Below are positions 1-64,000 of a DNA stretch of 64,000 nt, one piece after another; positions within the stretch are counted from its first letter, which is position 1, and each line of letters opens with the position of its first letter. Source of the stretch: Flagellimonas algicola. Lineage in GTDB: Bacteria; Bacteroidota; Bacteroidia; Flavobacteriales; Flavobacteriaceae. Made by a program: the position numbers and the translations under genes. The notes below the pieces were generated by a model. That model did not search any database and was not told the origin of the DNA. It saw nothing but the letters and a program-made list of their open reading frames with translations. The stretch spans positions 1,174,657 through 1,238,656 of the forward strand of contig NZ_VCNI01000001.1 of NCBI RefSeq assembly GCF_005937185.1, written 5' to 3'.

Positions 1-2
1 TC

Positions 3-1034
3 ATTGTCGGAAATGCCATGCCAGAAGCAGAACAAGGCTTGAACATGGCTCGTTTGATTTCCTTAATGGGATTAGAAATTGACGATGTGCCCGGGGTTAC
101 GGTCAACAGATATTGTGCATCCGGTTTGGAAACCATTGGAATTGCCACCGCTAAAATCCAGTCTGGAATGGCAGACTGTATTATTGCCGGGGGTTCTGAA
201 AGTATGAGTTACATTCCCATGGGCGGATACAAACCTACTCCTGACTACGCTACAGCAAAGGAAGGAAATGAAGATTATTACTGGGGTATGGGATTAACGG
301 CCGAAGCAGTGGCCAATCAATTCAAAATATCAAGGGAAGACCAGGATGTATTTGCCTATAGCTCCCACATGAAAGCGCTTAAGGCCCAAGAAGAAAATCG
401 TTTTCAGGACCAAATTGTTCCGATAGAGGTGGAACACACCTTTGTCAATGCAGAGGGAAAAAAAGAAACCAAGTCCTATACCGTAAGTAAGGATGAAGGA
501 CCGCGGAAAGGGACCAATATTCCTACCCTGAACAAATTACGCCCAGTTTTTGCAGCTGGAGGAAGTGTTACCGCAGGAAATTCATCCCAAATGAGTGATG
601 GAGCAGCCTTTGTGATGGTGATGAGCGAGGAAATGGTAAAGGAATTGAATCTGGAACCTATTGCCCGCTTGGTCAATTATGCCGCAGCCGGAGTGGAACC
701 CAGAATTATGGGAATTGGACCCGTAAAAGCCATTCCAAAGGCTTTGAAACAAGCCGGATTAAAACAGAATGATGTAGAATTGATTGAGTTGAATGAAGCC
801 TTTGCTTCACAATCTCTTGCTGTTATGCGCGAGCTGGATTTAAACCAGGAAATAGTGAACGTGAATGGTGGCGCAATCGCCTTGGGACATCCTCTGGGTT
901 GTACAGGGGCCAAGCTGTCGGTTCAACTTTTTGATGAGATGCGCAAACGCAATATGAAAGGAAAATACGGCATGGTGACTATGTGTGTTGGAACTGGACA
1001 AGGAGCCGCGGGGATATACGAGTTTCTGAACTAA
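3..1034 (+). CDS. Acetyl-CoA C-acyltransferase (thiolase), 5' end cut by window edge
   Basis: Thiolase that splits 3-ketoacyl-CoA with CoA in the last step of beta-oxidation (or condenses acetyl-CoA). The frame is open to the left edge ([12 protein letters not shown] before the first Met at 18), so roughly the first 45-50 residues are outside the window. The nucleophilic cysteine is in NRYCASGLE (Cys33 counted from the Met at 18), the catalytic His in [15 protein letters not shown], and the second cysteine in [10 protein letters not shown] near the C-terminus, so all three active-site blocks are intact. It lies upstream of an acyl-CoA dehydrogenase on the same strand, which supports a beta-oxidation (FadA-like) role; a 3-hydroxyacyl-CoA dehydrogenase gene would be expected just left of the window. 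Confidence 0.93.
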
Positions 1035-1059
1035 AGCAATTTTAGATTTTGAAGTATGA

Positions 1060-1430
1060 ATGTTGAATGAGGTGAAGGAGGACAATGTTATTTTAAGAAA
1101 GACATTTGAGTTTTCGCTTTCGATAATTGAATTGTTTAAGGATTTAAAAAAAATAAAGAATTCGTTCTTTCAAAACAACTGTTGAGAAGCGGCACTAGTA
1201 TTGGAGCAAATGTGAATGAGGCGACTGCTGCGGAATCTAAAAAGGATTTTATCCATAAAATGGCAATTGCTTCTAAAGAAGCTAGGGAAACACAATATTG
1301 GTTAAAACTTTTGGATCGTTCCAAACTTGGGCAAGTAAACTGTAATGAGCATTTAAAAGGTATTGATGAAATAATAAAGATTCTTACCAAAATTGTGAAG
1401 ACCTCACAGGAGAATCTGAGAAGCATTTAA
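1060..1430 (+). pseudogene. Four-helix bundle protein (23S rRNA intervening-sequence family), frame broken at an A8 run
   Basis: Small four-helix bundle protein of the family originally found in 23S rRNA intervening sequences; its function is unknown. The start is ATG at 1060 (MLNEVKEDNVILRKTFEFSL), and this frame runs to a TGA at 1183, giving 41 residues. The rest of the family signature (LLRSGTSIGANVNEA) continues one base earlier in phase, from about 1152 to the stop ending at 1430. The break falls exactly in eight A residues at 1146-1153; nine would give an uninterrupted protein of about 123 residues, the usual family length. In the zero frame the run forms A AAA AAA, a classical -1 slippery heptamer. 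It may be a pseudogene, a frameshifting or slippage gene, or a homopolymer sequencing error. It sits between two beta-oxidation genes. Confidence 0.75.
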
Positions 1431-1462
1431 AATTAAAAATTGAGCATTAAAAATTAATTAGA

Positions 1463-3268
1463 ATGGAAACCCTAAATAAAGACATCCTACGAGGCGGGCA
1501 ATTCTTGGTCAAGGAAACCAAATGCGAAGACGTATTTACCCTTGAAGACCTCAACGAGGAGCAAAAAATGATGCGGGAAAGCACCAAAGAGTTCGTGGAT
1601 CGTGACCTTTGGGGCCATTGGGAACGTTTTGAGCAGAAAGATTATGCTTATACCGAAGAAACCATGCGCAAAGCTGGCGAATTGGGCTTGTTGAGCATTG
1701 CTGTTCCAGAAGCTTACGGCGGTATGGGAATGGGATTTGTCTCTACCATGTTGGTATGCGATTATATTTCTGGGGCTACTGGTTCCTTCAGTACGGCCTT
1801 TGGAGCACATACCGGTATTGGCACCATGCCCATAACCCTATATGGCACCAAGGAACAAAAGCAGAAATACGTGCCCAAATTGGCAACGGGCGAATGGTTT
1901 GGCGCGTACTGTTTGACAGAACCCGGAGCAGGTTCGGACGCCAATTCAGGTAAGACCAAAGCTGTGTTGTCTAAAGATGGTAAGTTCTACAATATCACTG
2001 GTCAAAAAATGTGGATTTCCAATGCGGGATTCTGTAACCTGTTTATTGTGTTTGCCAGAATTGAGGATGATAAAAATATTACTGGATTCATCGTTGAAAA
2101 CGACCCAGAAAATGGAATCACACTAGGAGATGAGGAAAAGAAGCTGGGGATTCACTCCTCCTCTACCCGTCAGGTATTTTTCAACGAAACCAAGGTTCCG
2201 GTTGAAAATATGCTTTCTGAAAGAGGAAATGGGTTCAAAATAGCCATGAATGCCCTAAATGTAGGTCGAATCAAGTTGGCTGCTGCTTGTTTAGAAGCTC
2301 AACGCCGAGTGACCACAGAAGCGGTAAAATATGCCAACGAGCGTATTCAGTTTAAAACTCCAATTATGAACTTTGGAGCTATAAAGGCCAAGGTGGCCGA
2401 TATGGCCACCAACGTTTATGCGGATGAATCAGCTTGCTATAGAGCGGCCAAAAATATTGAGGATAGAATCGCTTTGCGTGAAGCAGACGGAAACAGTCAC
2501 CAAGAAGCAGAGCTCAAAGGTGTTGAGGAATATGCCATTGAGTGCTCCATTTTGAAAGTGGCAGTTTCGGAACACGTGCAGCACACCACTGATGAAGGCA
2601 TTCAAATATTTGGTGGGATGGGCTTTAGTGCAGACACGCCTATGGAATCTGCATGGAGAGATGCCAGAATTTCCAGAATTTACGAGGGTACCAACGAGAT
2701 TAATAGAATGTTGGCTGTAGGCATGTTGGTTAAAAAGGCTATGAAAGGTCATGTGGACCTATTGGGGCCTGCCACGGCAGTTGGCGAAGAATTGATGGGC
2801 ATCCCGTCCTTTGATACTCCCGATTTCTCAGAACTTTTTTCTGAAGAAAAAGATTTGGTGACCCGCTTGAAAAAAGTGTTTCTAATGATTGCAGGAAGCG
2901 CAGTACAAAAGTATGGGCCAGCATTAGAGGAACATCAGATGTTATTGATGTCGGCTGCGGATATTTTGATTCAGATTTATTTGGCAGAATCCACTATCTT
3001 ACGCACGGAGAAAAACGCCAAAAGATTTGGAGAAGATTCCCAAGCAGCACAAATTGCAATGAGCAAGTTATATTTGTACCGCGCGGTGGATATTATAAAT
3101 CAAAAAGGAAAAGAAGCGATAGTTTCTTTTGCTGAAGGCGACGAACAACGTATGATGCTCATGGGACTCAAACGTTTTACGAAATATACAAATCAACCCA
3201 ATGTCGTGGCACTCCGCACCCTAGTTGCGGACAAGGTTGCAGCGGATAATGGGTATACCTTTGACTAA
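1463..3268 (+). CDS. Acyl-CoA dehydrogenase family protein
   Basis: FAD-dependent acyl-CoA dehydrogenase, 601 residues, which introduces the trans-2 double bond in beta-oxidation. Visible motifs are LTEPGAGSD at residues 151-159 and QKMWISNAG at 181-189 (flavin/substrate signatures), and ISRIYEGTNEINR around 403-415, where Glu408 is the probable catalytic base of the isovaleryl/very-long-chain type position. The protein is about 200 residues longer than the 380-residue short- and medium-chain enzymes; the extra C-terminal domain (about 430-601) resembles the very-long-chain type. It follows the thiolase with only the broken four-helix-bundle gene between, and ends just before a hairpin terminator. 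The intergenic stretch before it (1431-1462) is a low-complexity TTAAAAATT-rich spacer. Confidence 0.92.
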   Translation: METLNKDILRGGQFLVKETKCEDVFTLEDLNEEQKMMRESTKEFVDRDLWGHWERFEQKDYAYTEETMRKAGELGLLSIAVPEAYGGMGMGFVSTMLVCDYISGATGSFSTAFGAHTGIGTMPITLYGTKEQKQKYVPKLATGEWFGAYCLTEPGAGSDANSGKTKAVLSKDGKFYNITGQKMWISNAGFCNLFIVFARIEDDKNITGFIVENDPENGITLGDEEKKLGIHSSSTRQVFFNETKVPVENMLSERGNGFKIAMNALNVGRIKLAAACLEAQRRVTTEAVKYANERIQFKTPIMNFGAIKAKVADMATNVYADESACYRAAKNIEDRIALREADGNSHQEAELKGVEEYAIECSILKVAVSEHVQHTTDEGIQIFGGMGFSADTPMESAWRDARISRIYEGTNEINRMLAVGMLVKKAMKGHVDLLGPATAVGEELMGIPSFDTPDFSELFSEEKDLVTRLKKVFLMIAGSAVQKYGPALEEHQMLLMSAADILIQIYLAESTILRTEKNAKRFGEDSQAAQIAMSKLYLYRAVDIINQKGKEAIVSFAEGDEQRMMLMGLKRFTKYTNQPNVVALRTLVADKVAADNGYTFD

Positions 3269-3300
3269 TTCAAATGATGCTGAAACAAAGCTCAATTTGG

Positions 3301-3327
3301 AACCGCCTCGAAAGGGGCGGTTTTTTT
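3301..3327 (+). terminator. Rho-independent terminator after acyl-CoA dehydrogenase
   Basis: Stem AACCGCC (3301-3307) pairs with GGCGGTT (3316-3322), loop of 8, followed by a T run. It closes the beta-oxidation transcript 33 bases after the stop codon. Confidence 0.85.
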
Positions 3328-3335
3328 ATGGTTTA

Positions 3336-3367
3336 TTTTGACACTTTTGGCAATCCGCATACCTTTA
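3336..3367 (+). promoter_or_regulatory. Bacteroidota-type promoter, almost leaderless
   Basis: TTTTG at 3336-3340, 19 bases, then TACCTTTA at 3360-3367, matching the TTTG-N19-TAnnTTTG sigma-A consensus of Bacteroidota except for the last base. The next start codon is only four bases downstream (3372), so the transcript is probably leaderless or has an extremely short leader. Confidence 0.6.
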
Positions 3368-3371
3368 TTCC

Positions 3372-4820
3372 ATGGATGAAAAATTGCTGAATACCGTCTA
3401 CAATTCGGAGAGTTTTAGAAATCAAGGACATACCCTTATCGACCTTTTGGCCAATCACCTGGAAAAGTCATTATCTGGTTCATCCCAGAAGACCATGAAT
3501 TGGAAAAATCCTGAAGACGAACTAGGCCTTTGGAAGGTTTTTTTGGAACAAGGAAATCTTTCCGATTTCTTTCCCCAAATCCTGGAACGTACCATCCATA
3601 CCCACAATCCTAAATATGTGGGGCATCAAGTAGCTGCCCCCGCTCCCATCGGAGCACTTACAGGAATGATTGGTTCCATATTGAACAACGGAATGGCGGT
3701 GTACGAAATGGGAATGGCTCCAACCGCCATGGAACGTATAGTGTGTGATTTATTGGGTGAACGAATCGGCTATGACAAAAATTCCCGGGGCATACTGACT
3801 TCCGGCGGAACGTTGGCCAATCTAACAGCTCTGTTATCGGCAAGAAAGGCTATGGTTGACAGCGATGTTTGGAACAACGGACTCACTCATAAGTTGGGCA
3901 TCATGGTTAGCGAGGAGGCTCATTATTGTGTGGACAGGGCAGCCAAAATCATGGGGCTGGGTGAAGTTGGCATTATCAAGGTTCCGGTGACGGGTACCTA
4001 CACCATAGATGTGGAAAAATTGGAACCCTATTACCAAGAAGCCAAAAAAAATGGTATCGAGGTGTTTGCCATAGTAGGAAGTGCTCCCTCCACTGCAACT
4101 GGAATCTATGACGATTTGGAAGCCATTGGGCAATTTGCCGAAAAACACAATTTATGGTTTCATGTGGACGGTGCCCATGGCGGAGCTGCCATATTCTCCA
4201 AGAAATACGAACATTTGCTCAATGGGATCGAAAGTTCTGATTCTGTGGTTATCGACGGACATAAAATGATGATGATGCCCACCATTACCACCGCCTTGAT
4301 TTATAAGGAAGGCAAGCATTCGCACACCACATTTACCCAAAAGGCGGATTATTTGCTGACACATACGGACGAGGAAGATTGGTACAATGGGGGCAAACGA
4401 ACGTTTGAATGCACCAAATCCATGATGAGCTTGCATTGGTACATTATGCTAAAACTGTATGGGGAAGAAGTTTTTGACCAAAACGTGACCACACTCTATG
4501 ATTTAGCCATGGAATTTGAACAGTTGTTGAAGAAAGATAACCACTTCGAACTCGCTTTTGAACCCCAATCCAATATTCTATGTTTTCGATATCTAGACGC
4601 TGGTTTGAATCTAGAAGAGCTAAATTCCATAAATCAAGCCATACGCCAGGAATTACTGGAAGATGGTGAATTCTATTTGGTGCAAACCAAGTTGCGTGGT
4701 GTCCATTATTTACGAACAACCTTGATGAATCCGTTCACCACCACCAAGCATCTGTCCCAACTGTTGGAAAAGATAAAATCAGTAGCTGAAAAACTATTGG
4801 CCAAACAGCTCAGCCAATAG
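3372..4820 (+). CDS. Group II PLP-dependent amino acid decarboxylase
   Basis: Pyridoxal-phosphate decarboxylase of the glutamate/aromatic amino acid/diaminobutyrate (group II) family, 482 residues. Phosphate-binding SGGTLANL is at about 144-151; FHVDGAHGG (263-271) holds the Asp and His that contact the cofactor; the Schiff-base lysine is Lys298 in IDGHKMMMMP. The substrate cannot be settled by eye: aspartate, glutamate, 2,4-diaminobutyrate and aromatic amino acids are all possible. ATG at 3372 follows the promoter so closely that the mRNA is likely leaderless. Its last 11 bases overlap, tail to tail, the end of the GH15 gene on the other strand, so the two genes share no intergenic terminator. 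Confidence 0.88.
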   Translation: MDEKLLNTVYNSESFRNQGHTLIDLLANHLEKSLSGSSQKTMNWKNPEDELGLWKVFLEQGNLSDFFPQILERTIHTHNPKYVGHQVAAPAPIGALTGMIGSILNNGMAVYEMGMAPTAMERIVCDLLGERIGYDKNSRGILTSGGTLANLTALLSARKAMVDSDVWNNGLTHKLGIMVSEEAHYCVDRAAKIMGLGEVGIIKVPVTGTYTIDVEKLEPYYQEAKKNGIEVFAIVGSAPSTATGIYDDLEAIGQFAEKHNLWFHVDGAHGGAAIFSKKYEHLLNGIESSDSVVIDGHKMMMMPTITTALIYKEGKHSHTTFTQKADYLLTHTDEEDWYNGGKRTFECTKSMMSLHWYIMLKLYGEEVFDQNVTTLYDLAMEFEQLLKKDNHFELAFEPQSNILCFRYLDAGLNLEELNSINQAIRQELLEDGEFYLVQTKLRGVHYLRTTLMNPFTTTKHLSQLLEKIKSVAEKLLAKQLSQ

Positions 4821-6609
4821 ATTCCAGGATTTTCTCCTCGCTCTTTTTGCGTGAAAAATTGATAGCACATTCTATCAAGGCCAAATGGGAATAAGCTTGC
4901 GGGAAGTTCCCTAGCAACCGCTTGGTCTTGAAGTCAATATCCTCACTAAACAAACCGAGGTGGTTACTGTAACTTAGCAAACGCTCAAAATGGGCCAAAG
5001 CTTTTTCCTCCTCCCCTATTTTGAACAAGCTATTGATGAACCAAAACGTACAAATGGTAAAGGATGAGGATGGTAATCCGAAATCATCTTCATTTTTATA
5101 GCGGTACAGCAGACCGTCATTGCTCAAATCCTCCTCAATGGCTCGCACTGTGCTCACAAATTTTGGGTCTCTGGCATGAATGAATCCGTAAGACTCCATG
5201 AGCAGTACAGAGGCATCCAAATCACTTGAACCATAGGATTGCACAAAGGCATTTCTATCTGGATTCCAAGCGTGTTCGTGTATATCCTCCTTGATTTCTT
5301 GTTCAAGCGCGGTCCACTTTTCGATCTTCCTTGATTTTCCAAAAATTCGTGCCACCTTGATCGCTCTATCCAAAGCTACCCAACAGAGCACCTTGGAGAA
5401 GGTAAAGTGCCTATCTTCCCCGCGGAATTCCCAGATTCCTTTATCCGGTTCCCGCCAGTGTTTACTTACAATCCAAACAATTCCTTTGGTAATGCTCCAA
5501 AGCTCCTCCCCATTCTCCATATCGTTGCTGAACTTGACCAATTGCTCATAGATTACATCCATAAGAATGCCATAAATGTCATTCTGCTTTTGCTTATAAG
5601 CTGCATTTCCAATACGCACGGGTTTGGAACCCTTATAACCTTCTAGGTGTTCCAAGGTTTTTTCAGTAAGCGTTTTTTGCTTGTTGATCCCATACATGAT
5701 CTGGAGTTTTTCATCCTTGTCTGGCATCAAATCAATAATAAACTGCAAATATCTTTTGGCGGAGTTCTTATGCCCCAACTCAGACACCACCTTGATCACC
5801 ATAGAGGCATCCCTGATCCAGCAAAACCTATAATCCCAGTTCCGTACCTCCCCAATGGTTTCCGGTAAGGAGGTTGTGGCTGCGGCCAATACCGCCCCCG
5901 TTTTATCATAGGTCAGCATTTTTAGGGTAATGGCACTACGCATGATTTCATCATTGAACTGTTTATAAGTCGGAGTTCTATCCACCCAATCCAGCCAATA
6001 AATCTTGGTACGTTCCAATTCCAATGACATTTTCTCTGTGGTCGGTTTCAGGATTTTTTCATTGTAGCAAATCAAAAAATACCCATCCTCTTTAAGCACA
6101 ATTTCCTCCCCGTCCATTACCCTATTCTTGTTGAACGAGGTGTAGAGAAAAAGGGTGTCAAATTTTTGCTTGTTGGTCAGGCTCACAATGAAGTTGGCCT
6201 TTACATGGTTGGCGGTATTCCCTTGCGCATATTCCAATCTGGGATCGTAATGAACGCTAAACCTTGGAGTCCCAGAGATGTGTTTTACATATCGCACAAT
6301 TTCCGGTGGGGCATTGTATTTTCCGGTCAACTTATGGTACCTCGGCATAAAGTCATGAACCTCAAAAGTGTTTTCACCATCGGAATAGCGAGTTACCAAA
6401 ATAGCAGTATTTCTATAGTACTCTTGATGTATTTCGTAATTGTATTTGGTTTTGATTTCAAAACTCCCACCATTCTTGTTATCCAGGAGTTTGGCAAAAA
6501 CTGAAGTGGAATCAAATTGGGGTAGGCAGCACCAATCCAGGGAGCCAGTATCGGAAATCAACGCGGCACTTCTACAGTTACCAATTATTCCGTAATTTAG
6601 GTTATCCAT
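4810..6609 (-). CDS. Glycoside hydrolase family 15 protein (probable trehalase/glucoamylase-like)
   Basis: 599-residue GH15 enzyme with no signal peptide, so cytoplasmic. The N-terminal beta-sandwich region (1-230) starts with the family pattern GIIGNCRSAALIS and SLDWCCLP. The alpha/alpha-barrel carries RNWDYRFCWIRDASM (256-270), GIWEFRG (391-397, Glu394 the probable general acid) and GLFSEDID (552-559, Glu556 the probable general base), so both catalytic acids are present. Bacterial GH15 proteins include glucoamylases and trehalases. Divergence from the trehalose-6-phosphate synthase/phosphatase gene 103 bases away makes trehalose hydrolysis the best guess, by context only. The 3' end overlaps the decarboxylase gene by 11 bases in antisense. 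Confidence 0.9.
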   Translation of the reverse strand: MDNLNYGIIGNCRSAALISDTGSLDWCCLPQFDSTSVFAKLLDNKNGGSFEIKTKYNYEIHQEYYRNTAILVTRYSDGENTFEVHDFMPRYHKLTGKYNAPPEIVRYVKHISGTPRFSVHYDPRLEYAQGNTANHVKANFIVSLTNKQKFDTLFLYTSFNKNRVMDGEEIVLKEDGYFLICYNEKILKPTTEKMSLELERTKIYWLDWVDRTPTYKQFNDEIMRSAITLKMLTYDKTGAVLAAATTSLPETIGEVRNWDYRFCWIRDASMVIKVVSELGHKNSAKRYLQFIIDLMPDKDEKLQIMYGINKQKTLTEKTLEHLEGYKGSKPVRIGNAAYKQKQNDIYGILMDVIYEQLVKFSNDMENGEELWSITKGIVWIVSKHWREPDKGIWEFRGEDRHFTFSKVLCWVALDRAIKVARIFGKSRKIEKWTALEQEIKEDIHEHAWNPDRNAFVQSYGSSDLDASVLLMESYGFIHARDPKFVSTVRAIEEDLSNDGLLYRYKNEDDFGLPSSSFTICTFWFINSLFKIGEEEKALAHFERLLSYSNHLGLFSEDIDFKTKRLLGNFPQAYSHLALIECAINFSRKKSEEKILESIG

Positions 6610-6712
6610 AGTCAGGATTTAAATTTCTGTTGGTTAAATAATGGTTTTTTTACCTTCTATTAAATCGAAAAAATAGGAATTTTATTACATTTTGATCCTA
6701 AAATCACGATTC

Positions 6713-8923
6713 ATGAGTAAAACTATAATTATTTCCAATAGACTACCAGTACAATTGCAAATAAGTGATGGTGGACTCACCGCTACCCCAAGTGTTGGAG
6801 GCTTGGCCACCGGAATGAAATCGGTACACAGTGGGGGCGAAAGTTTATGGATTGGATGGTCTGGACTTACTGAAGAGGATACACCTGCGGACCTTGAATC
6901 GGAAATTGACAAAGCACTAGCCAAGCATGGCTGTGCCAAGGTAAACCTTACTGCAAACGAAATTGATGGGTTTTACTTTGGATTTAGCAATAGGACCATA
7001 TGGCCCTTGTTCCATTACTTTTTGGAATACACGGAATTTGAGCTTGATTTCTGGAATGTATATAAATCCGTGAATCAAAAATTTGCGGACGCTATCATAG
7101 AACAATCCAATGAGGATGACACCATCTGGGTGCATGATTACCAACTGATGTTGGTGCCCCAAATGGTACGTGAGAAAAGGCCAAATACCTCCATTGGATT
7201 CTTTTTGCACATTCCGTTTCCTTCTTACGAGATTTTCAGGACCATGCCTTGGCGGGAAGAAGTCCTGGAAGGACTATTAGGTTCAGATCTAATAGGATTC
7301 CACACCTACGATTACGAACGTCATTTTTTGAGTTCGGTTCGCAGACTATTAGGACTTGAAGTGAGTTTTAATGATGTTTATCAAGATCACAGGGTAATCA
7401 AAGTAGATTCCTTTCCTATGGGAATCGACTACAAAAAATTTAGGGATGCGGCCATTGCCCATGGAAAGAATGCACCGGAAAACCGCTCCGATTTTCAGAT
7501 TAAGTTGGATGACCACAAAGCGTCGGCACCGGATACCAAACTGATTATATCCATAGATCGATTGGATTATAGTAAAGGAATTGCCAAGCGCATCAATGCT
7601 TTTGAGTACTTCTTAAACAAGTATCCGCAATACAAGGAAAAAGTTAGATTGATTATTTTGGCCGTGCCATCACGATCCAACGTACCGCAGTATCAACTCT
7701 TAAAAAAGGAAATTGATGAACTGGTTGGCCGTATCAATGGGGAGCTCTCCACGGTCAACTGGACTCCAATTTGGTACTTCTACCGTTCCATGCCCTTTGA
7801 AAACCTTATCGACCTATATACCAGTAGTGACATTGCCTGGTTAACGCCTTTGAGGGATGGGATGAATCTGGTGGCCAAAGAGTACATCGCCACCCGAATA
7901 GACAAAACTGGGGTCTTGATCTTAAGTGAGATGGCCGGTTCCGCTTACGAAATGAACGAGGCTCTCCTCATCAACCCCAATAATTTCGAACAACAGGCAG
8001 ATACCCTAAAACAAGCCATTACCATGCCCAAAGAGGAACAAATGGCGAGGAACATGTTCCTTCAAAACAGATTGGAACGATACAATGTAGAGGTATGGGC
8101 CAATGAATTTATGAATGCCCTCAACCAAAAAAGTGAGGGGGACGACACCTTTGTTTCCCAAAAACTGTCCAATTCCATTCTAAATCAAATCAGCAAGCAA
8201 TATGCCGGCTCAAAGAAACGCCTGTTATTCCTGGACTATGACGGTACGCTAACTGGATTCCATAAGGATCCCCAAAAAGCGACCCCTGATGCTGAGTTAT
8301 ACAAGCTGCTGGATCAATTGCATAACGACAAGAATACGACGCTGTTTTTAATCAGTGGAAGGGACAAACAAACGTTTACCAAGTGGTTCCTGGACAAAAA
8401 ATACAACATGATCGTAGAACATGGGGTGTGGATTTCCACCGAAGGTGAACCCTTCAGAATGTTGGAAAACGTTAAGGGTGAATGGATGGAAAAAATAAAA
8501 CCGGTATTGGAGTCCTTTGTGGATCGAACACCGGGATCTTTTATTGAAGAAAAGAATTACTCCATGGCTTGGCATTACAGAAACACCGATCCTGATTTTG
8601 GCCAAAAAAGGGCCACAGAACTTAACACGGTGCTAACCAGCCTTATTGGGAACGACGATATCAGCGTGCTAAACGGCAATAAGGTCATGGAAGTAAAGAG
8701 TAGTAACGTAAACAAAGGTCGAGCTTCTGTGCGCATGCTGGGAGAAGATGATTACGACTTTGTTTTTGCCATTGGAGATGATTGGACGGACGAATTTATG
8801 TTTCAAGAATTACCGGATTCTGCTGTGACCGTTAAAGTGGGGCTCAAAAAGACACAGGCCAGGTACTATGTGGAAAACACCAAACGTGTCCGTGATTTGC
8901 TCCATCAACTTGTAGACGCATGA
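6713..8923 (+). CDS. Bifunctional trehalose-6-phosphate synthase/phosphatase
   Basis: Fused enzyme making trehalose from UDP-glucose and glucose-6-phosphate, 736 residues. The N-terminal GT20 domain (about 1-465) shows SNRLPVQL, GGLATGM, WVHDYQLMLVP, IPFPSYEIFR, DRLDYSKGI and LRDGMNLVAKEY. The C-terminal HAD phosphatase (about 490-730) shows LFLDYDGTLTGF around 505-516, LISGRDK and IGDDWTDEFMF. ATG at 6713 is preferred to an upstream in-frame TTG (6692) because the synthase N-terminus MSKTIIISNRLP begins there. It is divergent from the GH15 gene and overlaps the next gene by ATGA (8920-8923), implying translational coupling. The expected role is osmoprotection or carbon storage in a saline habitat. 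Confidence 0.95.
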   Translation: MSKTIIISNRLPVQLQISDGGLTATPSVGGLATGMKSVHSGGESLWIGWSGLTEEDTPADLESEIDKALAKHGCAKVNLTANEIDGFYFGFSNRTIWPLFHYFLEYTEFELDFWNVYKSVNQKFADAIIEQSNEDDTIWVHDYQLMLVPQMVREKRPNTSIGFFLHIPFPSYEIFRTMPWREEVLEGLLGSDLIGFHTYDYERHFLSSVRRLLGLEVSFNDVYQDHRVIKVDSFPMGIDYKKFRDAAIAHGKNAPENRSDFQIKLDDHKASAPDTKLIISIDRLDYSKGIAKRINAFEYFLNKYPQYKEKVRLIILAVPSRSNVPQYQLLKKEIDELVGRINGELSTVNWTPIWYFYRSMPFENLIDLYTSSDIAWLTPLRDGMNLVAKEYIATRIDKTGVLILSEMAGSAYEMNEALLINPNNFEQQADTLKQAITMPKEEQMARNMFLQNRLERYNVEVWANEFMNALNQKSEGDDTFVSQKLSNSILNQISKQYAGSKKRLLFLDYDGTLTGFHKDPQKATPDAELYKLLDQLHNDKNTTLFLISGRDKQTFTKWFLDKKYNMIVEHGVWISTEGEPFRMLENVKGEWMEKIKPVLESFVDRTPGSFIEEKNYSMAWHYRNTDPDFGQKRATELNTVLTSLIGNDDISVLNGNKVMEVKSSNVNKGRASVRMLGEDDYDFVFAIGDDWTDEFMFQELPDSAVTVKVGLKKTQARYYVENTKRVRDLLHQLVDA

Positions 8924-10449
8924 CTTTAAGAATTATCCCCATAATTTTACTCCTTACCTCCTTTCAAAGTCTGTTTTCGCAGGCCAATACGGAAGTGTAC
9001 CTTTTTGATTTAAGCTTGGAAAACGGAAATCCAGTGCTATCCAATCCCAAAAACATTTCAAACAATCACGGCTATGACAACCAACCCTCTTTCATGGATG
9101 ATCATACCATCCTGTTTTCGGCAACCCGAGCTGATCAAACCGATATCAAAAAATTCAACATTGAAAGGGGAAGCACGTCGGAATGGGTGAGCAATACGCC
9201 AACGGGAAGTGAATATTCTCCTTTAAAAATTCCGAATAAAAATGCGATATCTTCCATTCGACTGGATCTGGATGGTTTGCAATTGCTGTACGAATACGAT
9301 TTGAAAACAGGGGAATCCAAGCCCATCTTACCCAATCAAAAAGTGGGTTATCACGTCTGGTTCAATGAAGATGTTTTGGTCAATTCTGTTCTTGTTGACA
9401 ATCGCATGGACTTAGTGGTCAGTAACATAAAGGAAGGCACGCAAAAAACCATAGCCCGAAATGCTGGTCGATCCTTTCATAAAATTCCCGACACCAACTT
9501 GGTCAGTTACGTGAGTAAGGCAAGTCAACCTTGGGAAATTCGCTCATTGGATCCCATCAGTGGACTTACTAAGAAAATTGCCGATATCCCTAACCAAAGT
9601 GAGGATGTTTGCTGGTTAAATGGACAAATACTACTTGCCGGGATGGGTAAATCCATTCTCAAATTTGATATCTCAACGGATAAAGAATGGCAGATGGTTA
9701 TGGAATTTGATTTGGATGAGATCAATAACATTACCCGAATGGCCATCAATCCAAGTGGTAATCGTTTGGCCTTTGTTGCAGAGGTATCTCCGATAAGCGT
9801 TATTGACCGGCAGGTCCAGACCTTCAATGATCGGGATCTGTTTGGATTTGTCTCCAATTATAGTGAGGATGTGGTGGTGGAGCGATTTCCAAATAACCCT
9901 ATGTATGTGGGTCGACAGAAAATGACCGATAGTTACGATCGCTTCTACCAAAACACCAAAGAGGCCAAAGTTGAAGTAGTTAAGCGCATCAGAATTGGAA
10001 ATACTGTCATAGATGAGGAAATCACCCTGGTAGACGGGAGAAAAGGGCATCAAGTGGCTCTTTATGAGGTAAAGAACGGGTTCATCGCTTCCATGCGGTT
10101 TATATTTCCAGATCGGGAAACCAATGATACCGAGGCCGTGGTGCAATCCCAGTTGGATGCGTATAACGCAAGGGATATAGATGCCTTTATGGCGACCTAT
10201 GCAGATGATATTGAACTTTTCAACTTTCCAAACGAGTCCTTTATGAAAGGGAAAACGAAAATGAAAGCCAGATACGAAGAGTTTTTCAAATCCACGCCAA
10301 ATCTCCACTGCGAAATCAAAAACCGCATGGTTATTGGCAACAAAGTGATTGATGAGGAGTATATAACGGGCACCAAATCCAGTTTTAGTGCAGCAGCGAT
10401 TTATGAGGTAGAAGATGGAAAAATCACTAAGGTTACCTTTATCCGGTAA
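8920..10449 (+). CDS. Exported TolB-like propeller protein with tandem NTF2-like domains
   Basis: 509 residues with a signal peptide (MTLRIIPIILLLTSFQSLFS, cleavage near residue 20). Residues about 25-300 look like a PD40/TolB-type beta-propeller (DNQPSFMDDHTILFSATR is a typical blade). Two NTF2/SnoaL-like modules follow: about 310-400 and 404-509, each carrying GNxVIDEE and an ALYEV/AIYEV strand, so they are clearly repeats of one another; the first copy seems shorter at its N-terminus. The start codon overlaps the stop of the trehalose gene (ATGA). Its role is unknown; NTF2-like domains can bind small ligands or act as isomerases. The coupling to trehalose synthesis is odd because this protein is exported and the enzyme is not. 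Confidence 0.75.
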   Translation: MTLRIIPIILLLTSFQSLFSQANTEVYLFDLSLENGNPVLSNPKNISNNHGYDNQPSFMDDHTILFSATRADQTDIKKFNIERGSTSEWVSNTPTGSEYSPLKIPNKNAISSIRLDLDGLQLLYEYDLKTGESKPILPNQKVGYHVWFNEDVLVNSVLVDNRMDLVVSNIKEGTQKTIARNAGRSFHKIPDTNLVSYVSKASQPWEIRSLDPISGLTKKIADIPNQSEDVCWLNGQILLAGMGKSILKFDISTDKEWQMVMEFDLDEINNITRMAINPSGNRLAFVAEVSPISVIDRQVQTFNDRDLFGFVSNYSEDVVVERFPNNPMYVGRQKMTDSYDRFYQNTKEAKVEVVKRIRIGNTVIDEEITLVDGRKGHQVALYEVKNGFIASMRFIFPDRETNDTEAVVQSQLDAYNARDIDAFMATYADDIELFNFPNESFMKGKTKMKARYEEFFKSTPNLHCEIKNRMVIGNKVIDEEYITGTKSSFSAAAIYEVEDGKITKVTFIR

Positions 10450-10532
10450 GGGTCGTCGTATTAGCCAGACCAACATTTAGAAAATTCCTTAGCTTTTGTT
10501 ACATTCACAACTCATTTTTAAAATCCCAACCC

Positions 10533-11036
10533 ATGAAATTATCCTTTTTCCTAGGACTACTGTCCTTCATTTATCTAAATCCCACCATGGCCCAAACTGA
10601 ATTCGATAAACCTTATATATCCATTGGAGTGGCAGTAACAGATTTAGAAACCTCCTTAGACTTCTATACCAATATCATTGGAATGAAAGAATTGGGAGAA
10701 TTCTCCGTGACCGACGAAATGGCAAAAAAAACAGGTTTGACCGGGGGAAAAGCTTTCGATGTCACAGTTTTAAAGCTTTATGATGATCCCAATGCAACAG
10801 AGTATAAATTGATGTCCTTTGGCAACGAAAAAAATGAGGAGGAAAAGCACATTCAAGACCGCAATGGAATGCGGTACATTACCATCTTTTATAAATCCTT
10901 GGATGCCGTAACCCAAAGATTGGAAGACCACAACATTGCAATACTTAGCCAGAAACCAACCCTCATTCCTGATGGGAGGAAATTTATATTGGTACAGGAT
11001 CCAGACGGAACCTTCATTGAACTGATAGGAAATTAA
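10533..11036 (+). CDS. Exported VOC (glyoxalase/bleomycin-resistance fold) protein
   Basis: 167 residues. A signal peptide (about 1-20, ending in MAQ) is followed by a single vicinal-oxygen-chelate domain: ISIGVAVTDLETSLDFYTNI at the start and LVQDPDGTFIELIGN at the end, where DPDG...E is the usual closing strand with a metal-ligand Glu. VOC proteins act as lyases, dioxygenases or ligand binders; the substrate is unknown. The stop ends one base before the next start codon, so it is likely cotranscribed with the M28 peptidase. Periplasmic VOC domains are less common than cytoplasmic ones. Confidence 0.8.
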   Translation: MKLSFFLGLLSFIYLNPTMAQTEFDKPYISIGVAVTDLETSLDFYTNIIGMKELGEFSVTDEMAKKTGLTGGKAFDVTVLKLYDDPNATEYKLMSFGNEKNEEEKHIQDRNGMRYITIFYKSLDAVTQRLEDHNIAILSQKPTLIPDGRKFILVQDPDGTFIELIGN

Positions 11037-11037
11037 A

Positions 11038-12372
11038 ATGAAAAGAAATTACATCCTTCTCATTGCGCTTTTTAGTGCTTCTTTTGTCTTTTCGCAGACT
11101 GATCCCAGACTTTATGATATCATCAATTCAGTATCTGCTGAAAGGATTAAAAATGACGTGACCACATTAGCCAACTTCGGCACACGGCATACTTTGAGCG
11201 ATACGGTTTCGCAAACCCGAGGCATTGGAGCAGCTCGTCGATGGATCAAATCTGAATTTGAAAACACATCTGCCTCCTGTAATGGGTGTCTGGAAGTTTT
11301 CTATCAAAAAAACTTGGTTAAAAAAGAGGAAGGTCAGCGTATTGTCAAAGATGTCTGGGTAGTCAATGTGGTGGCGGTTCAGCGTGGCACCAAATACCCT
11401 AACCGATATATTATTATGAGTGGGGATATTGATTCTCGCGTAAGTGACCCTAACAATTACACTTCGGACTCACCCGGCGCCAACGATAATGCCAGTGGAA
11501 TGGCCGGAACTTTGGAAGCAGCCAGGGTACTCTCCAACTACCAATTTGAGAACAGCATTATGTATGTGGGACTATCTGGGGAAGAACAAGGTCTCTTTGG
11601 GGGCAAGGGTTTGGCAAACCATGCCAAGGAAAAAGGATGGGAGATCATTGGTATCATGAACAACGACATGATTGGAAACATAACCGGGGTTGATGGTGTA
11701 GTAAGCAATCGAGATTTCCGCATCTTCTCAGAACCGGTTCCGCCCAATGAGACAGAACAACAACGAAGAGCAAGACGATTTTATGGTGGCGAAGTAGACG
11801 GCATTTCAAGACAACTGGCCCGTTACGTCCATAAAACCACTCAAACCTATATGCCAGAAATGAACCCAATCATGGTATATCGGCTAGATCGATTTGGTAG
11901 AGGGGGTCACCACAGACCTTTCAACGACGTCGGTTTTGCTGGGATTAGAATAATGGAAGCCCATGAGAATTACACTCAGCAACATCAAGATATAAGGGTG
12001 GAGGACGGCATTTCCTATGGCGATGTATTGGAACATGTCAACTTTGATTATGCCAAAAAGCTTACTGCGGTTAATGCCATTAATTTGGCGTCAATAGCTT
12101 GGGCTCCCCCAGCCCCAACAACCGTTGAAATTGGAGGAATTGTGGAGCCTTCGGCCAAGCTCAAATGGAGCAAGGTAGATGGCGCTGTGGGGTACAAAAT
12201 CTATTGGAGGGACACTACCTCCCCTACCTGGGACAACCACAAATCTGTTGGGAATGTCACTGAATTTGTCCTAGACGGCATTGTTGTTGATAATTTCTTT
12301 TTTGGGATAGCTGCGGTCGGAGCAGATGGGCATGAGAGCCCAGTAGTGTTTCCCAATAAAGTGTTCAGATAG
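11038..12372 (+). CDS. M28 family metallopeptidase with C-terminal Fn3-like domain; one zinc-ligand His replaced by Asp
   Basis: 444-residue exported protein (signal peptide about 1-19, ending in FSQ). The M28 aminopeptidase core shows SPGANDNASG (bridging Asp), SGEEQGLFG (Glu ligand and catalytic Glu), NNDMIGN (Asp ligand) and HENYTQQHQD (C-terminal His). The first ligand motif, normally H-x-D, reads GDIDSR: the codon at 11425-11427 is GAT (Asp130) where His is expected. Residues about 355-440 form a fibronectin type III-like domain (LKWSKVDGAVGYKIYWRD). No type IX C-terminal sorting domain was seen. The substitution could alter metal affinity or mark an inactive relative. It is probably in one transcript with the VOC gene and the M1 peptidase. 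Confidence 0.85.
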   Translation: MKRNYILLIALFSASFVFSQTDPRLYDIINSVSAERIKNDVTTLANFGTRHTLSDTVSQTRGIGAARRWIKSEFENTSASCNGCLEVFYQKNLVKKEEGQRIVKDVWVVNVVAVQRGTKYPNRYIIMSGDIDSRVSDPNNYTSDSPGANDNASGMAGTLEAARVLSNYQFENSIMYVGLSGEEQGLFGGKGLANHAKEKGWEIIGIMNNDMIGNITGVDGVVSNRDFRIFSEPVPPNETEQQRRARRFYGGEVDGISRQLARYVHKTTQTYMPEMNPIMVYRLDRFGRGGHHRPFNDVGFAGIRIMEAHENYTQQHQDIRVEDGISYGDVLEHVNFDYAKKLTAVNAINLASIAWAPPAPTTVEIGGIVEPSAKLKWSKVDGAVGYKIYWRDTTSPTWDNHKSVGNVTEFVLDGIVVDNFFFGIAAVGADGHESPVVFPNKVFR

Positions 12373-12408
12373 GTTGAGACCTTTAAAAATCATACTAAAC
12401 GTGTTGGA

Positions 12409-14025
12409 ATGAAAAATAAAATTGTTTTAAGTGTAATGCTTTTGGGAATAATGACAGGCGTATCCGCTCAAATGTTTACCCAACTGGACACGCTAAGGGG
12501 CAGTATTACCCCAGAAAGGGAATGGTGGGATGTGAGTTATTACGACCTGAACCTCAAGGTAGACCCTGAAGCAGAATATATTTCAGGCTTCAATCGTATT
12601 AGATATAAGGTTCTCAAAGAAGCAGATGTCATCCAAATTGACCTACAGCGACCCTTACAAATTGATGAGGTAACCCAGGACAATCAACCCTTGGAGTTTA
12701 CCTCAATAGGCCCTGCCCACTTTGTCAAACTAAAAAAGAAACAACGCAAAGGGGATTACAACGAACTTAAGGTCGTCTATTCCGGAGAACCAAGAAAAGC
12801 TGTCCGCGCACCTTGGGATGGAGGGTTTTCATGGAGCAGGGACGATAACAACCTGCCTTTTGCCGCTACCTCATGCCAGGGCTTGGGCGCCAGTGTTTGG
12901 TGGCCCAACAAGGATCATATGTACGACGAGGTGGACAGCATGCGCATTAGTGTGGATGTTCCCAAGAACTTGATGAACGTTTCCAATGGCAGACTGATTG
13001 AAACCAGTGAAGGTGATACCACCAAAAATTTTACGTGGTTTGTTTCCAATCCCATTAACAACTACTGCGTAAATGTGAATATTGGGGATTACGTCCATTT
13101 TGGGGAAAAATACGAAGGTGAGAAGGGTGCTTTGGATGTGGATTATTATGTGCTTCGGGATAATTTGGACAAGGCTAAAGAGCAATTCAAACAAACTTCC
13201 ATGATGTTGGAAGCCTTTGAACATTGGTTTGGCCCCTACCCTTTTTATGAAGATAGTTTTAAACTGGTAGAGGTACCCTACTTGGGAATGGAACACCAAA
13301 GTTCTGTAACCTATGGAAATAAATATCAGAATGGGTATCTGGGTCGTGACCTTTCCGGTTCCGGATGGGGATTGAAGTTCGATTTTATCATTATCCATGA
13401 AGGTGGACATGAGTGGTTTGCCAACAATATCACCTACAAGGATATTGCCGATATGTGGATCCATGAGTCTTTTACAGCCTATTCTGAAAATCTTTATCTG
13501 GACTACCATTATGGCAAAAAAGCCTCTGCAGCGTATGTTATTGGAACCCGAAAAAACATCAGAAACGATAGACCCATCATTGGCCCATACAACGTAAATA
13601 AGTCTGGTTCTGGAGACATGTACTATAAGGGAGCAAACATGTTGCACACCTTGCGACAACTGCTGGAAGACGATAAGCTTTGGAGAGCTATTTTAAGGGG
13701 ATTGAATGAGGAGTTTTACCATCAAACCGTTACTACGAAGCAAATTGAAAACTATATCAGCAAGAAAACCAAAAAAGACTTGTCCGCTTTCTTCAATCAA
13801 TATCTGAGAACTGCAATGATCCCCAAATTGGAATACAAACAAGAGGGGGATGCGTTACGTTTTAGATATGTGGATGTTGTAGAAGATTTTGACATGCCCA
13901 TTCGCCTCTTTGTTGATAGTAAGGAGCAGTGGATTTATCCCAATTCGGAATGGAAAACGGAAAAGTTGAGTGGCACTACCTTGGTCTTTGATGAGAACTT
14001 TTATATTGAGACTGAACAAATCTAA
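12409..14025 (+). CDS. M1 family zinc aminopeptidase, exported
   Basis: 538 residues, with signal peptide about 1-20 (ending in SAQ). The zinc site is complete: HEGGH at 330-334 and Glu353 in WIHESFTAYSENLY, the HExxH-X18-E arrangement of M1 gluzincins. LGMEHQSSVTYGN stands where the GxMEN-type exopeptidase loop is expected. The N-terminal beta-sandwich domain precedes it (about 25-220). Without the C-terminal HEAT-like domain of aminopeptidase N it is a short bacterial type. It follows the M28 gene by 36 bases, and its stop codon abuts the start of the YdeI-like gene (TAA ATG). Together with M28 it suggests breakdown of peptides outside the cytoplasm. Confidence 0.9.
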   Translation: MKNKIVLSVMLLGIMTGVSAQMFTQLDTLRGSITPEREWWDVSYYDLNLKVDPEAEYISGFNRIRYKVLKEADVIQIDLQRPLQIDEVTQDNQPLEFTSIGPAHFVKLKKKQRKGDYNELKVVYSGEPRKAVRAPWDGGFSWSRDDNNLPFAATSCQGLGASVWWPNKDHMYDEVDSMRISVDVPKNLMNVSNGRLIETSEGDTTKNFTWFVSNPINNYCVNVNIGDYVHFGEKYEGEKGALDVDYYVLRDNLDKAKEQFKQTSMMLEAFEHWFGPYPFYEDSFKLVEVPYLGMEHQSSVTYGNKYQNGYLGRDLSGSGWGLKFDFIIIHEGGHEWFANNITYKDIADMWIHESFTAYSENLYLDYHYGKKASAAYVIGTRKNIRNDRPIIGPYNVNKSGSGDMYYKGANMLHTLRQLLEDDKLWRAILRGLNEEFYHQTVTTKQIENYISKKTKKDLSAFFNQYLRTAMIPKLEYKQEGDALRFRYVDVVEDFDMPIRLFVDSKEQWIYPNSEWKTEKLSGTTLVFDENFYIETEQI

Positions 14026-14601
14026 ATGAAGGAAATTCCGGAACATTATTTTAAAAATGATGCTGAGTGGCGCAAATGGCTGCATAATCATCACGATTCC
14101 TCTGCAGGGATTTATCTGATTCTATATAAAGTGGATCATCCCATGGAAAGTATGCGATGGGAGGAAGCCGTAAGGGTTGCCTTATGCTATGGATGGATTG
14201 ACAGTACGGTAAAAAGTCTGGGAGAGGGCAAACGTAGGCAATACTTTTGTCCTAGAAAACCCAAAAGTGTATGGAGCAAGGTCAACAAGGACCACATTGA
14301 AGAATTGATGGCTAGTGACCAAATGCACCAAAGTGGTTTGGAATCCATTAAAATAGCCAAGGATAATGGTTCTTGGATTGCATTGGACGATGTGGAAAAC
14401 TGCGTAGTTCCTCCCGATCTACAAAAGGCTTTCAATCGAAATAAAAAGGCATTTTCCAACTTTCAAAGTTTTACCCGGTCGCAAAAAAAGAGTTACCTCT
14501 ATTGGTTAAACCAAGCCAAAAGGGAAGAAACCCGGCAAAAGCGGATTGTGGAAATCATCGATGGATGTAAAAAGAACATTAAATCCAGAAGCGCTAGATA
14601 G
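14026..14601 (+). CDS. YdeI/OmpD-associated family protein
   Basis: 191-residue cytoplasmic protein. The N-terminal half carries the YdeI signature (DAEWRKWLHNHH, MRWEEAVRVALCYGWIDS, QYFCPRKPKSVWSKVN), and the C-terminal helical part has SFTRSQKKSYLYWLNQAKRE followed by a basic end. Family members have been linked to resistance to polymyxin, bacteriocins or peptide antibiotics, but the biochemical activity is not known. It starts directly after the M1 peptidase stop codon with no spacer, so it is very likely cotranscribed. A second, damaged YdeI-type gene lies at 29009-29491. Confidence 0.85.
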   Translation: MKEIPEHYFKNDAEWRKWLHNHHDSSAGIYLILYKVDHPMESMRWEEAVRVALCYGWIDSTVKSLGEGKRRQYFCPRKPKSVWSKVNKDHIEELMASDQMHQSGLESIKIAKDNGSWIALDDVENCVVPPDLQKAFNRNKKAFSNFQSFTRSQKKSYLYWLNQAKREETRQKRIVEIIDGCKKNIKSRSAR

Positions 14602-14735
14602 TTCTTTAAGTTTTGTCAGAGAATTCTGTTCCAAAATTTGTTCGTTTATCCAATATCCCTGATATTTAATCGCATAAAATTAGGTACAAGATCCCAACGC
14701 TATATCTTGCCAACCATCAACCTTTATTGCTATAG

Positions 14736-16589
14736 ATGACCAAATCAAAAATCAACCTCATCCCTTTATCTCTTTTCGTTTTATTTTTTAATAGCTGTTC
14801 TTTTCAATTTTCGGAGGACTTTTTTGCCGATTTGGAGGATCAAGGCTCCAACGCCCTCATCACGGTTGAACCTTTTGAAGATGGCGTTAGTCTGAATGCA
14901 CCAAGAACGGTTTCCTATAGTTTCAACAGCGACCCTAGGCATAGGCTGTATAGCATCAATGTTGACATTGATGGCCAAGGTATATTGGGAACTCAAGATC
15001 GTACAGGTTCGTTCGTTGTCAACACGGACGCCCTCTCCGAAGGAGAGCATACGCTGAGAGTTCGCTATCAATACTCGTCTGGAACCGGAAGTTTGGCCGA
15101 TTTAAATGACCTGGAAAGAATGGAGGGTTCCATTGCCTATACGTTTACGGTAGACAAGTCAAGTCCAGATCCTATAACGCTTACTAATGTCGATGTCAGC
15201 GAGGGTACCATTTGGATACGATGGGAGGATGTTGGGCAGCAAAATTTTGACGAGGCTCTTCTTTTGGTCTATGATCCAGAGGACAACCGGATACTTCGTC
15301 AAATTGAGCTTACCCCAGAAGATATTTTGGCCGGAGAATTCAATGATGCCCTGAGCACAAATCTCGAATTGGAATATGAGATAATGCTAAGTAACAGATA
15401 CGCCGAATCCACGGGCAATCGTATGGGTATTTCCTTGGACTACCCAAGTTTAAGAGGACAAGTTATCAATGATTCGCAATATAGAGTTCTATGGACAGAA
15501 CATCCCTTGTACGGCAATTTTGATTTATACACCTATAACATGAGGCCCAATAATACCTTTGTTGATTTGAGCAACCGAGGAGGGGAACTCATCGTGGATG
15601 ATGCCCCAGTCTTTGGACAGACTGAAGTTCATTCCTTGAATTTACAACGAGAAAATGACTTTACCTACCTCCATTTTGTTTCAGGAGAAATGCACTTTGG
15701 GGAGACTTTTGAGGCCAAAAGCGGCGAAAATTATGTCATGAGCACCACACGGAATTCGATTTTCACGGTTGTGCTTGATGGTGGCACAACCCATAACGCC
15801 CCAAGAGATGTGATAATTCATGAATTGGATCCCGAAACTTTGGAGATTGTTGCCTCCAGAAACTATTTTACCATTACCGACAGCTTTGCCAATTTAACGG
15901 TAGATCCAATTTCGAACAACTTGATACTGGACCTAAGCGATTCCACCTATTTGATTGATGTGAATACCCTTGAAATTTTAAGTTCTTGGAATGCGGCGGA
16001 CTATTCGGCAGACACCCACAACATCCACACCTACTATAGGAATGGTTTCATTATTTTGGAAAAGCTCAGTCGGGAATCTTTGTCCATTTATGATGCCAAC
16101 ACGCAAAACTTGCTATATCAATCCAATATTGAGTATCAATTTTTTATTGCAGATGATGGAGAAACCTTTATTAACAACAATGCAGTTTATCGCTGGGATG
16201 GAAGCACCTTCAATGAAGTACTTGCTATAAGCAAAATTGGAAATGTTTCGTTACATGAGGCTTTCTTTGTTCCCAATCAGGGCATTGTGGTTTACAGTAA
16301 CATTAATGGCAATCCCGTTATTTACGATTATGTAGCGGATACCTCACAGACTATTCCCCAGCTTACCGGGATTGATGACATCAAATATGACCCTGTTTCA
16401 GATAAACTATGCATGTTTAAACGTGATCCGGATGATTCCAGCAATGATATTGCCCATTTGTATTCACTGACCAACGGAGTTGAGAAGCAGCTTAAGGTTT
16501 TTGTGGATTTTTCAACACGGTATTATCACTATTTAAATGAGAAACTAATCTCCAATCAGGGGCTTTACCTACAAGATTACTTTAACTAA
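14736..16589 (+). CDS. Lipoprotein of unknown function, beta-rich
   Basis: 617 residues. The N-terminus is a lipoprotein signal (MTKSKINLIPLSLFVLFFNS followed by Cys21). The mature chain is acidic and beta-rich: an Ig-like region about 40-140 (GEHTLRVRYQYSSGTG), a second sandwich about 145-230, then repeated short strands to the end, which look like an irregular propeller (NLILDLSDSTYLIDVNTLEI, PVIYDYVADTSQTIPQ). No catalytic motif was recognised. A 9-base gap separates it from the next gene, which encodes an exported beta-rich protein, so the two probably form a surface-protein pair. Confidence 0.75.
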   Translation: MTKSKINLIPLSLFVLFFNSCSFQFSEDFFADLEDQGSNALITVEPFEDGVSLNAPRTVSYSFNSDPRHRLYSINVDIDGQGILGTQDRTGSFVVNTDALSEGEHTLRVRYQYSSGTGSLADLNDLERMEGSIAYTFTVDKSSPDPITLTNVDVSEGTIWIRWEDVGQQNFDEALLLVYDPEDNRILRQIELTPEDILAGEFNDALSTNLELEYEIMLSNRYAESTGNRMGISLDYPSLRGQVINDSQYRVLWTEHPLYGNFDLYTYNMRPNNTFVDLSNRGGELIVDDAPVFGQTEVHSLNLQRENDFTYLHFVSGEMHFGETFEAKSGENYVMSTTRNSIFTVVLDGGTTHNAPRDVIIHELDPETLEIVASRNYFTITDSFANLTVDPISNNLILDLSDSTYLIDVNTLEILSSWNAADYSADTHNIHTYYRNGFIILEKLSRESLSIYDANTQNLLYQSNIEYQFFIADDGETFINNNAVYRWDGSTFNEVLAISKIGNVSLHEAFFVPNQGIVVYSNINGNPVIYDYVADTSQTIPQLTGIDDIKYDPVSDKLCMFKRDPDDSSNDIAHLYSLTNGVEKQLKVFVDFSTRYYHYLNEKLISNQGLYLQDYFN

Positions 16590-16598
16590 CCCATTGCC

Positions 16599-17291
16599 AT
16601 GAAATCAATATTCAAATTTCTAGCTCTATTACTTTTATCACATAGTGCTATAGCCCAAAGCGGAAGTATTTTTGCCGAAATCAATTACAATACCTTTTCC
16701 CATAAGAATCTTCAGAGTTTCCAGCAGGAATTCGTTCAGGACATTCCACAGGTTGATTTAAGGGTGAACGACAATTTTCCAGCTCATGTGGGCTTTACCG
16801 TGGGTTATAAAATAAATGCTATAAACACTTCCATTTTTGCCAGTTACAATAGTACAGGTGGCAAAATCTCGTACTCCGATTTTTCGGGAGTGATTCGTCT
16901 AACCCAGCCATTAAACGGCTATACCCTCGGCGGTATATACCATTTAAGCCTGTTACGAAACGATAGGAATAACGCGTTGTCTTTAAGTTTGAAAGGATTT
17001 GGCACCTATTCAACCTTGGATATTAAAAGCTATAACGAAACTTTGGGTGTGGTCACGGAGGAAGAAATAGGTGTACATTCCATTGATTATGGGGTTGGAG
17101 TTGGTCTAATCTATGAATATCCCATCTCCGTAGTCCGTTTGAGAGCTTCAATAGGTTTTGATGCCGTCCTTGGAAACAAACTAACCTTGAATGACAACAA
17201 GGACTTTTTTATTGAAGATAATGGTGGAAGTGCAGTTAAAACAGGTTGGTCAGGCTTAAGAACAGGTATCGGGATTGCCATCCCCATTTAA
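16599..17291 (+). CDS. Probable outer-membrane beta-barrel protein
   Basis: 230 residues with a clear signal peptide (MKSIFKFLALLLLSHSAIAQ, cut near 19-20). The mature part alternates polar and hydrophobic residues with many glycines and aromatic strand ends (LNGYTLGGIYHLSLLRN, YGVGVGLIYEYPISVV, GLRTGIGIAIPI), as in small eight-strand barrels of the OmpA/OmpW kind. No named family was recognised. It directly follows the lipoprotein gene at 14736 and is likely cotranscribed with it; the pair may form a cell-surface unit. Confidence 0.7.
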   Translation: MKSIFKFLALLLLSHSAIAQSGSIFAEINYNTFSHKNLQSFQQEFVQDIPQVDLRVNDNFPAHVGFTVGYKINAINTSIFASYNSTGGKISYSDFSGVIRLTQPLNGYTLGGIYHLSLLRNDRNNALSLSLKGFGTYSTLDIKSYNETLGVVTEEEIGVHSIDYGVGVGLIYEYPISVVRLRASIGFDAVLGNKLTLNDNKDFFIEDNGGSAVKTGWSGLRTGIGIAIPI

Positions 17292-17324
17292 CTTTGAACA
17301 GCATTAAGGTATACATAAAAAAGC

Positions 17325-18581
17325 CTAGCCCTCTTTTCCATACAGTCTGTGATAGACAATAGCCGCTGCACCGCCCATTAGGGAAAATCCAGTAAGCATC
17401 CAGAATACATTTTGATGCCCAAGTTCTTCTCCTTTATGCGCATCAAGTAAGATTCCATAAGCTGGTCCAGCAAAGATATCGGGGGTATACCCTATCAAGG
17501 AAATGAGTCCTACTGCGGTCCCTGTCAACATCAATGGTATTTTGCCTTTCTGCATAACACCAAAATAGAGCGCCCTTGCCGCGTAGATTCCTGCAGCCAC
17601 AATCACTACGGACATAAAAAATAAGGCTGTGGCTGAAGGTCCAATAATTCCTGAACCAAACAGGATTCCCCCCACAATACAGGCTCCAAAACTATACACC
17701 AACCACAATGTAATTCGAAAACGGTCTACCAAGAGTCCCACCAAAATTCCGGTTGCGGGTCTTAAAAACTGGAAAAACGTCCCCGTTTGTGCTGCTTTCA
17801 CCTCGTTATACAACATAACCTCATTGGCATATTGCGATATAATATCCGTAATCTTGTACCCCACATAGGCACAAAGAATAATAATCATCAGCAGCCAAAC
17901 CGAAGGAATTCGCAGTACCTCTCCAATTTCTTTTTTGGAGATACGGTCAACCAATATTTCCCGCTCGTCCATTCCAGATTTCATAAAAACCCAAACCAAG
18001 ACTCCTATAATAGCGATAATTACACAGGAGGTATACACAACGTATTGAAAAGCCATTCTCCGCTCCCCAAGTGAACTGGTATCCACTTCTTCCCCTAGAA
18101 AAAAAGAGAAGATAAGTACACCCAACAAACCAAAAAGAGCTCCCGTAAGTCCACGGCCCCCGTCCAGGAGTCCAAAAGCCTTGCCTTGTGAAGTATCACC
18201 ACCCCACACCCGGGTTGCCTTGATCATGGGTGCCCAAAACAAAAAAATGGTGGTAAAACCCCAATAACCATACAAGACTTGCAGTTGCTTAAAACTGGGA
18301 TAAGTCACAAAAAAAAGACCTCCCAAGGCGGTCATCCATAAAGCAATGGCAATTAATTTTCGAGGTGGGTATTTATCGGCCAAGGGACCACCAAACAGGT
18401 AAGAAATCAAGGCTACAATCCCATAAACTGAAAAGCATAGACCTAATTGGGTGTTGTCCAATTGAAAAACATCTAAAACGGTACTTCTAAAAATTCGAGG
18501 GAGCACAAAGGGAAGGATAAAAACCGCTTCTCCAGCCAGAATCAGTAAAATAAGATAATACCAAGGGGCTTTTTTATCCAT
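17325..18581 (-). CDS. Major facilitator superfamily transporter
   Basis: 418 residues with about 12 hydrophobic segments and a short cytoplasmic loop in the middle (KSGMDEREILVDRISKKEIG, around 195-220). The first-half signature GGPLADKYPPRKL (about 65-77), between helices 2 and 3, is the MFS loop motif; the matching second-half loop is LVDRFRITLW. TM1-2 and the WGFTTIFLFWAP stretch resemble sugar-phosphate/organic-anion symporter branches, but the substrate cannot be named. Monocistronic on the minus strand, convergent with the preceding gene and divergent from the amidohydrolase gene. Confidence 0.88.
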   Translation of the reverse strand: MDKKAPWYYLILLILAGEAVFILPFVLPRIFRSTVLDVFQLDNTQLGLCFSVYGIVALISYLFGGPLADKYPPRKLIAIALWMTALGGLFFVTYPSFKQLQVLYGYWGFTTIFLFWAPMIKATRVWGGDTSQGKAFGLLDGGRGLTGALFGLLGVLIFSFFLGEEVDTSSLGERRMAFQYVVYTSCVIIAIIGVLVWVFMKSGMDEREILVDRISKKEIGEVLRIPSVWLLMIIILCAYVGYKITDIISQYANEVMLYNEVKAAQTGTFFQFLRPATGILVGLLVDRFRITLWLVYSFGACIVGGILFGSGIIGPSATALFFMSVVIVAAGIYAARALYFGVMQKGKIPLMLTGTAVGLISLIGYTPDIFAGPAYGILLDAHKGEELGHQNVFWMLTGFSLMGGAAAIVYHRLYGKEG

Positions 18582-18685
18582 GCTCGCTAAAAATAAACAA
18601 AATAAAATCGCCAGAATCCCTTAACACCTTTTTAAGAAATGCCCTATCCCTTTTTGGTATCTTTAGCTGACTAATTGAACCTATA

Positions 18686-21600
18686 ATGAAATACTTCTAC
18701 CTCGCCCTGATGTTTCTTGCATCGGTGACGCTTGCTGCCCAAGAAAAAGATAAAAAAGAAGACTCCAAATGGGATGTCTCAACTCCAAAAGGGGATTTTA
18801 ATTTCCAAGATCACCAATTTACTACGGACCAAGGTACCTGGATGAATTTGGATGTAAGCCCGGATGGTTCCCAGATTGTCTTTGATTTATTGGGTGATAT
18901 CTATTCTATGCCAATTTCTGGAGGGAAGGCTAAACTTTTACGAGGTGGTATCCCTTTTGAAGTGCAGCCGAGATTCAGTCCTGATGGTTCCAGAATTTCC
19001 TTTACGAGTGATGCCGGTGGCGGAGACAATATTTGGGTAATGAATGCCGATGGCTCAGATGCCAAGCAGGTCACCAAGGAGAAGTTTAGGCTGCTGAATA
19101 ATTCCTGTTGGATGCCCAATGGTCATTATCTGGTGGCACGTAAGCACTTTACTTCACAACGTTCCCTCGGTGCGGGTGAAATTTGGCAATATCACATCAC
19201 GGGAGGAACCGGGCTACAACTTACTAAACGTAAAAACGATCAGCAAGATGTCAATGAACCTTGTGTTTCTGCGGATGGTAAATACCTATACTACAGCGAA
19301 GATGTTTATCCCGGAGGATTCTTTCAATACAACAAAGATCCCAACAAACAGATCTATGTGATAAAGCGATATGATTTTGAAACTGGAAAAACCGTTATGG
19401 TGACCGGAGGCCCTGGAGGGGCAGCCAGACCACAAGTGTCACCAGACGGAAAATTGCTGGCTTTTGTAAAAAGAGTTAGAACAAAAACGGTACTATATCT
19501 GCATGATCTTCAAACTGGTGAAGAATGGCCTATTTTGGATTCCCTGAACAAGGACCAGCAGGAAGCTTGGGCGATATTTGGGGTATACCCCAACTTTAGC
19601 TGGATGCCCAATAACCAAGAGCTGGTTTTTTGGAACAAGGGAAAAATCCATAAAATCAATATTCAGACCCAAGAAGTAGTCAACATCCCGTTTAGTGTGG
19701 ATGCCAACATAAAGATTGCCGAAACCCTTAGGGTGGATTCACCGGTTGCTCCTGATCAGTTCACAGCCAAGGTGATTCGTCATGCGGTAACCTCCCCCGA
19801 CCAAAAAACATTGGTTTTTAACGCCCTTGGGCACCTATGGGCCAAGAAACTGCCCAATGGAAAGCCGAGACGCTTAACCAAAGGAACCGATTTTGAGTTT
19901 GAACCCACCTTTTCACCCGATGGGAAGACCGTGGCCTATGTCACTTGGAATGATGAAAATCTAGGGGCGATATATAAGATATCCACCTCCGGAGGAACGC
20001 CCATAAAGCTCAGCTCGGAAAAAGGCATTTACCGTACCCCTTCGTTTAGCTTGGATGGAAGCAAAGTCACATACCGAAAAGAGCCTGGCAACAACGATCA
20101 AGGACGAAGTTTTGCCAAGAAAACAGGAATTTATACTATCAAGGCAGATGGTTCCAACCCAAATTGGGTGATCAATGAGGGCGAATATCCAACTTTCAGC
20201 AAAGATGGAAAACGTATTTTCTACCAAACTGGAGGAATGTTTTTTGGAAGCCTGACCAAGGAACTTAAATCGGTTAATCTTAATGGTAAGGATAAGAAAA
20301 CACATGTCAAATCCAAATACGCAAACCGTCTGGTACCCAGTCCGGACAACAAATGGATTGCCTTCACCAACCTACATAAAGCCTATATAGCTCCTTTGGT
20401 GCTCAATGGAAAGGAAATTGATTTGGACAACAATTCCAAGTCTGTACCTGTTTCTCAAATATCTAAGGATGCAGGAATCAATCTGCATTGGTCAAGTGAT
20501 AGTAAGAAGATTTTTTGGACTTTGGGTGATGAGTATTTCGCAAACGATGTTAAAGACCGTTATACTTTCTTACCCGGATCTCCTGAAAAGGCCGCTAAAA
20601 TGGATAGCATCGGAATCAAAATTGGCTTGGTATCCAAAACCCATAAACCTTCGGGTAGAATCGCATTCACCAATGCTCGAATCTTGACCATGGAAGGGGA
20701 CGAAATCATTGAAAATGGCACCATCGTTGTCAACCAAAATAAAATTGAATATTTGGGTAAGTCAGACGAAATTAATGTGCCTGCAAATGCCAAGGTATTT
20801 GATGCTACTGGAAAGACGATCATGCCTGGAATTGTGGATGCCCATGCCCATATTGGGGGTTTCCGATATGGATTAACCACACAAAAGCATTGGCAATTGT
20901 ATGCTAATTTGGCCTTTGGAGTAACCACTTCGCATGACCCTTCAGCAAACACCGAATCTATTTTTGCTATGTCTGAATTGATAAAAAATGGAGATATGGT
21001 GGGGCCACGTCTCTATTCTACGGGTATCATCCTATATGGTGCAGATGGCGATTTCAAGGCCGTCATCAACAATCTGGACGATGCCCGTTCGTCAATCCGA
21101 AGAACCAAGGCCTTTGGTGCTAAATCTGTGAAGAGTTACAACCAACCACGAAGAGACCAGCGCCAACAAGTGATGCAAGCTGCCCGAGAGTTGGGCATCA
21201 ATGTGGTCCCTGAAGGTGGTTCTACTTTCTACCACAACATGACCATGATCATGGATGGCCATACGGGAATAGAACACAATATTCCGGTTGCCCCGGTTTA
21301 TAAAGACGTGGTTGAACTCTGGAAAACAAGCGGTTCAGGGTATACCCCGACTCTTGTGGTCAACTACGGAGGGATGAACGGAGAGTACTATTTCTATCAG
21401 AAAGACAAGATATGGGAGAATGAAAAGCTCTTGAAATACACCCCAAGGGGTTTGGTGGATTCCCGATCCAGGTACCGAACCATGATTCCGGATGAGGAAT
21501 ATGAAAATGGGCACATACTGGTTTCCAAAACGGCAACGGCCCTAACCAATGAAGGTGTTAAGGTAAACTTGGGAGCCCATGGTCAATTGCAGGGTCTTGG

Positions 21601-21976
21601 TGCGCATTGGGAACTTTGGTTGTTGCACCAAGGTGGAATGACCCATATGCAAGCGCTACAGGCAGCTACCATCAATGGGGCCAAATACATTGGCGCTGGT
21701 AACGACATAGGTTCCTTAAAAGTGGGGAAACTTGCGGATTTGATTGTCTTGGACAAAAATCCTTTAGAGGACATCCGAAATACGGAATCAGTGAAATACA
21801 CCATGGTCAATGGTCGTCTCTTTGATACCGAAACCATGGATGAAATTGGAAATACGGAGCAAAACCGAAGCCAGTTTTGGTGGGAAAACAACAAATACAA
21901 TGCAGCTTTCCCTTGGCATGAAGAAGCCCAAAGCTTCACACGCCCTGGCTGTGGCTGCCATATTGGACACAACTAA
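18686..21976 (+). CDS. Exported amidohydrolase with N-terminal TolB/PD40 beta-propeller
   Basis: 1096 residues, signal peptide about 1-18. Residues about 45-650 form a PD40/TolB-like propeller with recurrent blade motifs (VSPDGSQIVF, FSPDGSRISF, VSPDGKLLAF, FSPDGKTVAY). Residues about 660-1070 are an amidohydrolase barrel: metal ligands HAH in PGIVDAHAHIG, probable carboxylated Lys in KSVKSYNQ, and later His in DGHTGIEHN. It ends with NPLEDIRNTESVKY, the usual closing element, plus a tail with a Cys-His cluster (CGCHIGHN). The substrate is unknown; imidazolone, dipeptide or cyclic amide hydrolysis are all family options. It is followed 33 bases later by a second amidohydrolase. Confidence 0.88.
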   Translation: MKYFYLALMFLASVTLAAQEKDKKEDSKWDVSTPKGDFNFQDHQFTTDQGTWMNLDVSPDGSQIVFDLLGDIYSMPISGGKAKLLRGGIPFEVQPRFSPDGSRISFTSDAGGGDNIWVMNADGSDAKQVTKEKFRLLNNSCWMPNGHYLVARKHFTSQRSLGAGEIWQYHITGGTGLQLTKRKNDQQDVNEPCVSADGKYLYYSEDVYPGGFFQYNKDPNKQIYVIKRYDFETGKTVMVTGGPGGAARPQVSPDGKLLAFVKRVRTKTVLYLHDLQTGEEWPILDSLNKDQQEAWAIFGVYPNFSWMPNNQELVFWNKGKIHKINIQTQEVVNIPFSVDANIKIAETLRVDSPVAPDQFTAKVIRHAVTSPDQKTLVFNALGHLWAKKLPNGKPRRLTKGTDFEFEPTFSPDGKTVAYVTWNDENLGAIYKISTSGGTPIKLSSEKGIYRTPSFSLDGSKVTYRKEPGNNDQGRSFAKKTGIYTIKADGSNPNWVINEGEYPTFSKDGKRIFYQTGGMFFGSLTKELKSVNLNGKDKKTHVKSKYANRLVPSPDNKWIAFTNLHKAYIAPLVLNGKEIDLDNNSKSVPVSQISKDAGINLHWSSDSKKIFWTLGDEYFANDVKDRYTFLPGSPEKAAKMDSIGIKIGLVSKTHKPSGRIAFTNARILTMEGDEIIENGTIVVNQNKIEYLGKSDEINVPANAKVFDATGKTIMPGIVDAHAHIGGFRYGLTTQKHWQLYANLAFGVTTSHDPSANTESIFAMSELIKNGDMVGPRLYSTGIILYGADGDFKAVINNLDDARSSIRRTKAFGAKSVKSYNQPRRDQRQQVMQAARELGINVVPEGGSTFYHNMTMIMDGHTGIEHNIPVAPVYKDVVELWKTSGSGYTPTLVVNYGGMNGEYYFYQKDKIWENEKLLKYTPRGLVDSRSRYRTMIPDEEYENGHILVSKTATALTNEGVKVNLGAHGQLQGLGAHWELWLLHQGGMTHMQALQAATINGAKYIGAGNDIGSLKVGKLADLIVLDKNPLEDIRNTESVKYTMVNGRLFDTETMDEIGNTEQNRSQFWWENNKYNAAFPWHEEAQSFTRPGCGCHIGHN

Positions 21977-22009
21977 CCGCCTCGTTCTAGGGGCCTAAAC
22001 AACACTGCG

Positions 22010-23386
22010 ATGAAGAAAACAGCACTACTCTTGGTCATGATTGCCCTAACGGCATGCAATCAAGCCCAGGAAAAAGCAATTACCGGCGAGCTTTTACTTA
22101 GCGATGTCAATGTAATTGATGTCCGCGAAGGAACCCTATTGGCCCATCAACACATTGTGATAGATTCTGGGATAATTAAACACATTCTATCAGAAGAACA
22201 GCAACCAGAAAATTTTAATAAGCACATTGATGGAACAGGAAAGTTCGTGCTTCCTGGTCTTGCTGAAATGCACGCGCACATTCCCCCTCCTTCAACTTCA
22301 CAAGAACGATTGGAAGAAACGCTGTTCCTATACTTATCCAATGGTATCACCACGATACGTGGCATGCTGGGAGCATCAAGTCATCTGGAATTGCGGGAAC
22401 AAGTTAAAAAAGGAGAGATTCTGGGGCCTCGGATTTTTACATCCAGCCCTTCCTTTAATGGTAATTCGGTTACTTCGGAAGAAGAGGCTATTACCAAAGT
22501 AACGGCCTATCAAAAAGATGGGTACGATTTTTTAAAAATCCATCCCGGTATTCAACGCAACGTTTTTGATGCGCTGGTCAAAACCGCCAATGATGTGGGT
22601 ATTCCCTTTGCGGGCCATGTTCCTGTGGATGTGGGCATCAGACATGCCCTGGAAAGCAATTTTGCCTCCATCGACCATATTGATGGTTATTTGGAGGGAC
22701 TGGTTCCCGCTTCGGAAGCTATTGACCCATCAGCTAATGGATTCTTCGGATATAATTTTACACCGCTGGCAGATGTTTCATTAATTGATGAACTGGTCAC
22801 ACTTTCCAAAGAACATAAGGTCTGGATTGTGCCTACCCAAAGTCTGTTTGAACGCTGGTTTGCCCCTATTTCTGCGGAAACACTTCTGGCACAACCGGAA
22901 ATGAAATATATGCCTGCCTCCACTTTGGAGAACTGGAAAAGAATCAAATTGAACTCGACAGGGCCAGATTCCGGGTTTGATGAGGAGCAATGGGAAGATT
23001 TTATTGCTATCCGAAGACAGCTACTAAAGGCGTTACAAGATAACGGTCAAGGTATTTTATTGGGTTCAGATGCCCCGCAATTGTTCAACGTTCCAGGATT
23101 TTCCATCCACCACGAAATTGAGGGCATGGTAAAAGCAGGGATGACTCCTTTGGAAATCATTCAATCCGGAACCATTAACCCAGCTCAGTTTTTTGGGCTG
23201 GAACATGAATTTGGGGAAGTTAAGGAAGGATTGGCCGCGGATCTCGTTGTTCTGGAATCCAATCCGATGGATAACTTGTCAGCCCTGAAAGATATCTCAG
23301 GAGTTATTCGTCAAGGCAATTGGCTATCCCAAGAAATGATTGCACTTAAACTTGAGAAAATTGCCGAGAACGCCTCTAAAAACTAA
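22010..23386 (+). CDS. Amidohydrolase family lipoprotein
   Basis: 458 residues. The lipoprotein signal ends at Cys16 (MKKTALLLVMIALTAC). The metal-dependent amidohydrolase fold shows HAH in PGLAEMHAHIPPP, a Lys in DYDFLKIHPG, His in FAGHVPVDVG and SIDHIDGYLEG, and the final Asp in LLGSDAPQLFNVPG, so a two-metal centre appears complete. The C-terminal KEGLAADLVVLESNPMDNL is the conserved small beta-sandwich end. It probably sits on the periplasmic side of a membrane. It lies in a row with the propeller-amidohydrolase before it and the BNR-repeat protein after it, all exported, suggesting joint processing of an imported substrate. Confidence 0.88.
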   Translation: MKKTALLLVMIALTACNQAQEKAITGELLLSDVNVIDVREGTLLAHQHIVIDSGIIKHILSEEQQPENFNKHIDGTGKFVLPGLAEMHAHIPPPSTSQERLEETLFLYLSNGITTIRGMLGASSHLELREQVKKGEILGPRIFTSSPSFNGNSVTSEEEAITKVTAYQKDGYDFLKIHPGIQRNVFDALVKTANDVGIPFAGHVPVDVGIRHALESNFASIDHIDGYLEGLVPASEAIDPSANGFFGYNFTPLADVSLIDELVTLSKEHKVWIVPTQSLFERWFAPISAETLLAQPEMKYMPASTLENWKRIKLNSTGPDSGFDEEQWEDFIAIRRQLLKALQDNGQGILLGSDAPQLFNVPGFSIHHEIEGMVKAGMTPLEIIQSGTINPAQFFGLEHEFGEVKEGLAADLVVLESNPMDNLSALKDISGVIRQGNWLSQEMIALKLEKIAENASKN

Positions 23387-23430
23387 AAGTTCTCCTTAAT
23401 CATTAATCTAAAAACGACAAATTACCTAAA

Positions 23431-26400
23431 ATGATAAAAAAGTTACTTTTTCTGATGACGCTTTTCGCGTCCACCTTGATTTTTGGTCAAGAATTCGATA
23501 TGGATTTGGTACAGGACATGAAACCCAGAAACATTGGCCCAGCTGGGATGAGTGGTCGGGTTACCGCCATTGATGTGGTACACTCCAATCCTGATATCAT
23601 GTATGTAGGTACCGCTTCTGGCGGACTTTGGAAATCTACTTCAGGAGGAATTAGGTGGAAGCCCATTTTTGAAAAAGAGGTTACAGGTTCTATTGGAGCT
23701 GTGGCCATACAACAGTCCAATCCTTCGGTAATTTGGACAGGAACCGGGGAAGGAAATCCACGTAATAGTCTTAACGGAGGCTACGGCATCTTCAAATCAT
23801 TGGATGGCGGTAAAACCTGGACTTCCATGGGATTGGAAAAAACAAGACACATTCATAGAATCATTATAGACCCTACCAATCCAGATGTAGTTTACGTAGG
23901 CGCAATTGGATCTCCATGGGGCGAGCATCCGGAACGAGGCGTCTTTAAAACCACGGATGGGGGGGAAACTTGGAGTAAAATCCTATTTGCAAACAACAAA
24001 ACAGGGATAGCGGATATGGTCATGGACCCTTCCAATCCCAACAAGCTAATTGTTGCCCTATGGGAACACAAGCGCGATCCATGGTTCTTCAAATCCGGTG
24101 GAGAAGGAAGTGGTCTATATATAACCCACGATGGTGGTGTGAATTGGACAAAGGTGACGGAAGAAGATGGGCTGCCCAAAGGGGAATTGGGAAGAATTGG
24201 AATTGCCATTGCGCAAAATAAACCCAATGTGGTATATGCCTTGGTGGAAGCCAAGAAAAATGCACTCTATAAGTCCGAAGACGGGGGTGCCAAATGGAAG
24301 AAAGTCAATGACAAGAATGATATTGGCAATCGTCCGTTCTACTATTCTGAAATCTATGTAGACCCAGAAAATGAAAATCGAGTGTATTCCATATTTACCT
24401 ACGTGAACGTTTCGGAAGATGGTGGAAAAAATTTCAAGCAGCTGATGCCCGCCTATCAGGTGGATAATGGGGTGCATCCCGATCACCATGCATGGTGGAT
24501 TCATCCCCAAAATGGTCAATTCATGATTGATGGGAATGATGGGGGTATGAACATCACCAAGGATGGTGGCAAAACTTGGCGCTTTGTGGGAAATCTGCCC
24601 CTGGCCCAATTCTATCACATCAGTGTGGACAATGAGTATCCCTACAATGTATATGGGGGCATGCAGGACAATGGTTCGTGGAGAGGACCTGCCTATGCTT
24701 GGCGTCATCAAGGAATACGAAACGACTATTGGCAAGAAATTGCTTTCGGGGATGGTTTTGATGTGGTTCCCGATTTGGATGACAACCAATTTGGTTATGC
24801 CATGAGTCAGCAAGGGTTTGTTTCCCGATACGATTGGAAAACAGGAAACAATTATATTGTTCGCCCCACCCCACCTGATGCCACCACAAAACTTCGGTTC
24901 AACTGGAACGCAGGCATTGGGCAGGACCCATTTGACAACAGCACCGTTTATTTTGGAAGTCAGTTTGTCCATAAATCCATAAACAAAGGACTAACCTGGG
25001 AAGTCATATCGCCCGACTTGACCACGAATGACAAGGAAAAGCAAAAGCAAAGTGAAAGTGGTGGTTTGACTATGGATGCTACAGGGGCGGAAAATTATTG
25101 TACCATTCTCGTTATAGAACCTTCATCAGTGGAGCAAAACATGCTTTGGGTGGGTACCGATGACGGACGCGTGCACATCACCCAAAATGGAGGGGAAAGC
25201 TGGACAGAGGTAACCCAAAACATCAAAGGATTGCCCACGGGCAGCTGGATTCCACAGATTAAGGCGTCGAAAACCCATAGAGGCGAAGCTTTGTTGGTGG
25301 CCAATGACTACAGAAGGTTCAATTATACGCCTTATGCGTATCGTACCAAAGATTATGGAAAAACCTGGACTCGAATCGCGGACGGCAATGATGTAGAGAG
25401 TTATGTGCTATCTATTGTGGAGGACAAGGAAAATCCCAACCTACTCTTTTTAGGCACTGATGACGGACTTTACATATCCTTTAATGCTGGTAGGAAATGG
25501 CAAAAATGGACAGCAGGATTCCCAACGGTATCTACCAAAGATTTGGTTATTCATCCCAGGGAGCAGGATTTGGTCATTGGGACTTTTGGACGGGCAGCTT
25601 GGGTCTTGGATGATATTCGTCCATTAAGGGCCTTGGCCCAAAATCCTTCCATTCTTCAAAAGGAAGTGAGTCTATTTGAATCTCCTGACGCTTATTTGGC
25701 GGCCTATCAACAAGCGACAGGTAGCAGATTTGGCGGGGATGCCATCTATAATGGCGAAAACAGAAAACAAGGAGCCATGTTGACCTACTATCTAAAAGAA
25801 GGAAAGAAACAGGAGTCCAAATCAGATAAAAAAGAGGATAAAGAGGCGAAGGTAGGTGAAACCAAAAAAGAAGAAAAACCAAAAAAGGATTCCATTTTTA
25901 TCAAAATTTATGATGGTGACCGATTGATTCGGACCCTCTCCCACAAAACACCCAAAAAAGCCGGATTCCACAGGGTATATTGGGGATTGGATGAAAAAGG
26001 ACCAGATACCCCTGCAAGGAAAATCAGCAAAAGCAAGAAGGAAAACGGAGGTATCTCTGTTAAACCCGGTACCTACAAGGTGAAAATCCAGTATGGAGGT
26101 CATGCGGATTCCACTAGTGTTATCGTCAAAACAGATCCTCGAATCAAAACTTCCCTAGCAGGAATCCAGGAAGTTTATGACATGGGCAAAAAATTGGAAG
26201 GCTACACCCAAACGGCGGCCGATGCAGTAAAGCAGTTGGTGCAGAACAAAAATCTGGCCCAAAAGTTCGAAAAAGAAATGAAGGACCTGGATAAGGAAAA
26301 ATACAAGGACCAGATCAAAGCTTCTGGGGACATGGTCAAAAAAATAGATTCCGTGATGGCCATTTATTTAGGTAAAGAGGACAAAAGGCAAGGGATTACC

Positions 26401-26640
26401 AGAAATCCAGAAATTACTGTTATGCAACGCTTAAATACAGCCAGTTTTTATGTGGATACAAGAAAATCTGGTATCACCGAAACCGAAAAGAAATTGGTGC
26501 AGTTTGCCCAGGAGGAACTTAAGAATGCTTTGGATGAGACCAATTCATTTTTCACAAATGATTGGAAGCCCTACCAAGAATCAATAGAAGCCTTAAATTT
26601 GTCCCCTTTTAAGGAGACTCAAATTTTTGAACTAGATTAA
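23431..26640 (+). CDS. Exported BNR/sortilin-type beta-propeller protein
   Basis: 1069 residues, signal peptide about 1-19 (ending in IFGQ). At least nine Asp-box (BNR) repeats of the form S/T-x-D-G-G-x-x-W are visible: SLDGGKTW, TTDGGETW, THDGGVNW, SEDGGAKW, TKDGGKTW, TQNGGESW, TKDYGKTW and degenerate copies, covering residues about 40-740; this matches the VPS10/sortilin ten-blade propeller often annotated as glycosyl hydrolase. A charged Lys/Glu linker (about 790-830) leads to a FlgD-like sandwich (about 840-900) and a helical C-terminus. No sialidase or other catalytic residues were recognised, so the enzyme label should not be trusted. A 6-base gap separates it from the DUF2490 gene. Confidence 0.85.
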   Translation: MIKKLLFLMTLFASTLIFGQEFDMDLVQDMKPRNIGPAGMSGRVTAIDVVHSNPDIMYVGTASGGLWKSTSGGIRWKPIFEKEVTGSIGAVAIQQSNPSVIWTGTGEGNPRNSLNGGYGIFKSLDGGKTWTSMGLEKTRHIHRIIIDPTNPDVVYVGAIGSPWGEHPERGVFKTTDGGETWSKILFANNKTGIADMVMDPSNPNKLIVALWEHKRDPWFFKSGGEGSGLYITHDGGVNWTKVTEEDGLPKGELGRIGIAIAQNKPNVVYALVEAKKNALYKSEDGGAKWKKVNDKNDIGNRPFYYSEIYVDPENENRVYSIFTYVNVSEDGGKNFKQLMPAYQVDNGVHPDHHAWWIHPQNGQFMIDGNDGGMNITKDGGKTWRFVGNLPLAQFYHISVDNEYPYNVYGGMQDNGSWRGPAYAWRHQGIRNDYWQEIAFGDGFDVVPDLDDNQFGYAMSQQGFVSRYDWKTGNNYIVRPTPPDATTKLRFNWNAGIGQDPFDNSTVYFGSQFVHKSINKGLTWEVISPDLTTNDKEKQKQSESGGLTMDATGAENYCTILVIEPSSVEQNMLWVGTDDGRVHITQNGGESWTEVTQNIKGLPTGSWIPQIKASKTHRGEALLVANDYRRFNYTPYAYRTKDYGKTWTRIADGNDVESYVLSIVEDKENPNLLFLGTDDGLYISFNAGRKWQKWTAGFPTVSTKDLVIHPREQDLVIGTFGRAAWVLDDIRPLRALAQNPSILQKEVSLFESPDAYLAAYQQATGSRFGGDAIYNGENRKQGAMLTYYLKEGKKQESKSDKKEDKEAKVGETKKEEKPKKDSIFIKIYDGDRLIRTLSHKTPKKAGFHRVYWGLDEKGPDTPARKISKSKKENGGISVKPGTYKVKIQYGGHADSTSVIVKTDPRIKTSLAGIQEVYDMGKKLEGYTQTAADAVKQLVQNKNLAQKFEKEMKDLDKEKYKDQIKASGDMVKKIDSVMAIYLGKEDKRQGITRNPEITVMQRLNTASFYVDTRKSGITETEKKLVQFAQEELKNALDETNSFFTNDWKPYQESIEALNLSPFKETQIFELD

Positions 26641-26646
26641 TGTAAT

Positions 26647-27348
26647 ATGGTCAAGAAAATAGTATTTAGCTTATTGGCAATCGGGTATACAGCCCAACTG
26701 AGTGCCCAACAAACTGGCGAGGATGAATGGGGTGCTTGGTATATGTATTTCGGAACCAACAAAATAGCGGAACGGTTCAGCATTCATACGGAGGCTCAGT
26801 TCAGGTTCTACGAAACGGCCTCCAACTTTAACCAAATGCTACTGAGAACCGGACTCAATTATCACATAGATAAGAACGCCATTGCCACAATGGGTTATGG
26901 TTATATTACCACCGATGGCACTTTTGAGGAGTTTCCCAACGAAACCAACAGCAAGGAACATCGTATTTTCCAACAATTCATTTTGAAAAACAAGGTTTGG
27001 GAGTTTCTATTTGAGCACCGATATCGTCTGGAGCAGCGATTCCTGGATTTTGGGAATAGGACAGATACCCAGCATCGGGGACGGTACAGGATTCAAATGA
27101 CCTTGCCCCTGACGGATACCTTCTTCCTGAATTTCTATGATGAACTGTTCATCAATTTACAGGATGACCTTTTTGGACAGAACCGTTTGTATGGAGCTCT
27201 GGGAATTCATGTGACCAGTAATAGCAGTGTTCAAGTGGGTTACCTACGAAATCAGTTTGCCAATGCGGTCTTTGATCGCGTGCAGATAGGAATCTTTTAT
27301 AATCCCGACTTAAGGGGAGTGTTCAAGAAGAAAGGGGCCACCAATTAA
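26647..27348 (+). CDS. DUF2490 outer-membrane-like protein
   Basis: 233 residues with signal peptide about 1-20 (ending in LSAQ). It shows the DUF2490 pattern: DEWGAWYMYFGTNK at the start, ERFSIHTEAQFRFYE, then a series of amphipathic strands (HRYRLEQRF, GRYRIQMTLPL) and a late NRLYGALG. This family is thought to form a small outer-membrane barrel; its function is not known. It follows the BNR-propeller gene by 6 bases and closes the run of exported proteins that begins at 18686. Confidence 0.8.
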   Translation: MVKKIVFSLLAIGYTAQLSAQQTGEDEWGAWYMYFGTNKIAERFSIHTEAQFRFYETASNFNQMLLRTGLNYHIDKNAIATMGYGYITTDGTFEEFPNETNSKEHRIFQQFILKNKVWEFLFEHRYRLEQRFLDFGNRTDTQHRGRYRIQMTLPLTDTFFLNFYDELFINLQDDLFGQNRLYGALGIHVTSNSSVQVGYLRNQFANAVFDRVQIGIFYNPDLRGVFKKKGATN

Positions 27349-27404
27349 TCCCTATTGATTGCCCATTTGTTCTGAACCAGAAGTTTAACTTTTATTAGGA
27401 ACAA

Positions 27405-28625
27405 ATGGGTCTTCAAAAAATCACCTTTAAAAATTCAGATGGTCAAACTTTGGTAGGTCGACTAGAGCTACCCGCTGACCAACATCCCCATAGTTACGCC
27501 ATTTTTGCGCATTGCTTTACGTGTAACAAAAACTTGTTGGCGGTAAAAAACATCGGAAAAGCACTCACCTCCCACGGATTTGGTGTCTTGCGTTTTGATT
27601 TCACAGGACTTGGGGAAAGTGATGGGGATTTTGCCGATACCAACTTCTCAGGTAATGTAGGTGATCTTGTAGCTGCTGCTGAATTTTTGCGGGATAATTA
27701 TGAAGCCCCTACCCTTATCATTGGGCATTCTCTGGGTGGTGCTGCATCTATTTTTGCCGCATCGGAAATTCCATCCATCAAAGCGGTTGCCACTATTGGT
27801 GCCCCATCCAATCCAGTTCACGTAAAACACCTACTGAGGAGTGGGGTGGATGAAATCCTGGTTACTGGAAAAGCGGTAATCAATTTAAGTGGAAGGGATT
27901 TTACCATTAAAAAGCAATTTTTGGACGATTTGGAAACCAAATCCCTACCTGAAACCGCCAAAGCCCTTCGTAAACCACTTTTAATCATGCATTCCCCGCA
28001 GGACAATACCGTGGGAATCAAAAACGCGGAAGAAATCTATATTGCTGCCCATCATCCAAAGAGTTTTGTTTCCTTGGACGGGGCGGATCACTTACTCTCC
28101 AAAAAAGAGGATTCCATTTATGCCGGAAATGTAATTGCTGGTTGGGCGATGCGATATGTGGGTCCAACGGAAAACCAAGAACCAAAATTGAAAACCAAGC
28201 ATCAAGTGGTGGCTAGTTTGGATGCGGAAGATGGATTTACCACTCAAATGAAATTGGGCAACCATTATATGGTTGCAGACGAACCGGAAAGTTTTGGGGG
28301 CAACGATTTTGGACCTTCGCCCTATGAATTGGTTTCGGCTGGTTTATCTGCCTGTACGGTCATGACCATTCAGATGTACTCCAAAAGAAAAGGCTGGCCC
28401 GTTGATAATGTGGAAGTCCACACTTCTTATAGCAAAACCCATGCACAGGACTGTGAGAATTGCGAACAGGATAGTGCCAAAATAGATACTTTTCATAGGG
28501 AAATCAGGCTCACGGGAGATTTGGATGAGAAACAAAAAGCGCGAATCATGCAAATTGCGGACAAGTGTCCCGTGCACAAAACCTTACATAGTGAAACGCA
28601 GGTCATCAGTACATTGGTGGGGTAA
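27405..28625 (+). CDS. Alpha/beta hydrolase fused to OsmC-like peroxiredoxin domain
   Basis: 406 residues, cytoplasmic. The N-terminal alpha/beta hydrolase (about 1-250) has the nucleophile elbow GHSLGG with Ser109, an acid in MHSPQDNTVG and a His in LDGADHLL. The C-terminal OsmC/Ohr-type domain (about 265-406) has two cysteines in the expected places, Cys317 in LSACTVMTIQ and Cys388 in DKCPVHKTL, for thiol-based hydroperoxide reduction. This two-domain arrangement is a known bacterial fusion. Physiological substrates are not established; organic hydroperoxide defence is plausible. A few genes downstream are a superoxide dismutase and stress-type regulators. Confidence 0.93.
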   Translation: MGLQKITFKNSDGQTLVGRLELPADQHPHSYAIFAHCFTCNKNLLAVKNIGKALTSHGFGVLRFDFTGLGESDGDFADTNFSGNVGDLVAAAEFLRDNYEAPTLIIGHSLGGAASIFAASEIPSIKAVATIGAPSNPVHVKHLLRSGVDEILVTGKAVINLSGRDFTIKKQFLDDLETKSLPETAKALRKPLLIMHSPQDNTVGIKNAEEIYIAAHHPKSFVSLDGADHLLSKKEDSIYAGNVIAGWAMRYVGPTENQEPKLKTKHQVVASLDAEDGFTTQMKLGNHYMVADEPESFGGNDFGPSPYELVSAGLSACTVMTIQMYSKRKGWPVDNVEVHTSYSKTHAQDCENCEQDSAKIDTFHREIRLTGDLDEKQKARIMQIADKCPVHKTLHSETQVISTLVG

Positions 28626-28632
28626 ATGCGGT

Positions 28633-28842
28633 TTAGCCGCGCATGTACAGGATGTCAAAATAATCCAGCTCAAGTTCTATGGCCGACCTTCGGATTTTAC
28701 CCAAAGAGCGCACATATTCGTTATAACCAATTTTCCCATCGTACCACAGTTTTTTTAAACGGTGGTATCCCTTGCAGAAAGATTTTCTCTTTTTGCAATA
28801 CATTAGAAAATCAATATAATGTGACGGCTGTTGAACCAGCAT
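28633..28842 (-). CDS. Small ORF of unknown function, possibly a gene remnant
   Basis: 69-residue minus-strand ORF (MLVQQPSHYIDFLMYCKKRK at the start), ending 8 bases from the stop of the hydrolase/OsmC gene. It is rich in Lys, Arg, Tyr and Leu, with two cysteines (YCKKRKSFCKGYH). The composition and codon use look protein-like rather than random, and the competing ORF on the plus strand is much less protein-like. No domain was recognised. It may be a true small gene or the 3' part of a decayed larger gene, for which the 166-base non-coding stretch to its right gives some room. Confidence 0.35.
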   Translation of the reverse strand: MLVQQPSHYIDFLMYCKKRKSFCKGYHRLKKLWYDGKIGYNEYVRSLGKIRRSAIELELDYFDILYMRG

Positions 28843-29008
28843 AAATTAATTTTTTTAGCTCCTTAGGGAACAATCAGGCTTTATCAAAATAACGCTGTAA
28901 TTAAAAGATCAGTATTTTTACTTCCATTAAAGGTTCATATTAGGAATAATTATAGCTAGGACATCTCCTATGTTTAACTGTCTATTTATCCCTTAAACCC
29001 AGGAATTT
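28843..29008. other. Intergenic stretch without recognisable content
   Basis: AT-rich sequence between the small minus-strand ORF and the broken YdeI gene. No hairpin with a T run, no convincing promoter and no further ORF was seen. Confidence 0.5.
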
Positions 29009-29491
29009 ATGGAAAGTCCCGTATTTGAGGTAAGCCTGGAAGGCACCCATAGTGTAAGGGTTCCGAAGGAAATTGTCACTCCTTTTTTGGAGGCCGGCCA
29101 CAAAAGAGTCAAGGTAAAGGCTTTTTTTGAAAATAAGGAAGTAACCTACTACGCCGCCCTCTAGAAACGTCAAGCTGCTTGTTTTGTGATGTTCAACAGG
29201 GGCAATCAAAAAAACTTGGGGGTTTATCCAACTGATTTTTTCCAAATGCAGTTTTTTGAAGACACTTCCAAATATGGCGTGGAGATGCCCGAAGAACTGG
29301 AAGCGGTACTTTCTACGGACATGGATGCAGAAACCATTTTTGAAAGCTTCACCGATGGCAAAAAAAGAAGTATCATTTATATGATATCTGGCTATAAGAA
29401 TTCCCAAACTCGAATTGACAAATCTCTCCTACTTTGTGAAAACCTAAAAAGAGGCGTTAAAGATAACAAAGCGCTTTTGGAAGTTTTTTAG
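29009..29491 (+). pseudogene. YdeI/OmpD-associated protein with DUF1905-like N-terminus, interrupted by an in-frame TAG
   Basis: Reading from ATG 29009 gives MESPVFEVSLEGTHSVRV and on to TYYAAL, then TAG at 29162-29164, and the same frame continues to 29491 with MFNRGNQKNLGVYPTDFF, EDTSKYGVEMPEELEAVL and RSIIYMISGYKNSQTRIDKS. Both halves fit one family: a DUF1905-like beta domain and a C-terminal YdeI helical domain, about 160 residues in total. The affected codon most likely was CAG (Gln), because family members carry AALQKR here, so a single C-to-T change explains it. The downstream half remains free of stops, indicating a recent lesion, or that the amber codon is read through. A complete YdeI-type paralogue lies at 14026. 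Confidence 0.8.
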
Positions 29492-29492
29492 G

Positions 29493-29523
29493 TTGAATTC
29501 ACATTAAATTATTGGTACCTTAG
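29493..29523 (+). promoter_or_regulatory. Probable promoter of the superoxide dismutase gene
   Basis: TTG at 29493-29495, 20 bases, then TACCTTAG at 29516-29523, one mismatch from TAnnTTTG. It starts immediately after the stop of the broken YdeI gene and 22 bases before the sod start codon. Confidence 0.5.
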
Positions 29524-29545
29524 ACCAAACCTAAAAATCCTTACG

Positions 29546-30127
29546 ATGAAAAAAATACAAATCACAGCCATGAGCCTACTGGTTTTATTGGCATTCAGTT
29601 GTAAACAAGCTAAAAAAGAGGCGGAAACAACCACGGATGAAGTTGTGGAGGAGGTGAAAGAAGAAATTGTAGAGGTTAAGACCATCTCTTTTTCCATGGA
29701 AGCCAAAAGCGACAGCAATGTGGGCGGTGAGGTCACTTTTACCGAGGAAAACGGGACTGTGATTATGAAAGCTAAACTTTCAGGGCTTACCGAAGGCGAG
29801 CATGCCATCCATATTCATGAAAAGGCAGATTGCTCGTCGGCCGATGGAAAATCGACGGGAGGGCACTGGAACCCTACCTTTCAGCCACATGCTAAATGGG
29901 GTGCTGATGGAGGTTACCATAAAGGCGATATTGGAAACTTTGTAGCTGACGCTGAAGGCAATGCTTCTGTGGATTTTGGAACTTCCGAATGGTGTATAGG
30001 GTGCGATGACGAGACCAAGAACATTGTGGGGAAGGCGGTTATCGTGCATCAAGGAATAGATGATTATACATCACAACCCAGCGGTGCTGCCGGAGCTCGA
30101 GTGGCCTGTACGGGAATCATTCAATAG
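29546..30127 (+). CDS. sodC: Cu/Zn superoxide dismutase lipoprotein
   Basis: 193 residues. Lipoprotein signal ending at Cys19 (SLLVLLAFSC), then a Glu/Lys-rich linker and a SodC domain from about residue 45. Copper/zinc ligands are visible in HAIHIHEKADC (HxH), GGHWNPTFQPHAKWG, YHKGDIGNF and AVIVHQGIDDY; the usual disulfide partners are in EKADC and ARVACTGII. An additional CIGCDD pair lies in the loop EWCIGCDDET, which is not part of the standard motif. It should remove superoxide outside the cytoplasm, anchored to a membrane. It has its own promoter and a strong terminator, so it is monocistronic. Confidence 0.93.
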   Translation: MKKIQITAMSLLVLLAFSCKQAKKEAETTTDEVVEEVKEEIVEVKTISFSMEAKSDSNVGGEVTFTEENGTVIMKAKLSGLTEGEHAIHIHEKADCSSADGKSTGGHWNPTFQPHAKWGADGGYHKGDIGNFVADAEGNASVDFGTSEWCIGCDDETKNIVGKAVIVHQGIDDYTSQPSGAAGARVACTGIIQ

Positions 30128-30134
30128 AAAATTC

Positions 30135-30160
30135 AAGAGCCACTTTCCAGTGGCTCTTTT
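30135..30160 (+). terminator. Rho-independent terminator after sodC
   Basis: Perfect 10-bp stem AAGAGCCACT (30135-30144) with AGTGGCTCTT (30149-30158), loop TTCC, followed by T residues. Confidence 0.9.
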
Positions 30161-30178
30161 CATTTAAAATCATTCAGT

Positions 30179-30550
30179 ATGAAATTAGGGGCCTTCTCCG
30201 TAAGTCTAGCTGTTAAAGATCTTGGTGCGTCCAAGGACTTTTATGAAAAGTTGGGATTTAAAGTTTTTGCTGGAAGTGCGGAACAAAACTATCTCATACT
30301 TAAAAATGAAAATGCCCTGATTGGGCTTTTCCAAGGAATGTTCGAAAACAATATTCTTACCTTCAATCCTGGATGGGATGAAAATGCCCAAACGATGGAG
30401 GCTTACGATGATATTCGGGATATTCAAAAAAGTTTGAAAGCCAATGGCATTTCATTACTCTCCGAAACTGATGAGAATGGCACAGGACCGGGAAGTGCCA
30501 TGATATCTGACCCAGACGGGAATGTTATCTTGCTAGACCAGCATATCTGA
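30179..30550 (+). CDS. VOC family protein
   Basis: 123-residue cytoplasmic vicinal-oxygen-chelate protein: GAFSVSLAVKDLGASKDFYE at the start, EKLGFKVFAGS, and DPDGNVILLDQH at the end. In this subgroup the last metal-ligand Glu (usually PDGNxxE) is replaced by leucine, so it may not bind metal in the classical way. It is followed after 60 bases by the MarR-GNAT regulator, whose promoter starts right after its stop codon. It may be part of a small detoxification group with that regulator. Confidence 0.85.
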   Translation: MKLGAFSVSLAVKDLGASKDFYEKLGFKVFAGSAEQNYLILKNENALIGLFQGMFENNILTFNPGWDENAQTMEAYDDIRDIQKSLKANGISLLSETDENGTGPGSAMISDPDGNVILLDQHI

Positions 30551-30559
30551 ACAATTTCT

Positions 30560-30588
30560 TTGACAAATTACATAATTCAATATATTTG
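30560..30588 (+). promoter_or_regulatory. Promoter of the MarR-GNAT gene
   Basis: TTG at 30560-30562, 18 bases, then TATATTTG at 30581-30588, a full match to TAnnTTTG. The palindromic operator-like site begins one base after it, where transcription would begin. Confidence 0.65.
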
Positions 30589-30607
30589 TGTAACCAGTTA
30601 CATAATT
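30568..30607 (+). promoter_or_regulatory. Palindromic operator-like site, probably MarR autoregulation
   Basis: Perfect inverted repeat TGTAAC-CA-GTTACA at 30589-30602, directly after the -7 box and nine bases before the MarR-GNAT start codon. The word TTACATAATT occurs at 30568-30577 and again at 30598-30607, 30 bases apart (about three helical turns), so two regulator dimers could bind the same face. Binding by the encoded MarR domain is inferred from position. Confidence 0.6.
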
Positions 30608-30610
30608 TCT

Positions 30611-31615
30611 ATGGAACGTGATTTTTTACAAGAACTCAAACATTTGGGCTTCACTGCCCGTATAAAGAGACTGAATGAAAGTATAGTGGCCAGTACAGTG
30701 AACCACTATTCCAACATGAATCTGGCATTGGAACCCAACTGGCATGTTATTTTTTTATTGCTGAAACAGCGGAACACCCTTACGGTAACGGAAATGGCCC
30801 AAACTTTAGGATTCTCCCACCCTGCCATGATCAAAACCACCCGAAAAATGAAAGAGCAGGGTTATTTGGAGCATCAAAAAGATGCATTGGACCAACGAAA
30901 GACTTTGATACGACTTTCAAAAAAAGGAAAAAGACTGCTCCCTAAGTTTGAAAAGGAATGGAATAGAATTCAAGAAGTGCTTCAGGAAGTTGTGGACGAT
31001 GCCCTTTTAAAAAAACTGGATACTTTGGAACAAAATCTTAAGGAAAGTAGTTTTTCGGAACGCTATGCAATCCACTTTGAAAGCCTCAAAAAAGACGACT
31101 CCTTTACCATACGCAATGCCCTTCCTTCCGAATTTCAACAAATTGGGCAACTTATGGTGGAGGTCTATTCGGGTCTAGATGGATTTCCCAAGCAAGAAGA
31201 CCAGCCTGGATATTACCATACCCTTGCCAACATAGGTGACTTTACCAAAAAACCGAATACAGAACTGCTGGTGGCCGTATCCCCTTCCCAGAAAATTCTA
31301 GGCGGTGTCCTTTATTTTGGGGATATGAAGTACTACGGTTCCGGAGGAATGGCCCCACAGATGAAAAATGCCTCAGGTTTTCGATTGTTGGCAGTTAGTT
31401 CCTCTGCCAGGGGTCTGGGTGTGGGTAAAGCCCTAAGTATGGTTTGTATTGACAAGGCCAAAGAACATGGAAATATGCAAGTATTGATTCATTCCACCGC
31501 CTACATGAAACCTGCTCGAAAGATGTATCGAAAATTGGGTTTTCTTCGCTATCCCAAATTGGATTTTGAGCAAGAAGGATTAGAGGTTCATGGATTTCGG
31601 CTTATTCTGAAGTAA
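30611..31615 (+). CDS. MarR-type regulator fused to GNAT acetyltransferase
   Basis: 334 residues from ATG 30611 (an upstream in-frame start would lie within the promoter). The N-terminal winged helix-turn-helix (about 30-140) shows LTVTEMAQTLGFSHPAMIKT as recognition helix and LDQRKTLIRLSKKGKRLL as wing. The C-terminal GNAT domain (about 165-334) has the acetyl-CoA loop SSARGLGVGKALS and ARKMYRKLGFLRYPK. This fusion is a known bacterial family; its acetylation target is not established. It has its own promoter with an overlapping palindrome that it may bind itself. The next gene, an ECF sigma factor, starts 24 bases on and may be cotranscribed. Confidence 0.9.
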   Translation: MERDFLQELKHLGFTARIKRLNESIVASTVNHYSNMNLALEPNWHVIFLLLKQRNTLTVTEMAQTLGFSHPAMIKTTRKMKEQGYLEHQKDALDQRKTLIRLSKKGKRLLPKFEKEWNRIQEVLQEVVDDALLKKLDTLEQNLKESSFSERYAIHFESLKKDDSFTIRNALPSEFQQIGQLMVEVYSGLDGFPKQEDQPGYYHTLANIGDFTKKPNTELLVAVSPSQKILGGVLYFGDMKYYGSGGMAPQMKNASGFRLLAVSSSARGLGVGKALSMVCIDKAKEHGNMQVLIHSTAYMKPARKMYRKLGFLRYPKLDFEQEGLEVHGFRLILK

Positions 31616-31639
31616 CTTAGGTTAAAAATTATTCGAGCC

Positions 31640-32917
31640 ATGGATGAGTCTTTGGAAAATTCCGGTAACACTCTCACCTCCCATTTTTTTAGAACCGAAT
31701 ATGGGAAGCTTGTTGCCGTAATTTCCAGATATTTAGGAAACCATCATGTAGAAACGGCAGAAGATATTGTACAGGAAACCATGTTAAGGGCCACATCTCA
31801 CTGGGAAATGAACGGCGTTCCCGACAACCCCAAAGCCTGGCTATATACTACCGCAAAAAACCTATCACTCAATACCATCAAACGCGGCAAGTACCAAAGG
31901 GATTATGCAGCAAAGAACAGTTTAAAACCGAATTTGGAGAGTGCGGTTCCCTTTTCGGAAGAACTTATTGCGGACAGCCAACTACGGATGATGTTCTGCT
32001 GTTGCCACCCTTCCGTTTCCGAAAATTCCCAAATAGCCCTTGTTTTAAAGATTCTCTCTGGTTTTAGTATTCAAGAAATTGCCCATGCTTTCTTCTCCAA
32101 CACCGAAACCATCAACAAGCGTTTGGTAAGGGGTAGAAAACAATTGCGCCAGGTAAGTTTGGAGCTTGTTAATGAGAAAGTAATCAACCAACGACTGGAT
32201 GCAGTTTTAAAAACCATTTATCTGTTGTTCAATGAAGGGTATTTTCCTTCCAGTAAAAATGAAATTATCCGATTTGACCTTTGTCTTGAGGCAATTCGCT
32301 TGGCCCAATTGCTTCAGGAAAGTAAAAGCGTCCAGCTAAAAACAGACCTCCATTCGCTATTGGCGCTTATGTATTTCAATGTTTCGAGGTTTAACTCCAG
32401 GGTCTCCAAAGACGGCAAAGTATTAGACCTTAAGGAACAGGACAGGAGCTTGTGGGATGAGAACTCCATTCAAACTGGTATGCAATATTTGGAAGAGGTG
32501 ACCCAAAGCCACAAGATTTCAAAATATGCTCTTTTGGCTACCATTTCTGCCCATCATTGTGCAGCTCCTACCTATGAGCAAACCAAATGGAATGACATTT
32601 TGGGTTTATATGACCAACTGCTCTCCTTGGAACAATCTCCTATTGTAGCACTAAACCGGGCTGTTGTTCTTTCCGAAGTTGAGGGAGCTACCAAAGCCAT
32701 TGAAGCATTAGAAGTGCTAGCCTCCCAATCTGATATAGGGCAGTACTATATGTACCCCTTTACGTTGGGTGAACTTTATAAGCGAAATCAGGAATGGGAC
32801 AAAGCGCTGGAGGCCTATCAAAATGCCCAGCGTCTGACGGCAAACCCAAGAGATAAGGAACTTTTGTCAAAAAAAATTCAGGACCTTGTCCCTAACTTAC
32901 CTTCCCAATTGTCCTAG
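31640..32917 (+). CDS. ECF42-type RNA polymerase sigma factor with long C-terminal domain
   Basis: 425 residues. Sigma region 2 is at about 15-85 (ETAEDIVQETMLRATSHW, NPKAWLYTTAKNLSLNTIKR) and region 4 at about 120-180 (FSIQEIAHAFFSNTETINKR). A large alpha-helical extension (about 190-420) has YLLFNEGYFPS and ALNRAVVLSEVEGA, characteristic of the ECF42 group (DUF6596, TPR-like). In that group the extension, rather than an anti-sigma factor, is thought to control activity, and the gene travels with a DGPF/YciI protein, which is present here 31 bases downstream. Regulon unknown. Confidence 0.93.
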   Translation: MDESLENSGNTLTSHFFRTEYGKLVAVISRYLGNHHVETAEDIVQETMLRATSHWEMNGVPDNPKAWLYTTAKNLSLNTIKRGKYQRDYAAKNSLKPNLESAVPFSEELIADSQLRMMFCCCHPSVSENSQIALVLKILSGFSIQEIAHAFFSNTETINKRLVRGRKQLRQVSLELVNEKVINQRLDAVLKTIYLLFNEGYFPSSKNEIIRFDLCLEAIRLAQLLQESKSVQLKTDLHSLLALMYFNVSRFNSRVSKDGKVLDLKEQDRSLWDENSIQTGMQYLEEVTQSHKISKYALLATISAHHCAAPTYEQTKWNDILGLYDQLLSLEQSPIVALNRAVVLSEVEGATKAIEALEVLASQSDIGQYYMYPFTLGELYKRNQEWDKALEAYQNAQRLTANPRDKELLSKKIQDLVPNLPSQLS

Positions 32918-32948
32918 GGTTGAATTTTAATCCAAAAACAAGAAAATC

Positions 32949-33305
32949 ATGAGAGAATTTTTATTGCTTATCCGAAGTGAAGAATCGCCCAAGGCCAATT
33001 TATCCCCTGAACAAATGCAACAGCACATTGAAAAAGTTGGAGGATATCTCCAACGGCTCACGGAGGAAGGTAAAATGAAATCGGCTCAACCTTTGGAAAT
33101 GGAAGGTACCATGCTATCCTACCAAAATGGGAAGATTATAGATGGCCCTTATAACGAAACCAAAGAAATTATTTCCGGGTATTATCACCTATTGGCCAAC
33201 GATATGGAAGAAGCTGTAGCCATTGCCAAACAAGACCCCAGGTTTGAAGAGGGGATTTGGCGGGTGGAAGTCAGACCCATAAAACGTGTGGAAGGTATTA
33301 ATTAA
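32949..33305 (+). CDS. YciI/DGPF-domain protein partnering the ECF42 sigma factor
   Basis: 118-residue YCII-related protein with ferredoxin-like fold. The hallmark DGPF motif reads DGPYNETKEIISGYY here, followed by AIAKQDPRFEEGIWRVEVRP. Genes of this type accompany ECF42 sigma factors in many genomes and have been proposed to take part in sensing, but no signal is known. It follows the sigma gene on the same strand after 31 bases. No forward terminator was found directly after it; the hairpin downstream has its T run on the other strand. Confidence 0.9.
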   Translation: MREFLLLIRSEESPKANLSPEQMQQHIEKVGGYLQRLTEEGKMKSAQPLEMEGTMLSYQNGKIIDGPYNETKEIISGYYHLLANDMEEAVAIAKQDPRFEEGIWRVEVRPIKRVEGIN

Positions 33306-33307
33306 AC

Positions 33308-33341
33308 AAAAAAAGGAACGGCTTGCCAAACAAGCCGTTCC
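33308..33341 (-). terminator. Terminator for the OmpW-like gene
   Basis: Stem of 11 bp, GGAACGGCTTG (33315-33325) with CAAGCCGTTCC (33331-33341), loop of five. Seven A residues at 33308-33314 become a T run on the minus strand, so the site terminates transcripts arriving from the right, 37 bases after that gene's stop. Confidence 0.85.
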
Positions 33342-33377
33342 CACCATCAAAATAAACCTAAAAACCAATACTGGTTC

Positions 33378-34028
33378 TTATAATTTTACCCCTACTCCAA
33401 ATCCAATAATCCAAGGGTTGATATCCACATCGGCACCTACAGTGGCACCCAGAGCGGTGGTAGCATTCACGGTTGCATCGGTATTTAGGAAGAGCTTCTT
33501 CACATCAAGGTTCAAAAACCATTTATCGTTGAGCATATAGTCAAATCCGCCTTGCAAAGCATATCCAATGCTAGTGTCATAATCCACATCGTCAGCAACA
33601 GGGCCTTCATCAACACCATAGAACAAAGTAAGGTTTAATCCTGCTCCGACATAAGGAACAAAATCCCCTCCTGTAAAGTGATATTGACCGGTCAAGGTTG
33701 GAGGAAGCAGCCAAACATGCCCCAAATCCAAATCGCCAGCAGCTGTTCCAACAGCTTCCACATCGTGCTTGGTTGTGGCCAAAATTAATTCGAGGGACCA
33801 GTTTTCATCAAAAAAATAAGAGATATCAAATTCTGGAACGACGGCCGTGGATATGGATGCATCCCCCCCAATAGTCTCAATATCAGCACTCTCATCCGGA
33901 GTCACAACAATTCCCCTTAAGCGAAACTGCCACTTGCTGGTATCGTCATTGCCAGGTACATCTTGTGCCCATACATTCGTTATCATGGCCATAAGTATTG
34001 CCAAAACAAAAATTCCTTTTTTTCCCAT
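33378..34028 (-). CDS. OmpW family outer-membrane protein
   Basis: 216 residues with signal peptide about 1-22 (ending in VWAQ). The OmpW pattern is present: FRLRGIVVTPDESADI near the start, VVPEFDISYFFDENWSLELI, LLPPTLTGQYHF, VPYVGAGLNLTLFY and a C-terminal strand IIGFGVGVKL. OmpW proteins are eight-stranded barrels that let small hydrophobic molecules cross the outer membrane. Monocistronic on the minus strand, convergent with the YciI gene and divergent from the LETM1-like gene 205 bases away. Confidence 0.92.
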   Translation of the reverse strand: MGKKGIFVLAILMAMITNVWAQDVPGNDDTSKWQFRLRGIVVTPDESADIETIGGDASISTAVVPEFDISYFFDENWSLELILATTKHDVEAVGTAAGDLDLGHVWLLPPTLTGQYHFTGGDFVPYVGAGLNLTLFYGVDEGPVADDVDYDTSIGYALQGGFDYMLNDKWFLNLDVKKLFLNTDATVNATTALGATVGADVDINPWIIGFGVGVKL

Positions 34029-34233
34029 GTTCTTTGATTTTAATTTTTGTCAAAACTAGGGTTGGAATACTTCAAGGAATATGACCATTATCATTGGACA
34101 CTGAACCCCCAGTAAAACCAGAGCATGCGCCCCTAAAAGATTTTACCTCACGCATCAAATTTGTTGCAAAACAAAAATTGGTCTATCCTAAGTGCCATAA
34201 TTTCCTTTATTTTGAATGGTAAATCTTTGCCCA

Positions 34234-35424
34234 ATGAACCCTTCTGCTTCCGGATGGATCAATAAGTTTGGACATCTAGTCCAAAAAGAGCGCCTACACT
34301 TCCCCGACTTTGAAAGTCTATACCAGGAACTGAAGAACAACGGGTTTATCTATGGCATCCACCTTGGGATTTCTGATTTTATTCCCGTACAGCACGAGCT
34401 CACGGAAGATGAAATAGCCAAAATAAACCTGTTGACCGCGCTTTATTATACGTTCAGGTTTGAAAAAGGAGAGGTGGAGTTTGACCTCTTTGTGAACACA
34501 GTTTTTGCTTATTACCAATCACTTGAAGTTGGAAAAATTTCATTTCTAAACAAGATTTTGGCGGGTGGTCACACAGAAAACCAGCTTGAAAAATTACTGG
34601 ATTCAAGAATCTATTTAGGGGGAAATGCATTTAACAGGGCTCTTGGGAACAGTTTGACCAATTCACTTCTTTATGTCGACATTCTCATTTTCAGGGTTTA
34701 CCTCAAAGGATATTCCCCCATCATGGAGCATGCCCAAAAGTTGGAATATGTGATCATGAACATTGCGTACCAGACCTTAAATTCGAAAGAAACGGATGAA
34801 AAGGATGCCAAACTGATGCAACTTTTGGCCTCTTCACTGACTTATGTGGATCTGAACAATGCAAATTTTGATGGTACCTATCGGGATTTATTGTGCTCCA
34901 ATTTCACTCCTGAAGAGCGCCAATATTTTTTGGATATGGCCTGCTTGACCATCTGGGAAGACCAGACATTGAACTACACAGAATCGGATTATATTTTTGG
35001 TCTCGGAACGGACTTGGAAAAGACCGAAAATGAGGTAAAATTGGCCTTGGAAAACGTGAAGGATTTCTTTGAAAAAAACAGGGATAAAGTATCCTATTTA
35101 AATAACAAGAATTTGGCCTCACAATTCTATGATGGAATGTCTAAAAACGTTAGCAAATTAATTCTCCGAAATAGCAAAAGATTAAAAAAAGAACTTGCTG
35201 AAAGTAAAGAATTGGTAACCTTATTATCTAAATCTGCGGTTAAGGAATTAAGTTCTGACGAAAAGAAAAAAGTTCAAAATCAGCTGTTGGATGTTTTCAA
35301 AAGTGTTCCTTCTTTGGCCATTTTTATGTTACCTGGAGGAGCGGTTCTTTTACCGATTTTTATTAAATTGATACCCAAATTACTCCCCTCTGCCTTTGAT
35401 GACAACAGAATTGAGGAGAATTAA
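34234..35424 (+). CDS. LETM1-related protein
   Basis: 396 residues from ATG 34234 (MNPSASGWINKFG); an ATG at 34216 would add six residues. The body is alpha-helical and acidic. The C-terminal part carries SVPSLAIFMLPGGAVLLPIF, the single hydrophobic segment with PGG that is typical of the LETM1 domain, followed by IKLIPKLLPSAF. Mitochondrial LETM1 takes part in K+/H+ or Ca2+/H+ exchange; flavobacterial proteins like this are annotated as LETM1-related and biofilm-associated, with no proven role. It stands alone between an outer-membrane gene and the convergent LytTR operon. Confidence 0.85.
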   Translation: MNPSASGWINKFGHLVQKERLHFPDFESLYQELKNNGFIYGIHLGISDFIPVQHELTEDEIAKINLLTALYYTFRFEKGEVEFDLFVNTVFAYYQSLEVGKISFLNKILAGGHTENQLEKLLDSRIYLGGNAFNRALGNSLTNSLLYVDILIFRVYLKGYSPIMEHAQKLEYVIMNIAYQTLNSKETDEKDAKLMQLLASSLTYVDLNNANFDGTYRDLLCSNFTPEERQYFLDMACLTIWEDQTLNYTESDYIFGLGTDLEKTENEVKLALENVKDFFEKNRDKVSYLNNKNLASQFYDGMSKNVSKLILRNSKRLKKELAESKELVTLLSKSAVKELSSDEKKKVQNQLLDVFKSVPSLAIFMLPGGAVLLPIFIKLIPKLLPSAFDDNRIEEN

Positions 35425-35515
35425 GCCGTTTGAAGGAAAAAAACACAGTATAAAGAAAATTTATAGTTGTTTTATAATAGCGTTATAATTTTGATAGTCA
35501 GGTTTTTATTTACCT

Positions 35516-36271
35516 TCACTCTAACCATAACTTAAAATCTTTTACGCGCTCCCTACTTACTATAATTTCCTGCTCATTATACCGATTTAGCTTGATTTGG
35601 AGCCTGGAATTGGTGTAAGAAATGATGTCTTTGACGTGATTTACGTTCACATAAAACTTTCGGCTTACCCTAAAAAACATTTTGGGCGAAAGCTCTTCTT
35701 CCAAATTTTCCAAAGTGGTATCCAATAAATAATTTCTTCCTTCGGAAGTGGCCGCATAGGTTCCTTTGTTTTCACTGTAAAAGCATTCCACCTCGTCTGC
35801 ATTGATAATCTTCAGATGTTGTCCAACTTTTACCGTGAACCTTTTTTTGTACTCTCTTTCCAAAGGGTTTACCAAGAGCTTTTTTATATCGTTAAAATCG
35901 ACCGAAATTTTCTGGTTTCCAGGCTTAAAATTTTGATATTTTTTTATGGCACTTTCCAGCTCTTCATCATCTATTGGTTTTAACAAATAATCTATGCTGT
36001 TCAACTTGAAAGCTTGGAGTGCATATTCGTCATAGGCAGTAGTGAAAATGATAGCACTTTTTACCTCTACAATTTCAAAAATTTCAAAGGACAAACCATC
36101 CGAAAGTTGGATATCCAAAAAAATCAGATCAGGGTGGGGATTGTTTTGAAACCATTCAATGGATTCTTCCACCGAATGGAGCATCATGGAGACATGCACG
36201 CCCAAATCAGAAAGTAAACGGCTTAATCTTCTAGCTGCCGGTTTTTCATCCTCAATAATAATTACGTTCAT
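35516..36271 (-). CDS. LytTR-family response regulator
   Basis: 251 residues from MNVIIIEDEKPAARR (an ATG nine bases upstream would add three residues). The receiver domain (about 1-120) has the acidic pair EDE, phospho-acceptor Asp in LIFLDIQLSDG, Thr in IIFTTAYDEYA and Lys in YLLKPIDDEEL. The LytTR DNA-binding domain (about 140-250) has FTVKVGQHLKIINADEVECF and FFRVSRKFYVNVNHVKDI. It is the last gene of the 2TM/kinase operon, about 15 bases after the fourth 2TM gene, and is the evident partner of the LytS-type kinase at 37713. Confidence 0.93.
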   Translation of the reverse strand: MNVIIIEDEKPAARRLSRLLSDLGVHVSMMLHSVEESIEWFQNNPHPDLIFLDIQLSDGLSFEIFEIVEVKSAIIFTTAYDEYALQAFKLNSIDYLLKPIDDEELESAIKKYQNFKPGNQKISVDFNDIKKLLVNPLEREYKKRFTVKVGQHLKIINADEVECFYSENKGTYAATSEGRNYLLDTTLENLEEELSPKMFFRVSRKFYVNVNHVKDIISYTNSRLQIKLNRYNEQEIIVSRERVKDFKLWLE

Positions 36272-36286
36272 TATAGCCATTGTAAA

Positions 36287-36622
36287 TTAGTGTTCGTGGA
36301 AGCCGTTATTTTCTTTGTTCATAAACTCTTGCATTTTCCGGTGCTCCCATTTCGCGATCAACGGTCTACCAAACAAGGTAAGACCTTGAATAAGTATAAT
36401 TGCGGCCCAACTCAAGGTAATGGTCCAAAATTGCCAGTGCAGATAGTTGGCAAAGCCCACTTCCTGAATACCGGTTGCCTCTATGATCATGCGACTGGTA
36501 TCCGCCTTTACCAGCCATAATATGGTATTGACCAACAGGAATACAAAGACATGGGTGTAAAAACCCCTGATTTTCCTGGTCTTTTTCTGGGCCTTCTCAT
36601 ATTTTGCAACTTCCGGTTCCAT
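36287..36622 (-). CDS. 2TM domain protein (most divergent copy)
   Basis: 111 residues with two hydrophobic segments (about 26-42 and 72-90). It keeps the frame of the family, RKIRGFYTHVFVFLLVN at the first helix and a C-terminal AKWEHRKMQEFMNKE, equivalent to WEERKIKELME in the others, but the central G-W-G-I-G motif is replaced by TLSWAAIILIQG. Its ATG overlaps the previous stop by one base (TAATG), indicating translational coupling. Function unknown; see the 2TM array finding. Confidence 0.8.
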   Translation of the reverse strand: MEPEVAKYEKAQKKTRKIRGFYTHVFVFLLVNTILWLVKADTSRMIIEATGIQEVGFANYLHWQFWTITLSWAAIILIQGLTLFGRPLIAKWEHRKMQEFMNKENNGFHEH

Positions 36623-36927
36623 TAGCGGTACTTGTCCATTTCTTTTTCGTCCTCCTCAATATACTTTTGAATCTGTTTTTCCTCCCAATCCTTTCCAAAC
36701 AAAAGGTTGAAACCAAAAACTTTGGAAGCATGGAACGCCAGACCGATTCCCCAAGCCAATAAAGTTACAAAGTGGGGCCATTGCCAAAAGTCGTCCGTAT
36801 GCATATAGATATTCACCAAAATAAAGGTGTTGATGATTGTGTAAACGGCCAAATGGATGTAAAATCCTTTGAGTTCCTCAATCTTCTTTTTAGCTCTTTT
36901 GTATTTTTCTTGATCAAAATGTTCCAT
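36622..36927 (-). CDS. 2TM domain protein
   Basis: 101 residues from MEHFDQEKYKRAKKKIEEL; an in-frame ATG at 36939 lies within the end of the previous gene, while the one chosen has GGAG six bases upstream. Two transmembrane helices (about 25-42 and 52-72) are joined by a short loop; LAWGIGLAFHASKVFGF and DWEEKQIQKYIEEDE match the family motifs. Predicted topology has both termini in the cytoplasm. It is coupled by TAATG to the next gene. Confidence 0.85.
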   Translation of the reverse strand: MEHFDQEKYKRAKKKIEELKGFYIHLAVYTIINTFILVNIYMHTDDFWQWPHFVTLLAWGIGLAFHASKVFGFNLLFGKDWEEKQIQKYIEEDEKEMDKYR

Positions 36928-36929
36928 GA

Positions 36930-37232
36930 TTATCTCCATTTATTTTTATCCTCCCCCTCTTCCATCAACTGTTTTATTTTACGTTCTTCCCATTTTCTTC
37001 CAAAAAAGGGATTAAGGTCAAAGGTTTTGAGGGCATGAAAGAAAATTCCAATCCCCCATCCGAACGCGGCCCATAAAAACCACATATAACCAAATCCGAT
37101 GGTCAGGTAATTAATGAGAGCCAGTATTGAGATAACTACAATATAAGACCCCAAGTTGGCGTAGAATTTTTTTAGTTCATCTACGCGTTCCTTTGCCCTG
37201 ATATACTTGTTCTCTTTATTGAAATTGTCCAT
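36930..37232 (-). CDS. 2TM domain protein
   Basis: 100 residues: AKERVDELKKFYANLGSYIV at helix 1, FGWGIGIFFHALKTFDLNPF at helix 2, then RKWEERKIKQLMEEGED. Two transmembrane helices and cytoplasmic basic/acidic ends. It lies third in the array, ending two bases before the start of the following 2TM gene, and resembles both the 37274 copy and the tail of the histidine kinase. Confidence 0.87.
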   Translation of the reverse strand: MDNFNKENKYIRAKERVDELKKFYANLGSYIVVISILALINYLTIGFGYMWFLWAAFGWGIGIFFHALKTFDLNPFFGRKWEERKIKQLMEEGEDKNKWR

Positions 37233-37273
37233 GTTGGTTGGTGTTTAGCAAGGTTATTAAAGATAAGGATTCG

Positions 37274-37552
37274 TTAGAATTCGTTGCTGTTCATGTACTC
37301 CTTAATTTTTCGCTCTTCCCAGTTTTTTCCTAAAATGGGATGATGTCCGGTGGCATTCATCCACTGAGCGATTAGGCCTATCCCCCAACCTATGGCCGGA
37401 AAAAGTACCCAGGGAAAACTTGTTGTTTGGTAATTGACATACGCCAATATTGGAATAACAATACAATAGCTGATTAAGCTGCTGTAAAAACCTTTAAGTT
37501 CTTTGACTCGTTCTTTAGCTCTCTCGTATTTAAAGTCTCTATAATTTTCCAT
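37274..37552 (-). CDS. 2TM domain protein (closest to the kinase tail)
   Basis: 92 residues from MENYRDFKYERAKERVKEL (an ATG 21 bases upstream is possible). Helix 1 YCIVIPILAYVNYQTTSFPW and helix 2 PAIGWGIGLIAQWMN, then GKNWEERKIKEYMNSNEF. Of the four stand-alone copies it is the most similar to the C-terminus of the histidine kinase (which reads YCIVIPFLWWLNFRTTDFLW and GKRWEERKIKELMEKEDF), so it may have arisen by copying that tail. It is the first 2TM gene after the kinase. Confidence 0.87.
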   Translation of the reverse strand: MENYRDFKYERAKERVKELKGFYSSLISYCIVIPILAYVNYQTTSFPWVLFPAIGWGIGLIAQWMNATGHHPILGKNWEERKIKEYMNSNEF

Positions 37553-37673
37553 TTGTTTTATATTGATGTTCAACTTTGGTTTGAATTACACTTCAAAATT
37601 CGGAACAAACAGTTAGGATAAAAAAAGAGAAGGAGCCAATTGTTATTTTCTTGGGATGAGTTGTTACTGGGAT

Positions 37674-37715
37674 GAGATATGAGATATGAGACGTAAGACC
37701 AAAGACTAGAGACTA
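37674..37715. repeat. Six-unit heptanucleotide tandem repeat
   Basis: On the plus strand the units are GAGATAT, GAGATAT, GAGACGT, AAGACCA, AAGACTA, GAGACTA (pattern RAGAYNN), without gaps. The last unit supplies the stop codon of the minus-strand histidine kinase (CTA at 37713-37715). The word GGGATGAG is also repeated just to the left, at 37653-37660 and 37669-37676. Confidence 0.8.
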
Positions 37716-39056
37716 AAAATCCTCTTTCTCCATAAGCTCTTTAATCTTCCGTTCTTCCCAGCGTTTGCCCCAAAGCGGGTTTGTCCCGAAAGCTTCCATC
37801 CCGTGCATTAAGAGTCCAAAACCCCAGCCCAGTGTTGGAAAAAAGGCCCATAAAAAGTCTGTTGTCCTGAAATTGAGCCACCAGAGGAAGGGTATAACAA
37901 TGCAATAGGCCGTAAGGTTGGAATAGAAGTCCTTTATGGCCTTCACCCGTTCTTTGGCCTTTATATAGCGTTTTTCGGCAATGTAACTCTGCTGGGTCTC
38001 CACCACGCTCAAATTTTGGGTAAGCATAGGCAACGCCACACTGAATTTTAATTTGGTTTTACCAATTTCCACTGCTCTATCCGTTAAAATACTATAACGT
38101 TGCTTGATATTCTGAAGTCCCACCCCGCTACCTTTTTTGACGACCTGTTTTTCCTGAAGATTATTGCTGACCATTAGGGTTCCTGCTTTTTCTTCTACTT
38201 TGATGTGCAAGGGTTTGGCGGCTGTGACCACATTATGCTTCACCGCATTTTCCAATAGTAATTGTAAGGACAAAGGGACAATTTTGGCTTCAGGTATGCT
38301 GCTCTTCTCCGGAATATCAAAAACAATACTGTCTTCAAACCGCATCTTAAGCAACCTGACATAGGTACGTGCAAAGTTGAGCTCTTCGTCCACCGTTACC
38401 AGGTCCTTGTTTTTTTGCTCCAAAACATATCGATATACTTTGGAAAGCGATGTGGTAAACTTTTGGGCTTGGGAAGGGTCTTCCTCAATCAAGCTGGTCA
38501 AGACATTCAAACTATTGAACAGAAAATGGGGATCCAATTGATTCTTTAAGGCATCAAAGCGAGCGGAAGCGGAACCTGCAATGATTTTCTGCTCCTTGAC
38601 CCTTTTTTCCTGCCAATTCCTGTAGAAATAAAAGGCATGGAAAAAAACCGAAATAACAATGGTAATCAATAGGGCCACCACATAATAAATGGCCCTTTCA
38701 CCTGCGATGAAATCCTCCCAATTTTCGCCTTCAAAACCAATATTGATCACGATTCTTATCCAGAAAATTCCAAGCATGGTGAGAATCACACTGCCAAGTG
38801 CTCCAATGATCAAGCGGTACTTTGCATAGCGTTTCCATACCACTTTGTGATTCAGATAATCGTAATAAATCCCATTGATCATGCTTAACACAATGGAGTA
38901 GAATATGTAATACCCTATCTCACGGAAAAGGTCCATATCAAAAGATACCGACCTTCCCGAAAGCGCCCTAAGGCCAATAAATATTCCGGCAATAATTAGC
39001 CCTATCAGTATGGCTGTGGCCAATAACTTGCCGATATATTTTAGTGATATTTTCAT
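37713..39056 (-). CDS. LytS-type sensor histidine kinase with C-terminal 2TM domain
   Basis: 447 residues; the ATG at 39056 overlaps the previous stop codon (ATGA), preferred to an ATG nine bases upstream. N-terminal membrane region with four helices (about 10-145), then the His_kinase domain with phospho-acceptor His177 in QLDPHFLFNSLNVL, an ATPase domain with LLLENAVKHN (about 267-276) and KGSGVGLQNIKQRYS (about 308-322). The C-terminal 80 residues (about 362-447) are a 2TM domain: FYSNLTAYCIVIPFLWWLNF, TLGWGFGLLMHGMEAFG, RWEERKIKELMEKE. The catalytic core is therefore held between two membrane segments. It should phosphorylate the LytTR regulator at 35516, with four 2TM genes in between. 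Confidence 0.92.
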   Translation of the reverse strand: MKISLKYIGKLLATAILIGLIIAGIFIGLRALSGRSVSFDMDLFREIGYYIFYSIVLSMINGIYYDYLNHKVVWKRYAKYRLIIGALGSVILTMLGIFWIRIVINIGFEGENWEDFIAGERAIYYVVALLITIVISVFFHAFYFYRNWQEKRVKEQKIIAGSASARFDALKNQLDPHFLFNSLNVLTSLIEEDPSQAQKFTTSLSKVYRYVLEQKNKDLVTVDEELNFARTYVRLLKMRFEDSIVFDIPEKSSIPEAKIVPLSLQLLLENAVKHNVVTAAKPLHIKVEEKAGTLMVSNNLQEKQVVKKGSGVGLQNIKQRYSILTDRAVEIGKTKLKFSVALPMLTQNLSVVETQQSYIAEKRYIKAKERVKAIKDFYSNLTAYCIVIPFLWWLNFRTTDFLWAFFPTLGWGFGLLMHGMEAFGTNPLWGKRWEERKIKELMEKEDF

Positions 39057-39676
39057 TCGCCACATTGATTAAGGACAACCTCCGCCCGATCTTTTCCCCA
39101 AGAAGGATAGAAGGGTGTATCATTGCTAAAATTAGCAAAAAGTTCCAAGGACCTTTCTACGTCCTTACAATAGGGTGTTATATCCTTACCGAAATATTTG
39201 GCGCTGCCCATATCCCATTCCGCTTTGGACAGTATAACACGAGGATTTTGTGGTGCCATGGCCAGGGCCTGCTCGTACAATTGAAAATTCTTACCAGAAA
39301 GTGTCATCCCATACGTAGCTCCATCATAGGCAATCCAAGCCGTATTGATCAACGCCTCCAAAACTATCAACTCCGGATTGTCTGGAGAAATGGCCTTTGC
39401 CAAATCCAAAAATTCTTTTGCTTTTTCCAATTGATTGGATAGTTTTTCAAAATCTTTCTCACCAAATGAATGAATGGTATTGACGTGAGCCACATAATAA
39501 TGGGGAATCCAATTATCCTGTTCCGCCATGGCAATCCGTTCAAAAAGGTTGGAAGCCTCCGTGGGCTTTTGTTCGCCCCAAAGTTGAAATGCTTTTTGCA
39601 TTCCTTTGGCATACTGATCTTGGGCGGTTGCCACACTGGTTACACAAATAACTAGTACTACTAAAATCTTCTTCAT
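39053..39676 (-). CDS. Exported TPR-like protein
   Basis: 207 residues, signal peptide about 1-19 (ending in ATAQ). Helical repeats of TPR type: EQKPTEASNLFERIAMAEQD, LSNQLEKAKEFLDLAKAISP, NFQLYEQALAMAPQNPRVIL. No enzymatic motif. Its stop codon overlaps the kinase start (ATGA), so translation of the two is coupled, and it may present an envelope signal to the kinase. Upstream neighbour is the DUF2141 gene, four bases away. Confidence 0.8.
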   Translation of the reverse strand: MKKILVVLVICVTSVATAQDQYAKGMQKAFQLWGEQKPTEASNLFERIAMAEQDNWIPHYYVAHVNTIHSFGEKDFEKLSNQLEKAKEFLDLAKAISPDNPELIVLEALINTAWIAYDGATYGMTLSGKNFQLYEQALAMAPQNPRVILSKAEWDMGSAKYFGKDITPYCKDVERSLELFANFSNDTPFYPSWGKDRAEVVLNQCGE

Positions 39677-39680
39677 GGTT

Positions 39681-40100
39681 TTAAAGTTTTATAAGTTGCT
39701 GATTCGTTTTTTGATTGATGATGAATTTGGCATCTTTCCACTCCGGAGGGCCATATTTAGCCGGAGCCTGATTGCTACAGGCATAATTTTCCTTCGGATA
39801 AAAACCAAGGTATTTGTCCATTTTTCCGTTGTTGTTTTCATCATGATACACGGAAATGCCGTAGAATCCATACGGAACATTATCGAAAACAACCTCACAT
39901 TTACCATCCACAATAGTGCTGCTTTTGCTTTTGAAGGTTTTTTCCAACCAATTTTGGGCCGAGTCGTATAACCCAACCCGAAGCATTCCCTCATCACTTT
40001 CAATGTCTTGTATCTGCACTTTTAATGTGGCTGTGGTCTGTGCAGAGGCAATGGAAACCATACAGAGTATCATTCCGAAGCTTAAGATTGCTGATTTCAT
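39681..40100 (-). CDS. DUF2141 exported protein
   Basis: 139 residues, signal peptide about 1-20 (ending in ASAQ). It shows the DUF2141 core: LKVQIQDIESDEGMLRVGLY, FDNVPYGFYGISVYHDENNN, GKMDKYLGFYPKENYACSN and KYGPPEWKDAKFII, a small beta-sandwich with an acidic DENNNGKMD loop that may bind calcium. Function unknown. It appears to be the first gene of the operon that leads through the TPR protein to the kinase, 2TM genes and LytTR regulator. Confidence 0.88.
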   Translation of the reverse strand: MKSAILSFGMILCMVSIASAQTTATLKVQIQDIESDEGMLRVGLYDSAQNWLEKTFKSKSSTIVDGKCEVVFDNVPYGFYGISVYHDENNNGKMDKYLGFYPKENYACSNQAPAKYGPPEWKDAKFIINQKTNQQLIKL

Positions 40101-40208
40101 TACTTTTCGTTTTTATGATTTACACCCCAAAATTGGATCTAAGTCCTTTTGAAGCACAAAAAGAATGACTGAATTGTATGAATCAGTGGATGGATTGTTA
40201 GTTGGAAT

Positions 40209-40240
40209 AAAAAAACCCGATAGCTCAGCAAACTATCGGG
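40209..40240 (-). terminator. Terminator for the glycosidase-like lipoprotein gene
   Basis: 8-bp stem CCCGATAG (40216-40223) with CTATCGGG (40233-40240). Seven A residues at 40209-40215 give a T run on the minus strand, 24 bases after the stop at 40264. Confidence 0.85.
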
Positions 40241-40263
40241 CATACCAATTGAAAATATGAAAA

Positions 40264-41373
40264 CTAACGTTGGCTATAATCTTTGTGGATGGCTTCGTCA
40301 AAAGCAACCCAGTGAGCGTCGGTCATTCTACGTGGGGTAAAAAGGCATATGCCAGCTGCGCCATTTTGCATGGAAGTAGCAATGGCAGTCCCAATTTCTT
40401 CGGGAAGCAGTCCATGATTTTCCGGATCTTTTTCACTTCCCTTCTTTTCAGGCTTGGGACAAATAAAGAGACCGCTGTACACCGGAGCTCCATTTTTTGC
40501 GGCTGCAACTTCTTCCTTGGTCATTTCTCCGACCCATTCGGGACCTTCCAAATAAAAATCATTGTAATTCATGGGATAAATGGCGTCCAGATTCCAATTG
40601 TTCCACTCCTGCCTTACTAGCTTTTTGGAAATGGACGGTCCTGGAAATACCGCAGCATTGATCTTCTTGTTTTTGGAGTGAACTACTTCGGTAAGTCTAT
40701 TGACCATGCTAGTGATTAAATCGTACCGGTATTGCAGCCATTCGGATACTTGGGATGGATCTTCCACTTCTTTAATGTCAATACCGGTTTTAGAATGGAA
40801 ATCAGAAGTGCACTGATCACAATAGCAGTAGTCAAATTGCGGGAACTCCCTGTCCATGACCAAGCCATATTTATCCCAAAGGCCGCGGGCCAAAATCACA
40901 TCGGGAAATCGGATATAATCCAAATGAATTCCATCTACCTCTTCCACCTCGGCCACACTTCCGTATAAATCGGCCAAAAAGTTATAGACCCCTTCTTTGT
41001 TGGGACATAAAAAGGTATAATGTGACACATAGGCCGGTTTGTCAAAAGCTGATTCTCCATTTCCGTTTATGGCATACCATTCCTTTTTCAACTTTGGATT
41101 TTTACCCTGTACCATGGTAGGAATCCAAGTATGGAATTCCAATCCGGCCTCCTTGGCCAGTTTTCCCACTCTTTTATAGGTGGCCGGATCATGGCCCCCA
41201 TTGTACATGAGTCCATCAATACCTTTTGCTTTTAGGTCTTTGAATTCGGTGGTAATTTCCGCATCAGTTGCATTTCCAGGTCCCCCCAGCCAAGCATACA
41301 CGGGAATCTTAGGTTTCTCAGCGCATGATGCAAGCAGAATGGTCATAATCAGTATCGGCAAAAGTCGCTTCAT
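40264..41373 (-). CDS. Putative glycoside hydrolase-like (GHL10/DUF4015-type) lipoprotein
   Basis: 369 residues. Lipoprotein signal ending at Cys17 (ILIMTILLASC). The mature part is a TIM-barrel of the glycosyl-hydrolase-like 10 kind: KAKGIDGLMYNGGHDPATYK, GLEFHTWIPTMVQ, EEVDGIHLDYIRFPD (the conserved HxDYxRyP motif), NAAVFPGPSI, LDAIYPMNYNDFYLEGP and a late GAAGICLFTPRRMTDAHW. A CYCDQCTSDF cluster suggests bound metal or a disulfide. Substrate unknown. Monocistronic, with its own terminator. Confidence 0.85.
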   Translation of the reverse strand: MKRLLPILIMTILLASCAEKPKIPVYAWLGGPGNATDAEITTEFKDLKAKGIDGLMYNGGHDPATYKRVGKLAKEAGLEFHTWIPTMVQGKNPKLKKEWYAINGNGESAFDKPAYVSHYTFLCPNKEGVYNFLADLYGSVAEVEEVDGIHLDYIRFPDVILARGLWDKYGLVMDREFPQFDYCYCDQCTSDFHSKTGIDIKEVEDPSQVSEWLQYRYDLITSMVNRLTEVVHSKNKKINAAVFPGPSISKKLVRQEWNNWNLDAIYPMNYNDFYLEGPEWVGEMTKEEVAAAKNGAPVYSGLFICPKPEKKGSEKDPENHGLLPEEIGTAIATSMQNGAAGICLFTPRRMTDAHWVAFDEAIHKDYSQR

Positions 41374-41612
41374 TGTTAAGTATTTGTGTTATTGAGGTTG
41401 AATTTAACCAATCTTTTTGGGTATTCATTTGATTCTTAGCTGAACGACATTGTCATCCATATGAACACCTGAAATCCCGCAATAATCCCATTTGGAAATC
41501 AAAAAAAATCAAAAAAAAAAGTTACCTCCATGCAACCCTTTCCTATCCACCCCTGTCCTTAAGGCAAACAAATCCTAAAAAGGGATTTACATAATTCATT
41601 AAATCAAAAAAC
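41374..41612. other. Divergent intergenic region
   Basis: 239 bases between the divergent glycosidase-like and TonB-receptor genes, so it should hold promoters for both. It contains an oligo-A stretch at about 41498-41520. No clear palindrome and no convincing consensus promoter was found. Confidence 0.4.
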
Positions 41613-44012
41613 ATGAAACAAAAAACCGGAAGGCTTAGGCTTCCCTGGTTATGGACCGGACTATGTCTCTTATTGGGCGGTCTCACCATCCAAGCACAGC
41701 AAAATTTTACCATTAGCGGGAATGTTACCGACAAAATCAATGGGGAGACCCTTTTTGGAACTTCCATTTTTCTGGAAGGAACCACCATCGGTGCCATTAC
41801 CAACGAATATGGCTTTTATTCCTTAACCGCACCAAGTGGGGAATACATCTTGGTCTTCTCCCATATGGGATACAAAGAAATTTCAATGCCCATCCAATTG
41901 AACCAGAATTTAAAAATGGACATGGAGATTGAGGAATTCTCAACCCAATTGGACGAGGTTGAAGTGACAGCTGAGGAACCGGAACGCGCTATCCTAAGAA
42001 AACCGGAAATGAGCGTGTCCAAGCTCAATATTAAAACGGTAAAACAGATGCCCGTGGTTTTGGGCGAGGTGGATATTATCAAATCCTTGCAAATTTTACC
42101 TGGAGTCACCAACAACGGAGAAGGTTCCAGTGGGTTTCATGTTAGGGGTGGTGCAGTGGACCAAAATCTAGTATTGTTGGACGAGGCCATTATCTACAAT
42201 ACGTCACACATGCTAGGCTTTTTCTCTGTTTTCAATGCCGATGCTGTGAAAGACCTTAAACTCTACAAAGGAGGGATCCCAGCAAAGTTTGGCGGAAGAG
42301 TATCGTCTGTACTTGATGTTCGCCAAAAAGATGGAAATAGTAAGAACTTTGCCCTAACCGGAGGAATTGGAGTCATTTCCAGCAGATTGGCAGCGGAAGG
42401 TCCCATTTTTAATGATCGGGGATCTTTTCTGGTAGCCGGTCGTGGTTCTTATGCCCATTTATTCCTCAAAATGGCAGGAGAACAAAACAGCGTCAGTTTT
42501 TATGACCTTAACCTAAAGACCAATTACAACCTCAGCGACAATGACAAATTGTTCCTTTCCGGGTATTTCGGTCGGGATGTTTTTGAATTCGGTGGATCAT
42601 TCAGCAGTAGTTATGGGAATGCTTCAGGAAATTTAAGATGGAACCACATTTTCAATGATCGTTTGTTCTCCAACCTATCCCTTATTTATAGCAAGTACGA
42701 CTATGAATTGTCCATTGACGATTTTTCCTTTGATTGGATATCCTCCATCAAAAATTACAATGCCAAGTATGATTTCAAGTATTATTTCAGCGATGCCTTT
42801 AAATTGGATTTTGGGGTAAGTACCCTTAAATATGAATTTGATCCAGGGCAAATCAAACCTAAAGGACCAGATTCAGCCATTAATGAATTGCAATTGGAGC
42901 AAAAAAGTGCATTGGAGAGCGCTGCTTACGTCAATGCCGAACATAAACTTACGGATAGGTTAACCGCTCAATATGGTGTTAGGTTTAGCCATTTCAATAG
43001 AATGGGCGGGCAAAAGCTGTCTCTTTATGCCAATGACCAGCCGCTGGTCTATAACAACACTCTACAGTTTTATCAGCGAAACGACCCCATTGATGAGGTT
43101 TCCTTTAAAAAAGGGGAAAGCATCAAAACATTTTCCAATTTGGAACCCCGAGCTTCATTGGCGTACCAGTTAAATGATTACTCCTCTGTGAAGTTTGGAT
43201 ATTCCCGAGCAGCGCAGTATATCCACTTGCTGTCCAACACCTCATCGGTAACTCCGTTGGACGTATGGACACCAAGTGGCAAGTACATCAAACCACAATT
43301 ATCCGACCAGTATGCTTTGGGGTATTTCAGAAACTTTATGGACAAGAAATATTCCTTGGAAGCCGAGGTGTATTACAAAACCGTGGACAACAGAATAGAC
43401 TACATAGATGGATCCGATTTGATTGGGAACAACACCATCGAAACAGAAATTTTAAACGGAGAATCCCGCGCCTATGGTTTGGAATTGTTAATGCGAAAAA
43501 ATGAAGGGGATTTAACCGGATGGATTTCCTACACGCTTTCCAAATCGGAACAAAGAACGTTTGGCGGAAATGCAGGTGGGCCTGGTATAAACAATGGAGA
43601 CTGGTACAATACCCCATTTGACAGAACCCATGACATTTCGGTCACTGGAGCTTATAGATTCAATGATAAATGGAGTTTTGGGGCCAATGCCATTTACCAA
43701 ACCGGTAGACCCGTGACCTATCCCAATGGACAATACATCTATGAAGGTATTTCCATTGCCAATTATTCACAGCGAAATGCAGACAGGCTTCCGGATTATT
43801 ACCGACTGGACGTTTCGGCAACTTACAGACCCAATAAGAAGCCCCATAAACGTTGGAAGGGTGAATGGGTCTTTGGCATCTACAATGTTTTTAACCGAAA
43901 GAACGCGGCTTCCATTTCCTTTGGTCAAAATGTAGAGACCGGTGCAAACGAAGCAACCCGAACAGCCATCTTTGGCATAGTGCCTTCCGTAACCTATAAT
44001 TTTAAATTCTAA
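41613..44012 (+). CDS. TonB-dependent receptor with carboxypeptidase-like N-terminal domain
   Basis: 799 residues. Signal peptide about 1-29 (ending in IQAQ), a CarboxypepD_reg-like domain (about 32-115, FTISGNVTDKINGETLFGTS), plug domain (about 125-235; QMPVVLGEVDIIKSLQILPG, GFHVRGGAVDQNLVLLDEA) and a 22-strand-type barrel ending in the aromatic strand PSVTYNFKF. No SusD-like partner follows; instead a DUF4249 lipoprotein gene starts four bases later, a recurrent pair in Bacteroidota. The ligand is unknown; siderophores, peptides or glycans are possible. Confidence 0.93.
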   Translation: MKQKTGRLRLPWLWTGLCLLLGGLTIQAQQNFTISGNVTDKINGETLFGTSIFLEGTTIGAITNEYGFYSLTAPSGEYILVFSHMGYKEISMPIQLNQNLKMDMEIEEFSTQLDEVEVTAEEPERAILRKPEMSVSKLNIKTVKQMPVVLGEVDIIKSLQILPGVTNNGEGSSGFHVRGGAVDQNLVLLDEAIIYNTSHMLGFFSVFNADAVKDLKLYKGGIPAKFGGRVSSVLDVRQKDGNSKNFALTGGIGVISSRLAAEGPIFNDRGSFLVAGRGSYAHLFLKMAGEQNSVSFYDLNLKTNYNLSDNDKLFLSGYFGRDVFEFGGSFSSSYGNASGNLRWNHIFNDRLFSNLSLIYSKYDYELSIDDFSFDWISSIKNYNAKYDFKYYFSDAFKLDFGVSTLKYEFDPGQIKPKGPDSAINELQLEQKSALESAAYVNAEHKLTDRLTAQYGVRFSHFNRMGGQKLSLYANDQPLVYNNTLQFYQRNDPIDEVSFKKGESIKTFSNLEPRASLAYQLNDYSSVKFGYSRAAQYIHLLSNTSSVTPLDVWTPSGKYIKPQLSDQYALGYFRNFMDKKYSLEAEVYYKTVDNRIDYIDGSDLIGNNTIETEILNGESRAYGLELLMRKNEGDLTGWISYTLSKSEQRTFGGNAGGPGINNGDWYNTPFDRTHDISVTGAYRFNDKWSFGANAIYQTGRPVTYPNGQYIYEGISIANYSQRNADRLPDYYRLDVSATYRPNKKPHKRWKGEWVFGIYNVFNRKNAASISFGQNVETGANEATRTAIFGIVPSVTYNFKF

Positions 44013-44016
44013 CAAA

Positions 44017-44862
44017 ATGAAATCCTATTATATAATTGTATTGATTGCTTTGGTGTCGTTAATGGCATCATGCACAGATGTCATAGAAGTAGATGTACCG
44101 GAAGGCCCCATCCGATTGACAATTGAAGCCTCTCTGGATTGGGAAAAAGGAACTGCCGGTAACGAGCAGACCATTTTGTTGAGTAGTTCAACCACCTTTT
44201 ATGACAATCAAATGCCATCCCCAGTAACTGGAGCGCTGGTAACCGTTACAAATAATGATACTGGGACAATCTTCAATTTTGAAGACCAAAATGATGGTAG
44301 ATACACTACTGCCAACTTCATCCCAGTACTTGAAAATTCATATACCTTGAATGTTACCCACAACGGTGAACGCTATACGGGAACGGAAACTTTGTTCCCG
44401 GTATCCGATATCTCCGAGGTGTTTCAATCCAAAGAGGATGGTGAGGACGATGAAGCATTGGAGGTCAATGTTTCTTTTCAAGATCCAGAGGGCATAGAGA
44501 ACTATTATTACCTACGCTTTCAAAGCAGAAATGATATGCTCCCGGAGCTTTTCGATATCAAGGACGAATTTATAGATGGTAATGAAGCCACTTTCTATTA
44601 CGAAAAGACTGAGGATGAGAGTAACAATATTAGGGAATTTGAACCCGGAGACATTGTGGACATTAAGCTTTTGGGTGTATCCGAGGACTATTACAATTAT
44701 ATGCAATTGCTTATAGAACAATTTGACAGCGCAGGTGATCCATTTAGTGCAACTCCAGTTGCGCTTGTAGGAAACTGCATAAACCTGGATGACTCCAGCA
44801 ATGCCCCTTATGGGTACTTTAGGGTCACCCAGATGGTGCAAGACACTTTTACGTTTGAGTAG
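44017..44862 (+). CDS. DUF4249 lipoprotein, partner of the TonB receptor
   Basis: 281 residues. Lipoprotein signal ending at Cys19 (IALVSLMASC). The DUF4249 pattern is present: DVIEVDVPEGPIRLTIEASL, ITILL-type strand QTILLSSSTTFYDNQ, PVTGALVTVTNNDTG, YTLNVTHNGERYTGTE. Such proteins lie next to TonB receptors of this class and may act as an outer-surface lid or ligand binder, by analogy with SusD; that role is inference. Ends before a strong terminator. Confidence 0.87.
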   Translation: MKSYYIIVLIALVSLMASCTDVIEVDVPEGPIRLTIEASLDWEKGTAGNEQTILLSSSTTFYDNQMPSPVTGALVTVTNNDTGTIFNFEDQNDGRYTTANFIPVLENSYTLNVTHNGERYTGTETLFPVSDISEVFQSKEDGEDDEALEVNVSFQDPEGIENYYYLRFQSRNDMLPELFDIKDEFIDGNEATFYYEKTEDESNNIREFEPGDIVDIKLLGVSEDYYNYMQLLIEQFDSAGDPFSATPVALVGNCINLDDSSNAPYGYFRVTQMVQDTFTFE

Positions 44863-44878
44863 TTTTTTGGTTGGTGCA

Positions 44879-44920
44879 AATCCCAAGGTTCAAGCATCTT
44901 TCTTGACCTTGGGATTTTTT
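44879..44920 (+). terminator. Terminator after the TonB receptor/DUF4249 pair
   Basis: Stem AATCCCAAGGT (44879-44889) with ACCTTGGGATT (44906-44916), the helix continuing inward through TCAAG/CTTG, followed by six T residues. Confidence 0.9.
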
Positions 44921-44994
44921 ATTTAGAAAAGTGCCAAATGTAACACTTGCCAAAAAGTATTGTCTTTGAAGAACTAACTCAAAGACCCTCTCCT

Positions 44995-46161
44995 ATGAAG
45001 CTGTCCAAGTTTTCTGTTATTACGACCTCCTTGTTATTTTTTTTACTTCTTATTGCCTGTCAAAACAAGGCACCACAGAAAGAAAGCAATATCACTGCGG
45101 GAAAGGATTTCAAGTTTGAAACCGCTTCACCATCCAAAAATGGTCTTGACTCCATCTTAATAAAGAAAATGGAGGATTCCATCCAATCCGGTAGTTATCC
45201 CAACATTCACAGCGTACTGATTTTAAAGAATCAAAAATTGGTCTATGAAGCATATTTCAAAGGACATGACGAACTATGGGGAGATAGTTTGGGCATTATC
45301 CAGCACCACAGGGATAGCCTGCATGATGTCCGCAGCATTTCGAAGAGTATTGTCGCCACTTGTTTAGGTATTGCACTTAAACGCGGTAAGATTGACAGCA
45401 TCTCCCAAAGTATATTTGATTTTTATCCAGAATATGGGAACTATAAGGTTGGATTGCGTTCCCAAATAACGATAGAGCACCTTCTTACCATGACCACTGG
45501 TATGGAATGGAATGAAAATGTTCCCTATACGGATTCCAGAAATAGCGAAATCCAGATGACGTCAAGCGATGATCCCATTGAATTTGTACTCAGTAGACCT
45601 TTACAAAACATCCCAGGAGAAAAATGGGAATACAACGGGGGAACCACCCAGCTTTTAGCTTCTATCATTGAAAGGGCTACTGGCAAAAATATTCATGAAT
45701 ATGCCGAGGAGAATTTGTTCGCACCTCTCGGAATAACCGGTTCCGAGTGGACTAAATTTCCTGGTCTTGATATTCCAGCTGCAGCTTCTGGGTTAAGACT
45801 AAAGTCAAGGGATTTAATGAAGTTTGGAATGCTATATACTAATCATGGTCAGTGGAATGGGAAACAGCTCCTATCTAAATCCTGGGTTAACAACGCTTTG
45901 CAGCCCCACATTTGGTTTGGGAGAAACAACAATGTGGGTTATGGTTATCAGTTCTGGATTTTTAAATCCGAAACCATAAATCCAAATCATGCTCATCTAA
46001 TTCCCTCTGCCGTTGGTAATGGGGGTCAGCGAATTTATATAGATTCCAAAAACAATATGATCATCGTAATTACAGCTGGTAACTACAACAATTGGACATT
46101 AAAAAAAGATTCCGAAGCATTATTGGTCGACTTCATCTATCCGGCCTTAATTTCAAACTAA
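44995..46161 (+). CDS. Serine hydrolase of the beta-lactamase (class C/PBP4-like) family, lipoprotein
   Basis: 388 residues from ATG 44995; an in-frame ATG at 44947 would place 16 residues ahead of the signal peptide. Lipoprotein signal ending at Cys22. The SxxK motif is Ser114-Ile-Ser-Lys117 (VRSISKSIVAT), the tyrosine motif is WEYNGGTTQL and the third motif is VGNGGQRIYID. Members act as esterases, DD-peptidases or peptide hydrolases; classical beta-lactamase activity is unlikely to be its main role. Stands alone between a terminator and a 300-base intergenic stretch. Confidence 0.9.
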   Translation: MKLSKFSVITTSLLFFLLLIACQNKAPQKESNITAGKDFKFETASPSKNGLDSILIKKMEDSIQSGSYPNIHSVLILKNQKLVYEAYFKGHDELWGDSLGIIQHHRDSLHDVRSISKSIVATCLGIALKRGKIDSISQSIFDFYPEYGNYKVGLRSQITIEHLLTMTTGMEWNENVPYTDSRNSEIQMTSSDDPIEFVLSRPLQNIPGEKWEYNGGTTQLLASIIERATGKNIHEYAEENLFAPLGITGSEWTKFPGLDIPAAASGLRLKSRDLMKFGMLYTNHGQWNGKQLLSKSWVNNALQPHIWFGRNNNVGYGYQFWIFKSETINPNHAHLIPSAVGNGGQRIYIDSKNNMIIVITAGNYNNWTLKKDSEALLVDFIYPALISN

Positions 46162-46461
46162 TCTTTAATGCATTCGGGATAATTTAGTATTCCGACCGTA
46201 AGAAAAACACCCTGTTTTGGTTTTTTAGATGAATAATTCCTATTTATTCATCCATTTAAGCCCTTCATTACCAGTTTTTTACTATATTCAAGAGTTGGGA
46301 ATTTAACATTTACCTGCCCCCTTTTCCCTCCGTTCCCCTTTATACGCAGATCCTTTACTTGCAAATGTTTAGGTGGATACATGTTGGTTGAAATTAAGCA
46401 AGTTGTAGCTTTTCGTTTTCGAGACTAATTCAACATAATAGCAACATTTAATTTCAACCTT
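46162..46461. other. 300-base intergenic region with a palindrome and a C-rich tract
   Basis: No gene seen. It contains a 9-bp inverted repeat GATGAATAA (46228-46236) / TTATTCATC (46244-46252) lacking a T run, a polypyrimidine C-rich stretch at about 46313-46341, and a promoter-like pair near its end (46384-46413). Confidence 0.5.
46384..46413 (+). promoter_or_regulatory. Probable promoter of the 46462-48597 genes
   Basis: TTG at 46384-46386, 19 bases, TAGCTTTT at 46406-46413, one mismatch from TAnnTTTG. It would give a leader of roughly 45 bases. Confidence 0.4.
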
Positions 46462-47232
46462 ATGAAAACACTACACAGTAAGCTGTTTGTGGCATTGGCC
46501 GCATTCGCAATTTCCGGTACGGCTCTAGCCCAGGAAAAAACCACCCAAGCCTATTGGGTCCATGAGGACCGGGTAAAGCCCTCCATGGTCATGGAGTATG
46601 AAAAAGTAAGTAAGGAACTTACAGACCAGTGCAAGGAGCACAACATTCAAACCTTGGCATGGATATCCACTCAGTCCGATGATTTCCGATATCTCTTTGT
46701 ATCTCCCATCGACTCCTTATCGGACATATCTAAGGCCAATAAAGGGTTTGGCACCCTTCGGGATAAAATGGGAGAAGAAGCCTTTGACACCCTTTTTGAT
46801 GATATGGGTAAATGCTATGATGCCCATGGAGACTACGTCATCGTCTTGGATAAGAGTCTTTCCTATATGCCTGAAGGAATCACACAAACCCCAGAGGGTC
46901 AAGATTACCGCCGTTTCTACTATTTACACACCACACCTGCAGGCATGAAAGGCATGAAAGAAGGAATGCAAGCCGTAAAAAAGATGTACGAGGACAAAGG
47001 TTCCAAGAGACATTACAGGGTATACCGAAGCGGTTTTGGAACCATGGGAAGCTTTTATATGGTGGCCATTGCTGCCAAAGATGGGGTCAGCTATGAAATG
47101 ATGGGTGATGCCAACGAAAAATTGTTGGGGCCAGAAGCCCAAGCCATCTATGGGAAAGTCATGCAACATGTGACCAAAATGGAAGAAGTTACTGGAAAAA
47201 TGAGGCCAGACCTCGCCTATTCCCCAAAGTAA
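46462..47232 (+). CDS. Exported protein of unknown function
   Basis: 256 residues, signal peptide about 1-23 (ending in ALAQ). The mature chain seems to hold two similar alpha/beta halves, one starting at TQAYWVHEDRVKPSMVMEYE and the other at RRFYYLHTTPAGMKGMKEGM, each followed by a helix and a strand of the kind seen in dimeric alpha/beta-barrel proteins; this fold assignment is tentative. No catalytic motif. First of three consecutive genes for small exported proteins; an intrinsic terminator follows it, so the downstream genes may be read at a lower level. Confidence 0.75.
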   Translation: MKTLHSKLFVALAAFAISGTALAQEKTTQAYWVHEDRVKPSMVMEYEKVSKELTDQCKEHNIQTLAWISTQSDDFRYLFVSPIDSLSDISKANKGFGTLRDKMGEEAFDTLFDDMGKCYDAHGDYVIVLDKSLSYMPEGITQTPEGQDYRRFYYLHTTPAGMKGMKEGMQAVKKMYEDKGSKRHYRVYRSGFGTMGSFYMVAIAAKDGVSYEMMGDANEKLLGPEAQAIYGKVMQHVTKMEEVTGKMRPDLAYSPK

Positions 47233-47243
47233 AAATCCAATAC

Positions 47244-47270
47244 ACCCTAGTGAAAATCACTAGGGTTTTT
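47244..47270 (+). terminator. Terminator or attenuating hairpin
   Basis: Stem ACCCTAGTG (47244-47252) with CACTAGGGT (47258-47266), loop AAAAT, then T residues to 47270. It lies between two same-strand genes only 59 bases apart. Confidence 0.8.
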
Positions 47271-47291
47271 AGTTAACTAAAATCAACAACA

Positions 47292-47807
47292 ATGAAAAAA
47301 CTATTTGCATTGGGCTGTGTTATTGCCCTATTTGTATCCTGCAATCAAGGACCGGCAAGGTATACACAAGCCTCGGCGGAGATTGACACTGTAAAACATC
47401 TACTATCCAATTATGACAGCAAAAGTTATGACACCAGTATGTATGCCGATACATCAAAAACCAATTACAATAGCATGAAAACCATGTCTGCCTCGGAAGC
47501 TATGGATTACCATAAGCAGGCTGATGCCAATTATTCCAAAAGAGGCTTTAAAGCGGAAGGGCAAGAATATGAAATGGTCATTACCGATGACGGTGAAACC
47601 TGGGTCAATTGCTGGTTGGAATGGCAGGGCACTATGGCTGCCAATGACAAGGAAATAAGTGTACCAATTCACCTCACCTTTCGCTTTGTTGATGGAAAAA
47701 TTGTTAGGGAATACGGTTATTGGGATCCCACAGAAATTGTCCTTACGTTACAAGAAGTTGCAGCAGCAGCTAAAGCAGCCGAGGAAATGGCAGAAGAAAC
47801 AGAATAA
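47292..47807 (+). CDS. NTF2/SnoaL-like lipoprotein
   Basis: 171 residues. Lipoprotein signal ending at Cys17 (MKKLFALGCVIALFVSC). The rest resembles a nuclear-transport-factor-2/SnoaL fold: an N-terminal helix EIDTVKHLLSNYDSKSYDTS, then strands EMVITDDGETWVNCWLEWQG, ISVPIHLTFRFVDGKIVREY and YWDPTEIVLTL, closing with an Ala/Glu-rich helix. Catalytic Asp/His pairs of ketosteroid isomerases are not evident. Followed 25 bases later by another small exported protein gene, probably in the same transcript. Confidence 0.8.
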   Translation: MKKLFALGCVIALFVSCNQGPARYTQASAEIDTVKHLLSNYDSKSYDTSMYADTSKTNYNSMKTMSASEAMDYHKQADANYSKRGFKAEGQEYEMVITDDGETWVNCWLEWQGTMAANDKEISVPIHLTFRFVDGKIVREYGYWDPTEIVLTLQEVAAAAKAAEEMAEETE

Positions 47808-47832
47808 TTATACTAACATAAACCAACACACA

Positions 47833-48597
47833 ATGAAAAGATTAATCTTAATTGCCCTGCTGGTACCTTTTATGGTATCCGCACAGGAAGTCCAAGAGTA
47901 TGGTATGTTCACCAATCTTATGCTCACGGCCAACCCGGAAAAAATATCCGAATTTGAAGCTGGTTTGACAGCACACAACAAAAAGTTCCATTCTGAAGGA
48001 GCCTATACAGCGAATGTATTTTTCGTGATGAGTGGTAAGAACTTTGGCAAATACATTTGGAGCATGGGACCCAACCCTTGGAGTTCCATGGATAATGCTC
48101 CAGGAGACGAAAATGGTCACAATGACGACTGGAACGCCAATGTGGCTGCTCATGCCTTAGCTGATGCTTCAGTCACCTATTGGAAGTTTGATACGGATAG
48201 ATCCAATTTCACCAAAGATTTTAAACTTAAAAACCTGGCAGTGTTCATGTTGGACATCAAACGTTTTAAAGGGCAGGAATTTATGGGTCTTTTGGATAAG
48301 GTTACCAAAGTGTTCAAAACCAAAGATGCTGATTCCCAATGGGGTGTTTATTTTAACGAACTCAACAATGCCGACGGTCAGGATATGGCGTGGGTCAACT
48401 TCTTTGACAGTACCTCATGGATGTCCGAAGAGGACAAATTTCCACAATGGTATGAAGAAGTGCATGGTGAAGGCAGTTTTATGGAGTTTTTAAAAGCTTT
48501 TGGAGACACAACACATGGTGATATACAAGAGCTTTGGGCCTTTAGACCCGATCTTAGTGGTACCGATGGTTCAGTGCAAGCCGTCGATCGCCAGTAA
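47833..48597 (+). CDS. Exported protein of unknown function
   Basis: 254 residues from ATG 47833, where a proper signal peptide begins (MKRLILIALLVPFMVSAQ); the longer frame upstream overlaps the previous gene. As in the gene at 46462, the mature part appears two-fold, with VQEYGMFTNLMLTANPEKIS and KNLAVFMLDIKRFKGQEFM as equivalent starts, and ends in IQELWAFRPDLSG. No enzymatic motif was recognised. It closes the three-gene exported set and is followed by a strong terminator. Confidence 0.75.
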   Translation: MKRLILIALLVPFMVSAQEVQEYGMFTNLMLTANPEKISEFEAGLTAHNKKFHSEGAYTANVFFVMSGKNFGKYIWSMGPNPWSSMDNAPGDENGHNDDWNANVAAHALADASVTYWKFDTDRSNFTKDFKLKNLAVFMLDIKRFKGQEFMGLLDKVTKVFKTKDADSQWGVYFNELNNADGQDMAWVNFFDSTSWMSEEDKFPQWYEEVHGEGSFMEFLKAFGDTTHGDIQELWAFRPDLSGTDGSVQAVDRQ

Positions 48598-48614
48598 TCA
48601 ATTTGAATGATTGA

Positions 48615-48644
48615 GTAGGAGCATGTAAATGCTCCTACTTTTTT
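48615..48644 (+). terminator. Terminator after the exported-protein set
   Basis: Perfect 10-bp stem GTAGGAGCAT (48615-48624) with ATGCTCCTAC (48629-48638), loop GTAA, followed by a T run. Confidence 0.92.
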
Positions 48645-48724
48645 ATACCATAATTGCTCTTCCGCATGCTGATTTAATGGGTACCTTTATATTCGGATTG
48701 CACTTACCTTATTAAATCAAATTC

Positions 48725-49330
48725 ATGTACATACCCCACTACTACAAAAACGAAAACCTTGCCGAAATCAAGGAGTTTTTGAATCATAATAGCTTTGGAA
48801 TCCTAGTCAACCAATTGGACGGAAGGCCATGGGCCACCCACATTCCCTTGGAATTGGATAGAACGGAAGAGGGTAAGGATGTTTTGGTGAGTCATATATC
48901 CAAGGCCAATCCCCAATGGAAGTCCTTTGAATCCAATACCGAGGTGCTTTGTATTTTCAACGGGCCACATGCCTATGTATCCTCTTCTTGGTATCAGGAG
49001 GAGGAGGTTCCGACCTGGAACTATATAGCAGTTCACGTATACGGAAAAGTCAAAATTTTGAATGAGGACGAAACCATGGCCTCCCTGCACAAATTGGTGG
49101 ACAAATACGAGAAAGGTTCAAAAAACCCACTGTCCTTGAGCGACCTGTCTCCAAAAACACTTCGCCAAGTTAAAGGTATTGTAGCCTTTCAGATTGAAAT
49201 CACCGAGATTCAAGCTGCGTACAAGCTTTCGCAGTCACGTCCGCAAGATCACCCAAAGATCATTGAAGAACTTGGGGAACGCGTTGATTATGGAAGCAAA
49301 GCCATAGCGGACCAAATGAAAAAAAACTGA
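48725..49330 (+). CDS. FMN-binding PaiB-family protein
   Basis: 201 residues of the PaiB/FMN-binding split-barrel family: MYIPHYYKNENLAEIKEFL at the start, PWATHIPLELDR, LVSHISKANPQWKSF, VLCIFNGPHAYVSSSWYQ and VPTWNYIAVHVYGKVKIL, the last two being the most diagnostic blocks. Bacillus PaiB was described as a negative regulator of sporulation and protease genes; flavin binding is the conserved property, and DNA binding is doubtful. It is convergent with the PorP/SprF gene, with one base between the stops. Confidence 0.93.
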   Translation: MYIPHYYKNENLAEIKEFLNHNSFGILVNQLDGRPWATHIPLELDRTEEGKDVLVSHISKANPQWKSFESNTEVLCIFNGPHAYVSSSWYQEEEVPTWNYIAVHVYGKVKILNEDETMASLHKLVDKYEKGSKNPLSLSDLSPKTLRQVKGIVAFQIEITEIQAAYKLSQSRPQDHPKIIEELGERVDYGSKAIADQMKKN

Positions 49331-49331
49331 C

Positions 49332-51095
49332 CTATTCGTTGTCCATGAATTTGGTGTCGGCCCAATTGGAATAACGTGGGTTGTCCACATGCATGATCCA
49401 CAACTCTTCTTTATATTTCCCCTTCATCTGGGATTGATAAGCAGCGAAGGCCTTTTCGTTTTGTTCATACTTGGCCAAGTAAACATAATTAAGCCCATTA
49501 TCTGGGTTTTTGAAGTAATTAGCATCTAACCCCCGTTTTTTAAGGTCGGCCATAAAGTTTTTTAAATAGGCCTTGTTCTTGAACACATTGGCAACGATAT
49601 AATGACCCTTGCCTACCCCATCCAGACTTATAAATTTCTCTATGGGTTTGTATGCGGCGCCTCCAGTAAAAGTTCTTTTGGGTTTTGCGACTTTCTTGGG
49701 TTTTTCAATATTTACGGCAAGAGTGGTACTTTCCATAGTATTGGCCAAAGAATCCAATGCTGTGTTTTTGGCAAGGTATAGTGTCTCAGCCATTGCCTCA
49801 ATATCAGGCCTCTTGTGGTCTGTCTGTCGTTTTACCATGCGCATGACCATTTCAAAACGCATTTCCAAATCACGTTGCCGGTTGTTTTCAAGGGAATCCA
49901 TCTTGAAAATCAATTCATTGATGATGGCGTAATTATCCGCTTGTTGCTCTTTTAATTCTTTGACTTGGGCTTCCCAGAAAGCCAAATCTTCCCTATTGGT
50001 TGGGCGCAAGGTAGTTTTGGCGTCCAATTTGTCCTTACGTTTCTTTTTGCTTTCCTTGATGTCCGCTACAAAAGTTCCCTCTATGGGTTTTTGCTCTGGT
50101 TGCGAATCGGCCAACAACACATTTCTTGACATAGTTGGAACGAAGGAGAAAGCAATGGAAACTTCATGGGTAATACCCAAATGCGTAAGATTTCTATTGA
50201 GGTTCTTTTCAAAATTATATCCGAAGGAAAGTCTGCGATTTAAGTTAAAACCTGTGCCGGCCGAAGCCCCGTATAATTGATCATATCCGCCTTGGATCCA
50301 TCCCAATTTGGGGAGATCCAAAATCAACCCTCCTCCAAAAATTGGGTCTTGGTTAGCCTCAAATCTAGCTCTTGCCAAAGGCAGCAGACGACCGTCCTCA
50401 AAAATTCCAGCTCCATTCCTGAAGTTATGGGCAAATTGTATATGACTCGAAAAGGTTTTCTCGTTGAATTCGCTTAGGGATTTTCCAGTTTTGATGTTGT
50501 AATCCACCAAATTTTGTGCAAATACCCCAAAGTCAAATTTGCCTACGGAAAGATTTAGTCCGGGTTGAAATGAGATGATCGAATTTTGCGTGGCATCATT
50601 CAGAATGGGATCATCATCTAAAGCAACCGCTCTATCTGGATCAAAACTACTAACATAGTATGGGACGTTGACCCCAAAACTCAAATTACTCTTTTGGCCC
50701 AGCTGGATACCATGGGAATAATTGGCCATAATCCCCAAATTGGAAATCACGCCTTCCTGTTGGTTGTACAGACTAACACCCAGACCAACACGATCATTGA
50801 GCCGGCCGCTATAGCTTAAAAAATAGTTTTGGTTGTTATCATTAAACTCGGCTCCTTGGCTTCTATGAAACAGATTCACATACGATTTGTCTTCACGAAC
50901 AGCAGAAAATGTTGGGTTGATCAAAAAGCGATTGAACTTCAACAAGTTCTGAAACGGCACATCGTAACTCACATAAGGGTTGCCATCCTGAGCGCTAAGT
51001 GTACTGCAAAGCAAGCAAGGAATGAGCAAATGAAATATCCAATTAACGGGAAATGAATAGTTGCCTTTGGAGAATAGGGGTAATTTTACATCCAT
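49332..51095 (-). CDS. PorP/SprF family protein with coiled coil and SPOR-like tail
   Basis: 587 residues from ATG 51095. Signal sequence with a long n-region (hydrophobic part about 20-36). The PorP/SprF barrel spans about 40-320 (LLKFNRFLINPTFSAVRED, YSGRLNDRVGLGVSLYNQQ, FGFNVPYY-type strands). A charged helical segment with heptads (about 355-450, QVKELKEQQADNYAIINELI) follows, then a Pro/Lys linker and a SPOR-like end (about 500-560, HYIVANVFKNKAYLKNFMAD). PorP/SprF proteins help type IX-secreted adhesins attach to the cell surface; usually the adhesin gene lies directly upstream, but here it does not. The SPOR-like tail suggests peptidoglycan contact. Confidence 0.85.
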   Translation of the reverse strand: MDVKLPLFSKGNYSFPVNWIFHLLIPCLLCSTLSAQDGNPYVSYDVPFQNLLKFNRFLINPTFSAVREDKSYVNLFHRSQGAEFNDNNQNYFLSYSGRLNDRVGLGVSLYNQQEGVISNLGIMANYSHGIQLGQKSNLSFGVNVPYYVSSFDPDRAVALDDDPILNDATQNSIISFQPGLNLSVGKFDFGVFAQNLVDYNIKTGKSLSEFNEKTFSSHIQFAHNFRNGAGIFEDGRLLPLARARFEANQDPIFGGGLILDLPKLGWIQGGYDQLYGASAGTGFNLNRRLSFGYNFEKNLNRNLTHLGITHEVSIAFSFVPTMSRNVLLADSQPEQKPIEGTFVADIKESKKKRKDKLDAKTTLRPTNREDLAFWEAQVKELKEQQADNYAIINELIFKMDSLENNRQRDLEMRFEMVMRMVKRQTDHKRPDIEAMAETLYLAKNTALDSLANTMESTTLAVNIEKPKKVAKPKRTFTGGAAYKPIEKFISLDGVGKGHYIVANVFKNKAYLKNFMADLKKRGLDANYFKNPDNGLNYVYLAKYEQNEKAFAAYQSQMKGKYKEELWIMHVDNPRYSNWADTKFMDNE

Positions 51096-51403
51096 AGCCA
51101 AATGGTGTTAGTAGGTTAAAGATCCTGGGGAGCCCAGGTGCGTGTTTTTTGTTTGGTCTCATAGCAAGATTTGGGATACTTGTAAGAGTTTTACTATTAA
51201 CTTAATTGTAATATTACGTATTAACTCGATAAAAAACCAATTTACTCGTTCAAATACATGGTTTACGCGATAATTAAACGTTCAACAGATTAATAACGAG
51301 GGAATTAACAAAATATTCTGCGGTGATACCCATTTCCAAATAGGATCGATTTTATTATTTCGCTGTAATTTTATCCAAACAATGCTTACACCTTCAAACT
51401 TTT
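51096..51403. other. Long AT-rich leader region with spaced CG steps and a hairpin
   Basis: 308 bases between the divergent PorP/SprF and GNAT genes. It contains a hairpin CCTGGG-GAG-CCCAGG (51124-51138), and an AT-rich block 51211-51300 in which CG steps at 51217, 51227, 51247, 51266/51268, 51279 and 51297 fall at roughly 10- or 20-base intervals. The words TTTACTCG/TTTACGCG and CGTTCAA each occur twice. Likely regulatory; no clear ORF. Confidence 0.5.
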
Positions 51404-51880
51404 ATGGAAGAAATCATTGAAATTGTAGACTTCAGAGAGGAATATGCTTTCGCATTTAAGACACTAAATGAAGCGTGGATCAATAAGTATTTCAAAATGG
51501 AGGAAATGGACCGTATTTCCCTGAACAATCCCCAAACCTATATTCTGGATAAAGGTGGCTACATTGGAGTGGCACTATTGAATGGAGAAGCCGTTGGTGT
51601 GTGCGCACTTATTCCTAGCGAGCGTGAGGACTTTGATTTTGAGCTAGCCAAAATGGGAGTCTCACCAAACGCACAGGGCAAAGGCATTGGGAAATTATTG
51701 GGTTTACATATTATTGCAAAGGCCAAAGCCCTTGGATGCAAAAAACTTTATCTTGAAAGCAATCGAATCCTTAAACCTGCCTTACAGTTGTACCAAAAGC
51801 TTGGGTTTACCGAAATGATTGGTGCCTCATCCCCTTACGAGCGAAGCGACATTCAAATGGAATTAGTCTTGGAAGATTGA
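51404..51880 (+). CDS. GNAT family N-acetyltransferase
   Basis: 158 residues. The GNAT fold is clear: GVALLNGEAVGVCALIPSER (strands 2-3), LAKMGVSPNAQGKGIGKLLG (acetyl-CoA phosphate loop Q-G-K-G-I-G at about 90-95) and ILKPALQLYQKLGFTEM (motif B). The substrate is unknown. Its last 28 bases overlap, in antisense, the end of the cyclase gene on the minus strand. Confidence 0.92.
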   Translation: MEEIIEIVDFREEYAFAFKTLNEAWINKYFKMEEMDRISLNNPQTYILDKGGYIGVALLNGEAVGVCALIPSEREDFDFELAKMGVSPNAQGKGIGKLLGLHIIAKAKALGCKKLYLESNRILKPALQLYQKLGFTEMIGASSPYERSDIQMELVLED

Positions 51881-52965
51881 TCCAGGGTATACAGTTGTAC
51901 AAGCTCCTTTTTGCCACGCAAATGCAACTTGGCAATTTTGGTGAACTGAAGGGAATCTTTAGAATTCATCTTTTGAATTAATTGTTCAGAAACCAAATTC
52001 GATTTTCCATAAGTATTGCATTCGGCTTGAATCCTGGCAGTAGTATTTAAGACATCACCGGTATAAATAATTTCCTTTTTTAGGGTTCCTATCTCACCCG
52101 TGGTGACCAATCCAAGATGAAATCCGGCCTTGAAAAATGGTACGCTTCCATATTTGTTGCTGTAATAACCATTTCTTGTTTCAAATAGCCTGGTAATTCT
52201 AAAAAAACACTCTGCCCAGTTGTTCCTATACAGCCCCACTTTTTCTGGCCAAGTAACCACTATTTCATCGCCCACATATTGATAAATTTCACCGGAAGTT
52301 TCCAAAATGGCATTGCCCATATCCGCATAACAATCCTTTAAAAGTTCAAAGTATTTGGTGTGCCCAATTTTTTCAGCAATTGTGGTGGATGACCTCATAT
52401 CCATAAACATGAAGATTCTGGTTTCTTGTTTGGGTGTGTGATATTTTCCAAACAAAAAATTCAAAAATACATTGGGACCCAAATAAGAGGCCAGTTCGGC
52501 AAACAACATGGCAGTCACCAATCCAAAGGCAATATAAATAAAGACACTCCAAAATGAGAAAGTAGTAAAAAAGCTTTCAAATCCGTACATGACCTCCTTG
52601 CTCATCGGACTTGCATCGAAACGATAGGAATTTATCGCCAAGGTGAAAAAAGTAAGGAACAGGAACATAAAAATAAGATAGAATCCACTTTTTAATACCA
52701 CTTTGACCCACAACGCCTTGTTATAGAACTTTTGGGACAACCAGGATACCTCTAACCATCCATGTATCAACCCAATAAGAAAACTGCCAGTGGTGGCGTA
52801 CAACAAGGAGCTCTTAAAATCGTATCTGTTTTGGGTAGACGGGTAAAATGATGACCTTCCTAAAATTCCCTGTTCCAAAAGGCTGTACACAATTCCGAAC
52901 AAAAGCCAAATAAAAGCAAAAAACAAGGCCTGCTTGGCATATCTAAGGTATCTCGGATGCAGCAT
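51853..52965 (-). CDS. Membrane-bound class III adenylate/guanylate cyclase
   Basis: 370 residues. Four transmembrane helices are in the first 160 residues (ALFFAFIWLLFGIVYSLL and three more). The cyclase homology domain (about 180-340) has the metal Asp in IFMFMDMRSSTTIAEKIG, the second metal Asp in IYQYVGDEIVVTWP and YTGDVLNTTARIQAE. The residue before YVGD, where many adenylate cyclases have the purine-contacting Lys, is Gln, so nucleotide preference is uncertain. It should make cAMP or a related cyclic nucleotide in response to a membrane signal. The 3' end overlaps the GNAT gene by 28 bases, tail to tail. Confidence 0.88.
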   Translation of the reverse strand: MLHPRYLRYAKQALFFAFIWLLFGIVYSLLEQGILGRSSFYPSTQNRYDFKSSLLYATTGSFLIGLIHGWLEVSWLSQKFYNKALWVKVVLKSGFYLIFMFLFLTFFTLAINSYRFDASPMSKEVMYGFESFFTTFSFWSVFIYIAFGLVTAMLFAELASYLGPNVFLNFLFGKYHTPKQETRIFMFMDMRSSTTIAEKIGHTKYFELLKDCYADMGNAILETSGEIYQYVGDEIVVTWPEKVGLYRNNWAECFFRITRLFETRNGYYSNKYGSVPFFKAGFHLGLVTTGEIGTLKKEIIYTGDVLNTTARIQAECNTYGKSNLVSEQLIQKMNSKDSLQFTKIAKLHLRGKKELVQLYTLDQSSKTNSI

Positions 52966-53108
52966 AGTTCCCTAAAGATAATGCATTCCAAAGGAGGCCA
53001 GTAACAAACTCCATTGCTAACGGAAAACAGCTCGCTTATCGCCTATTTTAATTTTCTCATCCCATTAAAAATGAGTAACTTATAGATGTCATCATAAATA
53101 TTGGAGTC

Positions 53109-53531
53109 ATGGGAACCATTAAAAGATTGAACAAATGGGCCAACGCCCATACCTATTACCCCTTAGATCTTATTCGAGTAGCCTTAGGCGTTTTTCTTTT
53201 TATTAAAGGCGTTGAATTTATGACCAATCATGAACAAATGGCAGAGGTGGTAAGACCCTTTCAGGAAATGCCCGGTGGCATGATCTTACTACACTATATT
53301 GCTCCTGCCCATTTTGTTGGAGGTTTTTTAATTGTAGTTGGTTTACTGACCCGATGGGCCGCCTTGGCACAAATACCCATCCTCATGGGCGCAGTATTGA
53401 CCAACTTTATGGGGGTTATGAACACGAACAATCTGGTATTGGCCACCATTACGTTGCTGGTCTGTATTTTCTTTTTGTTCTATGGTTCAGGTAAACATTC
53501 GGCAGATTATTATCTCAAGATGCAGAAATAA
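53109..53531 (+). CDS. DoxX family membrane protein
   Basis: 140 residues with four hydrophobic helices (PLDLIRVALGVFLFIKGVEF, LLHYIAPAHFVGGFLIVVGL, WAALAQIPILMGAVLTNFMG, LATITLLVCIFFLFYG). This is the DoxX/DUF417-like four-helix arrangement, with RWA in the loop before helix 3. DoxX proteins are linked to oxidative stress or quinol oxidase functions, but this member's role is unknown. Alone on the plus strand, convergent with the TonB receptor gene 11 bases on. Confidence 0.87.
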   Translation: MGTIKRLNKWANAHTYYPLDLIRVALGVFLFIKGVEFMTNHEQMAEVVRPFQEMPGGMILLHYIAPAHFVGGFLIVVGLLTRWAALAQIPILMGAVLTNFMGVMNTNNLVLATITLLVCIFFLFYGSGKHSADYYLKMQK

Positions 53532-53542
53532 CTAGGACCTAA

Positions 53543-55705
53543 TTAGAGGTTGTCCAACTGGTTGCTTTTACCATCGTTGCTGATGGTCCAAAAGAAACCG
53601 ACAAAGAAAAATTGGTCTGCTGCCGGAGTAATGGCACGCCTATCAAAAATGCCATTCATATTGGGAGCATTGGCGTACTGATAGTCACTAATGTTCTTGA
53701 ATCCCAATACATTATTGACCGAAAAGTACAGGATCTTCTGCTGATCGATCAAATAGGCCCAATTAAAGCTTAGATTGTTGAAAGACTTTGTCTTTTCAGC
53801 CAAAAATTCTGCTGTGTTAGGATTGTCATAGGGTCTACCTGATCCGTAGGAATAGGACAACCCCACTTGAGAGCGAAGTTTGGTGATAAAATATTTGGTT
53901 ACAACAGACAAGCTATGCTTTGGGGCAAAATTAGGAGTGGCCAGCTCCTCAAAATTTCGATAATCTCGTTGGGTGTCCAAATACGAATAGGAAATCCAAT
54001 AATCCAACTGGCTTATACTCTTGTTGTCGCGCCAAAAAACATCCAGCCCAGTAGCGTAACCACTTCCGCTATTGCTAAAACTTGAGTTGAATTGTGGCAT
54101 ATTCGTGTCATATTTTATCAGGTTATCATAGTCCTTGTAATAAGCTTCTGCCCTAAATGTCTTTCCATCCCCGACCCTTTGGTAATTTAAAATGTAATGT
54201 GAGGTTTTTTCAGAACCAAGTAGCTGACCGTATTTAACCACTTCGGTAAGTGGGTTTTGATAAAAATCCCCGTAAGCCAGTGAAAATTGACCCTTATCTC
54301 CAGGTTTATAGGCTAGGGACACTCTTGGCATCAATTCAAAGGCATTTAGTAAAGAACTATACTCTACCCTAGCTCCCAATTTCATGGCAAACTGATTGCT
54401 AAGAAAAATATCCGCTTCGGTGAAACCTGCCCACAACCGATCTTGATATTCATTGTTGAACGTGGTGTTCTCTGGAGTACTGAAAGTTTCATCATAATTC
54501 ATAGCGAAGAACTCCGATCCTATATTGAGATTGAACCTACTGCTAAAGTTCTTGTGGGCTTTTACCTTTACATGTGAAGCCGTTTCTTTGGTTTCGACGA
54601 CATTTTCCTGCAGTCCAATGGAATTGGTATCCCAAGAAATAGCTGCCCCGGTGGACAGGCTCCAATCGTTTTCAAAGTAATGCTTATAGGAAGAATTGAA
54701 ATATAGATTGTTGTTCTTAAGCCCAAATTGTACAAAATCTTCATAATTAATATCTTCTTGTTCTATGTCCAAATCGGCATGGTTAAATCCAGTATACAGC
54801 TTGAACATACTCTTATTCCCTTTGCTTCTAAAGACAGCCTCTCCGGAAATGGATTCATAAGGACTATTCCATTGAACGCCCTGATCGGAAGGGATCAAGG
54901 CCTCATAAGGAGAAAGATTAATATAAGACGTGTTGATGCTCAAGGACTCATCTCCCCAGATTTTGGTATGCCCCACTCCTCCTCCAACAGACATTACGGA
55001 TATATCCGTTTTATCCTGAACCGGAACATCGGTGGTATTTAATAACAACACACTGGACAATGCCTGACCATATTCAGCGGAGTATCCTCCCGTACTAAAA
55101 GTGATTCCCTTAAAGAGAAAAGGCGAAAATCTACCGCGGGTAGGAATGTTGTTCGCCGTGGCGTTAAAGGGTTGAAACACCCGAAGACCGTCTATAAAAA
55201 CTTGGGTCTCCCCAGCTTCGCCCCCCCGTACAAATAATCGACCATCTTCATTGACGGTTGTAGTACCTGGTAAAGTCTGTAAAGCGGCTACAAAATCCCC
55301 GGCGGCACCTGCCGTGGTGACGATATCCAACGGTTTCAATACAGATACTTTGGAATTATCCCCAGCTTCAAAAGTCCCTGCGGTCAATGTTACCCCTGTC
55401 AACGCATTTATGGATTCGGCCAAACTGATTTTCAAATTCGTAAAGTAGCTCACATCCCCAACTTCATAGTGGGGATCATAAGTCAACATGGAAATTACCA
55501 AGGTTTGGGTTCCAGTTTCTGTGGTTTCAAAACTAAAGGAACCATCTTCTCCGGTAGATGCACCATCGTACGTACCCTCCAAATACACATTGGCTCCAAC
55601 GATAGGTTCATTTCTGGAATCGGTAACCAAACCTGATAAAGTGGTCTGACCGAAAATGGTGGCCAGGTTAAACAAAAAAAGAAAAGTTAGCAGTTGATTT
55701 TTCAT
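53543..55705 (-). CDS. TonB-dependent receptor with carboxypeptidase-like N-terminal domain
   Basis: 720 residues. Signal peptide about 1-19 (ending in IFGQ), regulatory-like beta-sandwich (about 20-105, TLSGLVTDSRNEPIVGANVY), plug (about 115-225; DIVTTAGAAGDFVAALQTLPG, LFVRGGEAGETQVFIDGLR) and a beta-barrel. The C-terminus (FFVGFFWTISNDGKSNQLDNL) lacks the usual final aromatic and extends past the last strand. No SusD-like or transport partner is next to it, so it appears to stand alone. Ligand unknown. Confidence 0.92.
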   Translation of the reverse strand: MKNQLLTFLFLFNLATIFGQTTLSGLVTDSRNEPIVGANVYLEGTYDGASTGEDGSFSFETTETGTQTLVISMLTYDPHYEVGDVSYFTNLKISLAESINALTGVTLTAGTFEAGDNSKVSVLKPLDIVTTAGAAGDFVAALQTLPGTTTVNEDGRLFVRGGEAGETQVFIDGLRVFQPFNATANNIPTRGRFSPFLFKGITFSTGGYSAEYGQALSSVLLLNTTDVPVQDKTDISVMSVGGGVGHTKIWGDESLSINTSYINLSPYEALIPSDQGVQWNSPYESISGEAVFRSKGNKSMFKLYTGFNHADLDIEQEDINYEDFVQFGLKNNNLYFNSSYKHYFENDWSLSTGAAISWDTNSIGLQENVVETKETASHVKVKAHKNFSSRFNLNIGSEFFAMNYDETFSTPENTTFNNEYQDRLWAGFTEADIFLSNQFAMKLGARVEYSSLLNAFELMPRVSLAYKPGDKGQFSLAYGDFYQNPLTEVVKYGQLLGSEKTSHYILNYQRVGDGKTFRAEAYYKDYDNLIKYDTNMPQFNSSFSNSGSGYATGLDVFWRDNKSISQLDYWISYSYLDTQRDYRNFEELATPNFAPKHSLSVVTKYFITKLRSQVGLSYSYGSGRPYDNPNTAEFLAEKTKSFNNLSFNWAYLIDQQKILYFSVNNVLGFKNISDYQYANAPNMNGIFDRRAITPAADQFFFVGFFWTISNDGKSNQLDNL

Positions 55706-55853
55706 GACTGTTCGTTATTTGATGCCACAAAATTGTCACTGTGCCTTTTTATAAACCAATCGGCAATACCCAATTGTAGAATTTTAGGGACGAACTGCTG
55801 TATGCCCATTTAGGAGAATGTTGGAATGCTAATTCCCGGGATTAACCGCTTTA

Positions 55854-55885
55854 TTTTGACCGTATTGGTTTTAGCGTTAAATTTA
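55854..55885 (+). promoter_or_regulatory. Promoter of the hybrid kinase-cyclase gene
   Basis: TTTTG (55854-55858), 19 bases, TAAATTTA (55878-55885), one mismatch from TAnnTTTG. It predicts a leader of about 28 bases to the ATC codon at 55918, supporting that codon as the translation start. Confidence 0.55.
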
Positions 55886-55917
55886 AGTAGCTGTTAATCA
55901 ACCTTTAAACCACAATC

Positions 55918-58900
55918 ATCAAAAAGTACTGTTCCATAACCTTGGTATTGTTCCTTCTGGCACTTGGGCTACGGGGACAAGAAATTGCCATTGATAGCCT
56001 GCAGCGGATCTATCCTAATGCAGTCTCAGACTCTGCCCGCATCGGTATCTTAAAAAACATTTCTTGGGAATACATCAATAATCGTGGTAACCCTGATCTG
56101 GCCAAAAAGCACATCGATAGTTTTTATCATATTAGTAAAAGAGCCCGTATAGATTGGGGAGTTTCCCTTGCCAATTACCAATATGCCGTATTGGAAAGAC
56201 AAAAAGGGAATTACAATACCGCCCTTACCTATATTGAAAAATTTCTAGATTATACCCGAACTATAGATAAACCTTTTTCCCTTGCTAATGGAATGTACCA
56301 GAAAGCCGTCATCCTTGATGACCTTGGGAGTTCTGAAAAAAGTCTTGAAATTTATTACGACATTCTCAAAATCTACGAGACCCATGATGATTCCTTTAGT
56401 GTGGCAACCACCTTAAATGCTATTGGCGAGGTCCTTAAAAACTCTGGGAAAAAGTCCGAAGCCATGGATTCCTATAACAAGGCGTTATCCATTTATACCA
56501 ACTTAGGGGACAAAACGGAAATGGCGAACTGCCTTTTCAATATTGGAGATACCCACATGCAATTAAAAGATTACGACCAAGCTCTTAATTACTTTGAAAA
56601 GGCATTGGACTTAGATATAGAGACCAATAGTGAGTGGGGACAAGCCTATGATTATGAGGCCTTGGGCAAGGTCTATGCTTTCCAGAAAAAACATACCCAA
56701 TCTTTAGAATTTCATGACAAAGCCATTAGGTTAAGAAAAAAATTGGGGCTTCAGAAAGAATTATCCTTGAGTTACACTCAAATTGGAGCCGTAAATCTGG
56801 AAATGAAGAACTATGCCAAAGCAGAAACGAATCTAATCACGGCCATAACTATTGCCGAAGAAATTGGAGCCAAATCCGAGTTGCAAACCAACTATGATTT
56901 GCTTTCCCAACTTTATGAAAATACAGGGGATTACCAGCAAGCCCTGATCTTTAAAAATAAGTTTGTCACTGTAAAGGACAGCCTCTTCAATACCGAAAAA
57001 TCCAAGCAAATAGAGGAACTACAAGTACGATTTGATACGGAGAAGAAGCAAGATGCCATTGCAGCTTTGGAAAAGGATGCTGAAATCAACGACCTCAAAC
57101 TCAAACAGCAAACCACATTAAGAAACATCATCATTGGTGTTTCCGTAGCGGGCTTCCTGGTGCTTCTTTTTGTTTTTAACCGCTACAAACATGCACAGCG
57201 TGTAAAACAGGCCGATCAGGAAAAGAAAAGGGTCATTGAAGCAGAACGGAAAAGAACCGAAATAGAAAAACAGCGCGTTGCGGAACTCCAGAAAATTGAT
57301 ATCCTCAAGGACGAGTTCCTCGCCAATACTTCCCACGAGCTGCGAACCCCATTAGTTGGTATCATTGGGCTTACGGAATCCTTAAAGGATGGGATTGCAG
57401 GAAAGCTTCCAAAAACCGCCATGGATAACCTGGATATGATTGCCAATAGTGGTAGAAGATTGTCCCATTTGGTAAACGATATTTTGGATTTTTCCAAACT
57501 AAAGAACCAGGATTTGGAGCTTGCCTTACGCCCCGTGGATGTTCATGGAATATCCAATATTGTTTTGCAACTTTCCCAACCGTTGCTACAAGACAAAAAA
57601 ATAAAGCTCATCAATTCTATCCCCAAAGAGATTCCTTTGGTTGATGCCGATGAAAACCGCCTACAGCAGATTTTGCACAATCTCATCGGTAATGCCATCA
57701 AATTTACTCCAAAGGGATATATCACCCTTCTCGCAGAAACTAAAAAGGAGATGCTGTCCATTATTGTTTCCGATACGGGAATTGGAATTCCAGAGGACAA
57801 ACTTGAAACCATTTTTAATTCCTTTGAACAAGGGGACGGTTCCACCCAAAGGGAATATGGGGGCACAGGCCTTGGTCTCTCGGTCACCAAACAATTGGTA
57901 GAACTTCATGGAGGCACTATTGAAGCAACTTCTGAACAAGGCAAGGGTTCCATTTTTACGTTTGCCCTGCCATTGAGCAAAACCAAACGAAAGGAGCTAA
58001 ATAAGAAAAACAAATCCACCTTGGATTTTGTTCAAAATTTGAACAGTTACAAGGAAGTGGAAAATATCAAAACAACACAGCTTGATCCCAATCGAGAATC
58101 CATAAAGATTCTGGTAGTGGATGACGAGCCCGTGAACCGACGTGTTTTGGAAAACCATTTAACCATGGCCGGATATACCGTAGTGGAGGTAAGTTCGGGC
58201 AAAGAGGCTTTGAAGGTCATGGAATCAGAAACCCCATTCAACCTAATTCTCCTGGATGTAATGATGCCCGGTTTATCCGGATATGAGGTCTGTAAAAAAA
58301 TCAGGGAGGACTTTCCAGCAAGTGAATTGCCCATCATTCTTTTAACCGCTAAAAATAGGGTCAATGAGTTGGTGACAGGATTTGATGCAGGAGCTAACGA
58401 TTACTTGACCAAACCTTTTTCCAAAAATGAGCTGCTAAGTCGCATCAAAACGCATATCAATCTGAATACTATCCATCGTGCTACCTCCAAATTTGTCCCG
58501 ATGGAATTTGTACATTCCGTAGGAAAAGATTCTATTACAGATGTAAAACTTGGCGATCATATAGAAAAAAAGGTTACCGTGCTGTTTAGCGATATCCGGG
58601 ATTATACTCCTTTGGCGGAAACCATGACCCCGGCACAAAATTTCAAATTCGTCAATGCATACGTTGGTAGGATGGGGCCAATAATCAAGGAAAACCTGGG
58701 CTTTGTAAACCAATATTTGGGCGATGGTATTATGGCCCTCTTCCCAGAAAATGCAGAGAACGCCCTTGATGCGGCAATAGAAATGCAGCGCACCCTGGCG
58801 CTGTACAACAAGCGAAGAGTGGAAGAAAAGGGATATCAACCCTTAACTGTGGGTATGGGATTGCATTCAGGCCCGCTAGTTATGGGAATCATAGGAGATT

Positions 58901-59343
58901 CTAAAAGAAACGACCCCGCCGTAATTGCCGACACGGTAAACAGTGGTGCCCGGGTGGAGGGGGTTACCAAGCACTATGGTGCCAACATAATCATTAGTGA
59001 AAGTTGCCTGAAGTCTATGAAGGACTCCAGTGGTTTTAATTTTAGATATCTTGGCAAGGTAAAGGTAAAGGGCAAGCAAAAAGCCATGGGAATTTACGAG
59101 TGCATAGATGGTGATAGTATTTCCAGTATCTCCCTAAAACTGGAGACCCTTAAAGACTACAAAAAAGGGATTAAACTGTTTTTTGACCAAAAATTTGAAG
59201 AAGCCACCGAAGCTTTTGAGGAAGTGCTATCCAAAAATCCGAATGACTCCGTAGTTCAATATTTTCAGAACAAAGCTAGCATCTATGCCATTTCCGGGGC
59301 GCCAGGTAATTGGCAGTCCGTGACACAGATGCATGAAAAATGA
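55918..59343 (+). CDS. TPR sensor histidine kinase - receiver - class III cyclase fusion; start codon apparently ATC
   Basis: About 1141 residues. From ATC 55918 the chain reads IKKYCSITLVLFLLALGLRG, a complete signal peptide with a basic n-region; the first ordinary start, TTG at 55942, would remove that n-region. Domains: periplasmic TPR repeats (about 30-370), coiled coil and one transmembrane helix (IIIGVSVAGFLVLLFVFNRY, about 403-422), kinase with His473 in SHELRTPLVGI, ATPase (NAIKFTPKG, DTGIGIPED, GGTGLGLSV), receiver with Asp780 in LLDVMMPG and Lys in LTKPFS, class III cyclase (about 880-1060; VLFSDIRDYT, YLGDGIMALF) and a short C-terminal TPR. The purine-contacting Lys position is Gln932. 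The gene could convert a periplasmic signal into phosphorylation-controlled cyclic nucleotide synthesis. Confidence 0.88.
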   Translation: MKKYCSITLVLFLLALGLRGQEIAIDSLQRIYPNAVSDSARIGILKNISWEYINNRGNPDLAKKHIDSFYHISKRARIDWGVSLANYQYAVLERQKGNYNTALTYIEKFLDYTRTIDKPFSLANGMYQKAVILDDLGSSEKSLEIYYDILKIYETHDDSFSVATTLNAIGEVLKNSGKKSEAMDSYNKALSIYTNLGDKTEMANCLFNIGDTHMQLKDYDQALNYFEKALDLDIETNSEWGQAYDYEALGKVYAFQKKHTQSLEFHDKAIRLRKKLGLQKELSLSYTQIGAVNLEMKNYAKAETNLITAITIAEEIGAKSELQTNYDLLSQLYENTGDYQQALIFKNKFVTVKDSLFNTEKSKQIEELQVRFDTEKKQDAIAALEKDAEINDLKLKQQTTLRNIIIGVSVAGFLVLLFVFNRYKHAQRVKQADQEKKRVIEAERKRTEIEKQRVAELQKIDILKDEFLANTSHELRTPLVGIIGLTESLKDGIAGKLPKTAMDNLDMIANSGRRLSHLVNDILDFSKLKNQDLELALRPVDVHGISNIVLQLSQPLLQDKKIKLINSIPKEIPLVDADENRLQQILHNLIGNAIKFTPKGYITLLAETKKEMLSIIVSDTGIGIPEDKLETIFNSFEQGDGSTQREYGGTGLGLSVTKQLVELHGGTIEATSEQGKGSIFTFALPLSKTKRKELNKKNKSTLDFVQNLNSYKEVENIKTTQLDPNRESIKILVVDDEPVNRRVLENHLTMAGYTVVEVSSGKEALKVMESETPFNLILLDVMMPGLSGYEVCKKIREDFPASELPIILLTAKNRVNELVTGFDAGANDYLTKPFSKNELLSRIKTHINLNTIHRATSKFVPMEFVHSVGKDSITDVKLGDHIEKKVTVLFSDIRDYTPLAETMTPAQNFKFVNAYVGRMGPIIKENLGFVNQYLGDGIMALFPENAENALDAAIEMQRTLALYNKRRVEEKGYQPLTVGMGLHSGPLVMGIIGDSKRNDPAVIADTVNSGARVEGVTKHYGANIIISESCLKSMKDSSGFNFRYLGKVKVKGKQKAMGIYECIDGDSISSISLKLETLKDYKKGIKLFFDQKFEEATEAFEEVLSKNPNDSVVQYFQNKASIYAISGAPGNWQSVTQMHEK

Positions 59344-59355
59344 TTTTGGAATCCC

Positions 59356-60846
59356 CTATTTCCATGGCAATACAATAGTGGTCCCAGATTTGCCAGACTT
59401 AAGTCTTCCCAGATGATAGACAACCAAAGAGTCCTCTGGGAACTCCTCCCTAATTTGCTGAAAAAGTTCCATAGCTTTTAGGTCATTCTTTTGCATCACC
59501 CCAAAAGCTTTAAGATAGGCCTGTACGTTGGAGGAGTCCATATCTTCTTTTGATAAGGGTTCAAAGGTAGCCACCGGTTTGGATTTTCCCTTGAGAAGCA
59601 GAGATCCAATTGGCCTCCCTACAAAATTGGGGCATTGTTCCACGGTGGTTTCACTAACACATACACGTGTCCCCAATTGCTTGTTTGCGCTTTCTAGACG
59701 TGCCGCCACATTTATTGCATCACCCAGGGCCCTATAATCCAATTGGTTTTTCCCACCAATATTTCCAATGATTACAGTTCCTGTATTCACCCCAATACGT
59801 GTACGTCCCAAATCCAGTCCTTGTTGTTTTTTCTCTTGGGCAAATGCTTGTGCATATTGGTCCATTTCCAAGGCACAGGCCACTGCCCTTGTGGCATGAT
59901 CTTTTTGTACCACAGGGGCCGAAAACATAACAGCTAGGGCATCGCCCACTATTTTGGAAACTGTACCCTCGTGTTTAAAAACTATGGCAATCATACCTTC
60001 AAAATATTCGTTGAGATAGGCCACTAATGTTGATGGATCGGATTGCTCAACTAGGGTGGTAAATCCGACCAAATCCGTAAAAATAAAAGTGCACTCCCTT
60101 CGCTCCCCGCCCAACTTCAAATCTTCGGGATTGCTGATTAAGTGGTCCACCAAATTCGGAGAAACATAGGCCGAAAAAGCATCTTTGATCCATTGATTTT
60201 TGCTTTCCAACAAAGTGAGTGCCAAATTTTTCTCTCCTACAAAATAACGCAACACTATAAAGGTTGTTAGCGACATACCGGCAATGTTCATGGCAAAGAA
60301 CACCAAGACAACTTGATTGGGCAACGCACTTGAAAATGGAATATTTCCTTCCAAGAAAACTCCTGAAACCAACAAAAACAGATAAACCACAAACCATCTA
60401 ACTGCCTCCTTTCTACCCTTGAAAACCAAAGCTCCCAACGGAGAAGTAAGGGACCACATCACTACAGCACTGGACGCCGCATAGCCGCCAAGGGCTATCA
60501 TCAAAAGAAACGGCAAAACGAGACTGAATGTTAATTGGCTTATCCGTAAAAAAGAAAAGCTTTTGGTCTTGGCAAATATGGAGATACTAACAAGGGAAGT
60601 CAGTGCATATAGCAAAGGAATACTACCGGCCAAGGGTTCATCAAAGTAAAAATAAATAGCTCCCCAAAGAATGGCCAAAATAGCCATGGTCCCTGCAAAT
60701 GCAATTAACAAAGTTTTCTGCAAACGTACTTCTTGGCTGTCATTGGCATCTGAACCAATTTGCCCTATCCGATTAAACAAGGAATTCAGCACGATTAAAA
60801 GAGTTGGATGGTTATCTGCCCTAGAAGATACCAAAAATAACGACAT
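59356..60846 (-). CDS. Membrane-bound class III adenylate cyclase
   Basis: 496 residues from ATG 60846; a TTG 24 bases further upstream is the only other start before the previous gene. About six transmembrane helices (residues about 45-220), then a cyclase domain (about 250-430): metal Asp in CTFIFTDLVGFTTLVEQ, purine Lys in VSKIVGDALAVMF, and LGDAINVAARLE with the second base-contacting Asp; NTGTVIIGNIGG completes the set. With Lys and Asp both present it fits adenylate specificity. The C-terminal 60 residues are helical and TPR-like (KAMELFQQIREEFPEDSLVV). Convergent with the kinase-cyclase gene, 12 bases between stops. Confidence 0.9.
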   Translation of the reverse strand: MSLFLVSSRADNHPTLLIVLNSLFNRIGQIGSDANDSQEVRLQKTLLIAFAGTMAILAILWGAIYFYFDEPLAGSIPLLYALTSLVSISIFAKTKSFSFLRISQLTFSLVLPFLLMIALGGYAASSAVVMWSLTSPLGALVFKGRKEAVRWFVVYLFLLVSGVFLEGNIPFSSALPNQVVLVFFAMNIAGMSLTTFIVLRYFVGEKNLALTLLESKNQWIKDAFSAYVSPNLVDHLISNPEDLKLGGERRECTFIFTDLVGFTTLVEQSDPSTLVAYLNEYFEGMIAIVFKHEGTVSKIVGDALAVMFSAPVVQKDHATRAVACALEMDQYAQAFAQEKKQQGLDLGRTRIGVNTGTVIIGNIGGKNQLDYRALGDAINVAARLESANKQLGTRVCVSETTVEQCPNFVGRPIGSLLLKGKSKPVATFEPLSKEDMDSSNVQAYLKAFGVMQKNDLKAMELFQQIREEFPEDSLVVYHLGRLKSGKSGTTIVLPWK

Positions 60847-60877
60847 GCGGTAGTTATTGAAAAGAACCAAGTTGTAA

Positions 60878-63800
60878 CTATCCTAACGGTTGCAGTACAA
60901 GCTCGCTATGTTCTCGGCATTCAAGACTCTTATAGCGAAAATAGCGATCATCAATGTTCTTTTGCGCTGTTTGCACAAAACCTTCCAAAAGATCCTGATG
61001 CATTTCAAATTGCAAACCAAATCTTTTCTCCATGCGTAAATAGTCCTGTATTGAAATGGTAGGTTTCCCAGAATCCAATTCCAAGGTATTTAATCCAACT
61101 GTTGTTCTGTTGGGATTGTTTCTATACAGCAACCATTGACCAGAAGCTACCGCCGCTTTATGGTATTGTGATGGATGACGCATATCAATTCCATGCGCAG
61201 GACTGTGGCAATATGCCAGAATTATGGACGGACCATCATGTTGCTCTGCTTCCAAAAATGCCTTTAACGTCTGTTCTTGATCAGCGCCAATGGCCACGGA
61301 AGCCACATATACATCTTCGTATCCCATGGCCAACATACCCAAGTCTTTCTTTTGTTTGAGTTTACCTTTAGCGGCAAACTTGGCGGAAGCTCCAAAAGGA
61401 GTTGCCTTGGACATTTGCCCTCCCGTATTGGAATACACCTCATTGTCCAAGACCAAAATGTTTACGTTTTTGCCCGAAGCCAACACATGATCTAATCCCC
61501 CGTAGCCAATATCATACGCCCATCCGTCCCCACCAACTATCCATACGGTTTGTTTAACCAAACTGTCCAGCAATTCCAAAAGCGCTCCTGCTTCGGGTCG
61601 TTCCAATGGAGATAAAGCTGCTCTCAATCTCTCTACACGTTGTCTTTGCAGAAAGATTTCAGCCTCTGTATTCTGCGATGCATTCAATATCGATTCCACC
61701 AAATCGGAATCAAGGACATCCACCAACTTAAGCAGTAAATTTTTAGCCTGTTTTTCCTGATAGTCCAAGGACAAGTGATAGCCCAGACCAAATTCTGCAT
61801 TGTCCTCAAACAAGGAGTTGGACCAGGCAGGTCCCCTACCCGCTGCATTTTTGGACCAGGGAGTGGTTGGTAAGGCTCCGCCAAAAATGGAACTGGCTCC
61901 GGTTGCATTGGCTACCAACATGCGATCACCAAACAACTGGGAAAGTAATCTAAGGTAAGGAGCTTCTCCACATCCGTCCACTCCCATGGGATATTTGAAC
62001 AAGGGTTCTTGCAACTGTTGTTGTGATACTTTGGTCGCATCAATTTTCGTGCGGTCCATTTCGGGAAGCGTGCTGAAAAATTCCCAATTTTCTCTCTCTT
62101 TTTCCATTTTGGACGGGTTGGCATTCATAACCAAAGCCTTTACTGGACAAGCGTCCACACAATTATTGCAGGATGTGCATTGTTCAGGATTTACTTGAAC
62201 CGTGTAATTGAGCAAATCCATTCCTTCCAGTTCCTCTAAAAATGGAATGGGCCTAAATCTTTGAGGTGCGTCTTTTAAATGGTCAACCTCATAAGCCTTT
62301 ATCCGCATTGCTCCTTGCGGACAGGCCATGCTACACGCACCACATTGCGTGCAAAGGTCGGTATCCCATATGGGGATTCCCTCTTTGGGATTTCTAACAA
62401 TATAGTTTGATGATCCACTTTCATAAGTCCCATCCACTGGCAGCATGCTTGTAGGAAGCTCGTTCCCGCGTCCCGCTAAAAGGCTACCTAAAAGTGTTTT
62501 GGCAAATTCTTCGTCTTCCTGGATAAATGCATACGCTTCAGTCGTGTCTTCAGTGGTATCCACTTGTACAAGACTATCCTTCAGTTCCATTGAAAACAAG
62601 CTGCTGGGAAAATCTTTTTTAATGGCAAGATGACACGCATGTAGCGCGGAGATTGTATATCCATTTACCATAAAGTTGGTAGGTAGTACTTTTAAATCAA
62701 TCAAGTATACTGCTACATTCTTCTCTTGGATTCGATGTCGTAATTTTGAAGGAAGGTCCGCCCAAAAGGACTCTGGTGAAAGCTCTGAATTCACAAGCAA
62801 GGTTCCTCCCCGGGCAATCCGCTGAAGTACATTATCTGACTTTAAAAATTGTATTGAATCGCAGGCAGCGAAGTCGGCATCCTGAATCAGGTAGGGAGCT
62901 TTAATCCTATGTTCTGACATACGTAAATTGGAAACACTCCTAGAACTTGATTTTTTATAATCACATTCGGTGTATCCCTGAATATAAGCATCTGTGCAAC
63001 TGCCCAGCAGCCTCATAGTTGAATTAAAATACACGGGGGTATCTGCACTCTTAGTTTCGTAAAACAAGGCTTGATCATATTTTCCCCGGATTTGCATTTC
63101 TTCATTGATCACAAGACTTGTATGGGTAACATCATCGGTTATTCCGACGGTAAAATTGTTTTTTGGTTTCCCGCATTTTAAGTTATTCACTATGGCTTTG
63201 ACCATGGAGGGTGTAAATTCCTTGGAACTAAGACCATAACGTCCACCTACCACTTTTGGGATTGTATTAAATTTGGTTCCCAAGGATTGGACCACAGATT
63301 GAAGCACATCCAAATACAGGGGTTCCCCCGTTGCACCTGATTCCTTGGTGCGATCCAGAACAGCGATAGCTTTGCAACTATCAGGAAGGCTCTGGATCAA
63401 ATGTTTGGTGCTAAAAGGCCTAAAAAGGCGCACTTTTACCAATCCTATTTTTTCCCCTTGGGCATTTAATTGGTTAATGGTTTCCTCCAGGGTTTCCGCG
63501 GCTGAAGCCATGGCAACAACCACTTGTTCTGCTTCTGGATGGCTTACATAATCAAATAAGCGATAATGCCTTCCTGTTAGTTTTGCAAATTCGTCCATTT
63601 GATCCTGAACAATTTGGGGGCAAGCGTCGTAATAAGGGTTAACGGCTTCCCTACTTTGAAAGAAAACATCAGGCCCTTGTGAAGTTCCCCGCACAAATGG
63701 ATTGTTGGGGTTGAGCGCCCTTTTCTTATGGGCACCAATAAGTTTTTTATTAATCATGTTATGAATCACATGATCATTGATCTTTTCAATTCTGGAGGTT

Positions 63801-64000
63801 TCATGCGAGGTTCTAAACCCGTCAAAAAAGTGAACAAAAGGAATTCTTGAAGCCAAGGTTGCGGCTTGTGCAATCAGCGCAAAGTCCATGGCCTCCTGCA
63901 CGGATGCAGATCCTAAAAAGGCATAGCCCGTATTACGTGCCGCCATGATATCACTGTGGTCTCCAAAAACCGATAAAGCATGAGTAGCCACCGATCTCGT
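60878..64000 (-). CDS. nifJ: Pyruvate:ferredoxin (flavodoxin) oxidoreductase, N-terminus beyond the window
   Basis: Single-chain PFOR that oxidises pyruvate to acetyl-CoA and CO2, reducing ferredoxin or flavodoxin. 1040 residues are visible; the frame is open to the right edge and about 130 N-terminal residues are missing. In order: rest of domain I (THALSVFGDHSDIMAARNTG), domain II/III (VGGRYGLSSKEF), two 4Fe-4S motifs CTQCGACSMACP and CTSCNNCVDACP (about 62150-62360), then the thiamine-diphosphate domain (GDGWAYDIGYGGLDH, DNEVYSNTGGQMS) with a preceding GCGEAPY carrying a cysteine for the proximal cluster. All cluster ligands are intact. Its downstream neighbour, the adenylate cyclase, starts 32 bases after its stop and may be cotranscribed. 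Confidence 0.95.
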   Translation of the reverse strand, partial: TRSVATHALSVFGDHSDIMAARNTGYAFLGSASVQEAMDFALIAQAATLASRIPFVHFFDGFRTSHETSRIEKINDHVIHNMINKKLIGAHKKRALNPNNPFVRGTSQGPDVFFQSREAVNPYYDACPQIVQDQMDEFAKLTGRHYRLFDYVSHPEAEQVVVAMASAAETLEETINQLNAQGEKIGLVKVRLFRPFSTKHLIQSLPDSCKAIAVLDRTKESGATGEPLYLDVLQSVVQSLGTKFNTIPKVVGGRYGLSSKEFTPSMVKAIVNNLKCGKPKNNFTVGITDDVTHTSLVINEEMQIRGKYDQALFYETKSADTPVYFNSTMRLLGSCTDAYIQGYTECDYKKSSSRSVSNLRMSEHRIKAPYLIQDADFAACDSIQFLKSDNVLQRIARGGTLLVNSELSPESFWADLPSKLRHRIQEKNVAVYLIDLKVLPTNFMVNGYTISALHACHLAIKKDFPSSLFSMELKDSLVQVDTTEDTTEAYAFIQEDEEFAKTLLGSLLAGRGNELPTSMLPVDGTYESGSSNYIVRNPKEGIPIWDTDLCTQCGACSMACPQGAMRIKAYEVDHLKDAPQRFRPIPFLEELEGMDLLNYTVQVNPEQCTSCNNCVDACPVKALVMNANPSKMEKERENWEFFSTLPEMDRTKIDATKVSQQQLQEPLFKYPMGVDGCGEAPYLRLLSQLFGDRMLVANATGASSIFGGALPTTPWSKNAAGRGPAWSNSLFEDNAEFGLGYHLSLDYQEKQAKNLLLKLVDVLDSDLVESILNASQNTEAEIFLQRQRVERLRAALSPLERPEAGALLELLDSLVKQTVWIVGGDGWAYDIGYGGLDHVLASGKNVNILVLDNEVYSNTGGQMSKATPFGASAKFAAKGKLKQKKDLGMLAMGYEDVYVASVAIGADQEQTLKAFLEAEQHDGPSIILAYCHSPAHGIDMRHPSQYHKAAVASGQWLLYRNNPNRTTVGLNTLELDSGKPTISIQDYLRMEKRFGLQFEMHQDLLEGFVQTAQKNIDDRYFRYKSLECREHSELVLQPLG

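Follow-up and report, generated by a model that had tools for sequence, protein, structure and literature searches.

LytS-type histidine kinases have been described with 5TMR-LYT as their characteristic domain (PMC10653868, excerpt), and LytTR sites consist of two repeats of 9-11 nt with spacers of 11-13 nt (PMC4847170, excerpt). In the LytTR Regulatory Systems, 9-bp repeats separated by 12 bp predominate (PMC6193735, excerpt). For the arrangement studied here, a kinase with a 2TM tail followed by an array of free copies of that tail, no published description was found in the open-licence literature, although one could exist elsewhere, and the term 'PF13239' was mentioned nowhere in the open-licence literature searched. 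Reports of a '2TM domain-containing protein' were considered as possible accounts of this domain; those examined concern, in the available excerpts, 'Glycine zipper 2TM' proteins, and the '2TM' of PMC11237479 and PMC9425974 (DUF4191) denotes other proteins. In coevolved F. johnsoniae, mutations were reported in the histidine kinase FJOH_RS09520 (lines 1, 3 and 4) and the LytTR gene FJOH_RS09515 (lines 2 and 5) (PMC10197871, excerpt); going by that excerpt, these genes probably belong to another system, as their adjacent locus numbers leave 2TM genes no room. The LytTR-type box, the putative array promoter and the receptor link presented below are new beyond what a preliminary description of this DNA had observed.

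Gene layout of the locus and the kinase tail

The window, by which we mean the whole 64,000-nt stretch of DNA analysed, encodes a 2TM-tailed kinase followed on the same strand by four free 2TM genes (T1 to T4) and then by a LytTR regulator, an order already noted in the preliminary description and confirmed by both coordinates and Pfam (Table 1). The tail and the four free proteins score 54 to 109 bits against PF13239, above the Pfam cut-off of 24.8 bits; an NCBIfam scan returned matches below cut-off only. The reported gradient from the most tail-like gene (37274) to the least (36287) holds as well, with identities to the tail of 55, 47, 35 and 30% along the array. The genome contains 15 PF06580 kinases, 25 LytTR proteins and 6 2TM domains, and because five of the six 2TM domains sit at this locus, their clustering is not a matter of chance.

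The genes are closely spaced, with 4 bp between the DUF2141 and TPR genes, 139 bp between kinase and T1, 41 bp between T1 and T2, overlaps of 10 bp (T2-T3) and 1 bp (T3-T4), and 6 bp between T4 and the regulator. T1 may start at ATG 37552, our choice, instead of TTG 37573. The two upstream proteins had been described as exported and translationally coupled, and this stands in part: each has a hydrophobic, signal-peptide-like stretch at its N-terminus, and the TPR gene overlaps the kinase gene by 13 bp, but coupling to the kinase is not general, since the TPR gene adjoins the kinase in 91 of 137 loci and overlaps or abuts it in just 12 of these 91.

Pfam assigns PF06580 to residues 168-246 of the kinase and PF13239 to residues 369-446 (E 3.2e-29); the conserved His and the N-box are present, H180 and N273 being invariant among 19 sequences. 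The earlier label 'LytS-type' applies in a broad sense only, as the catalytic part is PF06580 but 5TMR-LYT is absent from the kinase Pfam listing (E up to 1). By a crude hydropathy scan (threshold 1.3, 19-aa window), the N-terminal part holds three hydrophobic segments and the tail none; with the same settings T1, T2, T3 and T4 hold two, one, two and two, respectively. The structure model (mean pLDDT 75.8, pTM 0.41) contains four long N-terminal helices, a helix (residues 357-401) that starts where the ATPase domain ends and continues into the tail, and two later tail helices (408-425 and 433-447). Judging by the 2TM family and these modelled helices, the tail would cross the membrane, although the hydropathy scan was negative for it; we infer that both of its ends are cytoplasmic. 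Of the earlier proposal that a 2TM domain after the ATPase domain ties the core to the membrane at both ends, the placement is thus upheld, and the membrane tie agrees with hydropathy at the N-terminal end but not at the tail. An attempt to place the tail against the catalytic core was dropped as the model is too weak for this, and the 50 PDB entries listed as structural matches were all histidine-kinase entries, none usefully covering the tail.

Table 1. Features of the locus and of the receptor-like gene in the window (box coordinates give the 42-bp matrix window)
Feature	Position	Strand	Basis
DUF2141 protein (PF09912), predicted exported	39681..40100	-	Pfam; N-terminal hydrophobic stretch
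TPR protein, predicted exported	39053..39676	-	Pfam; N-terminal hydrophobic stretch
Histidine kinase (PF06580) with C-terminal 2TM tail	37713..39065	-	Pfam, conserved residues, structure model
Kinase 2TM tail, aa 369-446, class A	37728..37961	-	coordinates calculated from residue range
Free 2TM protein T1, class A	37274..37573	-	PF13239 E 4e-29; tree
Free 2TM protein T2, class B	36930..37232	-	PF13239 E 1e-31; tree
Free 2TM protein T3, class C	36622..36939	-	PF13239 E 3e-26; tree
Free 2TM protein T4, class D	36287..36622	-	PF13239 E 2e-14; tree
Response regulator, REC + LytTR	35516..36280	-	Pfam
Predicted LytTR-type box, sensor operon	40163..40204	-	25.2 bits, genome-wide E 7.2e-5; matrix score 33.8
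TTTG of sensor-operon box	40131-40128	-	+67 from box start
Predicted LytTR-type box, kinase-T1 gap	37629..37670	-	13.8 bits, genome-wide E 0.3; matrix score 22.4
TTTG of gap box	37597-37594	-	+67 from box start
Predicted LytTR-type box, receptor gene	55763..55804	-	27.5 bits, E 1.4e-5; matrix score 34.3
TTTG of receptor box	55731-55728	-	+67 from box start
Outer-membrane receptor-like protein, 720 aa	53543..55705	-	55-77% identity to nine ~720-aa relatives' proteins

The array in Flavobacteriaceae and its wider distribution

The window's family is Flavobacteriaceae, as given by its named relatives, and PF13239 matches were present in 219 of 249 sampled genomes of this family. The loci compared comprise the window, 60 loci taken from the best-scoring PF13239 matches, whose kinases are therefore fused by choice, and 80 loci obtained by kinase alignment (the best 80 of 577 relatives), for which fusion was not selected; these 141 loci were reduced to 137 once identical kinases were removed. 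The kinase is tailed in every one of the 141, including the 80 not chosen for fusion. The preliminary description had proposed a survey of the number and order of 2TM genes beside kinase-regulator pairs, and conservation in relatives had been set beforehand as a refutation test; over the 137 loci the array proved to be conserved, with 0-6 free copies in a kept order. Among the 132 loci with the regulator in view, there were two without a free copy, and 18, 39, 35, 24, 9 and 5 with one to six copies, respectively.

A midpoint-rooted tree of 517 2TM domains placed all 137 tails together with the T1-like copies in one clade (A) and resolved further clades B, C and D, with supports of 0.65 (A with B), 1.00 (B), 0.60 (C) and 0.87 (D); class borders are approximate, and 11 domains fall outside the classes. 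The order A-B-C-D, which is that of the window array, is kept in 366 of 376 within-locus pairs (maximum 221 over 1000 within-locus shuffles), pairs that are not independent because class order is inherited. Such constancy speaks against an array of recent origin or one in decay. In comparisons with loci whose kinase is <65% identical, 136 of the 137 tails find their best match in another tail. Mean column entropy is 1.39 for tails, 1.52 for class A, 1.39 for B, 1.94 for C and 2.21 for D, so class B is conserved to the same degree as the tail and class D is looser.

Kinase-sized frames that include a 2TM domain appear, among the matches listed for 147 genomes sampled across the order, to be confined to two families (f1 and f2, the latter presumably Weeksellaceae), and the same restriction was seen in a class-wide sample of 149 genomes. 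In the class Bacteroidia outside these two families, 24 of 144 genomes have a 2TM match, mostly single and without a kinase in view. Fusions of 2TM to DHFR also exist and suggest a general role of the domain as a membrane anchor.

A third family of the same class (f51) contains 2TM matches in 10 of 81 genomes. In all seven loci with full flanks, the 2TM gene lies directly upstream of a 343-387-aa kinase without 2TM; this counts two loci (L231 and L232) in which the 2TM frame is listed, though left off the gene map by an overlap rule. A TPR gene precedes in five of the seven loci and a regulator follows in six, L232 showing none. A reverse search of f51 identified near-full-length orthologous kinases in exactly the same seven of 81 genomes (E 4e-83 or better; one match, in G552, reads across one stop), and the next kinase match (E 2.4e-52) covers residues 97-358 alone. 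Profile scores place these seven 2TM proteins closest to the tail or to class A. As the two partners are fused in one lineage and neighbours in another, it is plausible that free 2TM protein and kinase work together, a pattern that argues for joint action and falls short of proving contact.

A predicted LytTR-type box, its promoter core and regulon

A search for direct repeats in the ~300 bp upstream of the operon at 135 loci revealed 21 bp as the sole outstanding period (171 repeats vs 23 in shuffles). The core of the box is ACARTTC repeated at 21 bp, and its consensus is TACARTTCATC, an AAAA-containing spacer and TACARTTCGGTAA. At up to two mismatches it was found in 96 of the 135 upstream regions, compared with 0.9 in shuffles and 0 to 13 regions for eight control periods (18-20, 22-24, 31, 32), and these period controls and shuffles rule out a chance repeat. 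Its 21-bp period brings the box within the published definition of a LytTR site, two 9-11-nt repeats with an 11-13-nt spacer.

With a weight matrix built from 74 operon sites (hits scoring >14; none >10 in 60 shuffled loci), a box was found no more than 1.6 kb upstream of the kinase in 126 of 137 loci, training sites included. Two sets of hits lay outside the training sites: 71 of the 137 loci have a box between the kinase and the first free 2TM gene (gaps exceed 350 bp in eight of the 71, some holding another gene), and 40 of the 43 boxes elsewhere on the operon strand start a 716-749-aa gene. Boxes occurred three times between free 2TM genes and never between the last 2TM gene and the regulator. 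The pattern TAnnTTTG proved too strict, and plain TTTG revealed a constant distance: counted from where the first ACARTTC begins, it stands at exactly 67 bp in 111 of 126 operon boxes, 58 of 71 gap boxes and 40 of the 43 boxes elsewhere. TTTG is the core of the Bacteroidetes -7 element. From this spacing we estimate that the box centre would lie about 60 bp before the transcription start, and the promoter-proximal AgrA repeats are likewise ~60 bp before it (PMC4227749, excerpt). The free copies therefore probably have a regulator-driven promoter of their own. In the window, the gap box is the weakest of the three and fifth by rank genome-wide (the best non-site matrix score within the window being 9.4); weak when taken alone, this candidate is identified by position, spacing and conservation.

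The array loci appear to follow two designs. The kinase-2TM gap is at most 20 bp in 47 of 134 array loci, none with a box, and exceeds 60 bp in 81, of which 69 have one; in total the gap box is missing in 63 of the 134. Loci with a gap box carry a mean of 3.56 free copies (n=70) vs 2.05 without (n=60; Mann-Whitney p 1.5e-12, kinship uncorrected), and class B is present in 70 of the 71 gap-box loci. When kinases are clustered, a gap box occurs in 34 of 68 clusters at 70% identity and in just 6 of 23 at 60%, so it may be a trait of one clade. It would seem that in one group of lineages the array is just transcribed along with the operon and that in another it has its own box as well; in the latter, activation should raise free 2TM protein and regulator relative to kinase.

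Most of the nine ~720-aa relatives' proteins lie behind the box; the other 716-749-aa genes were classed by length. CarbopepD_reg_2 and TonB plug domains were identified in the receptor-like protein of one relative (L049), and against PDB the window protein gave a weak match to an 85-aa SusC-homologue chain alone (E 8e-4). In the window genome the operon and receptor boxes alone reach E <0.1. At E<=0.05 the box is found in 82 of 100 family genomes, namely in 75 of 76 with at least two 2TM matches vs 7 of 24 with fewer; at E<=1e-3 the corresponding counts are 73 of 76 and 1 of 24 (Fisher 2e-18; crossed by eye). One genome (G094) lacks a box at E<=0.05 despite its 2TM matches, and another (G006) has boxes without an array, with DUF2141 behind one box and no kinase recognised in the two stretches inspected.

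The 35 boxes from the genome search precede genes for DUF2141 (12), TPR (7), the receptor (5), the kinase (4) and 2TM proteins (2), a DUF2141/TPR frame (1), unassigned frames (3) and nothing (1). On this tally, the regulon in the boxes sampled would consist mainly of the sensing system itself and the receptor. Of seven f2 loci, five have a clear box and two a weak one. All seven f51 loci have a box, which stands before the operon in five and before an operon-heading gene of 722 or 747 aa in two, the 722-aa protein having TonB-receptor domains.

Proposed circuit and related systems

The sensor operon, the array together with the regulator, and the receptor-like gene form three units, each headed by one type of box with a promoter core at a fixed spacing from it. 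On balance we consider it probable that the locus encodes a two-component system that senses the envelope and forms a closed loop, the free 2TM proteins acting back on the kinase by way of its tail. The phosphorylated regulator would bind the three predicted boxes and activate all three units, and a rise in its activity would shift the balance between free 2TM protein and kinase towards the former. These hairpins might then dock onto the tail of the kinase, or take the tail's place in a mixed complex, and in this way control how active the catalytic core is, a core that would be anchored in the membrane at either end; the receptor, DUF2141 and TPR proteins would form the outer and periplasmic sensing side. 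As genomic evidence goes, the circuit appears well supported; the 2TM-kinase contact and its sign are inferred. Feedback through the tail is the simplest account because of the gap-box design and the evidence for fission, and two observations favour a partnership between the free 2TM proteins and the kinase, namely the unfused orthologues and the box before the array in 71 of 137 loci. By analogy with the action of MgrB on PhoQ, damping seems the most likely sign. Speaking against this circuit are the weak gap box of the window, the 63 array loci in which a gap box is missing, its possible restriction to one clade, the free 2TM genes that occur alone in other Bacteroidia, and the DHFR fusions with the anchor role that they suggest. 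It is possible, though we propose this tentatively, that the regulator drives a dedicated promoter for graded tail paralogues, and that these paralogues join the membrane assembly of the kinase and serve as a stoichiometric rheostat, with a different set-point for each class.

Other readings of the array were weighed against the same observations. The free 2TM proteins could be response effectors, small membrane proteins produced when the regulator calls for them, that protect or alter the envelope, the tail being a side branch through which the kinase senses them or the membrane; the array does sit behind a regulator-type box, as effectors would, and the domain is also known alone and fused to DHFR, but this seems rather unlikely, with a regulon limited in the boxes examined to sensing genes and a receptor and with T1-like copies that are kin to the tail by sequence. 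We regard as decidedly unlikely that they hold the LytTR regulator at the membrane and inhibit it in the manner of HdrM and BrsM. Where the orthologous free 2TM protein has been replaced by a fusion, the fusion is to the kinase and not to the regulator, and, unlike in the S. mutans systems, a receiver domain is part of the regulator and a kinase is its partner; what speaks for it is that the last free copy adjoins the regulator gene (6 bp) and that in the LytTR Regulatory Systems a membrane protein inhibits the LytTR regulator and direct repeats with 12-bp spacers confer positive autoregulation (PMC6193735, excerpt).

The array might also be a by-product of tandem duplication, its copies drifting from the tail with little function, and a fall in identity to the tail with distance and a copy number of 0 to 6 are what such a process could leave. 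This is very improbable in view of the kept class order, the conservation of class B at the level of the tail (though D is looser), and a promoter-type box of the array's own in 71 loci.

If free 2TM proteins do feed back on the kinase, the uncharacterised PF13239 gains a testable role as a kinase partner. The locus suggests a kinase whose second membrane tie follows the ATPase domain and which is supplied with encoded copies of that tie, and it offers a candidate site for the regulator and a predicted regulon in a system present in most sampled Flavobacteriaceae; the reason for keeping a graded set of copies becomes directly testable.

LiaF of LiaFSR is an unrelated, single protein without a kinase fusion. 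It is comparable in that an accessory protein encoded with the kinase and regulator tunes signalling (PMC3543457, excerpt). The LytTR Regulatory Systems (HdrRM, BrsRM) also combine a LytTR regulator and a membrane protein with repeats upstream of their own operon (PMC6193735, excerpt); however, they work without a sensor kinase, whereas the present locus encodes both a kinase and a receiver domain, and inhibition by 2TM proteins is putative. MgrB, a small membrane protein belonging to the PhoQ/PhoP regulon, exerts feedback on the kinase (PMC8404706, excerpt), as is predicted here, but MgrB is a single unrelated protein of 47 aa and the free 2TM proteins are paralogous to the tail of the kinase itself. 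LytS/LytTR systems such as BtsS/BtsR and YpdA/YpdB share the PF06580 kinase, the REC-LytTR regulator and the paired direct-repeat site; the present system differs from them in its lack of a 5TMR-LYT match, in a 2TM tail placed after the ATPase domain and in an array of free copies of that tail.

Genes accompanying the array and the receptor gene

Some loci carry additional genes inside the array of free 2TM (PF13239) genes or between its last member and the regulator gene; outside the Pfam-scanned loci, these insertions were classed from their length and first residues. Many relatives have, at the position of the window's LETM1-RBD-like gene, a convergent frame of approximately 390-410 aa, as judged by length. 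Judged by eye, the translation of the long ORF beside the outer-membrane receptor-like gene has segments that resemble TPR, histidine kinase and receiver sequences, as well as a cyclase-like part.

Inserted and neighbouring genes (L-numbers, fetched loci)
Product	Size (aa)	Location	Strand	Setting	Pfam
Amidohydrolase-like protein	378-393	L026:9687-10832, L073, L116, L128, L144, L154		inserted	L026 only
DUF2306 protein	156-160	L027, L105, L106, L143		inserted	L027 only
PEMT/ICMT-like methyltransferase		L184:8115-8684		inserted	
LETM1-RBD-like protein	402	window 34216-35424	+	convergent with regulator gene	
ORF	1133	window 55942-59343	+	divergent from receptor gene	

Boxes in a genome sampled from the relatives

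Strong boxes (predicted LytTR-type direct repeats) were identified in genome G006 at L293:8998, L293:11518 and L294:8000, one of them with a DUF2141 gene downstream, and neither an array nor a kinase was recognised in these two stretches. The G006 boxes are possibly a relic, or else the targets of a different regulator.

2TM domains in other contexts

A 786-aa protein from another class (L236:5989-8349) has a 2TM domain at its N-terminus, and no other Pfam match was found in it. In the window's genome, a sixth 2TM gene on contig C8 overlaps a dihydrofolate reductase (DHFR) gene by 4 bp (L189:6890-7821). Both relatives tested encode PF13239 and PF00186 on a single protein by Pfam (L239:3944-4861, L240:3374-4315), a domain arrangement in which DHFR is apparently tied to the membrane.
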